A stretch of 37,373 nucleotides of DNA from a virus, in the IMG/VR virus record IMGVR_UViG_3300006920_000103, positions 1 to 37,373 of that record. One strand, 5' to 3'. The number at the start of each line of letters is the position of its first letter. Position 1 is the first letter of the stretch. This document shows positions 1-37,373 of the stretch, piece by piece. The notes beneath the pieces are model-generated. The model searched no databases and had not been told where the DNA came from. It saw nothing but the letters and a program-made list of their open reading frames with translations. A program made the translations under genes and the position numbers.

Positions 1-6
1 AGAGAC

Positions 7-105
7 ATGATGTTATTCACAGGTGAACAGATGAGGTGGCTAGTTTACAAAGATAAGGTGGTATATTTAGATTATGAACATCATCAAACTACCAGAACAC
101 CTTAA
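7..105 (+). CDS. tiny peptide with EQMR motif
   Basis: A 32-residue open frame starts at one of two tandem ATGs (7 and 10) and ends at TAA 103-105. It reads MMLFTGEQMRWLVYKDKVVY and continues to a His/Thr-rich tail. No domain is recognised. The segment FTGEQMRWLV resembles LTDEQMRYLV in the 25-residue frame at 32947, which is the main reason to believe it. It overlaps the next gene by about 30 bases. Function is unknown. Confidence 0.4.
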   Translation: MMLFTGEQMRWLVYKDKVVYLDYEHHQTTRTP

Positions 106-190
106 AGACAAAGCAAACAGATACGTAGAGCATGAGCTAAAGTGTGAGATACTTAGCAGAGGGGACACGTGGGTATTAGCTAGTGATTAA
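74..190 (+). CDS. small charged protein, 38 aa
   Basis: An ATG at 74 opens a 38-residue frame beginning MNIIKLPEHLKDKANRYVEH and ending LASD at TAA 188-190. The first half looks like an amphipathic helix. I recognise no family. It overlaps the preceding peptide, and its stop overlaps the GTG start at 183 of the next gene, which suggests translational coupling. Function is unknown. Confidence 0.45.
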   Translation: MNIIKLPEHLKDKANRYVEHELKCEILSRGDTWVLASD

Positions 191-527
191 AGGTATGACA
201 TACGAAACAAAAGACAGTGGGGAGCGAGTAACGTACGAAAGTGGCTTTAATCGGGACGTGGCGCACAACAAGCCGAGGTACGATCTCATTCCACCAGCCT
301 CACTCAAACGACTAGCGGAGGTGTACATGCGCGGTAGTCAGAAGTACGGGGATGACAATTGGAAAAAAGCTAGCTCAGAAGAAGAACATCAGCGCTTTAT
401 TGCCTCAGCCTTTAGACACTTCGAGCAATGGCGTAATGGTGAACGAGATGAAGACCATGCCTACCAAGCCATCTGGAATATCATTGCGTACGAGTGGCAC
501 ATGGATAACAAATCCTATGAAAATTAA
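183..527 (+). CDS. dATP/dGTP diphosphohydrolase N-terminal-like protein (DUF5664 type)
   Basis: This 114-residue protein has the signature of a phage family annotated as dATP/dGTP diphosphohydrolase, N-terminal (formerly DUF5664): KPRYDLIPPASLKRLAEVY at about 30-48, then KYGDDNW near 55-61, an RHFEQW segment near 78-83 and a closing helix AIWNIIAYEW. Members are thought to act on purine deoxynucleotides, but no specificity can be read here. The GTG at 183 overlaps the previous stop; ATG 195 (MTYETK) is an alternative start. The last 11 bases overlap the methyltransferase start at 517. No PurZ-like partner is in the window, so a modified-base pathway is not implied. Confidence 0.7.
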   Translation: MIKGMTYETKDSGERVTYESGFNRDVAHNKPRYDLIPPASLKRLAEVYMRGSQKYGDDNWKKASSEEEHQRFIASAFRHFEQWRNGERDEDHAYQAIWNIIAYEWHMDNKSYEN

Positions 528-1611
528 ACACTACGACTTATTCGCTGGCATCGGAGGTTTCTCTTACGCTTTAGACACAATATTCAATGAACAAAAAAAC
601 GAACACATCTTCTGCGAGTGGGAAACCTTCCCAACAGCCGTCCTCAAAAAGCACTGGCCAGACGCAACATACTATGGCGACATCGCAGACCTTGTTACTG
701 ACACCAACAGCCAGCGAAACAGTAATGGACTTGGAAAAGTTCAAGAAGCGAATGGAGAAGTACCCAAACGGAACGACAATGCCAAATTTAGCAACTCAAA
801 TAGATCAAATGACATCACAATCGTCACAGGAGGCTTCCCCTGCCAACCATTCAGTCACGCTGGACGAAGAAAGGGAACGGCAGATGACCGCTACAAGTGG
901 CCAGAAATGTTTGCAGTCATTAGAAACGTCAGACCAGATTGGGTCATCGCTGAGAATGTTCGAGGCCTCGCTTCTTGGAACGACGGCATGGTTCTCGAAA
1001 CAGTGTGCGCTGACTTGGAAGCAGAAGGTTACGAAGTCAGGCCGTACATTATTCCAGCTTGCAGCAAAGGTGCGCCCCACAGACGAGAACGAGTCTGGAT
1101 TGTTGCACACACCAAGAACATTAATGATAGAGGAAACACCGGAGAACTTTCGAGCGAGGATGAACAGCAAACGTCCGAACGACAGGAAGAACGGACTGCC
1201 AAACTTAGCGGTACAAGTGAGCAGTATGAAAGTGCCACCGTTGCTACTAACGCCGTCAACAGTAGACAGGGGCGAACGAAGCGAGAAAGCAATGGAACAT
1301 CGGATAGCGTATCGCAAGAGTATAGGGCGCAAGACAGTACCTCCAGGGAGCCTGAGCGAGCAATTAGCGACGGGGACGACCACCGACCTTGGAACGCAGA
1401 CTGGCGAGAAGTTGCGCTTGCAACCTGCCATGACGGAGTGGATGATGGGCTTCCCCGAAGGCTGGACGGAGCTACCTATCGAGGAAAACCCACCGACTGC
1501 ATTAGTGCCGCGCAACATCGCAAAGACAGACTAAAGGCATGTGGTAATGCGATAGTACCGCAGGTAGCTATGGAGATATTCAGGGCTATAAAATCTGTGG
1601 ATAACCAATAG
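517..1611 (+). CDS. DNA (cytosine-5) methyltransferase
   Basis: A 364-residue C5-MTase that would transfer methyl from SAM to cytosine. Motifs seen: I (DLFAGIGG, residues 7-14), IV (GGFPCQPFS, catalytic Cys109), VI (ENV, 146-148), VIII (RRERVWIVA, about 189-197) and IX/X (KACGNAIVPQVA, GN at about 343). The frame is open further upstream to 352, but that part overlaps the previous gene and precedes motif I, so ATG 517 is chosen. Residues about 70-100 and 200-310 are hydrophilic, low-complexity Asn/Ser/Thr/Glu/Arg sequence where a target recognition domain would be expected. Those stretches coincide with the well-formed parts of the +1-frame protein at 587-1534. Sequence specificity cannot be predicted. 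Confidence 0.9.
   Translation: MKIKHYDLFAGIGGFSYALDTIFNEQKNEHIFCEWETFPTAVLKKHWPDATYYGDIADLVTDTNSQRNSNGLGKVQEANGEVPKRNDNAKFSNSNRSNDITIVTGGFPCQPFSHAGRRKGTADDRYKWPEMFAVIRNVRPDWVIAENVRGLASWNDGMVLETVCADLEAEGYEVRPYIIPACSKGAPHRRERVWIVAHTKNINDRGNTGELSSEDEQQTSERQEERTAKLSGTSEQYESATVATNAVNSRQGRTKRESNGTSDSVSQEYRAQDSTSREPERAISDGDDHRPWNADWREVALATCHDGVDDGLPRRLDGATYRGKPTDCISAAQHRKDRLKACGNAIVPQVAMEIFRAIKSVDNQ
587..1534 (+). CDS. overprinted phage protein of the 'TPTAS...WMMGFPEGW' type, inside the C5-MTase gene
   Basis: A 315-codon frame lies in +1 relative to the methyltransferase. It carries features I recognise from stand-alone phage proteins of unknown function that often sit beside C5-MTases: a GSSLRMFEASLLG block, CALTWKQK, QLAAKVRPTDENESGLL, and an end AMTEWMMGFPEGWTELP. 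It also has three degenerate repeats starting LLLTPTAS, LLHTPRTL and LLLTPSTV, the first two followed by an RM...NLA.Q(I/V) pattern. The start is uncertain: ATG 587 is the first, but the first 30 residues are low-complexity and ATG 674 (MATSQTLLLTPTAS) is as plausible. No ribosome-binding site is evident. Both frames look constrained, in alternating stretches. Function is unknown. Confidence 0.6.
   Translation: MNKKTNTSSASGKPSQQPSSKSTGQTQHTMATSQTLLLTPTASETVMDLEKFKKRMEKYPNGTTMPNLATQIDQMTSQSSQEASPANHSVTLDEERERQMTATSGQKCLQSLETSDQIGSSLRMFEASLLGTTAWFSKQCALTWKQKVTKSGRTLFQLAAKVRPTDENESGLLHTPRTLMIEETPENFRARMNSKRPNDRKNGLPNLAVQVSSMKVPPLLLTPSTVDRGERSEKAMEHRIAYRKSIGRKTVPPGSLSEQLATGTTTDLGTQTGEKLRLQPAMTEWMMGFPEGWTELPIEENPPTALVPRNIAKTD
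1596..1604 (-). other. DnaA-box-like site
   Basis: TGTGGATAA on the plus strand is a perfect reverse match to the DnaA box TTATCCACA. It lies in the last codons of the methyltransferase. A single box is weak evidence, but the same sequence recurs as an inverted pair at 35679-35708. Confidence 0.35.
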
Positions 1612-1626
1612 TCAACCCTTAACGCG

Positions 1627-1635
1627 TGGTATAGT
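1627..1635 (+). promoter_or_regulatory. extended -10 promoter, leaderless
   Basis: TGGTATAGT is an extended -10 (TGn + TATAGT at 1630-1635). Six bases separate it from the GTG at 1642, which would fall on the predicted +1. No -35 is apparent. Confidence 0.5.
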
Positions 1636-1641
1636 ACAAGA

Positions 1642-2913
1642 GTGAATAAAGAACAAATAATTATCGACGGGTACGAGTCTGGTACGCCAGTTGCCGTTAT
1701 TGCCAGTAATGCACAATGTGGTACAGCCACAGTTAAAAGAGTCGCTAAACGCCTTGGGCTTCAACACCCAGGGCGTTCTGGTGCCAATTCCGAAAATGCT
1801 ATAATAGGTACGGACACAAGCTCTTTGAAAGGAGAAAGTATCATGTCTCGCGAACCGACACATGCAGAACTCAGTGCCTTTCAACGGCACTGTGAAGAAA
1901 ACAACTTGCCCTTCGAGAACTGGAAGGCATTTTGGCACAAAACGAAAGAATATTCCTCACTGTTTGCTAACAAAGCAGCAGAACAGGAGTCAATCGACAA
2001 CCAGGAGATATTCCTTCAGCGGCTACAAAAGGCTGCACCTAAGACAAAGAAATCGCCCGTACCCACTAAGACACTGGCGATTCCTGCAAACTTTGATGTT
2101 CATATCGGCAAGCATTGCGAACTGATACGAACAGGAAACGACTATACCCCTGACAAAGCGGTAAAGCAAGTGTTGGAAGGACAAGCTGCCCTTTACCAGA
2201 TGACAAAACCATTTGGGGTATCAGACATCTTGCTTCCACTAGGAAACGATATTGTACATGTGAACAATAATCGAAACGAGACAACTAACGGAACTCACCA
2301 GGACTCCTACGGTTCTGTTGAGAGCCAAATGTACCTTGCAGCCGAGTTGTACATTCGTTCAATCGAAATGTTTTCTCAGAACCACAACGTCTGGCTTTGT
2401 CACGTACCAAGCAACCACGACAAAGAAACGGGGTGGTCGGTGAGTCAAGCTGTATCAAGATATTTCCAAGGGTCTAAAAACCCGAGGGTTCACGTTCGGG
2501 AAGAGTTAATGAGTCAGCAGTACCGCAAATATTTCGTGTTTGGAGAAAACCTGATCATGCTTCATCACGGGGATATGCGGAAAGAAGAAAAACTACTCGG
2601 CCTTATAACAGCGGAAGCCAGAGAAGCTGTATCAAAAACCAACCGCATCTACGTCTACCAGGGTGACACCCACCACAAAACGCTTTCAAGGCGGGGTGTC
2701 AACTCAGAGGTTGATTTGGAAAAGGATCATTCTGCACTAACTATCATGCGCTCTGGCGGTGAAGCTCGAAACAAACTCTTTGTTGAGACTGTACGTTCAC
2801 CATCACCAGCAGATGACTGGCACTCTAAATCTGCCTTTCTCAACCTCCCAGCGATTGAAATGTTCTTACACAACGAGCAAGCTCAATTTGGACGCTTCAC
2901 TCACTGGTTCTAA
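1642..2913 (+). CDS. phage metallophosphoesterase with N-terminal HTH-like segment
   Basis: A 423-residue protein with calcineurin-like metallophosphoesterase motifs in order: FDVHIGK (D-x-H) near 150, LGNDIVH near 200, the NHD of PSNHDKE near 256, LHHGD near 308 and the GDTHHK near 341. It probably hydrolyses a phosphodiester or phosphomonoester with two metals; the substrate is unknown. The first 45 residues look like a helix-turn-helix (DGYESGTPVAVIASN... TVKRVAKRLGL). Two starts are possible: the leaderless GTG at 1642, and ATG 1843 (MSREPTHAEL) behind a strong AAAGGAGAAA site, which would give a 356-residue form without the HTH. A terminator follows at 2922. Confidence 0.8.
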   Translation: MNKEQIIIDGYESGTPVAVIASNAQCGTATVKRVAKRLGLQHPGRSGANSENAIIGTDTSSLKGESIMSREPTHAELSAFQRHCEENNLPFENWKAFWHKTKEYSSLFANKAAEQESIDNQEIFLQRLQKAAPKTKKSPVPTKTLAIPANFDVHIGKHCELIRTGNDYTPDKAVKQVLEGQAALYQMTKPFGVSDILLPLGNDIVHVNNNRNETTNGTHQDSYGSVESQMYLAAELYIRSIEMFSQNHNVWLCHVPSNHDKETGWSVSQAVSRYFQGSKNPRVHVREELMSQQYRKYFVFGENLIMLHHGDMRKEEKLLGLITAEAREAVSKTNRIYVYQGDTHHKTLSRRGVNSEVDLEKDHSALTIMRSGGEARNKLFVETVRSPSPADDWHSKSAFLNLPAIEMFLHNEQAQFGRFTHWF

Positions 2914-2921
2914 CAACTAAG

Positions 2922-2948
2922 CACCCTCTTAACTGAGGGTGTCTTTTT
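2922..2948 (+). terminator. intrinsic terminator
   Basis: CACCCTC (2922-2928), a six-base loop and GAGGGTG (2935-2941) form a perfect 7-bp stem followed by C and TTTTTT. It ends the metallophosphoesterase unit. Confidence 0.85.
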
Positions 2949-2954
2949 TGTTTA

Positions 2955-2963
2955 TGCTATAAT
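2955..2963 (+). promoter_or_regulatory. extended -10 promoter
   Basis: TGCTATAAT is a perfect extended -10. The predicted +1 is near 2970, only about five bases before the ATG at 2975, so the message would be nearly leaderless. It sits directly after the preceding terminator. Confidence 0.7.
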
Positions 2964-2974
2964 GTCTCTTACCT

Positions 2975-3160
2975 ATGATTATCGGAGATACAGTACGAAT
3001 TACCAAGCCAGACGGCACAGAACACTTATTTCCGGTAGAGACAAAGCAAGACTTGGCGTACTATGAGCGGTTCCCGATTGGAGATTTTACCCTGGATGTA
3101 TTGAGTAAAATCACTATCCACAGTTTTGCAGATAGCAGTTGTGTTTCTTGCGAGGGATAG
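2975..3160 (+). CDS. small protein, 61 aa
   Basis: The protein begins MIIGDTVRITKPDGTEHLFP and ends SSCVSCEG. The opening resembles a small beta-barrel, and a CVSC pair is near the C-terminus, possibly a metal or disulfide site. No family is recognised. The start lies just beyond the extended -10 at 2955 and has no ribosome-binding site. The stop codon TAG overlaps the first base of the structured RNA at 3160. Confidence 0.6.
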   Translation: MIIGDTVRITKPDGTEHLFPVETKQDLAYYERFPIGDFTLDVLSKITIHSFADSSCVSCEG

Positions 3161-3288
3161 TGCTTTACTCTCTGTAACCCCTTGCAGTAAAATTTAACGC
3201 GAGCAGGGGGAGTTCTTGAAGCACATAATGTATTACCTCCGAAGCGCAGCGTGGAAGCTGCTTACTGACCCGCCTAGTGCGGGTTTTG
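3160..3288 (+). ncRNA. candidate structured RNA ending in a terminator
   Basis: The gap after the 61-residue gene folds well by eye. GTGCTT (3160-3165) pairs with AAGCAC (3219-3224). Inside it CCCCTTGC (3178-3185) pairs with GCAGGGGG (3203-3210), eight pairs with one G-U. A hairpin GCAGC/GCTGC (3246-3250/3257-3261) and the terminator at 3268-3287 follow. It is either a stable 3' element of the upstream message or a separate RNA. I do not recognise a known family. Confidence 0.5.
3268..3287 (+). terminator. intrinsic terminator
   Basis: ACCCGC (3268-3273), loop CTAGT, GCGGGT (3279-3284) and a run of T to 3287. It closes the structured region and precedes the next leaderless gene. Confidence 0.75.
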
Positions 3289-3297
3289 TGATAACAT
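3289..3297 (+). promoter_or_regulatory. possible extended -10 promoter
   Basis: TGATAACAT has the TGn extension with a weaker hexamer TAACAT, seven bases before ATG 3305. It matches the leaderless spacing seen elsewhere in the window but is the weakest sequence of the set. Confidence 0.35.
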
Positions 3298-3304
3298 ATA
3301 TACA

Positions 3305-3502
3305 ATGTATAGACGTGAACCAAAGGTACACACTCACAATAAATGGCGCAAGCGATACAAATGCAAGCGCAACAAAGGCGACCATACGTATGAGATAGAG
3401 TACGCAAGTATGCTCCCAGACTGGTGGTGGGATAATAAAAACATCATGGTTTATAAAGAGTGTACCGCGTGTGATAAGCAAGATGTGGAGTTCGTGGAAT
3501 AG
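3305..3502 (+). CDS. small zinc-binding-like protein, 65 aa
   Basis: A basic protein beginning MYRREPKVHTHNKWRKRYKC. Cys20 and a C-terminal CTACDK motif could form a small zinc site, and a WWWDNK segment lies between. Its composition fits the run of small Cys-rich proteins downstream. No ribosome-binding site is present, because the ATG follows a terminator and a -10-like sequence by only a few bases. Function is unknown; nucleic-acid binding is a guess. Confidence 0.55.
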   Translation: MYRREPKVHTHNKWRKRYKCKRNKGDHTYEIEYASMLPDWWWDNKNIMVYKECTACDKQDVEFVE

Positions 3503-3534
3503 TGGATAACTTTAAATAGATTATTTGGTTGGTG

Positions 3535-3540
3535 TATACT
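3535..3540 (+). promoter_or_regulatory. -10 promoter for the Cys-rich operon
   Basis: TATACT follows GTG (GGTGTATACT). The predicted +1 is near 3547, at the start of a long structured leader. A second weaker TATACT occurs near 3599 inside that leader. Confidence 0.45.
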
Positions 3541-3546
3541 ATAGAT

Positions 3547-3700
3547 AGAGATAGTTAGTAGATGGGGGATGCTCTATGGCTAGTGAATAAAACTGCCTAT
3601 ACTATCTGTGAATAGAGATAATCCAGCGGAGCCGCTAAGTTAAAATATCGGGAGCTTGGCAGAGGGTACCGACGGTGTTGGATGTTCCCCACCTACTAAT
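3547..3700 (+). ncRNA. multibranched leader RNA (riboswitch-like candidate)
   Basis: The 228-base gap between genes holds a long-range helix. Bases 3555-3570 pair with 3684-3699 in 15 of 16 positions, including two G-U, with one A-C mismatch at 3562/3692. Inside it are CTCTAT/ATAGAG (3572-3577/3612-3617), AGCG-GAGC-CGCT (3625-3636) and TCGG/CCGA (3648-3651/3669-3672), so a multi-way junction is possible. It ends 30 bases before ATG 3731 and its ribosome-binding site. A four-codon frame (ATG GCT AGT GAA TAA) lies inside. No known family is recognised. Confidence 0.5.
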
Positions 3701-3730
3701 TATCAACCCTGTACCTTGAAAGGACAAATC

Positions 3731-3916
3731 ATGAAAGCAGCATATTGCATTTGGTGTTGGAAGCCTGTCAAGGCACCGGCAAACTACAATAATCGTACTC
3801 AAAAGCTCGTATGCTCACAAGGCTGTCGAGATGCTGAGGCGCAATTCCAAGTCCACAACTCGGACGAAGAAATCAACCGGCGGGCACATTACATTGCCCT
3901 CACGAAAGGAGAGTGA
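3731..3916 (+). CDS. small Cys-rich (zinc-ribbon-like) protein, 61 aa
   Basis: Starts at ATG 3731 behind GAAAGGACAAATC. An upstream in-frame extension to 3656 runs through the structured leader and is not used. The protein has CIWCWKP near the N-terminus and CSQGCRD near 34-40, a classic two-knuckle zinc ribbon. It is the first gene of a tight run of small Cys-rich proteins. The partner is unknown. Confidence 0.7.
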   Translation: MKAAYCIWCWKPVKAPANYNNRTQKLVCSQGCRDAEAQFQVHNSDEEINRRAHYIALTKGE

Positions 3917-3919
3917 CCA

Positions 3920-4063
3920 ATGCGGAAACGCAAACCTAAGTACACTATCACCAGGGCGCAACTTCGGAAGCGTGCAAACCGGCGACTGGTGACGAAGCCA
4001 GCCCGTCAACAAGCGAAACGGGAAATCAACCGTATCGTCTTTGAACTTCACAAAGGAGCGTGA
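3920..4063 (+). CDS. short basic protein, 47 aa
   Basis: A 47-residue, strongly basic protein (MRKRKPKYTITRAQLRKRAN at the start, ending VFELHKGA). The ribosome-binding site AAAGGAGAG lies just upstream and overlaps the previous gene's end. About one residue in three is Arg or Lys, which suits binding to nucleic acid, but no domain is recognised. The next gene starts one base after its stop. Confidence 0.65.
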   Translation: MRKRKPKYTITRAQLRKRANRRLVTKPARQQAKREINRIVFELHKGA

Positions 4064-4064
4064 A

Positions 4065-4238
4065 ATGTCAGACTATGACCGAGCAAGCAAGATTATCAGG
4101 TTCACAACCTGTGCATCAAGCAAGTGTGGCCGAACAATTCCCCAAGTCCTAGCCTTTAAAGCTATGGGCGAGCATTACTGCGATGAGTTTTGTCGCAATG
4201 AAGACTTGGTTCAGCGGCTTCGGGAGAACGGACTATGA
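4065..4238 (+). CDS. small Cys-rich protein, 57 aa
   Basis: Begins MSDYDRASKIIRFTTCASSK and contains CASSKCG and CDEFCRN, a second zinc-ribbon-like arrangement in this operon. The ATG at 4065 follows AAAGGAGCG. The gene overlaps the next by an ATGA junction at 4235-4238. Function is unknown. Confidence 0.7.
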   Translation: MSDYDRASKIIRFTTCASSKCGRTIPQVLAFKAMGEHYCDEFCRNEDLVQRLRENGL

Positions 4239-4432
4239 GCCGTTTTACCATCCATCGCTGTCATATTTGCGGCAAGAACGAGTTTGCCGACAACATGATT
4301 GAATATAACGACCATTGGTTTTGTGGACTTCCCCACAAACTTATCCAGGAAAGGAAAGAAAATGCGGACCTCAACCGTCTTAACATTGATCGCGTTCAGT
4401 TGCGTGCTTTGGGCCGGAGCAGCGAGCAGTGA
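4235..4432 (+). CDS. small Cys-rich protein, 65 aa
   Basis: Begins MSRFTIHRCHICGKNEFADN, with CHIC and a later WFCGLPH supplying possible zinc ligands. It starts in an ATGA overlap with the previous gene. The final third (NRLNIDRVQLRALG) lacks Cys and overlaps the signal peptide region of the next gene for 71 bases, an unusually long overlap for this genome. Confidence 0.65.
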   Translation: MSRFTIHRCHICGKNEFADNMIEYNDHWFCGLPHKLIQERKENADLNRLNIDRVQLRALGRSSEQ

Positions 4433-4736
4433 AGAAATCCCACCACCGACAGAACTGCTTGTGTCAGGCGGCATACTTTGCGACACGGAAGAAGACCTGC
4501 ATATCCTGCTGTCTGGTATCTCGCTCAACGGCGGTGACTGGCCGGATAACCCACCAGCTTCATGTGGTCAATTTGTACCAGAGATGCCGGTGCTGATGAC
4601 GGTCACACCTCTGGAATGGTACGAAACGCCTATGGCAAACGTACTGACTGCACACTTCGTGTATGTCCCTAACGGATGGGAGCAATTCGGTTATCTTGGC
4701 GTCAAGATGAACCAACCCCTAGAACCTACGTTCTAA
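4362..4736 (+). CDS. secreted protein with signal peptide, 124 aa
   Basis: The start is ATG 4362, behind AGGAAAGGAAAG; this places a signal peptide at the N-terminus: MRTSTVL, a hydrophobic core TLIAFSCVLWAGA, and a likely cut before SSEE. The mature part (about 100 residues) has two Cys (GGILCDT and PASCGQ) that may pair. No family is recognised. Export across the host membrane by a phage-encoded protein suggests an envelope or cell-surface role, such as exclusion or inhibition; this is inference. Confidence 0.65.
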   Translation: MRTSTVLTLIAFSCVLWAGAASSEEIPPPTELLVSGGILCDTEEDLHILLSGISLNGGDWPDNPPASCGQFVPEMPVLMTVTPLEWYETPMANVLTAHFVYVPNGWEQFGYLGVKMNQPLEPTF

Positions 4737-4742
4737 AACAAG

Positions 4743-4767
4743 GGAGCGCCACTGTGCGCTCCTTTTT
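4743..4767 (+). terminator. intrinsic terminator
   Basis: GGAGCGC (4743-4749), loop CACTGT, GCGCTCC (4756-4762) and TTTTT. It ends the Cys-rich/secreted protein operon. Confidence 0.85.
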
Positions 4768-4800
4768 CTGTGTATAACTCAATAAAGCTAGTATTTAGGC

Positions 4801-4809
4801 GTGTATAAT
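4801..4809 (+). promoter_or_regulatory. -10 promoter, leaderless
   Basis: GTGTATAAT contains a perfect TATAAT (4804-4809). Exactly six bases separate it from ATG 4816, so the start codon coincides with the predicted +1. Confidence 0.65.
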
Positions 4810-4815
4810 GGGGGC

Positions 4816-5091
4816 ATGAATGAACAAGAGACTTTTGAGAAACTAGTAAGTAGTTTTCGTAAAACAGTGTTAGAAGACGACCATGAAAAGGCTGAATTGA
4901 AACGAGAAATACACAAAGTACGTCAGGATAACAACCACATTAAACAGCAAAACCAACACTTGCTTTGGAGGTTGAACCGACGTGTCACACCTGATGATAT
5001 AAATAAGAACGAAATTTATCTAGTTAATAAAATTGATATTTTAGAAGAAGAAGTACGACGCCTAGAAAAGTATGTTCAAGTTTTACGTTAA
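4816..5091 (+). CDS. coiled-coil protein, 91 aa
   Basis: Begins MNEQETFEKLVSSFRKTVLE. Nearly the whole length is predicted helix with heptad-like spacing of Leu/Ile/Val and many Glu/Lys/Gln, ending ILEEEVRRLEKYVQVLR. ATG 4816 is preferred over an in-frame GTG at 4801 because that GTG lies inside the promoter. Function is unknown; oligomerisation is likely. Confidence 0.65.
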   Translation: MNEQETFEKLVSSFRKTVLEDDHEKAELKREIHKVRQDNNHIKQQNQHLLWRLNRRVTPDDINKNEIYLVNKIDILEEEVRRLEKYVQVLR

Positions 5092-5145
5092 AAATTGACA
5101 CCTACTAAAACTGTGGAAAAGTCAGAAACAGTTTCCTAATCGCGG

Positions 5146-5209
5146 TATAATTGTATATACGGAAGCCGCCTTTAGGACGTTTCCATTTATCAAATCAGCT
5201 CAACGGCTT
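5146..5209 (+). promoter_or_regulatory. promoter -10 and leader hairpin
   Basis: TATAAT at 5146-5151 is followed by a leader of about 65 bases in which AAGCCG (5163-5168) can pair with CGGCTT (5204-5209), next to ATTTTAAAG. It leads into the membrane coiled-coil gene at 5225. A DnaA-like TGTGGAAAA lies just upstream at 5112-5120. Confidence 0.45.
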
Positions 5210-5224
5210 ATTTTAAAGAACAAC

Positions 5225-5548
5225 ATGTATAAATTCATTATAGCAGCAGTCATTGTTGTGGTAATGGGGGTACTGGTATTGAACGCTAAGTACGGTCAAC
5301 CAGTGGAGGTAACAAATACTAAATTGGATATTGGAACATCTACCGTGGAGGCGGTGGATTGTATGAGTGTAGTAGGGGATGAGGACGCTTGTAAGGCAGC
5401 TCAGGACGTTATTGATAGAAAGGCCGCCGAAGCAGAGTTAGAAGCCCTAGAAGCTAATTTTGAGGCTCTGACAGCTACTTATGAAGCAGAAGAAGCAGCG
5501 TACCTAGAAGCAAAGAAACAACTGGAGTTAGAATTGGGAAGCTATTGA
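5225..5548 (+). CDS. membrane-anchored coiled-coil protein, 107 aa
   Basis: One N-terminal membrane segment (FIIAAVIVVVMGVLVLNA, about 4-21) could also act as a signal anchor. A short loop with two Cys (DCMSV and DACKA) follows, then a Glu/Ala-rich helix of about 45 residues ending ELELGSY. The layout is like a spanin or stalk. It ends in TGA 5546-5548. The same frame continues without another stop into the transglycosylase-like domain at 5573, so the two may form one product by readthrough, or be coupled neighbours. Confidence 0.6.
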   Translation: MYKFIIAAVIVVVMGVLVLNAKYGQPVEVTNTKLDIGTSTVEAVDCMSVVGDEDACKAAQDVIDRKAAEAELEALEANFEALTATYEAEEAAYLEAKKQLELELGSY

Positions 5549-5572
5549 AGGAAAGAGGAAAACATCAAGCGA

Positions 5573-5899
5573 TTGATTCGCCAGACGTTTCCTGAAGCAC
5601 CTAATACAGCCGTAGCAGTAGCGATGGCAGAAAGTGGGTTGCGTATGGTGCAGTCAAACCACACCTACCCTAAAGACATGGACGGTCAACGTGCTGGTAG
5701 TCGTGAAAAATCATTTTGTATCTACCAAATTCACGAACCAGCGCACCATGCTACAGCCGTCAGACTGGGGTACGAAAACTACAAGACTGACATTCAGGAC
5801 TGTGTAAAAATGGCTCGTGTAGTGTACGAGCAAGCAGGACACTCGTTCAAGCCCTGGACGGTGTACACAAAGAGGATGTACGTAGCGTACTTAAACTAA
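5573..5899 (+). CDS. lytic transglycosylase/lysozyme-like protein
   Basis: A 108-residue domain of the SLT/lysozyme-like type: NTAVAVAMAESGLRM carries the ESGL catalytic Glu, then FCIYQIHEPAHHATA and a closing ARVVYEQAGHSFKPWTVY, as in other short transglycosylases. It would cut peptidoglycan, either in DNA entry or lysis. There is no ATG: TTG 5573 is the first usual start, while a purine-rich AAGGAAAGAGGAAAA lies 15 to 25 bases upstream and could serve ATC 5564 or ATT 5572. The helix appears to begin upstream of TTG (EENIKRL), which supports a longer product. Confidence 0.65.
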   Translation: MIRQTFPEAPNTAVAVAMAESGLRMVQSNHTYPKDMDGQRAGSREKSFCIYQIHEPAHHATAVRLGYENYKTDIQDCVKMARVVYEQAGHSFKPWTVYTKRMYVAYLN

Positions 5900-5905
5900 A
5901 CACAG

Positions 5906-5926
5906 ACCCCGCAAGTAGCGGGGTTT
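5906..5926. terminator. bidirectional terminator
   Basis: ACCCCGC (5906-5912), loop AAGTA, GCGGGGT (5918-5924) and TTT. It separates the convergent genes ending at 5899 (plus) and 5925 (minus), and overlaps the stop of the minus-strand gene. Confidence 0.7.
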
Positions 5927-6059
5927 AGTCGTTGTCACTATCATCAAACGTATCGTAGTCAGGCAAGTCTCCACAGTCGCACATAAACTTTGTATCACCA
6001 CATAAGCTACAGGTTTCTGTTCGGTTAAAGACTTCATCCCAATTGGGTGTACTATTCAT
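5925..6059 (-). CDS. small Cys-rich acidic protein, 44 aa
   Basis: Begins MNSTPNWDEVFNRTETCSLC and contains CSLCG and CDCG, four Cys in a zinc-ribbon spacing, followed by an Asp-rich tail ending DDSDND. It has its own extended -10 eight bases upstream and terminators on both sides, so it is an independent unit lying between the early and late blocks. Function is unknown; an inhibitor-like accessory protein is possible. Confidence 0.65.
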   Translation of the reverse strand: MNSTPNWDEVFNRTETCSLCGDTKFMCDCGDLPDYDTFDDSDND

Positions 6060-6067
6060 ATACTAAA

Positions 6068-6076
6068 AGTATAACA
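6068..6076 (-). promoter_or_regulatory. extended -10 promoter, near-leaderless
   Basis: On the minus strand TGTTATACT, eight bases before ATG 6059. It drives the 44-residue Cys-rich protein. Confidence 0.5.
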
Positions 6077-6088
6077 CACGGAATAAAC

Positions 6089-6118
6089 AAAAAGCCCTCA
6101 TGTTGGAGAGGGCTTTTT
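6089..6118. terminator. strong bidirectional terminator
   Basis: AAAAAGCCCTC (6089-6099), an eight-base loop and GAGGGCTTTTT (6108-6118) form an 11-bp stem flanked by A and T runs. It ends the late minus-strand transcript. Confidence 0.85.
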
Positions 6119-6202
6119 GCGTATTATACAACGTAGGGTATATACTTGCGTGACTTACGCCCGGCAAGCAGATGGAAGGTCGCACTTCCATCACTAGTTA
6201 TA
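6119..6202. other. non-coding stretch with two hairpins
   Basis: Between the late terminator and the last late gene lie CTTGC/GCAAG (6145-6149/6164-6168), with an inner GCGT/ACGC, and a perfect GATGGAAG/CTTCCATC hairpin (6171-6178/6185-6192). They would sit in the 3' end of the late message and may protect it. No convincing gene is seen. Confidence 0.4.
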
Positions 6203-6883
6203 TTACTTGATTTTCTTTGAGAGTAAAGAGACGACTGTGGATAGTAATGATGCTATCTGAGTGAGCATACCGACCCGTTTTAGATGTTTATCTTTTCGTG
6301 ACTTGTAGGCTTGTCGTAGGTAGGGAGCAATCTGCATGAGCGCCTTTACGTTCTCCCGTCCTGTCTTGCGTCCAATGTAGTCCCAGTCACCAGCGCCGTG
6401 TACAGCTCCAGCGTCCCAGTCATATCCAAATAGTTGGTTAACATCTATCTTGAGTTCACTCTTTACTACCCAGTCAAAGCTGTGCATAAGTTCATGGTAT
6501 AGAGTACCGAATGTGTTAGCGTCATTCTTCTTGTCCCAGCGACAGAGTTGGAAGGAGTGTTTGTTGTAAAAGCCTGACCAATTTTGTCCCCAAATTCCTT
6601 TGTATAAAAAGTTGTCAGAGTGAACCCACATGATTACGTTGTCTGTTCCGTAGTCAGTGTATCGACTATGCACCTCGTTGTTTCGGTCTTTACGGTACTT
6701 ATGGGTAGGTTTTAGGTTGCCGTCACTTTCTACCATTGTTGGTACTTGTGAAAAGTCACGCCTCTCTACCCAGTACTCATGTTCAATACCTGTGTGGCTT
6801 CTAAAGAACTCACTGAACTCCTCTAGTAGTTCTAAGGCTTCGTCTTTGTCAATCTTAAGGTCTATCAATACTACTGATCGCAT
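6203..6883 (-). CDS. zinc metallopeptidase-like protein (HExxH)
   Basis: A 226-residue protein with a zincin motif YHELMHSFDW (about 128-137), where HELMH supplies two zinc ligands and the catalytic Glu. A later segment GYDWDAGAVHGAGDWDYIG could give the third ligand. The C-terminus is an amphipathic helix (LTQIASLLSTVVSLLSKKIK). It is the last gene of the late operon, after the holin-like genes, and overlaps the preceding gene by 13 bases. A role in lysis, tail function or envelope attack is possible; substrate unknown. Confidence 0.7.
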   Translation of the reverse strand: MRSVVLIDLKIDKDEALELLEEFSEFFRSHTGIEHEYWVERRDFSQVPTMVESDGNLKPTHKYRKDRNNEVHSRYTDYGTDNVIMWVHSDNFLYKGIWGQNWSGFYNKHSFQLCRWDKKNDANTFGTLYHELMHSFDWVVKSELKIDVNQLFGYDWDAGAVHGAGDWDYIGRKTGRENVKALMQIAPYLRQAYKSRKDKHLKRVGMLTQIASLLSTVVSLLSKKIK

Positions 6884-7335
6884 ACAATTACTTCAAATTT
6901 AGCGTCTTCTGCTTTATTAAACTTCGTTATCTTCACAAATGGTAAAGGATAGATGTTAACCCATTCGTTCGCACCGTATGTTCCAGGAGTTTCAAATGGT
7001 TCATCCCATCTAGTTGCATAGGTTGCCTCTGATGTACCTTCTTCATACGCGAATCCAATAGGGTTTGTGACTGAACCTCGAATAATAGTAGTCTCTATTA
7101 CCTCTTGATTATAGAACTTTATCACCTGTCCCCATGTGTCACCCTGGATTCCCCACCGTGGGGTACGTTCTGAATAATATGTAATGGTATCCTCCCCTAC
7201 ACAGATAGGTTCTACTGCTTCGTATGGTTTAACGTCTACGTACCAGCTAAAAGGTGTCAGGTAGGCAGCGAAAAAGTACACCAGAATGAAAGGCATCAAC
7301 CACGTTATTCGCACTGTCCATTTCTGTAACATCAT
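6871..7335 (-). CDS. membrane-anchored or secreted beta-rich protein, 154 aa
   Basis: One N-terminal hydrophobic segment (TWLMPFILVYFFAAYL, about 10-25) is followed by a soluble, mostly beta domain rich in aromatic residues, with Cys near 45 and a terminal VIVCDQ that may pair. It overlaps the previous gene by an ATGA junction (7332-7335) and sits in the lysis end of the late operon. No family is recognised. Confidence 0.6.
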   Translation of the reverse strand: MMLQKWTVRITWLMPFILVYFFAAYLTPFSWYVDVKPYEAVEPICVGEDTITYYSERTPRWGIQGDTWGQVIKFYNQEVIETTIIRGSVTNPIGFAYEEGTSEATYATRWDEPFETPGTYGANEWVNIYPLPFVKITKFNKAEDAKFEVIVCDQ

Positions 7336-7601
7336 CTTATTACTATTAAAGCCATTAGACCTCCAATAACGGCGGTCAGCATTACCGTTACCGTTCCGTA
7401 TACAAGTTTCTTAACTGGTTCAAACTCTGTACGGGTGACATACGATTGTGCAACTAGTGTGTTGAGTTTGGTGATTGCTTCTTTGATGTAACCAATATCA
7501 GACCGCATCTCTGCGTCTGTAACTGCACTCTCTCGGGTAAACTTATCAAGCTGCCTTTCTAGTGATTTAATCTCTTTTCTAATTGAGTCTTCACCTGCCA
7601 T
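7332..7601 (-). CDS. XhlA-like holin-associated membrane protein, 89 aa
   Basis: The N-terminal 55 residues are a charged coiled coil (SIRKEIKSLERQLDKFTRES), and the last 25 are a membrane segment (TVTVMLTAVIGGLMALIVIR). This layout matches XhlA/hemolysin-type phage membrane proteins that work with a holin. The gene starts one base after the stop of the small membrane protein at 7603, so the two are co-translated. A holin or holin-partner role is inferred from layout and position. Confidence 0.6.
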   Translation of the reverse strand: MAGEDSIRKEIKSLERQLDKFTRESAVTDAEMRSDIGYIKEAITKLNTLVAQSYVTRTEFEPVKKLVYGTVTVMLTAVIGGLMALIVIR

Positions 7602-7602
7602 A

Positions 7603-7770
7603 CTAGTAATCTTGACTCGGGTTCATCTTAAAGTATGCAGCTGCGATACCTAAAACAAATAGTACAGGGCTGGTAAATGACTCAGGTACGATACCTACAA
7701 CAGCCTCAGTACCTCCAATGAGAAACATGAGTGCGATTGTCCAGTTAGTTCGTGACTTGAGGGCTTTCAT
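7603..7770 (-). CDS. small membrane protein, holin-like, 55 aa
   Basis: The protein begins MKALKSRTNWTIALMFLIGG, has two hydrophobic stretches (about 11-28 and 33-47) and ends YFKMNPSQDY. Small phage proteins with a KS(R/K)TNWT start and a terminal FKxNP are often found beside holins and endolysins. The message would be almost leaderless, because an extended -10 ends seven bases upstream. It opens a separate lysis transcript inside the late region. Confidence 0.65.
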   Translation of the reverse strand: MKALKSRTNWTIALMFLIGGTEAVVGIVPESFTSPVLFVLGIAAAYFKMNPSQDY

Positions 7771-7777
7771 ACCTACT

Positions 7778-7786
7778 ATTATACCA
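7778..7786 (-). promoter_or_regulatory. extended -10 promoter, leaderless
   Basis: On the minus strand TGGTATAAT, seven bases before ATG 7770. The stop codon TAA of the upstream DUF1353 gene (7779-7781) lies inside the hexamer, so promoter and gene end are merged. Confidence 0.7.
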
Positions 7787-8189
7787 CGTCAACCTTGACC
7801 ACCAACTTTATCCTGTCCTTATATTCCCCCCGATACTCCCTCCAGCCAAAGGTGCGGATGAAACCAAAGATCGTGACAGCTAGCGGCATGATACGCCTAC
7901 GCCAGCCGTAGCTTTCCTGTTGCATGATGACCTTGTATTCATGGTCGATAAACTTACGGGTGTAGCGGTGCCAGGGGTATGTGTCCACCAGAAAATCATG
8001 AGCAAGGGCTGCGCGTATATCCTTTTCATCGTAGCGTTTGAATATCAGGTGTAACGGCCAGGGTACACTGTGAGCATTAAATCTGTACCCTTTTCCTATG
8101 TACAGTATATCCCCGTTATGTAGTACGTGGGCTACGTCTTGGTTGAGGTAGTAGCGGCGTACTTTGTCACGGTCTGTGAGGATGTCCAT
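7779..8189 (-). CDS. DUF1353 family phage protein
   Basis: A 136-residue protein with the DUF1353 pattern: GKGYRFNAHSVPWPL followed by IRAALAHDFLVDTYPW, then a helical end with a hydrophobic LAVTIFGFIRTFGW. DUF1353 proteins are common near phage tail and lysis genes; function is not established. The start is ATG 8189, one base after the previous stop. An in-frame ATG at 8249 would extend it into the upstream gene and is not preferred. Confidence 0.75.
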   Translation of the reverse strand: MDILTDRDKVRRYYLNQDVAHVLHNGDILYIGKGYRFNAHSVPWPLHLIFKRYDEKDIRAALAHDFLVDTYPWHRYTRKFIDHEYKVIMQQESYGWRRRIMPLAVTIFGFIRTFGWREYRGEYKDRIKLVVKVDVV

Positions 8190-8190
8190 G

Positions 8191-8835
8191 TTACAGTCGT
8201 GAGAAGCCAAGGTAGTTTGGTTTGGTGAAGGCACCACCAGCTGCCGCATCTGTTAGCTGAAAATCGTCTATGTTTAAGTCTTGGCCAGCCGCACTTACGT
8301 CAAAGTAAATATTCGTAAAGTTTCCAGCATCCGCACGAGCTACGTTAATTGCTGAAAGCGTCGGGGAAGCGGGTTTAGTAGCAGAAGTAGAAATGTATAG
8401 CTCAATATCAATGTTACTTCCATTATCTGTATAATCTGTCCACACATAATAGTCTACATTTGAATCCAAATTTACTTGAGTTCTTGTCTCTCCCCCGCCG
8501 TGAAGTATCGAAACATTGTTTGCAGTATTTGTTAAAAAACGAATTCCGGCTCCCATTCCGTTTAAAGACAAAGCGTCGCTAGATTCAATTGTTGTCCATA
8601 AACGTCTACCAGCATTGTTTAAAGCTGATATTTTGTAATAGAGTGTAACAGGGTATGTTAAAGTTCCATGACCTTGTGTAACGGCACGAGCGTTGGCAGC
8701 AGCAGAATCTCTACCCATTCTTAGAGTATTAGATTCTATTTGCAAATCTGTAGCTACCTCCTCGTACTCAGTCCAGCCACCACCAACGGTGTTGGAGTTA
8801 GCCCTATTAAAGTCATCAATAACAACGTCAGCCAT
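8191..8835 (-). CDS. tail fibre/receptor-binding protein with LamG-like fold
   Basis: A 214-residue protein beginning MADVVIDDFNRANSNTVGGG. The DDFNRA..T.GG.W opening and the later YFDVSAAGQDLNIDDFQLTD close are typical of concanavalin/LamG-like jelly-roll domains in phage tail and surface proteins. It probably binds a cell-surface sugar. It lies in the fibre cluster, two bases from the next gene. Confidence 0.65.
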   Translation of the reverse strand: MADVVIDDFNRANSNTVGGGWTEYEEVATDLQIESNTLRMGRDSAAANARAVTQGHGTLTYPVTLYYKISALNNAGRRLWTTIESSDALSLNGMGAGIRFLTNTANNVSILHGGGETRTQVNLDSNVDYYVWTDYTDNGSNIDIELYISTSATKPASPTLSAINVARADAGNFTNIYFDVSAAGQDLNIDDFQLTDAAAGGAFTKPNYLGFSRL

Positions 8836-8836
8836 A

Positions 8837-9181
8837 CTACTTAGTTACAATAGTCGCCTTAATTGCTGCTACTGTTTGTTTAGTTAGTTCTTTAGCTTCT
8901 TCTGCTTTCAGACGTTCTGCGTTTCGTTTAGCGAATTGCCCGAAGAACTTTTCAGATACAAACTCATCAAACTCCTCAGACACAAAGTCTTCACGTGATT
9001 GTGGGTTAGGTAGGGTTTGTTCACCTACGGCTGGTGTAGTTTCTTCCATTGTATCCATGTCGTATTCTGCTGGGATATAGTCAGGGTTAGCTACTACTGT
9101 TTGGTAGCCTAAATCGTCAGCAAACTGGTTGATAACTTCTTCTGGTTGGGTAATTGTTTTTGTGATTGTGATATTAGTCAT
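8837..9181 (-). CDS. small acidic tail-region protein, 114 aa
   Basis: The protein begins MTNITITKTITQPEEVINQF, has an acidic middle rich in Glu/Pro, and a C-terminal helix (AKRNAERLKAEEAKELTKQT). I see no catalytic motif. Its position between two fibre genes suggests a tail-fibre accessory or chaperone-like role, but this is inference. Confidence 0.55.
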   Translation of the reverse strand: MTNITITKTITQPEEVINQFADDLGYQTVVANPDYIPAEYDMDTMEETTPAVGEQTLPNPQSREDFVSEEFDEFVSEKFFGQFAKRNAERLKAEEAKELTKQTVAAIKATIVTK

Positions 9182-9191
9182 GATGTTTTAA

Positions 9192-10613
9192 TTAAGCGTA
9201 TACTGCGTAGTCTCCTGTGGCACTTCCGTAAATTGTACCACCGATATTTTGTAATGTTACCACTAGCACGTTGCCAGATGCGGCTGGAGCTGTTGGTGCT
9301 GCACCTGTGGCATTATCTAGCCATGTGGTGGTCGGCCAGGTAATTGTTCTTTGAGCGCCGCTATAAGTCAGATAAAGGGTAATAGACTGTCCTGTTACAC
9401 TGTTGCTGTTAGTAAAGGTAATGTTTGAGTCTAGGTTGCCGCTAAAGTGTGTAGCAGTAGCCCAGTCGATAGTTTCTGTAGCTCCGAGGTTTCCAAGGGC
9501 TGAAACTGTGCCGACGCCTTGGTCGTAGTCGATTCGGTCTACTGTAGTAGTTCCTGTTAGTGTTGGTGAAGCGGTTGGTGCTTTAGCGTTTAACTGCGTC
9601 TGGATATTAGAAGTAACCCCGTCTGTGTAGTTTAGCTCCGCTGTAGTGGCTGTAATGCCGTCTAGGACGTTTAGTTCAGTGGCAGTAGCGGTTACTGCTG
9701 CTAGTTTAACGTAGTTTGTATCTGAGGCATCAATAACTTCATTACCCCCCACAGTTAAAGTTCCATCAGCAGCAAGGCGCATCTTTTCTGTACTAGCTGT
9801 ACCACCACCAGACATGGAGTTCCACACGTATGCAGCACCAATATCACCAGCCGCAGGTGATGTATCATCTACCTCAACGAACGAATTAGCAATTTCAGTA
9901 TTATTATCAACGCCATCATCGGCGTAGTAACTAATCTCTCCGACACGACTGCTATCTATAACAATCGTATTACTACCGATAACAGGGTTTCTGCTTTTGA
10001 AGAAGCGTAGGTTGGGAGACGTTGCTGTTGTTGCGGTCCATCTTCCAATAGTAAGACTTGTGTCGGCAGCCGAAGTACCAAGAATCTGCATAGCAGAGTT
10101 ATTCCCTATTGTCACATGATTTGTATGACCGATAACCATATCTATACCGTCTTTGAGAATTAAATCAACACCATCAAAAGTGAAGTTAGCGTCACCCTCA
10201 ATCGTTCCATCACCTGTCCATACACCTATTTGGTTATCCACTGGTGTGCCGACTTTAGCTACATTAGCCCCTGTTCCTATACCATCTAGTTTAGTCTTGT
10301 CACCATCTACAAACGCACCCTCAGCAAGTTGTCTCTGTAGGTTCTCATCTGATACTGCTGTGTCTAGTTCTGCCTTTGTAAATGAACCAAGAACGGCTGC
10401 GTTACCCACTGAGGTTACGTGGCCCGTGAGATTGGCGTTGGTGGTGACTGTGGTAGCAAGGGCTGGTGTCAAATCTGCCTCTAGGTTAGCCTTAGTAATC
10501 CCTTTCGCTACTTCTGATACATCTGAGGTATCACCCACCACGAACACGTCATCGACTGCTAGTGATGTTAATGCTGTTAGTTCTCCTGGTTTGCGGTCAC
10601 TTGCGTATGCCAT
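9192..10613 (-). CDS. tail fibre protein, 473 aa
   Basis: The N-terminal part (MAYASDRKPGELTALTSLAV) suits a virion-attachment module. The C-terminal third contains phage-fibre repeats (ATELNVLDGITATTAELNYT, then LNAKAPTASPTLTG) and a beta-rich tip ending GDYAVYA. It should form a trimeric fibre that contacts the host. It is the first gene after a near-leaderless promoter at 10623 and has no clear ribosome-binding site. Confidence 0.8.
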   Translation of the reverse strand: MAYASDRKPGELTALTSLAVDDVFVVGDTSDVSEVAKGITKANLEADLTPALATTVTTNANLTGHVTSVGNAAVLGSFTKAELDTAVSDENLQRQLAEGAFVDGDKTKLDGIGTGANVAKVGTPVDNQIGVWTGDGTIEGDANFTFDGVDLILKDGIDMVIGHTNHVTIGNNSAMQILGTSAADTSLTIGRWTATTATSPNLRFFKSRNPVIGSNTIVIDSSRVGEISYYADDGVDNNTEIANSFVEVDDTSPAAGDIGAAYVWNSMSGGGTASTEKMRLAADGTLTVGGNEVIDASDTNYVKLAAVTATATELNVLDGITATTAELNYTDGVTSNIQTQLNAKAPTASPTLTGTTTVDRIDYDQGVGTVSALGNLGATETIDWATATHFSGNLDSNITFTNSNSVTGQSITLYLTYSGAQRTITWPTTTWLDNATGAAPTAPAASGNVLVVTLQNIGGTIYGSATGDYAVYA

Positions 10614-10622
10614 AGTGTGTTA

Positions 10623-10631
10623 ATTATACCA
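10623..10631 (-). promoter_or_regulatory. extended -10 promoter, near-leaderless
   Basis: On the minus strand TGGTATAAT, nine bases before ATG 10613, predicting a leader of about three bases. Confidence 0.6.
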
Positions 10632-10850
10632 TTATTTTAGACTAGCGTTCACCCAACCTGAACCGTTGTAGTACATGATTCTGTTAAACTTCTTCGTCCC
10701 CACTGTTACGTCGTAGACTAACCGCCATTGTGTTCCGTCCCACCATTTCGCTGCTGCTATAGTGGGAGCTTCTGAGTCAATGAACAGCTTGTAAGTGCCT
10801 CCGATAATGAGGTCATATAAGTCACTGACTTTAAGGTTGAACTGGCTCAT
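10632..10850 (-). CDS. short fibre-region protein, 72 aa
   Basis: The protein begins MSQFNLKVSDLYDLIIGGTY and has a second half WDGTQWRLVYDVTVG...MYYNGSGWVNASLK, a Trp/Gly beta pattern common in fibre tips. The IIGGTYKLFI segment resembles LVGGVYKLII in the protein at 21543. It starts one base after the stop of the gene at 10852, so is co-translated with it. Confidence 0.6.
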   Translation of the reverse strand: MSQFNLKVSDLYDLIIGGTYKLFIDSEAPTIAAAKWWDGTQWRLVYDVTVGTKKFNRIMYYNGSGWVNASLK

Positions 10851-10851
10851 A

Positions 10852-12027
10852 TTAAGACGCCCTTTCTTCTACTGATACCACACCTTTTAATAAAGCGGTT
10901 ACATCATCAGCGTCCGTTTTGTTTTCTATCCATATCTCAATCCTATCGTTCTCATCTAAAATAGCGAAGGCGATGAAGGAGATATTCTCTGCTCGACCTG
11001 ATGCGTTCATTGTGACCGTCCCAGATTCTTCAAGGTCTACATACCCAGCAGCAGAACTGTCATATTGTCGTACAATCGCATTTATCTGGTCGCCAGTGCC
11101 CCCAGTCAATGATATGTTTCCGCTTACTTTGACTTCAATCCTGTTTGTAGAGTCGTACACAAAGGCGTTGTTTGTGGAATGTGAGAACCATTGTTCGTCT
11201 GCATACGTTGTTGTCCCTGCTAACTTAACTGGTGTATTAGCTCCTGCGATTGTAGTTGTTGTTTCTCCTGTGATTACCCATCTAGCACCTACATACGTGT
11301 TCCGTAGTCCTTGATTGTTTCTGAATCGAGCCTTCACACTAGACCCTATTATGTTGGGTAGTGGGTTCGTGACACCATTAAAGTTGGCGTTGATAAGCTC
11401 GAAGCCTCCATCCGTAGCAATGTTTGCGGCTGATATATTAGAAAACTGGGCATTGGTTTGTCCATCCATGTTTGTGTCAGAGAGGAATCGTGTGTTTATT
11501 ACCAGTCCTGTACCAGCCTTAATGAATGTTCCCGACCCAAAATTCCTAATAAGAGTTGTTTCAATTCTAGCTCCCCCTATCCAGTTACCAATTAACGTCA
11601 GTCCGTCTGTACAAGAGAACACCCCAATGTTTCGCATTAAAAGCTGTCGGTATTCATCTAGTTCACCAAGAGAGGTGCATGAGTTGAAGTTCACAGTGTT
11701 CGCATCCATTGCCGCACCATTCCCTTGATTGTCTAGGTCAAACACTTTAGAGGAAGTTCCTGATGTGGTTATCTCTAAATCAGATAGGAAAAGGTTTCCT
11801 GCTGTTCCAGTATCTACAAACATGGTGTAGTTGTTCTCTGTTGAAGTAAGAGATGAGATACCAAAACCAAGACCTAAGATGTTAAGACCTGTAGATGGGA
11901 CTGTAATTGATGTTGTCCCCATGTCGATAACACCATCAACCAAGTACACTACTGTACTACTAAGAGTCCCAGATAAGTCTGATGCGTTTCTAACTATTAT
12001 TTCTTTTCGAGTAGGTAAGTGTGACAT
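10852..12027 (-). CDS. beta-helix tail fibre or tailspike-like protein
   Basis: A 391-residue protein. The N-terminal half has regularly spaced short strands (YLVDGVIDMG, LNILGLGFGI, LFLSDLEITT, ANFNGVT) as in right-handed parallel beta-helices of tailspikes. The C-terminal part reads as a beta sandwich ending IEIWIENKTDADDVTALLKG. No enzymatic residues can be assigned. It likely recognises or wraps around a surface polysaccharide. Confidence 0.65.
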   Translation of the reverse strand: MSHLPTRKEIIVRNASDLSGTLSSTVVYLVDGVIDMGTTSITVPSTGLNILGLGFGISSLTSTENNYTMFVDTGTAGNLFLSDLEITTSGTSSKVFDLDNQGNGAAMDANTVNFNSCTSLGELDEYRQLLMRNIGVFSCTDGLTLIGNWIGGARIETTLIRNFGSGTFIKAGTGLVINTRFLSDTNMDGQTNAQFSNISAANIATDGGFELINANFNGVTNPLPNIIGSSVKARFRNNQGLRNTYVGARWVITGETTTTIAGANTPVKLAGTTTYADEQWFSHSTNNAFVYDSTNRIEVKVSGNISLTGGTGDQINAIVRQYDSSAAGYVDLEESGTVTMNASGRAENISFIAFAILDENDRIEIWIENKTDADDVTALLKGVVSVEERAS

Positions 12028-12028
12028 A

Positions 12029-12877
12029 TTATATTTCTATCCAATTAGCTCCGTCAGACCTTACATGGCGTGTCTCCCACTGACTAACAATGGTAATCAT
12101 AAGTTCTCCGTCTATGGTTTCAGAGCCAGTAGCGTCTAGGGTGACTGTGCCTGTGCCTGAGTTCTTAATAATGTACTCACCAGTGAACCCGACAGCGGTA
12201 GGTAGGGTGATGGTGAACGTGCCACTACAGTCGAGCATGTAGTCCTCTAGGGTGATTGTGTACGTCCCAGTCACCGCTCGATAGGTGTACGCATTAGTGT
12301 CAATCCAAATGTCGTTGAGTGCGGGTGAGGTGGGTGCGGTATCTGATACGGTTATCTGTGGAGTGACGCTGATAGTCGGGTACTCCATGTTCGTCTCATC
12401 TATGGTGACGTTGTTCCCAGCTCTGAGCTTACGCACTACTTGGCCATACCCACCGTTCTTCTTGTCGATACGCTTCAGCTCGTCTTCTAGGTATGCGACA
12501 GTAGCGTCGTCGATGAAGCCATCAGCTCCATCTTTGCCATCGACACCACCCTTGCCGTCTTGACCATCAACTCCATCACGCCCATCTTTGCCGTCTAGAC
12601 CACGCTCTCCCTTAGCACCAGGAAGCCCATTCTTACCGTCTAAGCCGTTTTTACCATCCTTCCCATCGTTTCCCCGTTCCCCCTTTTCTCCTCTCTCTCC
12701 TTTGAGTTTCTTAGTCTGTTCAGCTACCGCTAAAGCCTCCATAACAAGTGCCTGGATAGCTTGTATCTCTTTCTCTGTCTTGGTTTCTAACTGGTCTAGC
12801 TGGGTCAACAACTCAACATCCCCGTTATCGAGAACCTTAGCGAGTCGTTCTAGTTTTTTTAGTTTATCTGGTGACAT
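12029..12877 (-). CDS. collagen-like tail fibre protein, 282 aa
   Basis: Residues 1-58 are a coiled coil, residues 60-119 are 20 uninterrupted Gly-X-Y triplets (starting GERGEKGERGNDGKD), and the rest is beta-rich with an NDIWIDT segment and a C-terminal WETRHVRSDGANWIEI. The collagen-like part should trimerise as a triple helix. It opens the fibre block, with an extended -10 at 12898 and a leader of about 14 bases without an obvious ribosome-binding site. Confidence 0.8.
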   Translation of the reverse strand: MSPDKLKKLERLAKVLDNGDVELLTQLDQLETKTEKEIQAIQALVMEALAVAEQTKKLKGERGEKGERGNDGKDGKNGLDGKNGLPGAKGERGLDGKDGRDGVDGQDGKGGVDGKDGADGFIDDATVAYLEDELKRIDKKNGGYGQVVRKLRAGNNVTIDETNMEYPTISVTPQITVSDTAPTSPALNDIWIDTNAYTYRAVTGTYTITLEDYMLDCSGTFTITLPTAVGFTGEYIIKNSGTGTVTLDATGSETIDGELMITIVSQWETRHVRSDGANWIEI

Positions 12878-12897
12878 GGGGATAGGCTTGTTGTTAT

Positions 12898-12906
12898 ATT
12901 ATACCA
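12898..12906 (-). promoter_or_regulatory. extended -10 promoter
   Basis: On the minus strand TGGTATAAT, 20 bases before ATG 12877. It is divergent from the plus-strand promoter at 12911. Confidence 0.6.
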
Positions 12907-12910
12907 TTTA

Positions 12911-12918
12911 TGTATGAT
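12911..12918 (+). promoter_or_regulatory. -10 promoter, leaderless
   Basis: TGTATGAT, hexamer TATGAT at 12913-12918, eight bases before ATG 12927. It drives a small plus-strand cassette inside the late region. Confidence 0.4.
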
Positions 12919-12926
12919 GTTTATAT

Positions 12927-13034
12927 ATGAAACAAATTATCGCTTGTTCACTGTTAATACTCATGGCACCTATTGTGCTTATTGGTGCGTTATTCTACGC
13001 ATCAGGACGAGTACTAGCTGCACTGATTAAGTAA
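12927..13034 (+). CDS. small membrane peptide, 35 aa
   Basis: A single hydrophobic segment makes up most of the peptide, which begins MKQIIACSLLILMAPIVLIG and ends RVLAALIK. It is antisense to the surrounding late genes and has its own near-leaderless promoter. The role is unknown; a membrane-acting accessory peptide is plausible. Confidence 0.5.
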   Translation: MKQIIACSLLILMAPIVLIGALFYASGRVLAALIK

Positions 13035-13076
13035 TCCCCACCCTGCTCTTGCAGTAGGTGGTGTGGGGTGTATAGT
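13035..13076 (+). promoter_or_regulatory. hairpin and -10 promoter
   Basis: CCCCAC can pair with GTGGGG across about 20 bases, with an inner TGC/GCA, just after the stop at 13034. It runs straight into GTGTATAGT (hexamer TATAGT 13071-13076), eight bases before ATG 13085. The hairpin lacks a T-run, so termination is doubtful; the promoter matches the local leaderless design. Confidence 0.4.
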
Positions 13077-13084
13077 GGGGGTAT

Positions 13085-13237
13085 ATGAAATTTGCAATTG
13101 ACACAATATTTTTCTTTACTTGGATTTCAATCACTATGGTTGCTTTAGGGCTTGAATCTGTAGAGAGTATCATCGTCTGGATTATAGCCACCGTTTTAAT
13201 GATGCACAGGATTTTAACAGAGGAAGACTATGAATGA
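13085..13237 (+). CDS. small membrane protein, 50 aa
   Basis: Begins MKFAIDTIFFFTWISITMVA, with a first hydrophobic span of about 18 residues and a second (SIIVWIIATVLMMHRI) near the C-terminus. It overlaps the next gene by eight bases. It is part of the plus-strand cassette within the late operon. Function is unknown. Confidence 0.6.
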   Translation: MKFAIDTIFFFTWISITMVALGLESVESIIVWIIATVLMMHRILTEEDYE

Positions 13238-13412
13238 AAACGACGAAAGATTTTTGTACGACATGGCTTGGTTCTGGCGGGCGAAAAGAGACATGGAGAG
13301 GTGTTCATCTTTTGACCGAGAGAGGTTAGCTAAGTTCAATCCACAGCTTCTTCATGCTTGGGATAACTATAAACTAGCTTGTTCCACTTTAGACAACCTC
13401 ACCAAAGACTAG
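13230..13412 (+). CDS. small soluble protein, 60 aa
   Basis: Begins MNENDERFLYDMAWFWRAKR; predicted all-helical with many aromatic and charged residues. AGAGGAAG lies just upstream as a ribosome-binding site. Its end overlaps the end of the 988-residue minus-strand gene by four bases, tail to tail. No family is recognised. Confidence 0.6.
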   Translation: MNENDERFLYDMAWFWRAKRDMERCSSFDRERLAKFNPQLLHAWDNYKLACSTLDNLTKD

Positions 13413-16375
13413 TTGGAATCCCTCCATATGTCTTCTAATTGGTTTTTCTCCCTTATTGCCTCATCAACATCTTTAATATCTAGTGTGTAGTGTTCTTCCC
13501 CCGAAGGAAACTCGTCATTTATTTCAAGTTTATTTTCTTTTACTCGTATCTCCAGCACGTTGTCGCCGTATCCCTTAATCTGCTCATCTGGTTTATTGCT
13601 CACAAAGAACTCACCCTTATTCTCTTTTGAGAAAGCACCACTTTTCTTAAAGTCTTCCAAAGGTGAATTTGTTCTGTGATACACAGTAACGTACTCCTTG
13701 TCGGGTAATTGCGCCTTCACAAACTCCTCAGCACTCTTATACTTCTTAGCTTCTTCTACTAGGTCTGTGCCTTTGTTGTTAGCCTGCTTCCAGATGTCTT
13801 CTAGTTGGGATTTGTAACCTTCTGGGAAGTAGCCGAACTCATTAACATCATCCATTGCCCAACGAACATCTTTTGCTTTTACTTTCTTAGAGAAGACCTT
13901 AAGGTTGTTACCTTCAGCGTGTGATTCTGCATATTTCTTGGAGAACGTTGTCCAGTCTCCATAATTCCATTCGTCTTTTGGACTTGCTCGATAAATTGTA
14001 ACTTCTGCTTCTGGGTTTCCTTTAATCTTTTTTAATACAGCAATACTCTCTAAATCTTCAGGCGTTCCACGACTTCCGTACCATTGTGTGTACATGTCTT
14101 CAGGAATCATCTGCTCTCCATCCACTTTTTCAGTTAAATTGAAAGCTCTCACACCATCTTCATTTGGACTATGCCCATAACCGTAATCTGGTCTAGTGGT
14201 CTTTGCCTTTACAAACTCATCCAGTGTCTTTCCCTTAGCTTCTTCTACTAGGTCTGTAGTTTTAGTCGTTGCGGACGGTGCTTTTCCCGCGTATGGGATG
14301 TCGTATTTCTCAAGCAAAGCCTGTGCTTCGATGAAATCAGTATCACTAAGTCCGCCTGGTGTCTCCATACCAGCTTTAAGACGGTCTAGTTCATCAATAT
14401 CATCTAACTCAATGGTTGAACCACCGGCTCGACCACCTTTTGATTGCATCTGAGTCATATCTACGTCTTTCAGTGCCATTTGAACACCATCACGCACGTC
14501 ATCTGATACTTTCAGAGTCTTTCCGCTAGATTTTGCAATCTCGTCCGCTTGTTTTAGAGCCTGTTTCCTTGCTTGTGGTGACATTGACCCTAAAACCGCA
14601 ATACCCGCACCAGTTAGACCTTCCTCGTCTACGTATGTCATCAGTACGTAACCTGCTGTACCTGCTGCGATTGCTCGGTACACGTCTTCTGGGTCTATTC
14701 CTTTGTCAATAAGTTTCTGAGCAACTGCTTCAGTAAAGCCTCGGACATCTCCTGAGAATATCCTAGCTGCGTCTAAACCTGCTTTAGTTACCTCTTGTCT
14801 AAATAGATTCTTCTGACTGTCATTTCCAATAACGTCAGTAGCTAGTTTCATAGCCAAAGCGTCGTCCATTAGGTCGATTCCTGTATATGCTTTGACAGTG
14901 TTAATGAGCTTCTTCGCCTCTCCGCCACGGCCAGACAGTACCAGTCGTAGTAGATACTCACCCCCTGCCGCTCTATCTGTGTATGATTTCAAATCTGCGT
15001 AGGCTTCCATAAAGTCACTGTATCGTGCCAGTTCTCTTGCTTCTGTTTTACCTACTGTTCTAGCCGCACTTTTTGCTATTTCAGCTCGAACAGCTTTAGA
15101 TAAAGGGTCTACACTGTTAGATGCTTCTCGTGCTGACTTGTCAAAATTTATCTTGCCGTCAAACTTCATTCGTAGGTCGATAGCGTTCGCTACAGTAGGC
15201 GACTGTTTGAATGTCAACATGTCATTGTACAAAGTTTGTAGTGTGTTGATGTCTGAGTTGGATGCAGTTTTGGCAATTTTACCTGGTGTGACACCTATCT
15301 GTCCGTTCTTTATGGAAAGGTTTAGCTTCGCTAGTTCACTAAGGAAGGCTGATTCTATACCAACAATATCTTTCTTTGTATTCCCTGTAATCTCATCAGG
15401 CCCAAGTTTGTAGGTAGCAAGTTTTTGTCGGGTGTTACCAATAATACCACCAGTTTCAGTGAGTCGTTTATTTAGTCCTTCCAAAGCATCATCTGCTCGG
15501 TTTGCACCCAGTGTGTACGGTGAATCCACCATGTCGTCCACGTTACGCATGTGAGCTTGGTCAAAGTACCGTTCTAATGTTCCTGGAGCCATTTCCTGAA
15601 TACGCTTCTTCTCATCAGGCCGTACACCTGCTAGTCTCTCTCGGAAAGAAAGTGATGCCTCTGCCGCTGCCGCTCGTTCTGCTGGTGTTAGGTTTGGGTC
15701 TTTGGAGATTCTTTGCAGGTCAGTCTCAACTTCAGAGAATAACTTTTCTGGTGTTTGACGCGCAATCACTGGCGGCACACCTGGTGGTGTGTCAACACCT
15801 GGTACGCTCTTACCTGGAGTAAGTCGTGCTGCTTGTCTACCTGCAAAGTTTGCTGTTGTTGTAAGTGTACCAACAGTTCCACCTGTTCCTGCGATAGTTC
15901 CTGCAATCTCACCTAAACCGGAGAAGATACCAAGTCCTTCTTCAACAATTCCCCCTGGTTTTGTTCTTTTTTCTAGCTCTTGGATTGGTTTAGTTTGTCC
16001 TAAAGCACTGATACCCTTTCCAATACCTTCACCGATCTTCTCACCAACTTTTTCAGCCGGTTCACGTACCTGTGAAGGCAGCATAGCAAAACCTCCTCTA
16101 ACTGGGGTCATAAACCCTGCTGCTGTTGCTTGTACCCCCCGACGTAAAGGTGTCTGTCCAGCAAACTCTCCTGTACCTTCTAGGTTTTGGTTGATGGTAT
16201 CCACTGTACTGCGACCCACCTCTGCAAGGCGGTCTTGGGTACCAGCAAAAGACCCTTGGGTTTTAGGTGCCTGTGGCGCAGCAGACTTAGAAGTAAACAC
16301 ACGCGCAATAGCCTGCTCTTTTGTGAGACCTTGTGCTTTTAAGCGCAATAGTTCTTCTTTTTGTTTATCTGTCAT
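13409..16375 (-). CDS. large virion-type polyvalent protein with two C-terminal ADP-ribosyltransferase-like domains
   Basis: A 988-residue protein. The N-terminus has a short helical motif (ELLRLKAQGLTKEQAIARVF); residues about 130-175 are Gly-rich and hydrophobic; a long helical body follows. Two ART-like modules end the protein: VTIYRASP at about 790 with GDWTTFSKKYAESHAEG, and VTVYHRTNSP at about 893 with EFFVSNKPDEQIKGYG and GEEHY. Each is preceded by a repeated linker (TDLVEEAK...EEFVKA or DEFVKA) and ended by QLEDIW. This is the layout of phage polyvalent proteins, thought to be ejected with DNA and to modify host targets. The neighbour at 16380 also looks like an ejection protein. The target and activity are unknown. 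Confidence 0.7.
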   Translation of the reverse strand: MTDKQKEELLRLKAQGLTKEQAIARVFTSKSAAPQAPKTQGSFAGTQDRLAEVGRSTVDTINQNLEGTGEFAGQTPLRRGVQATAAGFMTPVRGGFAMLPSQVREPAEKVGEKIGEGIGKGISALGQTKPIQELEKRTKPGGIVEEGLGIFSGLGEIAGTIAGTGGTVGTLTTTANFAGRQAARLTPGKSVPGVDTPPGVPPVIARQTPEKLFSEVETDLQRISKDPNLTPAERAAAAEASLSFRERLAGVRPDEKKRIQEMAPGTLERYFDQAHMRNVDDMVDSPYTLGANRADDALEGLNKRLTETGGIIGNTRQKLATYKLGPDEITGNTKKDIVGIESAFLSELAKLNLSIKNGQIGVTPGKIAKTASNSDINTLQTLYNDMLTFKQSPTVANAIDLRMKFDGKINFDKSAREASNSVDPLSKAVRAEIAKSAARTVGKTEARELARYSDFMEAYADLKSYTDRAAGGEYLLRLVLSGRGGEAKKLINTVKAYTGIDLMDDALAMKLATDVIGNDSQKNLFRQEVTKAGLDAARIFSGDVRGFTEAVAQKLIDKGIDPEDVYRAIAAGTAGYVLMTYVDEEGLTGAGIAVLGSMSPQARKQALKQADEIAKSSGKTLKVSDDVRDGVQMALKDVDMTQMQSKGGRAGGSTIELDDIDELDRLKAGMETPGGLSDTDFIEAQALLEKYDIPYAGKAPSATTKTTDLVEEAKGKTLDEFVKAKTTRPDYGYGHSPNEDGVRAFNLTEKVDGEQMIPEDMYTQWYGSRGTPEDLESIAVLKKIKGNPEAEVTIYRASPKDEWNYGDWTTFSKKYAESHAEGNNLKVFSKKVKAKDVRWAMDDVNEFGYFPEGYKSQLEDIWKQANNKGTDLVEEAKKYKSAEEFVKAQLPDKEYVTVYHRTNSPLEDFKKSGAFSKENKGEFFVSNKPDEQIKGYGDNVLEIRVKENKLEINDEFPSGEEHYTLDIKDVDEAIREKNQLEDIWRDSN

Positions 16376-16379
16376 AGCA

Positions 16380-18122
16380 CTAATAGTTAAAGTTAATAGC
16401 TGGTGTTGTTGTCTTTGTATTCCACAAATCGTTCACGGCTGACGCTTCTACTGGGTCGAGATACCCGTAGAACACAGCCTGCTCTACTGTCAAGCCATTT
16501 TGCTGGATACCACGTTCAACCATCTTTGTAAGTCTCTCTCTTTCTTTGAGCCAAGATTCTTGCGATTGGTCAAGATTACCAATAGTTGTACCTTCACTTC
16601 GTAGAACCTCAAGGTCTTTGTCCGTGAGTACTCCTGTCATTTTGTCCAAGTTTTCTACAAGGAACATGTCAGATAGTCGGTTAGCCTGGGTCTCAAAGTC
16701 AGCGCGTGACGTTCCTGCTACTGCTTCGCCACCAGAGAATAGAGCAGCAGTTCCTCCTGCTATTCCACCTAAGATACCACCAATAGCAGTACCAGCGATA
16801 GGCACTACTGAACCTGCGGCTGCTCCCGCAGCACCACCTGCCCCTACTCCAGCCAATGTTCGGCTGAGTGCGTTCTTTTTAAGACCAAACCCAACCGCAG
16901 ATGAGAACCCTGGTGTGTCTGCCGTAAGGCCACTAAGCACTTGTTGCAGTCCTAGTAGGGATTCTGTTTCTGGTGAACCTGCACCCATCGCTCCACCTGC
17001 ACCTACAGCCAGGTTCCACGTTCCTGTTTCATAGTCGTATTGGTATAGTTTTCCGTCTACAGTTTGTGTAGTTGGTGCTTTTTGTGCCACTGCCGCTACT
17101 GGCTTCCTTAGTTGTGAGGTAAACGCTGCCATGTCTTGCTCGAATGTAGGTGAGCTTGGGTCAATAGCTGAGATACCTGTGATAAGTCCGTTCTGTCCGT
17201 ACTCAAGAGCCTGTAGTCCAAGTTGTCGTTGGTAGGCTAGGTTGGCTTGTTCCACACCAAATGCTCTGTCTTGTTCTTTGGTAGCTGCATCTACTCGTCG
17301 TTTCTGTTGAGCGTCCAAGAAGCCGTAGATTGAAGATGCCAAGGATGTTTTGTACTGATACTCAGCTTGTGCGTCTGCTGACTTCGCTGTGTACAGCTGT
17401 CCTAGGTAAGTACGTGCAGAGTCTAGGTCCCCTTGAGCTGCTGCAAGCTGTGCTTGGATAGGTAGTGCTTGAATAGCCGCTTCTCGTCCGATACGCGCTT
17501 GTTGTCCACCAATGATAGTGTCTGTGATACCTCGTCCTTGTCCTTCTAGTCCTAGTTGTGCGGCGTCACGATCTGTGGTAATAGACGTGATTTGATTCTG
17601 TAGTTGATTTACAAGGTTCTCTTTTGGTCGTAGTTCTTTCTGCATCTCACGAACAAAACTCTCTTGTGACGGTCTATCGGCATTAAGTTGCTCCTGAGTC
17701 CCCATGTACGACTTGAACAAGTCTTCAAATCCTTTCTCGCCTGTTGTGTCTGCGGCAGGAGGTGCTGTGAAACCAGTAGCGGGGTCATATGTCCCTCCTG
17801 TTGCTCCTGCGAGCATGGCGTTTATTTGGTTTGATTGTCCAGTCAGGTCGGTAGCGACTGGTGCTGTTGGTGGCTGGTATGCTTCTTCTTTATTTCCTAT
17901 TGAATCAGGCGTAATAGGTCGGGAAGCATTGTAGGCGTCGCGGTTTTCTTTTGTAATAAAGTCTTGTCCAGCGATCTCATCTAGTCGAGAACGTGAGGTG
18001 TCACCCTTACTAACTGATCCACCAGTTTTCTTCAACGACGAAGAAAGCATTTTTCTAGCCCTTGATGCTGTCTGGGATGCTGTCTCTCGACCAGCTGATG
18101 TTCTAATTTTACGTTCGGCCAT
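16380..18122 (-). CDS. internal virion/ejection protein-like, 580 aa
   Basis: Low-complexity N-terminus (MAERKIRTSAGRETASQTAS), a long helical middle rich in Gln/Ala/Arg, and a Gly-zipper hydrophobic stretch at about 424-462 (VGAGGAAGAAAG then TAIGGILGGIAGG). Such glycine zippers occur in phage proteins that enter or cross membranes during DNA ejection. It lies directly upstream of the 988-residue polyvalent protein and downstream of the nozzle-like gene, as podovirus internal proteins do. No enzymatic motif is seen. Confidence 0.6.
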   Translation of the reverse strand: MAERKIRTSAGRETASQTASRARKMLSSSLKKTGGSVSKGDTSRSRLDEIAGQDFITKENRDAYNASRPITPDSIGNKEEAYQPPTAPVATDLTGQSNQINAMLAGATGGTYDPATGFTAPPAADTTGEKGFEDLFKSYMGTQEQLNADRPSQESFVREMQKELRPKENLVNQLQNQITSITTDRDAAQLGLEGQGRGITDTIIGGQQARIGREAAIQALPIQAQLAAAQGDLDSARTYLGQLYTAKSADAQAEYQYKTSLASSIYGFLDAQQKRRVDAATKEQDRAFGVEQANLAYQRQLGLQALEYGQNGLITGISAIDPSSPTFEQDMAAFTSQLRKPVAAVAQKAPTTQTVDGKLYQYDYETGTWNLAVGAGGAMGAGSPETESLLGLQQVLSGLTADTPGFSSAVGFGLKKNALSRTLAGVGAGGAAGAAAGSVVPIAGTAIGGILGGIAGGTAALFSGGEAVAGTSRADFETQANRLSDMFLVENLDKMTGVLTDKDLEVLRSEGTTIGNLDQSQESWLKERERLTKMVERGIQQNGLTVEQAVFYGYLDPVEASAVNDLWNTKTTTPAINFNY

Positions 18123-18133
18123 GTTATTCCTAT

Positions 18134-18142
18134 ATTATACCA
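18134..18142 (-). promoter_or_regulatory. extended -10 promoter
   Basis: On the minus strand TGGTATAAT, 11 bases before ATG 18122, predicting a leader of about five bases. It would start a transcript for the internal virion proteins. Confidence 0.65.
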
Positions 18143-18151
18143 CTTTTATTA

Positions 18152-18400
18152 CTAAGTCTGAGTCCCTACAGTTGTCCACGTATCCGCTGCCGAACATATT
18201 TTCAATACTCCACCATCCTCTACTATCTCACCTACCTCACACGTTGCTGGTAACGTGTCACCGTTTGGTATCTTCAACCTAGTGTTGAACCTAGAGTACT
18301 TGTTAAAGTCCTGTCCACCCTCGAAGTTGTTACGGTGATAGGCCGACTCTAGTGCTTCTAGTCGCTGGGTGAGCATGTTGATTTGTTCTTGCGGATTCAT
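18152..18400 (-). CDS. small coiled-coil virion protein, 82 aa
   Basis: The N-terminal 20 residues form a coiled coil (EQINMLTQRLEALESAYHR). The rest is a short beta module ending LKICSAADTWTTVGTQT. The TWT..T end resembles the end of the head-region protein at 22678. It is one base from the nozzle-like gene. A connector or fibre-base role is possible; no family is recognised. Confidence 0.55.
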   Translation of the reverse strand: MNPQEQINMLTQRLEALESAYHRNNFEGGQDFNKYSRFNTRLKIPNGDTLPATCEVGEIVEDGGVLKICSAADTWTTVGTQT

Positions 18401-18401
18401 A

Positions 18402-19898
18402 TTACGGTGTGTCGTTTACAAGTGCTGTACGCTCAAAGCCAGTAATTTCAGCCCCACCGTCACTTTCTAGTCTGAACTCATATTCTCGTCCTGATGCAAA
18501 CGCTAGACCAGTTGATTCAATGTTCAGGAACGTATGAGAGATGCTGTTCTCCATAGAGCATGTACCAATGAGTGTCCACGCTGATGCACCGTCTACACGA
18601 TAGCGTGCGGTAACAGTTTGTCCTGCTCCTAAACGTGCATGAGATACTCGTAGTTTCTTTAGTGTCTTGTCTGAGTACACTTCACCGAAGTTGGACACTT
18701 GGCTTTCATAGACTGAAGTGAAAGCAAATGTCTCCACATCGTTAGTTTTGTCTACCGAGCCGTCAGCACTGTGGGTTATAAAGAAGTAGTTAGCAGCTGT
18801 ACCAAACGACTGGATGCCGTTAGTATCAATATTCTCGTCAATAATATCTAAAGTAAGCGCAAACGGGTAGTTCACGTTCTTGCGACCAAATGACCAGATG
18901 CCCTCGTTGTACTCAGTCCCCGCTGAGTTGGTCATAATCTTAGCTGCAAAGAATAGACGGTTGTTCTTCACCGCCTTACTTAGTGGGACTGACTTACCGG
19001 TTAGTGTTTCAGTGAACACCTCTTTAATCACTTGTGGTGTCCCACCTTGATATACTTGGATAACGAGAGAACCCTTACCGGCACCAGTGGCGTTGTTGAG
19101 GTAGCGGTCTGACACCCCCACAATCATACCCTCAATAACTTCAAGGATACGTAACTCACCCTCACCCCAGTCAATAACCTCCTGTACGTCGTCCGAGATA
19201 AGGTTCCATAAGAACACCTTGCTCGTTCCGTTAAAGGTAGATACAGGCGCACATCCGATAGCGAGGTAGTTACCGTAGTTAGCTATAGATGTAATCTTGA
19301 AGTTGGTCGGTAGAATCAGTACGTCATCTTGAACAGTACCACCAGCGTTCACTCGAACCAGTTTGTTGTTGTACGGTAGGTATAGATTGTCGTCTTTAGC
19401 AATAACTCCCTGTGCTACAGAGGTGATAGTAGCCACTGTACCGGCTGTATTAGTGATTGTTGGTGTCCCACTAAGCAAACCCCACTTAAACACCTGTGTG
19501 GTGCCTTGGAAGCCCCATAGATAGTCCTTATATTCTACAAGGCAGCCGTTTTTTACGGCACCATCACCCTCTGAGCTGGCTGGAAGTGTCCAAAGACCGC
19601 TTGTAGCGTCTGCTTTGAAGACAATCTTGGTCAATCCAGCTCCAGTTTGGCCTAATCCGTATAGTTTAGCACTAGCAGACGCGTATAGGTGGTCTTGCAC
19701 AGCGTATTGCTTGAGGTCGGTAGCTGAAACGCTGGTTGTAGTGTCCGCTTCGAGTGAACGATACGGTACGAGACGGTTAGGTTGAGAAAAAGCGTCGAAG
19801 TGTTTGGTGACTTGAAACTTGGTGCTGTTCTCCTCTCGTGGGTCATCTGATACGCCGCCTGAAAAGTTGTTGAAGTTGTAGGTGACTGTTTTAGACAT
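18402..19898 (-). CDS. tail nozzle-like beta-propeller protein
   Basis: A 498-residue, beta-rich protein beginning with a sheet motif YNFNNFSGGVSDDPREE, as in podovirus nozzle proteins. Repeated strand blades follow (LYGLGQTGAGLTKIVF, YLWGFQGTTQVFKWGL, YLAIGCAP, LFFAAKI) and the end resembles a beta sandwich. The role fits a short-tail nozzle between adaptor and host surface. It overlaps the fibre gene at 19891 by eight bases. The assignment is by layout, not by a specific motif. Confidence 0.6.
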   Translation of the reverse strand: MSKTVTYNFNNFSGGVSDDPREENSTKFQVTKHFDAFSQPNRLVPYRSLEADTTTSVSATDLKQYAVQDHLYASASAKLYGLGQTGAGLTKIVFKADATSGLWTLPASSEGDGAVKNGCLVEYKDYLWGFQGTTQVFKWGLLSGTPTITNTAGTVATITSVAQGVIAKDDNLYLPYNNKLVRVNAGGTVQDDVLILPTNFKITSIANYGNYLAIGCAPVSTFNGTSKVFLWNLISDDVQEVIDWGEGELRILEVIEGMIVGVSDRYLNNATGAGKGSLVIQVYQGGTPQVIKEVFTETLTGKSVPLSKAVKNNRLFFAAKIMTNSAGTEYNEGIWSFGRKNVNYPFALTLDIIDENIDTNGIQSFGTAANYFFITHSADGSVDKTNDVETFAFTSVYESQVSNFGEVYSDKTLKKLRVSHARLGAGQTVTARYRVDGASAWTLIGTCSMENSISHTFLNIESTGLAFASGREYEFRLESDGGAEITGFERTALVNDTP

Positions 19899-20817
19899 AG
19901 TATTCTGTTACGATAACGATACCACCTGTTCCCGCTCCTCCAGAGTCATCTGCTGACCCGCCAGTATAACCACCCGCCCCGCCTGCACCGTACCCTGTAC
20001 CTACTTGTTGGCTAGTTGTGTTCTGTGCCCCATGTCCCAGTATAGAGCTACCTCCAAACCCTCCCATAAAAGAAACTGTGTCTGTGGATGACTGAGAACC
20101 ATCTTGTCCTGCTATATTTATGTCACCGTTTGATGCTGTTCCACCTATTCCACCGACAGTTTCATCTGCTCCACCCGCGCCACCATTAGCAGTAAGGGTT
20201 GACCCACCAGTCACAGTAAACGTTGTGTTTCCTCCGGCATCACCGTTACCAGTAGTCCCTGCTGAACCAGCTGCGCCAATAGTCGCTGTCTCAGTTGCTC
20301 CTAGTGTATCTGCTGCGATAAGAACTTTGGCGTATCCACCACCCCCTCCTCCTGACCCACCACCGTTATCAATACCTGCTGCGCCACCACCACCTCCGCC
20401 AACCGCTTCAACAACAACATACTTCAACCCCGATGGCTTAGTCCATGTAGCTGGGCTACCGCCCACCTCATATACATTGACTACTGGTGCGGTGCTCCCA
20501 GCTAATGTCTCGGGAGTAACAACCAAAGAAGCACCTGTAGCACCTGTAGCAGTTCCTGCATCTACTTCTGCTTGTGTAGCAATCTCAACAATACCTTTAG
20601 TGGTTTCAGTAGCATTAACGTTACCACCTGCATCCACATACGCCTTGACTGCTTTCTGTGTAGGTACCTTAGCGTCACTGTTGGCAGCGAGTGTGGTGTC
20701 AGTGTCAAGAACACTAGTCTCAATCTTGTCAGTGTTGAGGTTGTTGAAGTTATCGTTTATGTTGGCTCGACTGTTAGTGATTAAGTCGCCTTCGTTGATG
20801 TTTGTGATTGTTGCCAT
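19891..20817 (-). CDS. tail fibre protein with Gly-rich domain, 308 aa
   Basis: The N-terminal module (ANINDNFNNLNTDKIETSVL to QKAVKAYVDAGG) is shared with the next fibre at 20819. After a linker comes a glycine-rich domain starting WTKPSGLKYVVVEAVGGGGG and closing GGIVIVTEYYV, a known phage fibre adhesin type. It should form the receptor-contacting part of a fibre. Confidence 0.8.
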   Translation of the reverse strand: MATITNINEGDLITNSRANINDNFNNLNTDKIETSVLDTDTTLAANSDAKVPTQKAVKAYVDAGGNVNATETTKGIVEIATQAEVDAGTATGATGASLVVTPETLAGSTAPVVNVYEVGGSPATWTKPSGLKYVVVEAVGGGGGGAAGIDNGGGSGGGGGGYAKVLIAADTLGATETATIGAAGSAGTTGNGDAGGNTTFTVTGGSTLTANGGAGGADETVGGIGGTASNGDINIAGQDGSQSSTDTVSFMGGFGGSSILGHGAQNTTSQQVGTGYGAGGAGGYTGGSADDSGGAGTGGIVIVTEYYV

Positions 20818-20818
20818 A

Positions 20819-21541
20819 TTAGTTGTCTAGTCTTATTACTGGTGCACCATAAAGCCCGTCTGTCACTGAGGCTAAAGTCAGTGTACTTGGTGGTGTGCCG
20901 CTAGTAATTGTGTATGTCCCCTGTAATACGGTTTCACCTGCTACGTCCCCTAGTAATCCTGCTCCTGAGGCAAATGGCGCACTAGCTAAATAGACGTAGA
21001 GTTGAGTGAGTGTTGCTGAATCCGCATTTACCATGAACCAGTAATTTCCTGCCGTCACAGCGACGCTTGGGACAGATATAGAAACAATAGAGCTTGTTGA
21101 ATGACTACCAGCCGAACTAACTGCAAACAGTTGCGTTTGACCATCCTCACTATACATGGTGATGTCGAAGGGTGACGTACTGACATTTAAGTAAGTTCTT
21201 AGCGACACTTTATTTACAGTGATGTCAAATGGCACTTGAAGCAGACCGACATATGCTGTTGTGTCTGTAGGGTCTCTGGCGTCAGCGGAAGCGATACCTG
21301 TTGGGGATGGTATACAGTAATTTGTTGATGGCACAGTTGCTCCAGCAACTTCTGTATCAACATACGTCTTGACCGCTTTCTCACTCGGCACTTCTGTATC
21401 ACTGTTTCCAGCTAAGGTACCATCAGTAGAAAGAACCGATGTCTCCAATTTATCCGTATTAAGGTTAGTGAAGTTATCGTTAATAGTCGTGCGTGATACC
21501 GCTCCACTGTCTGATGTTCCTAATGTTGTGATTATTGCCAT
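20819..21541 (-). CDS. tail fibre protein, 240 aa
   Basis: Shares its first 70 residues with the fibre at 19891 (TTINDNFTNLNTDKLETSVL, then EKAVKTYVDTEV). The C-terminal 160 residues are a different beta sandwich, so the pair looks like one attachment module carrying two tips. The internal -10 at 21562 lies 20 bases before its ATG. Confidence 0.75.
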   Translation of the reverse strand: MAIITTLGTSDSGAVSRTTINDNFTNLNTDKLETSVLSTDGTLAGNSDTEVPSEKAVKTYVDTEVAGATVPSTNYCIPSPTGIASADARDPTDTTAYVGLLQVPFDITVNKVSLRTYLNVSTSPFDITMYSEDGQTQLFAVSSAGSHSTSSIVSISVPSVAVTAGNYWFMVNADSATLTQLYVYLASAPFASGAGLLGDVAGETVLQGTYTITSGTPPSTLTLASVTDGLYGAPVIRLDN

Positions 21542-21542
21542 A

Positions 21543-21890
21543 TTACGGTTTTGATACGTTAATTATACCAGCGTTTGTGTTCTGCCAAGGTAGTGACTCT
21601 TGCCACGGGAAGGTTCTGGTAGACCAGATGGGGTCTGTGCTTGATAATGCTACGTTGGTAAACAACTGACTCACCGCCAACCATGTCCTACTTTCCGTTG
21701 CCCAAGTAGTCTCGATGGTTGCCCATGTCTCACCAACCGACACCTTGCTTGAGTTGGTCATACCACCTAGACCTAGCGCACCAATAATGAGCTTGTATAC
21801 ACCGCCTACTAGTAGGTTGTACCCAGAGCCGACGTTCAACTCTGTCTGTGGATTCTGTGTGCTTGGCTTGTCTAGGTTAGTTATTGCCAT
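21543..21890 (-). CDS. short tail-region protein, 115 aa
   Basis: Begins MAITNLDKPSTQNPQTELNV; contains LLVGGVYKLIIGALGLGG and a Trp-rich half (WATIETTWATESRTWLAVSQ). It sits between the adaptor and the fibres. The GGVYKLI block resembles IGGTYKLFI at 10632-10850. No family is recognised; a fibre-anchoring role is possible. Confidence 0.6.
   Translation of the reverse strand: MAITNLDKPSTQNPQTELNVGSGYNLLVGGVYKLIIGALGLGGMTNSSKVSVGETWATIETTWATESRTWLAVSQLFTNVALSSTDPIWSTRTFPWQESLPWQNTNAGIINVSKP
21562..21570 (-). promoter_or_regulatory. internal extended -10 promoter
   Basis: On the minus strand TGGTATAAT within the last codons of the 115-residue gene, 20 bases before ATG 21541. It could boost fibre expression; coincidence within coding sequence is possible. 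Confidence 0.4.
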
Positions 21891-21892
21891 AA

Positions 21893-22609
21893 TTATCTAT
21901 TGTCTTGTACGAACGGTGTCATCCGTCTGTTCATGTCGGTGTTACGTGCTTCAAAGTACTTCTTCATCTTCATTTCCTCTTTAATCATCTCGTTGGACAT
22001 GTCCCGCAAGTTCTCCAGGCCTAGTGACAGCGCACCGTCATAAGCTGCTGCGATAACGAAGCCACGGTGTAGTAGCGGTGATACACCTGGTTCTTTCGTA
22101 GTGTCTGTAGCGGCGAAGTAGCTGGCTGTTCGTTGGAAGTAGAACTTCAATCCTGCACTCACACTGGTAGCTGGTTCTGGGTATAGACGAATGATGTTAT
22201 CGGCAATCTTGTCATACTGGTTAGGTAGTCCTGCTGTACTCTGGTACTCATCTAACGCTTCCTTGATGTTGGTCTGGTCAATCAGTTCTAACTCACGGTA
22301 TGAGCCGTCTGGGTCTAGTATGTCAATACGAGTTAGGTTCAAGATGTTGTTACCTTGCTCGTCAGTCAGGAATGAGTAGTCGGACTGTGAGGCTGTGAGG
22401 TCAGTGGTTCCGATAGGTAGCTTAGTGTGGTTGGTGTCATCCCACTGGAAGTTACGGTCTGCTGAGATAGCATAACCAGTCACAGTGTCCAAGTAGTTGT
22501 TGACTGAGTTTACAATCCGATAAGTTGGGTACTGGGTAGCGTCAACACGCATCATCTGACGCGCTTGTTCTACTATTCCTGTGTTGTTTGTGTTATCCGA
22601 GAAGACCAT
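21893..22609 (-). CDS. head-tail adaptor protein (SU10 adaptor-like)
   Basis: A 238-residue protein. A helical N-terminus (NTNNTGIVEQARQMM) leads to YPTYRIVNSVNNYLD, FQWDD, an ASQSDYSFL strand, ILDPDGSY, GLPNQYD and IRLYPEPA. This order matches adaptor proteins of short-tailed phages of the SU10 type, which sit under the portal. Its position after the capsid and before the nozzle and fibres fits. It supports a podovirus-like virion. Confidence 0.7.
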   Translation of the reverse strand: MVFSDNTNNTGIVEQARQMMRVDATQYPTYRIVNSVNNYLDTVTGYAISADRNFQWDDTNHTKLPIGTTDLTASQSDYSFLTDEQGNNILNLTRIDILDPDGSYRELELIDQTNIKEALDEYQSTAGLPNQYDKIADNIIRLYPEPATSVSAGLKFYFQRTASYFAATDTTKEPGVSPLLHRGFVIAAAYDGALSLGLENLRDMSNEMIKEEMKMKKYFEARNTDMNRRMTPFVQDNR

Positions 22610-22643
22610 GTTGTGTGTTTAATAATTATTTAATTACTGTAGT

Positions 22644-22668
22644 CACCCACCCATCGAGTGAGTGAGTG
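22644..22668 (-). other. long hairpin between head and adaptor genes
   Basis: CACCCACCC (22644-22652) and GAGTGAGTG (22660-22668) pair fully on the minus-strand RNA when G-U pairs are allowed, with a seven-base loop. A clear T-run is missing, so it may slow or process the transcript rather than end it. Confidence 0.4.
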
Positions 22669-22677
22669 TAACAGTCG

Positions 22678-22881
22678 TTAAGCTGTTGTCGTTACTGGAG
22701 TCCATGTTCCTGCTGCGTCTGTAGCGATGTACAGTCGAGTAGAAGATGATGAACCATCTGTTCGTACATAGAGTGAACCTTTAGGGTCTGATGCACTAGG
22801 TGCGCCAGCTCCTGTAGTTACCTTAATACCTCCTAGTGTAACGTTTTCAAATGAAGGATTTAATCCGTTTGCTACTGCCAT
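22678..22881 (-). CDS. head decoration/fibre-like protein, 67 aa
   Basis: Begins MAVANGLNPSFENVTLGGIK, then a short beta unit GSLYVRTDGSSSSTRLYIAT with end GTWTPVTTTA. Small proteins with a SLY.RTDG...LY....G.WT.V pattern are common in phage virions. Its position directly after the major capsid gene suggests a capsid decoration or head fibre; this is inference. Confidence 0.6.
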   Translation of the reverse strand: MAVANGLNPSFENVTLGGIKVTTGAGAPSASDPKGSLYVRTDGSSSSTRLYIATDAAGTWTPVTTTA

Positions 22882-22946
22882 ATGTGTTTCGTGTTACTCA
22901 TTAGTGAGAGGGTTTAAGGCTGAACGCTGGTGGGAACATTCAACCC

Positions 22947-22972
22947 TAAAACCTCCCACCAAGTGAGAGGTT
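22947..22972 (-). terminator. intrinsic terminator after the capsid gene
   Basis: On the minus-strand RNA AACCTCTCAC, loop TTG and GTGGGAGGTT pair over ten positions with one G-U (22950-22959 with 22963-22972), then TTTT. It would limit transcription downstream of the capsid gene. Confidence 0.7.
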
Positions 22973-22980
22973 AATAAGTG

Positions 22981-23835
22981 CTATGCGAGTGTGATGTCGA
23001 TAACTAGAGTAACTTTTGGTGCCCATAGTTTGAATCCTACGTAACCATAAGTTGCTACTTCCATTCCAGTTTTACCTGAAACCATCTTTTCTTCTGTCTT
23101 TGTTCCTCCTGGTAGAGCTACTGTAGCCATGTTCTTGACTCCAGCAACTCGGTGTCCTGCGTTAGTCCAAGTCTTTGTTCCAACTGTAGCGTCGGTGAAA
23201 GTACCAGTTCGTACAACGTAGATGTCTACTCCCATCCACTGTCCAACTCGTCCGTTGTTTAGAACGTTGTCAGCGAAAGTGAATCCGTTAGTTGCACCAG
23301 CTTGGTATAGACCAACCATGTCAGTGTTTTCAAGTACTACGAACTTTCCGTTGTATGAATCTGAGAAACCGTCAACTTGTGAGTTGATGTTAGCGAAGAT
23401 TTCATTAACGTTAGCTGCTGTAGCGAAGCCTCCTGCTGGAGTAGTGTATGTTCCTGTTCCGTCTTCACAAAGGTTGTTAAGTACAAACTCGTCAATCTTT
23501 TTAGCAACATTGAAAGCCATTTGCTCTGTTCGTGCTGCGAATAGGTCGAATTGTGTAAGTGACTCTTGGAAGTCGTGGATGTGTTCACCTACGATGAACT
23601 CGTCAGTTACAGTCAATACGTCATCAGTTGTAGTGAAGTCAGCTGGACTGTATGTTCCTGCAAGAGCTTGTACAACAACTGTTGGAGTTGAGCTGTAAGG
23701 AGATTGGATTCGTAGGTTGTTTGATCGGTCAACTGAAGTGATAGCTTCAGAAACCATAGCTCCTCGTAGAAGGGTATCTAGAGTAGCTGATCGGTATTTG
23801 TCACGATATACTCGTGCGGCGATAGTGTTAGCCAT
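22981..23835 (-). CDS. major capsid protein
   Basis: A 284-residue protein in the expected capsid position between the scaffold-like gene and the adaptor. It begins MANTIAARVYRDKYRSATLD and contains HIHDFQESLTQFDLFAARTE in a spine-helix-like segment, a P-loop-like YTTPAGGFATAANVNEIFAN, and GYVGFKLWAPK near the end. Its length suits a small HK97-fold capsid protein. Codon choice is more uniform than in its neighbours, as expected for a highly expressed gene. Confidence 0.8.
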   Translation of the reverse strand: MANTIAARVYRDKYRSATLDTLLRGAMVSEAITSVDRSNNLRIQSPYSSTPTVVVQALAGTYSPADFTTTDDVLTVTDEFIVGEHIHDFQESLTQFDLFAARTEQMAFNVAKKIDEFVLNNLCEDGTGTYTTPAGGFATAANVNEIFANINSQVDGFSDSYNGKFVVLENTDMVGLYQAGATNGFTFADNVLNNGRVGQWMGVDIYVVRTGTFTDATVGTKTWTNAGHRVAGVKNMATVALPGGTKTEEKMVSGKTGMEVATYGYVGFKLWAPKVTLVIDITLA

Positions 23836-23873
23836 TTTAAGGGTTAGATTAAGTTAATATAACCCACCAGTAG

Positions 23874-24407
23874 CTACTTCTTACCAATTCGCATCCTCGC
23901 TAGTTTTGCAATATCTGCTTCCGATGATGGCATGATACCCTTTTTGGCATCTGACATAAGTCGTTCATCTGATACTGTTCCACTTGATCGTCGCCCTGTG
24001 CCTGTGTTCACAGCCATAGCTGACTTTCGGATTTGTGCGTTCTCAGCAAGAGTAGCTTTTATGACGGTTGACTCTAGTGCTTTGGCAATGGAAATTCCTT
24101 TGCGGTCTGCATAGTCTAGAATCTCGTCTAAGTCCTCTTGGGTGTCAATGTCAGCATTGAAGATAGCTTTCTGGTCAAAGATAGATAGTTTCCCATCTGT
24201 CCTTGGTGCTGCTGCCTTCTCTGCTTTCGGTTTTTGCTTTGCTTTGATGATTGCTGCCTCTGCTTTCTTAGCGCGAGCTTCCCAATCAACTTCTTCTTCA
24301 GTCGTTTCATCTTCTGATTCGTCGTTTGATTCGTCAGTAGTTTCTTCAACTTCTTCTTCTGGAGTTTCAGTAGTCTCCTCTACAGTTTCTTCGTCGTAAT
24401 TATCCAT
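23874..24407 (-). CDS. scaffold-like protein, 177 aa
   Basis: Very acidic first 45 residues (DEETVEETTETPEEEVEETT), a helical middle rich in Lys/Ala, and a basic C-terminus ending LARMRIGKK. Acidic-to-basic helical proteins directly before the capsid gene are usually scaffolds that leave or are degraded in maturation. No protease motif is present in it. A leader of about 53 bases separates it from the -10 at 24467. Confidence 0.65.
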   Translation of the reverse strand: MDNYDEETVEETTETPEEEVEETTDESNDESEDETTEEEVDWEARAKKAEAAIIKAKQKPKAEKAAAPRTDGKLSIFDQKAIFNADIDTQEDLDEILDYADRKGISIAKALESTVIKATLAENAQIRKSAMAVNTGTGRRSSGTVSDERLMSDAKKGIMPSSEADIAKLARMRIGKK

Positions 24408-24466
24408 ACGCTTGGGTTATTTTAGTGAAGGCATTTTTATCTTCCGCCTACTCGGAACTTACTAAT

Positions 24467-24475
24467 ATTATACCA
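24467..24475 (-). promoter_or_regulatory. extended -10 promoter for scaffold and capsid
   Basis: On the minus strand TGGTATAAT, 59 bases before ATG 24407, just after the stop of the gene at 24479. No -35 is apparent. Confidence 0.6.
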
Positions 24476-24478
24476 CGT

Positions 24479-24811
24479 TTACTTACTACTGTTCTTCTTC
24501 GCTGCCTCCATTGCTGCTTCCAGTTCTTTCTCTGTTTGTTCAGCGATAACTTGTAGTGAACGAAGTCCACCCTCTAGGTGATTAAGCATAGTTTGGTGTG
24601 ACGCTACAGCTAGTACTCGGCCTTCAGCGTCTAATCCTTTAAGGTCTAGTCCAGCCCATGAGTCACGATAAAAGCCCACTGGTGTTTCTGATTCACCTGT
24701 CTGTAGGAGAATCTTCCGTAAAGTGATAAGACCTTGTTCGTTGTCTTTGAATGTAGCTTTAATCCAAGCTAGCTCGTTGTCATCTAATCGTCGAAATTTC
24801 TTTTCCACCAT
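24479..24811 (-). CDS. head-region protein, 110 aa
   Basis: A mostly helical protein beginning MVEKKFRRLDDNELAWIKAT, with an internal GFYRDSWAGLDLKGLDAEGR and a charged C-terminus ELEAAMEAAKKNSSK. It lies between portal and scaffold genes. No family is recognised. A role in head assembly is inferred from position only. Confidence 0.6.
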   Translation of the reverse strand: MVEKKFRRLDDNELAWIKATFKDNEQGLITLRKILLQTGESETPVGFYRDSWAGLDLKGLDAEGRVLAVASHQTMLNHLEGGLRSLQVIAEQTEKELEAAMEAAKKNSSK

Positions 24812-24817
24812 AGTGAT

Positions 24818-25078
24818 TTATTTTTTAGCTTTCTTAGTAACTGACTTCTTGATTGCTTCTAGCTCTATATCGTTTTCGTCAGGTATTTCTTGTGGTTCTT
24901 CTTCCACCTTTAGACCGTAACGAGCGAATAGGGCTTCTTTCTTTGCTGCGTACTTCGTCGGGTTTTGCTTCTTGTATGCGGCAATAGCTTCTAGCGCTGC
25001 TGCTTTGTCTTCCTTTGAGATTGGTGTGTATTCAATACGTGCCATAATCTTGTTTTTAATTGTTTGTAATAATTTCAT
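24818..25078 (-). CDS. small charged head-region protein, about 86 aa
   Basis: Basic and acidic blocks without hydrophobic core: KEDKAAALEAIAAYKKQNPT in the middle and a Lys-rich end. Three starts are possible: GTG 25090, ATG 25078 (MKLLQT) and ATG 25045 (MARIEYTP). ATG 25078 is chosen because GGTGGGGTGG lies just upstream. No family is recognised. Confidence 0.55.
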   Translation of the reverse strand: MKLLQTIKNKIMARIEYTPISKEDKAAALEAIAAYKKQNPTKYAAKKEALFARYGLKVEEEPQEIPDENDIELEAIKKSVTKKAKK

Positions 25079-25099
25079 AATTGGTTCCACCCCACCATA

Positions 25100-26923
25100 T
25101 TATTCTAGTTGAGGTGTACCTGGTGCTTCTGGTGCAATTGGGGCAGAGGCTCCCATTGATGCTCCTTGTGGTGCTGGTGCTTGTTGAGTAGTAGTCAACT
25201 CCATTGGTGAGAAAATGTCTGTCTCCTCTAGGATTTTAGCGAGTACAAGTCGTGCGTTCTCGATGTCTCCTAGCTGTGCAAGTTTACCTAGTGTGTCGTT
25301 GAGGTTAGATAGGATTGCTTGCTTATCTGATTGTTCGTTTGTGACTTCAATCTCTACGTCCCATTCAAAGCCGTCAAAGATTTCTTTCCATGTCTTTTCT
25401 GATAGTTCATCAGGTGCAAAGTATCGGTTGTCACCTAGTGACTTCATCTCACCTGCTACCTCTCGTTCTCCTTGGGCTGGGTTGTATGGCGCTGGTACTT
25501 GTGACATGTCGTCAGTCTCCAGAGCCTTGATAACTTTCTCTACTGCCATTTCATTGAATCGACGCTTTGCTTCGTTTGGGATATACAGTGAGTCAATCTG
25601 CTTGATACTCATGTTGTCGAGTGTCGCTACGATCTCTTCCTTGGTATCTAGTTGCTTCTTGATGTTCGGGATAACAAACTCTCGCCAGATTTCTTCTAAG
25701 GCTAGTCCCTTGTTTTCTGCCATTAGCTCGAATAGTGACAGTCCTTGAGCTGTGGTGATTTGTACTGTTCCTAAGGCTGTTCCAGATGGAGGTGTAACTC
25801 CTCGTGCTGCGTCTGGTGTGGATACAATGTCATTACCTTGGTTCTGCCAGTCAACTTTACTGTTCTGTAGTGAGCCGATGTCATGTGATGTGTTGGCGAG
25901 CTGAGTCAGAGGTTGGTTTACTTCATGGTACAAGATAGTACCGTTATCCAAGTCGCCTGTGTTCTTCCCTTGGTACGCTGGGTCAGAGGTTTGGAATACC
26001 ATCTTAGATGCCAACTCTAGGTGATCCTTGATAGCTTTCTCGTTATGGTTCACCATCCACTGTGCTTCAAATAGGTGTTCAACTGCACCGATAGACATTA
26101 CGCGACCATCTTGCTTGATGAGGTGAGCGATGTGGTATGGGTTCTTCTCTTGCCCTTTGTATAGTGTGAAGTCTAGGTAGTCACCGTCCTCTGTAGTATC
26201 AAACGCACAGATATGTACTTGCTGTACGTAGATTTCTTCATCTGCTTCGTTCTCAGTCAGGAGTGACTTCGGTAGTTCACCGTGAAGTTCGTATACCTCG
26301 ATGTAGTCTGACTTGTTATCTGACTTGTCGCCACCGATAGTCTCTCTGGCTTTCTTAGCATGTTCAATCAGCGACTCCACTTGGTCAGCTTCGAATAGTT
26401 TGTTCTTACGTAGTTGAGCTGGTGTCCAGTAGTGCTTCTCGATTACTGGATTACCGTCAAAGTCGATAGCATCTACAATGAGACGATTCCATGGTACAAC
26501 CTTAGCTACTAGCTTGCCGTCTTGTTCTACGAACTTAGACACGGCTGAACCGTAACGAGCCATAGCCAGTCCCCAGTCATTCAACCAGACACCAAAGTTA
26601 GCTTTACGCATCCACTCCTTGCTCTTGGCGTTGGCGAGCATCGCTGTGGTGTGTGATGATGACTTGGTTGACTTGATACGAATGTTAGATCGGTCAATGT
26701 CAGTTGCTCGATACCAGACGTTAGATGCAGCGGTGACGATATTGAAGAACGGCTTGTCCCGACCTAATGAGTCTTTCTCACCAGATACGTGCTTACTGTT
26801 GAGGTAGGCTTCAATCTTATCGATGTTTTCTTTAGGTGAGAAACTGACATGCTCACTGATTTGGGTATCAGAGTTAATGTAGTCTTGTTCCTGTTTTCGT
26901 ACTATGTCGAGTGCTGTGTGCAT
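25100..26923 (-). CDS. portal protein
   Basis: A 607-residue protein immediately after TerL, as portals are. It has a helical N-terminus, KPFFNIVTAASNVWYRATDI, a stem-like region (EAQWMVNHNEKAIKDHLELA), DAARGVTPPSGTALGTVQIT in the wing-to-crown region, and a long helical C-terminus with a Pro/Ala/Gln-rich tail. It should form the dodecameric channel at one capsid vertex. A leader of about 47 bases precedes the start. Confidence 0.8.
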   Translation of the reverse strand: MHTALDIVRKQEQDYINSDTQISEHVSFSPKENIDKIEAYLNSKHVSGEKDSLGRDKPFFNIVTAASNVWYRATDIDRSNIRIKSTKSSSHTTAMLANAKSKEWMRKANFGVWLNDWGLAMARYGSAVSKFVEQDGKLVAKVVPWNRLIVDAIDFDGNPVIEKHYWTPAQLRKNKLFEADQVESLIEHAKKARETIGGDKSDNKSDYIEVYELHGELPKSLLTENEADEEIYVQQVHICAFDTTEDGDYLDFTLYKGQEKNPYHIAHLIKQDGRVMSIGAVEHLFEAQWMVNHNEKAIKDHLELASKMVFQTSDPAYQGKNTGDLDNGTILYHEVNQPLTQLANTSHDIGSLQNSKVDWQNQGNDIVSTPDAARGVTPPSGTALGTVQITTAQGLSLFELMAENKGLALEEIWREFVIPNIKKQLDTKEEIVATLDNMSIKQIDSLYIPNEAKRRFNEMAVEKVIKALETDDMSQVPAPYNPAQGEREVAGEMKSLGDNRYFAPDELSEKTWKEIFDGFEWDVEIEVTNEQSDKQAILSNLNDTLGKLAQLGDIENARLVLAKILEETDIFSPMELTTTQQAPAPQGASMGASAPIAPEAPGTPQLE

Positions 26924-26976
26924 GTGTATTGAAGTTGTCCACCAACGTCATTTAATAAAAGAATTAGTTTGTCTAA

Positions 26977-26985
26977 ATTATACCA
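26977..26985 (-). promoter_or_regulatory. extended -10 promoter
   Basis: On the minus strand TGGTATAAT, 53 bases before the portal ATG at 26923, just after the TerL stop. Confidence 0.6.
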
Positions 26986-26988
26986 TGA

Positions 26989-28374
26989 TTATCTGGTATC
27001 GTTCATGTGTTTAAAGCTCTGCCCTTTTAGGAACTGTTGAGCTGTTTGTGCCGCTCTCTCTGCCCGTTGCTCTGACTGATGAGGGGATAGTCTAGCTGTT
27101 ATCTCGAAGTACATCCGCATTATCCATGTGTCACTATCATCTGGAGACCGACCAAGCATCTCCTTTACATCTTCTTTGGGTGTAGCGAATCTCTTACCAT
27201 CACCTTTACTGGCGTCTTGGTAGTATGGCAACTCTTGTAGTATGACCTCCTTGCCCTGTCCTTCCACTTCACTTGCAATCTTATGGTTGTTCACTAAGTC
27301 AGCCAAGGTGAAGATGCACTGTGAGCGCAGGTTTCTATAGTCACTGGTTAAGGGTGCTTCCTTGGTGTAGTGAACGTGAGGTAGTGAAACTATACTCTGG
27401 TCAGTCTTGATTGCAGCGAATGATGACTTGTAGCCTATGATGCCGTCTAAGAGTGGGTCATGTGGTAAATGCTCTCCAACACCAATAGCGTCCACTAAAA
27501 CGTGTGAGAATGGAATTTTGTGGCTCTGAGCCTCCTCTCTAATCTTCATCTTGATACCCTCACTGTTCAATCGCTCATACCCGACCCGCTTGTATTCAAC
27601 CAAACCTTCCCAATAAGAAAACACAGTTCGGTCAGAACCATCACCGGCAATGTCTACTATCAAATACTTACTAGTTCCTCTATCTATTGAGTTACTGAAT
27701 ACATCAACCAGCGCAGAGTAGTTGAATAGTGCGCCTTGGTCTTCGACATATTCAGCTAGATACTCTTGCTTGAATGTGTCGTATGCTAGTTCTGCTTTAG
27801 CTTTATCTATCTCACTGTCTAAAACGTGTGGGTTGTCGTAGCTGGTGAAATGAAACGTGCGGTAGTCGCTATCTTTCTCAGCAAACTTCTCTAGCCGTTG
27901 CAAGTTACGACTGTCACTCTTTGGTGTACCAATGAACGTAGCACTACCAGCGGTGTCAGTGAGTGCTGGTCTGAAAATCTCTTGCCACGATATAAAGAAG
28001 TCACGTAGTGTGTCCAACTCATCGAAGACAACATGGTGGAAGCGCATACCACGATAGTTCTCTCGGTTCTCCCAGCCACCGATGTAAATAGTTGATGTGC
28101 CACCCTCTGCTGTAGGTACTCTAATCTCTAAGCGTGCCTCATTGAACTTAGCGTCTATGGGTGACAACCTCCGCTTGAAGTCTTCCCAGACAATAGCCCT
28201 GGCTTGCTTTTGTGTAGGTGCTAGATACAGCACGTTGCGGTCATTCTTACTGACAGCACGAAAACTACAGTCCTCGATGTTGAACGCAGTCTTACCACCT
28301 CTACGTCCTGCCCTGATGACTTTGAACCGAGATGGTGAGTAGCCTATCTCTTTTTGTTTATCGTGTAATTGCAT
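26989..28374 (-). CDS. terL: terminase large subunit
   Basis: A 461-residue packaging ATPase/nuclease. Walker A RAGRRGGKT lies at about 21-29 from ATG 28374, Walker B is VVFDELD near 113, and the RNase H-like nuclease carries LIVDIAGDGSDRT, VLVDAIGVG and GRSPDDSD near the C-terminus. It cuts and pumps DNA into the prohead through the portal. ATG 28374 (MQLHDKQ) is preferred over TTG 28386. The start lies inside the last codons of the HNH gene, so that gene's stop overlaps TerL. Confidence 0.92.
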   Translation of the reverse strand: MQLHDKQKEIGYSPSRFKVIRAGRRGGKTAFNIEDCSFRAVSKNDRNVLYLAPTQKQARAIVWEDFKRRLSPIDAKFNEARLEIRVPTAEGGTSTIYIGGWENRENYRGMRFHHVVFDELDTLRDFFISWQEIFRPALTDTAGSATFIGTPKSDSRNLQRLEKFAEKDSDYRTFHFTSYDNPHVLDSEIDKAKAELAYDTFKQEYLAEYVEDQGALFNYSALVDVFSNSIDRGTSKYLIVDIAGDGSDRTVFSYWEGLVEYKRVGYERLNSEGIKMKIREEAQSHKIPFSHVLVDAIGVGEHLPHDPLLDGIIGYKSSFAAIKTDQSIVSLPHVHYTKEAPLTSDYRNLRSQCIFTLADLVNNHKIASEVEGQGKEVILQELPYYQDASKGDGKRFATPKEDVKEMLGRSPDDSDTWIMRMYFEITARLSPHQSEQRAERAAQTAQQFLKGQSFKHMNDTR

Positions 28375-28897
28375 ATTGCCATTCAAAACCCAGATGTCTC
28401 TTCCTCTTTCCTTTACAGCAAGACGAGATGTGACTTATATTAAATCCTTTTCTACCTGCACAAGACATACTGTCCCAAACACGCACCACCCCTCCATCTT
28501 TTATCTGCTCAACGGGAATTGAATGTATATTTGTTTTACCAAACTTACCCAACCAATGTTTAGGGTTATCTGTTTGAAAGTATCCAGTCCTACCGAGTGT
28601 CCTGTAAGCATGTAGGACATTATCGCTCTGAGTACACCACTCTAGGTTTGATAGTCTATTGTCATCCTTAATACCATTCTTGTGATTTATCACTGGGAGT
28701 TTATCTGGGTTAGAGATAAACGTCATAGCTAATAACCTATGTAACTTAAAGCTTTTTTTTTCTTTATCTCTACAAAGGTCAACATGAATATACCCTGATG
28801 AATGTTTATGGGGGGTTATCTTTTTAAATCTACTGAAAACCTCTCCTTTCTCATTTATCCAGTGACTTCCACTATAGCCTGGTATTTCCTTTCTCAT
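28358..28897 (-). CDS. HNH homing endonuclease (NUMOD4-HNH type)
   Basis: A 179-residue protein with an N-terminal NUMOD4-like part (IPGYSGSHWINEKGEVFSRF), an HNH core LPVINHKNGIKDDNRLSNLE followed by WCTQSDNVLHA, and a C-terminal DNA-binding part (WDSMSCAGRKGFNISHISSC). Such free-standing homing endonucleases insert between packaging genes. It sits between TerS and TerL, overlaps TerL by 17 bases, and starts after AAAGGTGG. Confidence 0.88.
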   Translation of the reverse strand: MRKEIPGYSGSHWINEKGEVFSRFKKITPHKHSSGYIHVDLCRDKEKKSFKLHRLLAMTFISNPDKLPVINHKNGIKDDNRLSNLEWCTQSDNVLHAYRTLGRTGYFQTDNPKHWLGKFGKTNIHSIPVEQIKDGGVVRVWDSMSCAGRKGFNISHISSCCKGKRKRHLGFEWQYAITR

Positions 28898-28899
28898 AT

Positions 28900-29184
28900 C
28901 TATCCACCTTTTAGAGCGCTATCAAATATTATCTTTAAACTTTCTCCGTCTACTCCTGAGATTTCTGAGCGCTGAGTAGCCTTACCAAACAGTTGGTCGA
29001 ATAAGAACTTAATCATATCTTTATCTGGCTTGCTCTCTCCATCCCCAAAGGCAAGCATCTTAGCTTCCATGATTAGTTGATCTCTTTCGTCACCGTTAAA
29101 AAAGTCAGTGACACGTAGTTTATTAGTTGTTCCCTTTGGTCGCCCATTAGGATTGTTGGTTTTGTTTTTTACAGTATTAGCCAT
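28900..29184 (-). CDS. terS: terminase small subunit-like protein
   Basis: A 94-residue protein with an AT-hook-like NPNGRPKGTTNK near the N-terminus, a helical middle (RDQLIMEAKMLAFGDG, DKDMIKFLFDQLFGKATQRS) and an end with VDGESLKIIFD. It is short for a TerS but has the right position and basic N-terminus. It should recognise the packaging site and hand DNA to TerL. Confidence 0.7.
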   Translation of the reverse strand: MANTVKNKTNNPNGRPKGTTNKLRVTDFFNGDERDQLIMEAKMLAFGDGESKPDKDMIKFLFDQLFGKATQRSEISGVDGESLKIIFDSALKGG

Positions 29185-29204
29185 GATATATAATCTATGT
29201 CAAT

Positions 29205-29213
29205 ATTGTACCA
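29205..29213 (-). promoter_or_regulatory. extended -10 promoter
   Basis: On the minus strand TGGTACAAT, 20 bases before ATG 29184. A TATATA run just before the start is a weaker alternative. Confidence 0.5.
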
Positions 29214-29283
29214 CATAGTATGCCGCTACCGAGGATCTGCCCCTCGTGTGTGATAGATAAAAAAGAATGGAGTCGTAAAATAG

Positions 29284-29389
29284 AAACAAAAACTCTATCA
29301 CTAGTGAGCCTTTCCCGTTATGGGCTGCGTAGGGCGGGTTGCCTACCGAATGTCGTATTGTCAGTACGATAGGCTATGGGTGTATTATA
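29284..29389 (-). ncRNA. candidate structured RNA upstream of terS
   Basis: A perfect TATAAT (29384-29389, minus) follows the methyltransferase stop directly. The predicted RNA starts near 29377. TACGATAGGC (29365-29374) pairs with GCCTA (29341-29345) and TCGTA (29353-29357) around a seven-base bulge; a weaker AGCC/GGCT hairpin (29307-29310/29323-29326) follows. A possible terminator CTC...GAG (29293-29308) ends in five U. The rest of the gap to 29184 holds CGAGG/CCTCG near 29238-29254 and no gene. No known family is recognised. Confidence 0.4.
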
Positions 29390-30610
29390 CTACTTTGAGT
29401 CTAGTGTGTCTATACGTGCTTTGGCAATCTCTATGTACTCTGCTTCCATTTCAATACCGATGAAGTTGTAGCCGTTTTCTTTTGCTGCTACCCCTGTCGA
29501 GCCTGAACCCATGAACGGGTCAAGGACTGTTCCACCTTCGGGAGTTACCATCTTGATTAGGTAGGACATGAGGGCGATAGGTTTAACAGTTGGGTGGTTG
29601 TTTGCTACTGGTCTATTTCTATCTAAACCTCTTGCTACATCTTGTGTATAACCCTTTGCATTACTCCCACCTGGTCTTAATTCAAGTCCCTCACACCCCT
29701 TATTCCTCTCGCTCTTACTTGCCTTTGCTTGGTAGATTATAGATTTGAAGAAACGAGATGCGTTGCCTGAGTCACCACCAATTCCGTCACCATTTCCCTT
29801 ACCCAGTATTCCGTAAATACCCTCTCTGTTCCCAGTATTCTTATTCCCCGAACCACTCTTCGTCTCAGGAAAACACTCTCTTACTTCTTCACTGTTGTCG
29901 TGGATTAGGTTTGCTGGGAAGCGGCCAAGAGTTTGACCATATGTCTGTTCTTGTTTTTGTCCACCAGACATTCTTGGGTCCCACCCATTCTCTGTTGGTT
30001 TTCTTCCGTGATTAGTCACAACATCCTCTGTCCCCACCCTACTCTCATCTATATTAATCCCACCTGTTCCATACTTTAAGACGTTCAGGGCTACTGTCTT
30101 TTCTGCTAAAGGTTTACGAGCCATACAGATAGGTTCATGTGCTGGTTTAAGAGCAGTTCCCCAGCCTTCCCATTCTGAAGTGCCTTTGGATGTATCAGTC
30201 ATTCCACCACCATATCCCTTGCCATATACTTTGTTTTTATCATTTGGGATATATGTAGATTTTCCCCTCTCGTTCCCCTGCAACTTATCTACCGCCTTAC
30301 CTATGTTGAGAGATTTCGGAAATCCGCTGCCATATACCCATTCAATCATATCTCTGATTTCAAATCCTGCATCTTCAATAGCAGTAGCCATGCGGTGATA
30401 GGTTCGTGTGCCTGAAAAAGACAAGAGGTGTCCACCTGGTTTAAGGACTCGCATCATCTCGACCCAGAACTCAACTCCTGGAACGCCTTTATCCCATTCC
30501 TTCCCCATAAACTCTAGTCCATAGGGCGGATCGGTTACGATAGCGTCTACGCTGTTGGCTTCTAACTCTTTTAATTTGTCTAGGCAGTTGCCATGTATAA
30601 GTTTAATCAT
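29390..30610 (-). CDS. beta-class DNA methyltransferase (N6-adenine or N4-cytosine)
   Basis: A 406-residue MTase with motif IV DPPYGLEF at 27-34 before motif I DPFMGSGSTG near the C-terminus, the order of beta-class enzymes. HPTVKPIALMSYLIKMVTPE precedes motif I. The middle third is Gly/Asn-rich and probably holds target recognition. DPPY is compatible with m6A or m4C. It overlaps NinG by an ATGA junction (30607-30610). Modification of phage DNA against restriction is the likely role. Confidence 0.9.
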   Translation of the reverse strand: MIKLIHGNCLDKLKELEANSVDAIVTDPPYGLEFMGKEWDKGVPGVEFWVEMMRVLKPGGHLLSFSGTRTYHRMATAIEDAGFEIRDMIEWVYGSGFPKSLNIGKAVDKLQGNERGKSTYIPNDKNKVYGKGYGGGMTDTSKGTSEWEGWGTALKPAHEPICMARKPLAEKTVALNVLKYGTGGINIDESRVGTEDVVTNHGRKPTENGWDPRMSGGQKQEQTYGQTLGRFPANLIHDNSEEVRECFPETKSGSGNKNTGNREGIYGILGKGNGDGIGGDSGNASRFFKSIIYQAKASKSERNKGCEGLELRPGGSNAKGYTQDVARGLDRNRPVANNHPTVKPIALMSYLIKMVTPEGGTVLDPFMGSGSTGVAAKENGYNFIGIEMEAEYIEIAKARIDTLDSK

Positions 30611-31140
30611 AGTGTGTCGAGTAGTTTTTTATAATGTTCTATCTGTTCTGTGTACCAGTGTCGGTCTAGTTTAAGTGACTGATGACGGCTTGCTTTCATT
30701 TCTTCTACATAGTCATTTCCCAGTTCTTTTTTAAGCCGTTCCTCAAAGTCTAGTGGCTTCCCATTTCCAAACAAGTTACAGCCAGCGCATTGGATTCTAC
30801 AGTTATCTAAATGCCATCGAGTTGCGAGGTACTGTCTTGATACAAAGTGACCGCATTGCATTGTTTTAATTGTCCCTGGTTTGTTGCACGTGTAACAGGT
30901 GTTATTTCCGTTATCGTCTGAGTGAGTTGTGCGGATGTATAGAGAGAAAACCTTGTCTAGCTCTTTTTTGAGTTGTGCCTGGGTCTTAGACTTCTTTTTA
31001 TTCGCTTGTTTTGCCACTTTAACGGCTTTTGTACGCGGTTTAGGTAATTTGGGTGCGGCTAGCTTCTTTTTAGCTAATTTTGCGGCTTGTGTGGCTTTTA
31101 CCTCATCGAGTGTTTTTTGTTTAAATCCGGAACTTTTCAT
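30607..31140 (-). CDS. ninG: NinG-like recombination protein (Cys-rich HNH)
   Basis: A 177-residue protein. The basic Lys/Ala N-terminus is followed by a CYTCNKPG...MQCGHF.SRQY...W...NC..QC..CN core, as in lambda NinG (Rap). DFEERLKKELG and HYKKLLDTL end it. NinG-type proteins act on recombination junctions. ATG 31140 is exactly at the predicted +1 of the extended -10 at 31147, so the message would be leaderless; an upstream in-frame start is not used. Confidence 0.85.
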   Translation of the reverse strand: MKSSGFKQKTLDEVKATQAAKLAKKKLAAPKLPKPRTKAVKVAKQANKKKSKTQAQLKKELDKVFSLYIRTTHSDDNGNNTCYTCNKPGTIKTMQCGHFVSRQYLATRWHLDNCRIQCAGCNLFGNGKPLDFEERLKKELGNDYVEEMKASRHQSLKLDRHWYTEQIEHYKKLLDTL

Positions 31141-31146
31141 GCTTTT

Positions 31147-31155
31147 AGTATACCA
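31147..31155 (-). promoter_or_regulatory. extended -10 promoter, leaderless
   Basis: On the minus strand TGGTATACT, six bases before ATG 31140, so +1 equals the start codon. This is the clearest leaderless case in the window. Confidence 0.75.
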
Positions 31156-31156
31156 T

Positions 31157-31240
31157 CTAGTGAAAGGCAAATGGGGAAGTCGTAGTGCCAATCTCTACTC
31201 TTCTATTCCCAAGCTGTTTGGTTAGGTCGCTGTCCCCCAT
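31157..31240 (-). CDS. possible tiny protein, 27 aa
   Basis: Begins MGDSDLTKQLGNRRVEIGTT and ends SPFAFH. Its ATG directly follows the stop of the frame at 31241 (TAAATG). It is the last of a chain of tiny frames between two transcription units. Existence is uncertain. Confidence 0.35.
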   Translation of the reverse strand: MGDSDLTKQLGNRRVEIGTTTSPFAFH

Positions 31241-31318
31241 TTATATTCCACTTAGATGTACACACCTATGGTCTTGGTGATGTGCTTTCACCGAGACAGC
31301 AAACCTAGCAATTTGCAT
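31241..31318 (-). CDS. possible tiny protein, 25 aa
   Basis: Begins MQIARFAVSVKAHHQDHRCV. An AGGAG site lies eight bases before ATG 31318, which favours real translation. It abuts the next frame. No function can be assigned. Confidence 0.4.
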   Translation of the reverse strand: MQIARFAVSVKAHHQDHRCVHLSGI

Positions 31319-31351
31319 TCGTAGAGGCTCCTGTTGGACTTGAAGAAGTAA

Positions 31352-31441
31352 CTAGTATTCTTCATCTTCCATAAACTCGGTGACAACACACCATCTATTA
31401 TCTTTCAAGGTACTTGATGAGGGGCTGGGTGTAGGTGGCAA
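31352..31441 (-). CDS. possible tiny protein, 29 aa (TTG start)
   Basis: The end reads LKDNRWCVVTEFMEDEEY, which looks like real protein, but the only start is TTG 31441 and no ribosome-binding site is clear. It follows the 55-residue frame by about ten bases. Existence is uncertain. Confidence 0.3.
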   Translation of the reverse strand: MPPTPSPSSSTLKDNRWCVVTEFMEDEEY

Positions 31442-31450
31442 CGTGCGTGG

Positions 31451-31618
31451 TCACGCATATAACTTATACACACCGTTCCAGGTCAGCTCACTTAAGGCTG
31501 TAGTGCCGCCCGCTTTGAGAACGCTACGGGGCTTTCTTTCGCTATATAAATGTGTTGCGTCTTGTATCTTACTGGCAGTTAGCTCAGCACCTACACTCAA
31601 CTCCCCATCTCCCTTCAT
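31451..31618 (-). CDS. small protein, 55 aa
   Basis: The protein begins MKGDGELSVGAELTASKIQD and ends LTWNGVYKLYA. It has balanced composition. A TACAAT lies eight bases before the ATG. No family is recognised. It is the best candidate in the 31157-31668 stretch, which otherwise lacks a larger gene. Confidence 0.5.
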   Translation of the reverse strand: MKGDGELSVGAELTASKIQDATHLYSERKPRSVLKAGGTTALSELTWNGVYKLYA

Positions 31619-31626
31619 ACTACTCG

Positions 31627-31632
31627 ATTGTA
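31627..31632 (-). promoter_or_regulatory. possible -10 promoter
   Basis: On the minus strand TACAAT, eight bases before ATG 31618. The TGn extension is absent, so this is a weak call. Confidence 0.3.
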
Positions 31633-31667
31633 GTGGGGGTGTCTAGGTTAGTTATCAACAGGTCAGA

Positions 31668-31814
31668 CTAACTCAAAATGTAAATTAACACCGCAAGAAT
31701 CACCATTATGTTCGCTACTACGTGTACTTTAAGAGAAGTCTTGAAAAACTTTGCATTACTGATACTTAGTTCTAAGTTTTCTTCCATTTTATTTTTCCAT
31801 TCTTGTTCGTTCAT
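31668..31814 (-). CDS. small membrane protein, 48 aa
   Basis: Begins MNEQEWKNKMEENLELSISN and ends in a membrane segment (VVANIMVILAVLIYILS). The first half is charged and helical. It starts three bases after the stop of the gene at 31818. A tail-anchored role is possible; function unknown. Confidence 0.6.
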   Translation of the reverse strand: MNEQEWKNKMEENLELSISNAKFFKTSLKVHVVANIMVILAVLIYILS

Positions 31815-31817
31815 ACC

Positions 31818-32165
31818 CTAATTATTATCTTGATAACTTTCCCAATACTGTGCTTCTTGGCTCGGCCATGTGTAGCTTACTCCGTATTCCTCGGCTAGAA
31901 ACTTACTAAACACTTCCCAGCTATCTATCATCTCTTTGTTGGTGAGGTCTGTGGTGCTAGTCTTGCGGTACATGGTATAGACAATCGACTTGTATACCTC
32001 TTTCATCCATTCCATTGTGATAGGTGCTTCGTAGCCTTCTAGGTCTTCTATGATGGTGCGCCTTTGGATCCCTTGCTGCTCTAGGTCTGCTGCTATTTCA
32101 GTTAGTGCTTTGTGTAAGCAGCGGTTCATTGTGTTGCTGCGTTGTTTTTCAGTTAGCTCTGTCAT
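31818..32165 (-). CDS. conserved phage protein, 115 aa
   Basis: Helical protein beginning MTELTEKQRSNTMNRCLHKA. The centre MEWMKEVYKSIVYTMYRKTSTTDLTNKEM and the YGVSYTWPS end recall a conserved phage protein of early regions with a K-STT-L--KE signature. Its function is not established. It is co-transcribed with other small early proteins on the minus strand. Confidence 0.65.
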   Translation of the reverse strand: MTELTEKQRSNTMNRCLHKALTEIAADLEQQGIQRRTIIEDLEGYEAPITMEWMKEVYKSIVYTMYRKTSTTDLTNKEMIDSWEVFSKFLAEEYGVSYTWPSQEAQYWESYQDNN

Positions 32166-32168
32166 GTG

Positions 32169-32381
32169 TTAGTTAAAGGCTTTAAACACCTCTGCTTTTA
32201 CCGCTGCAAATTGTTCCTCTGTCAGCTCACAAACTAAAGCGTCCGTGATTGTATTTCTAAGTGGCATGTTGTCTGACATGTTTCGACTCATTCCGCATCG
32301 CGAGTCATCTTGCCATTGTTTATATTCTGATTCAAAGTTTTCGTTTGCTTCTTTCTTTTCTATGATGATTTTGTATTTCAT
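32169..32381 (-). CDS. small protein, 70 aa
   Basis: Begins MKYKIIIEKKEANENFESEY; a beta strand opens it and a helix ends it (LTEEQFAAVKAEVFKAF). No family is recognised. It is four bases from the next gene and clearly part of the same run. Confidence 0.6.
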   Translation of the reverse strand: MKYKIIIEKKEANENFESEYKQWQDDSRCGMSRNMSDNMPLRNTITDALVCELTEEQFAAVKAEVFKAFN

Positions 32382-32405
32382 AATCGTATCTTAGTTGTTA
32401 AGTGG

Positions 32406-32606
32406 TTAGTCTTTTATATCTATTCCGTAAGTGTTTTTAATTTCCATCGGTGTCATGTATTTATGGGTTTTTACCCAAGCTACATTTTTTAGAATTTGTA
32501 CCGACGGTTGATTGTCTCCGCCTATCTCTTCTCCATTTACCAAACGAGAGGTACATACTCCTTCTTTATTATAGGTTTCTTCAATTGTTACATAATCTGT
32601 TTCCAT
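32406..32606 (-). CDS. small protein, 66 aa
   Basis: Begins METDYVTIEETYNKEGVCTS and ends MTPMEIKNTYGIDIKD. No recognisable domain. It is seven bases downstream of the 49-residue gene and belongs to the same early run. Confidence 0.55.
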   Translation of the reverse strand: METDYVTIEETYNKEGVCTSRLVNGEEIGGDNQPSVQILKNVAWVKTHKYMTPMEIKNTYGIDIKD

Positions 32607-32613
32607 ATATTTA

Positions 32614-32763
32614 CTACCCTACCACATCTTTTCTTGTAAGTGTTTGGTTATTAACAGCCTTTCCGTAGTCGTTGTATTGAGTTGCGTATGTTTCTTTGTA
32701 TATCTGTTTTAGTTCTTTGTAGACTTGTTCTGTTGTTACGTTGAATTCTTTGTTCCAGTTCAT
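32614..32763 (-). CDS. small protein, 49 aa
   Basis: Begins MNWNKEFNVTTEQVYKELKQ and ends TLTRKDVVG. It is charged and probably helical. A longer frame overlapping the same bases (32651-32860) has repetitive, less natural composition and is rejected in its favour. Function is unknown. Confidence 0.5.
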   Translation of the reverse strand: MNWNKEFNVTTEQVYKELKQIYKETYATQYNDYGKAVNNQTLTRKDVVG

Positions 32764-32946
32764 GTTTGTTTTTAATTAGATACAGCCCCTCTATTTCCCT
32801 CATCCCATCTCTCAGGGTTGATTGTAGGCTATGTGATGTCCAATGATACTCCCTATACACCCTGTCCCTCGTCCTAAGGTTGTTATATTTCTAGTAAAAC
32901 TAAGAAGAATTAAAGAAAAAGTAACGCGCCGTAACTATTTTTGAGA

Positions 32947-33024
32947 ATGTATGAGAGATTGACTGACGAGCAGATGAGGTACCTCGTTCACAGGGGTCGT
33001 GAGAGCGAGGATTTGATCTGCTAA
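32947..33024 (+). CDS. tiny peptide with EQMR motif, 25 aa
   Basis: Reads MYERLTDEQMRYLVHRGRES and ends DLIC. The LTDEQMRYLV core resembles FTGEQMRWLV of the peptide at position 7. It lies alone on the plus strand in a non-coding region of hairpins; its stop codon is the start of a GCTAAC/GTTAGC hairpin. Low certainty, but the match argues for a real peptide. Confidence 0.35.
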   Translation: MYERLTDEQMRYLVHRGRESEDLIC

Positions 33025-33227
33025 CCAGCCAAGTTCCGTCTGTTAGCTATTTGGTATCGCGGATTCTAAGAACCGCGTCATTGGATTGAATGTACAAAAA
33101 ACACCCACTAAAAAGCGAGTGCCTTGTTTTGAATACTATCAACGCCAACCCAAAGGTAGTTGAATGACTTCCCGAGAGTTGGGTTAGCTGTGACAATATT
33201 CAATTTTGTTTGTATTGAAGTCATTCA
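33020..33227. other. non-coding region with competing inverted repeats
   Basis: The 32764-33261 gap holds, besides the tiny peptide, GCTAAC/GTTAGC (33020-33025/33042-33047), CGCGG/CCGCG (33058-33077), AACCCAA/TTGGGTT (33147-33153/33179-33185) and the perfect 11-bp pair TGAATGACTTC/GAAGTCATTCA (33161-33171/33217-33227) with an inner CAATA/TATTG. The last two overlap and are mutually exclusive. It could be a regulatory RNA or replication-related site. Confidence 0.45.
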
Positions 33228-33261
33228 TAGATAATTATACTATATCTATAAATGCAAGCAA

Positions 33262-33573
33262 CTACTTTTCCACAGCTTTCTTCTTCGGTACGTTATACCA
33301 GTGCCACAGCGCACAAAAGTTCTTAGAGTTAGCTAACTGCTTGTAGTGAAAATCTAACTCGTCAGTAGCTATGTGTGCCATCTTAGAAGCTACGTAGCCT
33401 GGAGTGTATGGCTTGTACCCCCCAGCTTTCCTAGATTCATTGAGACGAGTAACAAAAGGTTCTATAAGAGAAGCTCTGTTGTTAGTGGCTTTACTGACTG
33501 GTTTCTCAAAACGTGAAAAGTCAAAGCTGACTGTTTTTTGTTTTGGTATGGTGTACTCGTCAAATTCTTGCAT
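33262..33573 (-). CDS. small DNA-region protein, 103 aa
   Basis: Begins MQEFDEYTIPKQKTVSFDFS; a basic middle (RLNESRKAGGYKPYTPGYVA) and an end NSKNFCALWHWYNVPKKK. It resembles the C-terminal region of replication or helicase-associated proteins in small phage genomes, but I cannot name a family. ATG 33573 lies seven bases after an extended -10. Confidence 0.55.
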   Translation of the reverse strand: MQEFDEYTIPKQKTVSFDFSRFEKPVSKATNNRASLIEPFVTRLNESRKAGGYKPYTPGYVASKMAHIATDELDFHYKQLANSKNFCALWHWYNVPKKKAVEK

Positions 33574-33580
33574 TACTGCA

Positions 33581-33589
33581 ATTTTAGCA
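33581..33589 (-). promoter_or_regulatory. extended -10 promoter, leaderless
   Basis: On the minus strand TGCTAAAAT, seven bases before ATG 33573. Confidence 0.55.
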
Positions 33590-33642
33590 TGTGGCTAAAA
33601 ACAAACTCGCCACAATAGCACAAACCTGTGGACAAGTGCAAG

Positions 33643-33789
33643 CTACAGCTTTTTTATATCCTCTGTCAAAGTATCTACTGTCCTTTTCAGTTTAGGATTA
33701 GAGACAAGCTCACAGCCGAGGTAGCGGTCAGCTTCTATAGTTACTCTGTAGCGTTGTCCGTCTACTAGGATGATGGAGTCGAGTTTCAT
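33643..33789 (-). CDS. small protein, 48 aa
   Basis: Begins MKLDSIILVDGQRYRVTIEA and ends LTEDIKKL; a short beta unit followed by a helix. It starts one base after the stop of the next gene upstream (TAATATG), so the two are coupled. Function is unknown. Confidence 0.6.
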   Translation of the reverse strand: MKLDSIILVDGQRYRVTIEADRYLGCELVSNPKLKRTVDTLTEDIKKL

Positions 33790-33790
33790 A

Positions 33791-33961
33791 TTAAAACTGT
33801 ACTTCAAAGTTACAATCCTTGCAGCGTAAAGTCGTCAAATTATAAACAAGTGGCACAGCTTGCACGCTACTAACTTCTGACATCTTTATTTTTTGAGTTG
33901 CTGTAACATCAGGCATGATTACTTTTACCTTGTCACTTCCACATTTATCACATTCATACAT
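33791..33961 (-). CDS. zinc-ribbon protein, 56 aa
   Basis: Begins MYECDKCGSDKVKVIMPDVT and ends LRCKDCNFEVQF. CDKC near the start and CKDC near the end form a four-Cys zinc ribbon. It opens a near-leaderless unit (-10 at 33969) with the 48-residue gene behind it. A nucleic-acid or protein partner is likely but unknown. Confidence 0.65.
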   Translation of the reverse strand: MYECDKCGSDKVKVIMPDVTATQKIKMSEVSSVQAVPLVYNLTTLRCKDCNFEVQF

Positions 33962-33968
33962 GTCCAAT

Positions 33969-33976
33969 AGTATACA
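33969..33976 (-). promoter_or_regulatory. -10 promoter, near-leaderless
   Basis: On the minus strand TGTATACT, hexamer TATACT, seven bases before ATG 33961. Confidence 0.5.
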
Positions 33977-33990
33977 ACACTATAAAACAA

Positions 33991-34010
33991 AAAATCCCCT
34001 GGGTTGGGGA
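33991..34010 (-). terminator. intrinsic terminator
   Basis: On the minus-strand RNA TCCCC, loop AACCCA, GGGGA and TTTTT (stem 33995-33999 with 34006-34010). It is the last of several terminator-like hairpins downstream of the SSB-like gene. Confidence 0.7.
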
Positions 34011-34012
34011 CA

Positions 34013-34045
34013 ATTGTAGAGTAGTTGTAGAGTAATTGTAGAGTA
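34013..34045. repeat. three tandem 11-bp repeats
   Basis: Copies RTTGTAGAGTA at 34013-34023, 34024-34034 and 34035-34045, identical except for the first base. The period is about one helical turn, so a protein could bind all three on one face. They lie among hairpins in the 34011-34170 non-coding stretch, downstream of the SSB-like gene. Confidence 0.8.
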
Positions 34046-34052
34046 GAAACCC

Positions 34053-34079
34053 AAAACGCTACTGCCGTAACAGTAGCGT
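34053..34079 (-). terminator. strong hairpin, terminator for the SSB unit
   Basis: ACGCTACTG (34056-34064), a six-base loop and CAGTAGCGT (34071-34079) form a perfect 9-bp stem; on the minus strand it is followed by TTTT. Confidence 0.75.
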
Positions 34080-34091
34080 CCATCAACGGGA

Positions 34092-34143
34092 GGCACTAAG
34101 ACGAAGTGCTTATTTATAATAACACAAAACGCCCGTTAAGGCG
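34092..34143 (-). terminator. two further hairpins after the SSB-like gene
   Basis: GCACT/AGTGC near 34093-34109 and CGCC/GGCG (34130-34133/34140-34143), the latter followed by TTTT on the minus strand. With the stem at 34056-34079 and 33995-34010 there are four hairpins in 150 bases. Confidence 0.5.
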
Positions 34144-34170
34144 CTTGGTGTGGGGATATGTTTTTTAGAT

Positions 34171-34770
34171 TTAGAAATCAGGAACGTCTAATTCAGTTAA
34201 ATCTACCTGTGTGTCACTTGTGTTTTGCGATTCTGTATCTTCTTTTGGCTTAACGCGTGCAGCATCTTTTTCTGCTGCTGTCAGTGGAGCAAACTCACCT
34301 TTAGCAAACAGGAACTTGTCGATGTTTGAGTATGTTTTATCTCCACTTGTTTTATTTACTGTACCTACTCGACACTGTTTGCCGATAAAAGCATTTAGGT
34401 CTGCACCAGTGATTCCCTCTGCTTCTTGCTTTTGAGATAGTGACTCACCTTGTAGTGCTTCTGTAATTTGGTAAAGTTTGTTTTTACCTTTTGATGAAAT
34501 GTACAAATAGGTAGGTACAAAGTTTTGAAAGATATTACGCCCCCGCAAATCTGTCTCACCATCACGACCCTCTAAAAGTACAAATTGAAAATCAAGTACA
34601 GTCTCCATAACAGGCTCAAGGTGCATGTCTTTTTTACGTGCTTCTTTTGAGTCGTATGATTCTACTTCCCGAGAGTTTACGTCAAGTAGCTCTACTGCGT
34701 AAACATCTTCTGGGAACGGCTTGTATTCTTTTGCTTCTTCCTTTGGCATCGTCATTGTTGGTTCTAACAT
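34171..34770 (-). CDS. probable single-strand DNA-binding protein
   Basis: A 199-residue protein. A beta-rich body (PFPEDVYAVELLDVNS, VLDFQFVLLEG, LNAFIGKQCRVGTVNKTSGD, YSNIDKFLF) is followed by a Ser/Thr/Asp/Glu-rich tail ending DLTELDVPDF. The OB-like strands plus a C-terminal acidic tip with DVPDF resemble phage SSB proteins (compare DDDIPF of bacterial SSB). It would coat single strands in replication or recombination. A leader of about 50 bases with a GGCAG/CTGCC hairpin precedes it. Confidence 0.65.
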   Translation of the reverse strand: MLEPTMTMPKEEAKEYKPFPEDVYAVELLDVNSREVESYDSKEARKKDMHLEPVMETVLDFQFVLLEGRDGETDLRGRNIFQNFVPTYLYISSKGKNKLYQITEALQGESLSQKQEAEGITGADLNAFIGKQCRVGTVNKTSGDKTYSNIDKFLFAKGEFAPLTAAEKDAARVKPKEDTESQNTSDTQVDLTELDVPDF

Positions 34771-34804
34771 ATTATTGTTTTAGTTATTATTACATGCGTT
34801 GTTA

Positions 34805-34838
34805 GGCAGACGCACCCCTGCCAGTCGTTACTATACCA
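34805..34838 (-). promoter_or_regulatory. extended -10 and leader hairpin for the SSB-like gene
   Basis: On the minus strand TGGTATAGT (34830-34838) overlaps the TAG stop of the gene at 34831. The leader then has GGCAG/CTGCC (34818-34822/34805-34809). The SSB-like ATG is at 34770. No clear ribosome-binding site is seen. Confidence 0.45.
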
Positions 34839-34983
34839 TTACTGATAACACGTTTGTTACTGTCCCAATAATAGCGCAAAGAGTAATCATCACTCCTAGT
34901 GCAAAACATAGTATAGCGTTGCTGTGGTCTTTTGGTTCACTTTCGTAGTGTTCAAATGGTTCGGTGTATAGGTTATTTTTCAT
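34831..34983 (-). CDS. small membrane protein, 50 aa
   Basis: The N-terminal half is charged (MKNNLYTEPFEHYESEPKDH) and the C-terminal half is a membrane segment (AILCFALGVMITLCAIIG). It overlaps the previous gene by 11 bases. Its stop codon lies in the extended -10 of the SSB-like gene. Function is unknown. Confidence 0.6.
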   Translation of the reverse strand: MKNNLYTEPFEHYESEPKDHSNAILCFALGVMITLCAIIGTVTNVLSVMV

Positions 34984-35158
34984 TTTGTTTTGGTATTATT
35001 ATTGGTAATTTTCCGTTACGAATTACTTTAACTGCACCTCCATGTATTTGTTCAATTAAATGTAAAACCATGGCTTGTCCAGATTCGTCTAGTTCGACTT
35101 GCCAGACACCGCCACTTTTGTTTTCTATTCCTACAAAGCAACGTCCTGATGTTTTCAT
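34973..35158 (-). CDS. small protein, 61 aa
   Basis: Begins MKTSGRCFVGIENKSGGVWQ and ends PIIIPKQNEK; predicted beta-alpha-beta. The gene is three bases from its upstream neighbour. No family is recognised. Confidence 0.6.
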   Translation of the reverse strand: MKTSGRCFVGIENKSGGVWQVELDESGQAMVLHLIEQIHGGAVKVIRNGKLPIIIPKQNEK

Positions 35159-35160
35159 AT

Positions 35161-35286
35161 CTAGTCTACTAATCCAACTGTATAGAGCATATCTTGTATG
35201 ACTTCGTTCCAGTCTTTGTTAATAATGTCGTTGTCTTCTACGTGGTAGGTGCGTGATACGCCGTCCAGGGTGATTGTTAAATTCAT
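35161..35286 (-). CDS. small protein, 41 aa
   Basis: Begins MNLTITLDGVSRTYHVEDND and ends MLYTVGLVD. It overlaps the stop of the upstream gene (TAATG at 35284-35288). Too short to place in a family; the tight overlap supports it as a real gene. Confidence 0.55.
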   Translation of the reverse strand: MNLTITLDGVSRTYHVEDNDIINKDWNEVIQDMLYTVGLVD

Positions 35287-35477
35287 TAGAATGGTCGTGC
35301 TAAATCTTCTGCTGATAATCCTTCAAGTGCAATCTGTGGCCACCGGATAGCGTTGTACTTTTCTTGGCGGCGTACTGGGTTGGTTACTGCTCGGGCTGCT
35401 GCTTGGGCTGTTCGTTTGATGTCTAATGTTTCTGCTCGGGTCTCTTTGTTTACAATGTTGTAATAGTCTTGATCCAT
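35286..35477 (-). CDS. small basic protein, 63 aa
   Basis: Begins MDQDYYNIVNKETRAETLDI and has a basic helical middle (RTAQAAARAVTNPVRRQEKY). ATG 35477 is preferred; an extension to 35504 would overlap the upstream gene. Basic helices suggest DNA contact, not proven. Confidence 0.55.
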   Translation of the reverse strand: MDQDYYNIVNKETRAETLDIKRTAQAAARAVTNPVRRQEKYNAIRWPQIALEGLSAEDLARPF

Positions 35478-35484
35478 GATGTTT

Positions 35485-35601
35485 TTAGTTACCGCGTTCC
35501 TCATCTACTAAGTTGTTAATGTATTCATCGTAGTCTCGGCCTGGATGTTTTGCTTCCCACCGGGCTTTGTCTCGTTTGTATATTTGATCGTATGTTGCCA
35601 T
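35485..35601 (-). CDS. small protein, 38 aa
   Basis: The first gene of the minus-strand early run, beginning MATYDQIYKRDKARWEAKHP and ending NLVDEERGN. A -10-like TGTTATATT lies about 31 bases upstream in the divergent control region. Function is unknown. Confidence 0.55.
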   Translation of the reverse strand: MATYDQIYKRDKARWEAKHPGRDYDEYINNLVDEERGN

Positions 35602-35632
35602 GTGTTTTGTTTCTTATTTCTTTTACTCTTTA

Positions 35633-35641
35633 AATATAACA
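35633..35641 (-). promoter_or_regulatory. extended -10 promoter
   Basis: On the minus strand TGTTATATT, about 31 bases before ATG 35601. It faces left out of the divergent control region. Confidence 0.45.
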
Positions 35642-35678
35642 GGTATTACCAAACGTGCAAGTATTCTTGTTACAAATG

Positions 35679-35708
35679 TGTGGATAACTCATATATAGTT
35701 TATCCACA
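35679..35708. other. inverted pair of perfect DnaA boxes
   Basis: TGTGGATAA (35679-35687) and TTATCCACA (35700-35708) are perfect, inverted and 12 bases apart, with an A/T-rich centre. They lie in the gap 35602-35774 between divergent gene runs. A GGTA-T-TACC palindrome at 35642-35650 is close by. This is a candidate origin or DnaA-controlled promoter. Confidence 0.55.
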
Positions 35709-35774
35709 GGTATTTACTAGACACGGTTGCGGTAATACTACAATGGTGTATTATGACTAAGTAACCAAATAGAT

Positions 35775-35915
35775 ATGAAAACAAAAATTCAAGTATATAA
35801 CAACGACTGGCAAACAAAGAAGCTAGTCATCAAAAACAAGACAGTACGAACATTATCAAACGGAGTAGTAGTGCCTACATGGTTAGCTATGACTCGTAAG
35901 GCGGTAAAGGGATAG
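35775..35915 (+). CDS. small basic protein, 46 aa
   Basis: First gene of the right plus-strand run, beginning MKTKIQVYNNDWQTKKLVIK and ending MTRKAVKG. It follows AATAGAT, the same short sequence that precedes the genes at 36456 and 36875. Two bases... a single base separates it from the next start (TAGTATG). No family is recognised. Confidence 0.55.
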   Translation: MKTKIQVYNNDWQTKKLVIKNKTVRTLSNGVVVPTWLAMTRKAVKG

Positions 35916-35916
35916 T

Positions 35917-36156
35917 ATGAAAATTGGAGACATCTATACAAACCGAATAAATTGCTACATGGTTGTTGACGCAGGTGTAAACAAGAATTGTAAAGAATGC
36001 GGACACTTGGACTATAGACAAGCCATGGTTTGCAGCGCAGACGTAAATAAAAAGACTGGCGAAATTAGAAGTATAAATGTTTACAAACAATACCCATTTA
36101 GTTCTGTTCCACCAAGTCTAATTCCACTAAAAGTTTATCAACAATTAGAAAACTAA
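35917..36156 (+). CDS. small Cys-containing protein, 79 aa
   Basis: Begins MKIGDIYTNRINCYMVVDAG. CKECGHLDYRQAMVC gives three closely spaced Cys plus His, a possible zinc site, and NVYKQYPFSSVPPSLIPLKV follows. It starts one base after the previous stop. Function is unknown. Confidence 0.6.
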   Translation: MKIGDIYTNRINCYMVVDAGVNKNCKECGHLDYRQAMVCSADVNKKTGEIRSINVYKQYPFSSVPPSLIPLKVYQQLEN

Positions 36157-36158
36157 CC

Positions 36159-36284
36159 ATGCTAGTACCACACTCAACCAAAATCAGACCCGATCAAAAA
36201 GACAAGCTACAAAAGCTAGCAGACAAATGGGGTATAACCAAGAACGCAGTAATTATCAAACTAATAGACAAAGCTAGAGTATGA
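36159..36284 (+). CDS. ribbon-helix-helix-like DNA-binding protein, 41 aa
   Basis: A 41-residue protein reading VPHSTKIRPDQKDKLQKLAD then WGITKNAVIIKLIDKA. One strand followed by two helices fits the ribbon-helix-helix (Arc/MetJ) pattern of small dimeric repressors. It overlaps the next gene by ATGA and could regulate this run. No target site is proven. Confidence 0.65.
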   Translation: MLVPHSTKIRPDQKDKLQKLADKWGITKNAVIIKLIDKARV

Positions 36285-36433
36285 ACGAACTAGAACGCCT
36301 TACACAAATATGTGAAACCATTGGCGCGGTCATCCAGGACACCAAAGACATGGACCACTACGAATACGAACGAGTACAGAACTACATTAGCAGCAAATAC
36401 GGGGTAGACTTACCTCTTAAACAAGTAGAGTAA
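36281..36433 (+). CDS. small acidic protein, 50 aa
   Basis: Begins MNELERLTQICETIGAVIQD, helical and acidic, ending GVDLPLKQVE. It starts in an ATGA overlap with the RHH-like gene, so the two are translated together. Function is unknown; an antirepressor or partner role is only a guess. Confidence 0.6.
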   Translation: MNELERLTQICETIGAVIQDTKDMDHYEYERVQNYISSKYGVDLPLKQVE

Positions 36434-36468
36434 TTACAAGCAATAAGGAATAGATATGAAACTAGAAA
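36433..36468 (+). repeat. 36-bp direct repeat, copy 1
   Basis: Identical over 36 bases to 36852-36887. It spans the AATAAGGAA ribosome-binding site, the ATG and the codons for MKLE of the gene at 36456. Confidence 0.9.
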
Positions 36469-36872
36469 ACCAAGTATGTAGCCTAGAGCTAGCAAATAAG
36501 TTGAAAGAGTTGGGGGTGCCACAAACATCTTTATACTTTTGGGTTCAGCAAAAAGGACAAAATCCAGCTGTTATTTCTCGAAGTAAGGCAAAAAGAATAC
36601 TTAGCTGGCATAAACAGATAGTTTCCGCCTTCACCAGCGCTGAGCTGGGTGAGATGTTGCCTTACACAATTGTTGCCGTTGCTTCAGGAGAAGAAAGTAA
36701 AGACACCTGGTACCTTGCCGTTAATAAAGCGAGAGAGTGGTGGAATGTTGAGTATAGCAACCTGTTAAATGATATTTATACCCAAGCATCTGAAGACACC
36801 GAAGCTGACGCCCGCGTCAAGATGCTGATATACCTCTTGGAAAACAACCTCATTACAAGCAATAAGGAATAG
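36456..36872 (+). CDS. conserved phage protein, 138 aa
   Basis: Reads MKLENQVCSLELANKLKELG, then VPQTSLYFWVQ, FTSAELGEMLP, a REWWN segment and VKMLIYLLENNL near the end. Phage and prophage proteins with CSLE-A--LKELG and Y(F)W are widespread but lack a known function. It is behind an AAGGAA site. The gene is flanked by a 36-bp direct repeat, so it may be a recombining cassette. Confidence 0.7.
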   Translation: MKLENQVCSLELANKLKELGVPQTSLYFWVQQKGQNPAVISRSKAKRILSWHKQIVSAFTSAELGEMLPYTIVAVASGEESKDTWYLAVNKAREWWNVEYSNLLNDIYTQASEDTEADARVKMLIYLLENNLITSNKE

Positions 36873-36887
36873 ATATGAAACTAGAAA
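36852..36887 (+). repeat. 36-bp direct repeat, copy 2
   Basis: Second copy of the repeat at 36433. It covers the last codons (ITSNKE) of the gene at 36456 and the start of the gene at 36875, so two neighbouring genes share ribosome-binding site and first four codons. Confidence 0.9.
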
Positions 36888-37060
36888 TGGTGACAATTTG
36901 TAAAGATGATTTAGACACAGATATTTTGTTGTGGCTTTGGCCGATAACTCTGATTTTAGCAGCTTTTATCCTTACTATTACATTTATTATTTACGGATGG
37001 TTGTGGGTAGGAAACAAAATTATTGACCACACAATCGGCGATAAATCACCTTTATCATGA
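36875..37060 (+). CDS. small membrane protein, 61 aa
   Basis: Starts MKLEMVTICKDDLDTDILLW. A long hydrophobic stretch (PITLILAAFILTITFIIYGW) forms one or two membrane segments, followed by a polar tail ending DKSPLS. Its first four residues come from the 36-bp repeat. Function is unknown. Confidence 0.6.
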   Translation: MKLEMVTICKDDLDTDILLWLWPITLILAAFILTITFIIYGWLWVGNKIIDHTIGDKSPLS

Positions 37061-37098
37061 ACATCCCCAAAGACACCCCAGCGGGGGACTAACCCCGC
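37057..37098 (+). other. 11-codon frame ending in a GC-rich hairpin
   Basis: ATG 37057 overlaps the previous TGA and opens MNIPKDTPAGD, with its stop TAA (37090-37092) in the loop of GCGGGG (37081-37086)/CCCCGC (37093-37098). It resembles a leader-peptide/attenuator or a weak terminator; a T-run is missing. Confidence 0.35.
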
Positions 37099-37119
37099 GT
37101 TATTAGTTAAGAAAACAAT

Positions 37120-37254
37120 ATGAAAAAACTATTGGAACTAAGAATATGGAAAGCAAGTTTTGACCCTATCGACGACACCACAAAGATAGCAATATACTTG
37201 TTTGGTCGTTGGAGAATTGCAATATGGACTTATCAGAATGGAAAAATTAAATAA
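37120..37254 (+). CDS. small protein, 44 aa
   Basis: Begins MKKLLELRIWKASFDPIDDT and ends WTYQNGKIK; hydrophobic/aromatic residues alternate with Lys. It follows TTAAGAAAACAAT without a strong ribosome-binding site. No family is recognised. Confidence 0.5.
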   Translation: MKKLLELRIWKASFDPIDDTTKIAIYLFGRWRIAIWTYQNGKIK

Positions 37255-37260
37255 AATAAT

Positions 37261-37373
37261 ATGTTAGCAACAGCAGCAGTAACCCTTACGATCCTGTGTA
37301 ATAATTTTAACTACCACCACAGCCCTAACTGCACCCCTGCTACCTTTGAGCAGACATATAACGGCTGGCATGG
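37261..37373 (+). CDS. partial secreted or membrane protein
   Basis: The frame opens at ATG 37261 (MLATAAVTLTILCNNFNYHH) and runs off the window end after about 37 codons. The hydrophobic start followed by polar sequence with two Cys suggests an exported protein. The remainder is outside the window. Confidence 0.4.
   Translation, partial: MLATAAVTLTILCNNFNYHHSPNCTPATFEQTYNGWH

Follow-up and report, generated by a model that had tools for sequence, protein, structure and literature searches.

The window analyzed here, the whole 37,373-nucleotide stretch of IMG/VR virus record IMGVR_UViG_3300006920_000103, contains a DNA (cytosine-5) methyltransferase (C5-MTase) gene with a second gene nested in its +1 frame. 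Both frames are coding and conserved, the methyltransferase motifs are partitioned between them, and the nested +1 protein is confirmed as real and conserved. On the best reading of the sequences, this protein (β) would be the MTase's own missing small (target-recognition) domain and not an unrelated overprinted protein, and we consider it very likely that the frame-0 product (α) and β form a two-subunit (heterodimeric) C5-MTase whose nested β gene is translated from its own start (Table 1). The overlap is real, general, and largely unrecognised in annotation; the enzyme would belong to a known class of split enzymes, in a form that is new and widespread.

Table 1 Features of the overlapping genes, named after the proposed two-subunit enzyme
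Feature	Position	Strand	Remarks
α subunit, C5-MTase large domain	517..1611	+	frame 0; motifs I–VIII and X
Motif I (DLFAGIGGF)	535..561	+	frame 0
Probable β start codon ATG	587..589	+	conserved in 8/8 nearest-clade members
β subunit, nested ORF, 315 aa	587..1534	+	+1 frame; PHROG 1008 family; LLxTP modules and motif IX
LLxTP module 1 (LLLTPTASETVMDLEKFKKRMEKYPNGTTMPNLATQI)	692..811	+	before motif IV in the window
Motif IV with catalytic PCQ	829..855	+	frame 0
β core (GSSLRMFEASLLGTTAWFSKQCALTWKQKVTKSGRTLFQL and flanks)	842..1099	+	overlaps α motifs IV–VIII; conserved; predicted helices and β hairpin
Motif VI (ENV)	952..969	+	frame 0
Motif VIII (GAPHRRERVW)	1069..1098	+	frame 0
LLxTP module 2 (LLHTPRTLMIEETPENF...)	1100..1240	+	
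LLxTP module 3 (LLLTPSTVDRGERSEKAM...)	1241..1372	+	
C5-MTase motif IX in +1 frame (LQPAMTEWMMGFPEGWT)	1418..1468	+	hhalign
Motif X (RLKACGNAIVP)	1528..1560	+	frame 0; extends beyond the end of β

The frame-0 product matched PF00145 (E 8.8e-41) and TIGR00675 (1.3e-37), and motifs I, IV (PCQ), VI (ENV), VIII, and X of a PF00145 C5-MTase follow one another in order. Profile alignment to M.HhaI covered motifs I–VIII, with the motif X piece aligning weakly. Motif IX and the target-recognition domain (TRD) are both absent from frame 0: where the TRD would be, the recognition region of α is a variable hydrophilic linker, and the missing motif IX is supplied in the +1 frame.

The +1 protein matched the PHROG 1008 profile (5e-24), which also matches 30 of the 30 members of A1. 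All of the patterns that a preliminary description had listed for it are present in the nested ORF, namely GSSLRMFEASLLG (941-979), CALTWKQK (1004-1027), three LL-TP repeats (LLxTP at 692, 1100, and 1241), and WMMGFPEGW (1439-1465); the motif IX pattern, LxPxxxxxMMGFPxxW, is placed after the LLxTP modules. Database searches with β gave no Pfam match (scattered weak hits only) and no match of its sequence profile to the PDB, and the motif IX block alone, which is too short, had no significant match among PDB chains. The AlphaFold model of β alone was poor (mean pLDDT 61; about 62-90 over residues 111-160 and low elsewhere) and found no fold match in the PDB.

Several lines of evidence indicate that both frames code. 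The +1 opening spans 319 codons, compared with a mean of 106 in synonymous permutations of the MTase, and none of 5000 permutations reached 319, which upholds the preliminary claim of a second protein in the +1 frame of the C5-MTase. A +1 frame no longer than in codon-permuted MTase genes, named in that description as the contrary outcome, was not seen in the window, and the opening exceeded permutation (p<0.05) in 240 of 242 homologues of the nested type, and in 0 of 20 ordinary C5-MTases used as controls. In 50 of 50 pairs, the +1 similarity to homologues was greater than in every synonymous permutation of the MTase frame, and the reverse test, in which frame-0 similarity was compared while synonymous codons of the +1 frame were scrambled, gave the same result in 50 of 50 pairs. 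The proposed check of synonymous-site constraint on homologues came out in the same direction, with frame-0 codons frozen in the overlap; across 227 aligned genes the excess codon information in frame 0 was 0.57 bits in 137 overlap columns, versus 0.15 bits in 7 columns without overlap (p 0.008) and 0.13 bits in 61 partly overlapping columns. Examples of frozen codons are Gly GGG (226/229), Asp GAT (179/179), and Ala GCT (220/226). Likewise, the Leu of frame-0 DLE is encoded by NTG in 199 of 208 genes, versus 26% among other Leu codons; NTG at this position yields the +1 Trp, and the invariant Trp of LTWK requires it.

The frame under constraint changes along the gene. In phase counts over 124 pairs, which are effect sizes and not p-values because the pairs are not independent, the third frame-0 codon position had the most differences over motifs IV–VIII and outside the overlap, whereas in the recognition region the peak moved to the first (position 3 of the +1 frame). 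For the NGT module, 69% of differences fell at +1 position 3, and amino acid identity was 85% in the +1 frame versus 49% in the MTase frame. Control frames had median z values of 0.9 to 3.9, compared with 6.5 for the +1 frame; since constraint on one frame carries over to the others, some excess outside +1 is expected. Constraint thus alternates as had been proposed, resting on the MTase frame over motifs IV–VIII and on the +1 frame over the recognition region.

Other features of the window lie opposite or beside this gene pair. A 237-aa antisense ORF at 805-1518 (− strand) matches phrog_38519 (6e-4), with a length p of 0.016 relative to permutation; it is probably a shadow or by-product of the doubly constrained sense strand, and antisense calls of this kind may also be what phrog_38519 consists of. 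The MTase is preceded by a gene (183-527, + strand) for a dATP/dGTP diphosphohydrolase N-terminal-like protein (PF18909, 7e-20); the end of this gene and the start of the MTase share 11 bases (517-527). The gene after the MTase (1642-2913, + strand) matches DNA repair exonuclease families (phrog_704, 1e-40).

To assess the spread of the overlap, loci were recruited from IMG/VR and GTDB, using the +1 protein, its alignment, or the MTase as query. A tblastn search with the +1 protein matched 58 phage records, and in each of the first five examined the match falls in the +1 frame of an MTase. The +1 family overlaps an MTase in the +1 relation at 288 of 288 loci, a count that, given similarity-based recruitment and some duplicate contigs (248 distinct +1 proteins), means that these searches never met the family outside the overlap, and does not extend to MTases in general. 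There are 284 nested loci with motif X in frame 0. An ordinary MTase used as a query found nothing in viral contigs. Hosts among the genome matches include Bacteroidota, Bacillota, Proteobacteria, Dehalococcoidales, Pyrinomonadaceae, Verrucomicrobia, and candidate phyla, and the pair is rare per genome (12 of 369 sampled gammaproteobacterial genomes and 3 of 296 sampled Bacteroidota genomes, with the seed genome included in each set). The nested pair occurs in hundreds of phages and bacteria, and the suggestion that it is a general overlapping pair, which was to be examined by how often the +1 protein lies inside an MTase, is strongly supported. Stand-alone relatives of β had also been suggested; no free-standing β gene was found among the 288 loci, and the relatives that do exist outside the nested arrangement are staggered (partly overlapping) or fused in frame. 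The same +1 protein is already annotated as an MTase "internal gene" in the Paenibacillus larvae phages Diva (gp50) and Lily (gp63), but these records and that of PHROG 1008 ("DNA methyltransferase") give no function or link to motif IX, and no paper describing this overlap was found in the literature searched.

These relatives bear directly on the identity of β. In Mycobacterium phages Daenerys (gp70) and prophiGD91-2 (gp27), a single ORF contains motifs I–VIII, LLPTP modules, an MMGWP motif IX, and a GNGV motif X; in Daenerys gp70, PF00145 covers residues 1-187 and phrog_1008 covers residues 346-542 of the same chain (2e-72). Locus L381 is likewise a single ORF with modules and motif IX, but with a GNAV motif X, and in several of loci L353-L361 one ORF spans motifs I–VIII, xPTP modules, and motifs IX and X, such that the variants in this single-ORF set are MMGW/LMGY for motif IX and GNGV/GNAV for motif X. 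Staggered α and β genes with motif X in β are found in Firecracker (gp6/gp5) and six other loci; Steamy (77/76) and Heather (35/36) are among the phages in which the second of the staggered genes holds motif X. In the staggered actinophage pairs each gene is annotated with its own start. When the +1 family was compared with 20 ordinary C5-MTases using hhalign, the only meaningful alignment found placed LRLQPAMTEWMMGFPEGWT on motif IX RRLTPRECARLMGF (P 0.0015). The link between β and motif IX is firm because the single-chain and staggered relatives bridge to the canonical motifs: the nested family aligns with the single-chain/staggered set at 3.1e-15, and the C-termini of that set align, at 2.8e-5, with motifs IX and X of ordinary MTases taken together. 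A model of the L381 single chain matched M.HhaI (Z 20.8, 192 residues, rmsd 2.8), a fit that rests mainly on the catalytic domain as the module region is of low confidence. Judged from sequence, the same parts exist in three layouts (single chain, staggered, and nested), and the window has the nested layout with motif X left in α.

Further actinophage variants were noted. In Arthrobacter phage HumptyDumpty, a 425-aa β-type protein (634-1911 of its locus) that combines numerous xPTP modules with motifs IX and X is encoded just 3′ of the MTase N-terminal gene with a short overlap, and its module array is among the longest seen. In Gordonia phage Lennon, an HNH endonuclease gene (536-1003, in another frame) interrupts the MTase ORF (159-1869) between motifs VI and VIII, an insertion likened to the ShiLan element (PMC11855218).

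Given that weak +1 matches to the β profile occur in 2 of the 20 ordinary MTases (5e-6 and 3e-5), some shadow over motifs IV–VIII is evident, and the entire +1 frame could be imagined as a mere shadow of MTase conservation and codon bias that is never translated. We regard this as extremely improbable: it is contradicted by the permutation, codon-freezing, and phase tests, and it leaves unexplained both the in-frame homologues and why the +1 frame is conserved along the linker when frame 0 there is not. The phase test over the recognition region refutes it, as do the permutation results and the control MTases. Only marginally better placed, and still very improbable, is a β that is an unrelated phage protein, overprinted de novo and with a separate job such as anti-restriction or regulation. 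The lack of Pfam and PDB matches would suit such a protein, as would the N-terminal core over motifs IV–VIII, for which no homologue has been found so far outside the family and its overlap; the C-terminal half, however, has in-frame and staggered homologues, among them the single-chain MTases, where modules and motif IX lie in frame, and these are precisely the parts missing from frame 0. The preliminary view of the +1 product as a different phage protein therefore has to be replaced, since comparison with single-chain phage MTases identifies its C-terminal modules and motif IX as the MTase small domain.

With β taken as the small domain, its synthesis would involve ribosomes that initiate inside the α gene, without frameshifting. 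The ATG at 587 is kept in the 8 of 8 nearest-clade members although the frame-0 residue varies; no clear Shine-Dalgarno site precedes it in the window, and GAGGAGG precedes the corresponding ATG in locus L007. Across genes, a +1 ATG open to motif IV is present in 97%, versus 29% after synonymous permutation, and the best Shine-Dalgarno interaction reaches −6 kcal/mol or lower in 34% of genes versus 9% of permuted ones. Programmed ribosomal frameshifting would instead produce one α–β fusion chain (motifs I–VIII, then modules and motif IX) with no separate β, and we consider it unlikely. In-frame fused relatives do exist, and each of L030, L031, L045, L046, and L049 has an indel by which the MTase N-terminus continues into the β C-terminus; yet motif X remains in frame 0 behind motif IX, where a frameshift would strand it, so a single shift yields no complete enzyme, and separate starts are indicated by the annotated staggered actinophage pairs as well as by the enrichment of β start codons and Shine-Dalgarno sites over synonymous permutation. 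The evidence thus favours internal initiation over frameshifting. The indels in these five loci swap frames such that the MTase N-terminus runs into the β C-terminus with motif IX, and for L030/L031 the swap is seen in two contigs; they may be genuine fusions or artefacts of assembly.

In the two-subunit enzyme that we propose, one DNA stretch would encode both halves of a heterodimeric C5-MTase. α would be the large domain, responsible for SAM binding and catalysis through motifs I–VIII plus X with a filler linker between them, and β would be the small domain, composed of the core, an LLxTP array for reading the DNA target, and motif IX. The two would presumably assemble into one active enzyme, whose role in the phage is most likely protection of its DNA from host restriction. 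Such a pair could have originated from a single-chain ancestor by two frame shifts, one before the recognition region and a second before motif X; β would then be the old small domain placed out of frame, the frame-0 linker would be new, and the β core over motifs IV–VIII would be overprinted. The overprinting suggested in the preliminary description can be retained for the β segment over the catalytic motifs, where the +1 frame looks like the newcomer, but not for the recognition region, where it is the MTase frame that would be a derived linker; the +1 recognition part need not be de novo because it is homologous to an in-frame part elsewhere.

The LLxTP motifs themselves vary in number and placement. 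There are 0-6 after the core per protein, most often 2-3, and 39 of the 248 proteins have LLxTP motifs before the core. The module LLLTPTxxExxDLxKFKKRMEKYPNGTTMPNLATQ lies after the core (and motif VIII) in 28 loci and before motif IV in the window and L007, where it is apparently a transposed cassette; in the MTase frame, module 1 amounts to no more than filler inserted between motifs I and IV. Read in frame 0, LLxTP becomes V-A-D/N/Y/H-T/S, and 196 of 199 such frame-0 tetrapeptides lie on a +1 LLxTP, such that the VADT/VADS repeats of the frame-0 linkers in these MTases are a shadow of the LLxTP modules; the T/A-D/N-T runs previously said to correspond to the LL-TP repeats were correctly recognized. 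The position of the modules between motifs VIII and IX suggests that they read the DNA target. A bolder proposal, which we put forward tentatively and with slightly less than even confidence, is that nested β proteins are phage-wide swappable specificity subunits, with an overprinted docking segment over the catalytic motifs, in which each LLxTP module is a mobile target-recognition cassette read in the +1 frame and filler to α. If so, this would be a multispecific, fast-evolving methyltransferase with its recognition array hidden in an overlapping frame.

This is a large, old, and widely shared gene pair on one DNA, whose two frames appear to be complementary parts of one enzyme. Current annotation often covers one frame only, or names both "DNA methyltransferase", and in many phage methyltransferases the part assigned to recognition is consequently missing or misread; the MTase frame by itself would be an unreliable basis for predicting methylation specificity. 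The formerly puzzling "VADT" repeats of phage MTases are explained, and the three layouts, with the single-chain relatives as reference, offer a handle on how the parts of an enzyme come to lie in different frames and on the evolution of target recognition through exchange of modules.

Among known systems, the C5-MTases of Bacillus phages SPR and phi3T are multispecific enzymes whose single variable region strings together several target-recognition units. The LLxTP arrays are similar in having several units in a row in the variable region, but the SPR and phi3T enzymes are single-frame, and LLxTP modules are only putatively units with one target each. Daenerys gp70 and prophiGD91-2 gp27 share the modules and motif IX and also have motif X, but in them all parts lie in one reading frame. 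In M.AquI, α has motifs I–VIII and β has part of the TRD together with motifs IX and X (PMC3404938). The staggered actinophage pairs look M.AquI-type, with motif X in Firecracker gp5, whereas in the window β is nested and motif X is in α, so the small subunit lacks it. The closest precedent is M.EcoHK31I, which with its isoschizomer M.EaeI is a two-polypeptide C5-MTase (YGGCCR); Lee, Kam and Shaw in 1995 reportedly placed its small gene inside the large gene in another frame. Its large polypeptide carries motifs I–VIII and X, as well as the TRD, and its small polypeptide carries motif IX (PMC3404938). The window shows the same division, with a large polypeptide that has motifs I–VIII and X and no IX, a small polypeptide that carries motif IX by hhalign, and 587-1534 nested in 517-1611 in the +1 frame. 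A blastn search of E. coli genomes with a gammaproteobacterial relative found no match to an M.EcoHK31I homologue. As the features were compared by description and TRD placement differs, the window probably works like M.EcoHK31I and, by motif split and layout, is a probable relative rather than proven kin: in M.EcoHK31I the TRD is in the large polypeptide, whereas the LLxTP modules that take its place in the window are in β. What is new relative to M.EcoHK31I is the LLxTP module arrays in β, with 0-6 copies after the core across the nested family, and the scale on which the arrangement occurs.
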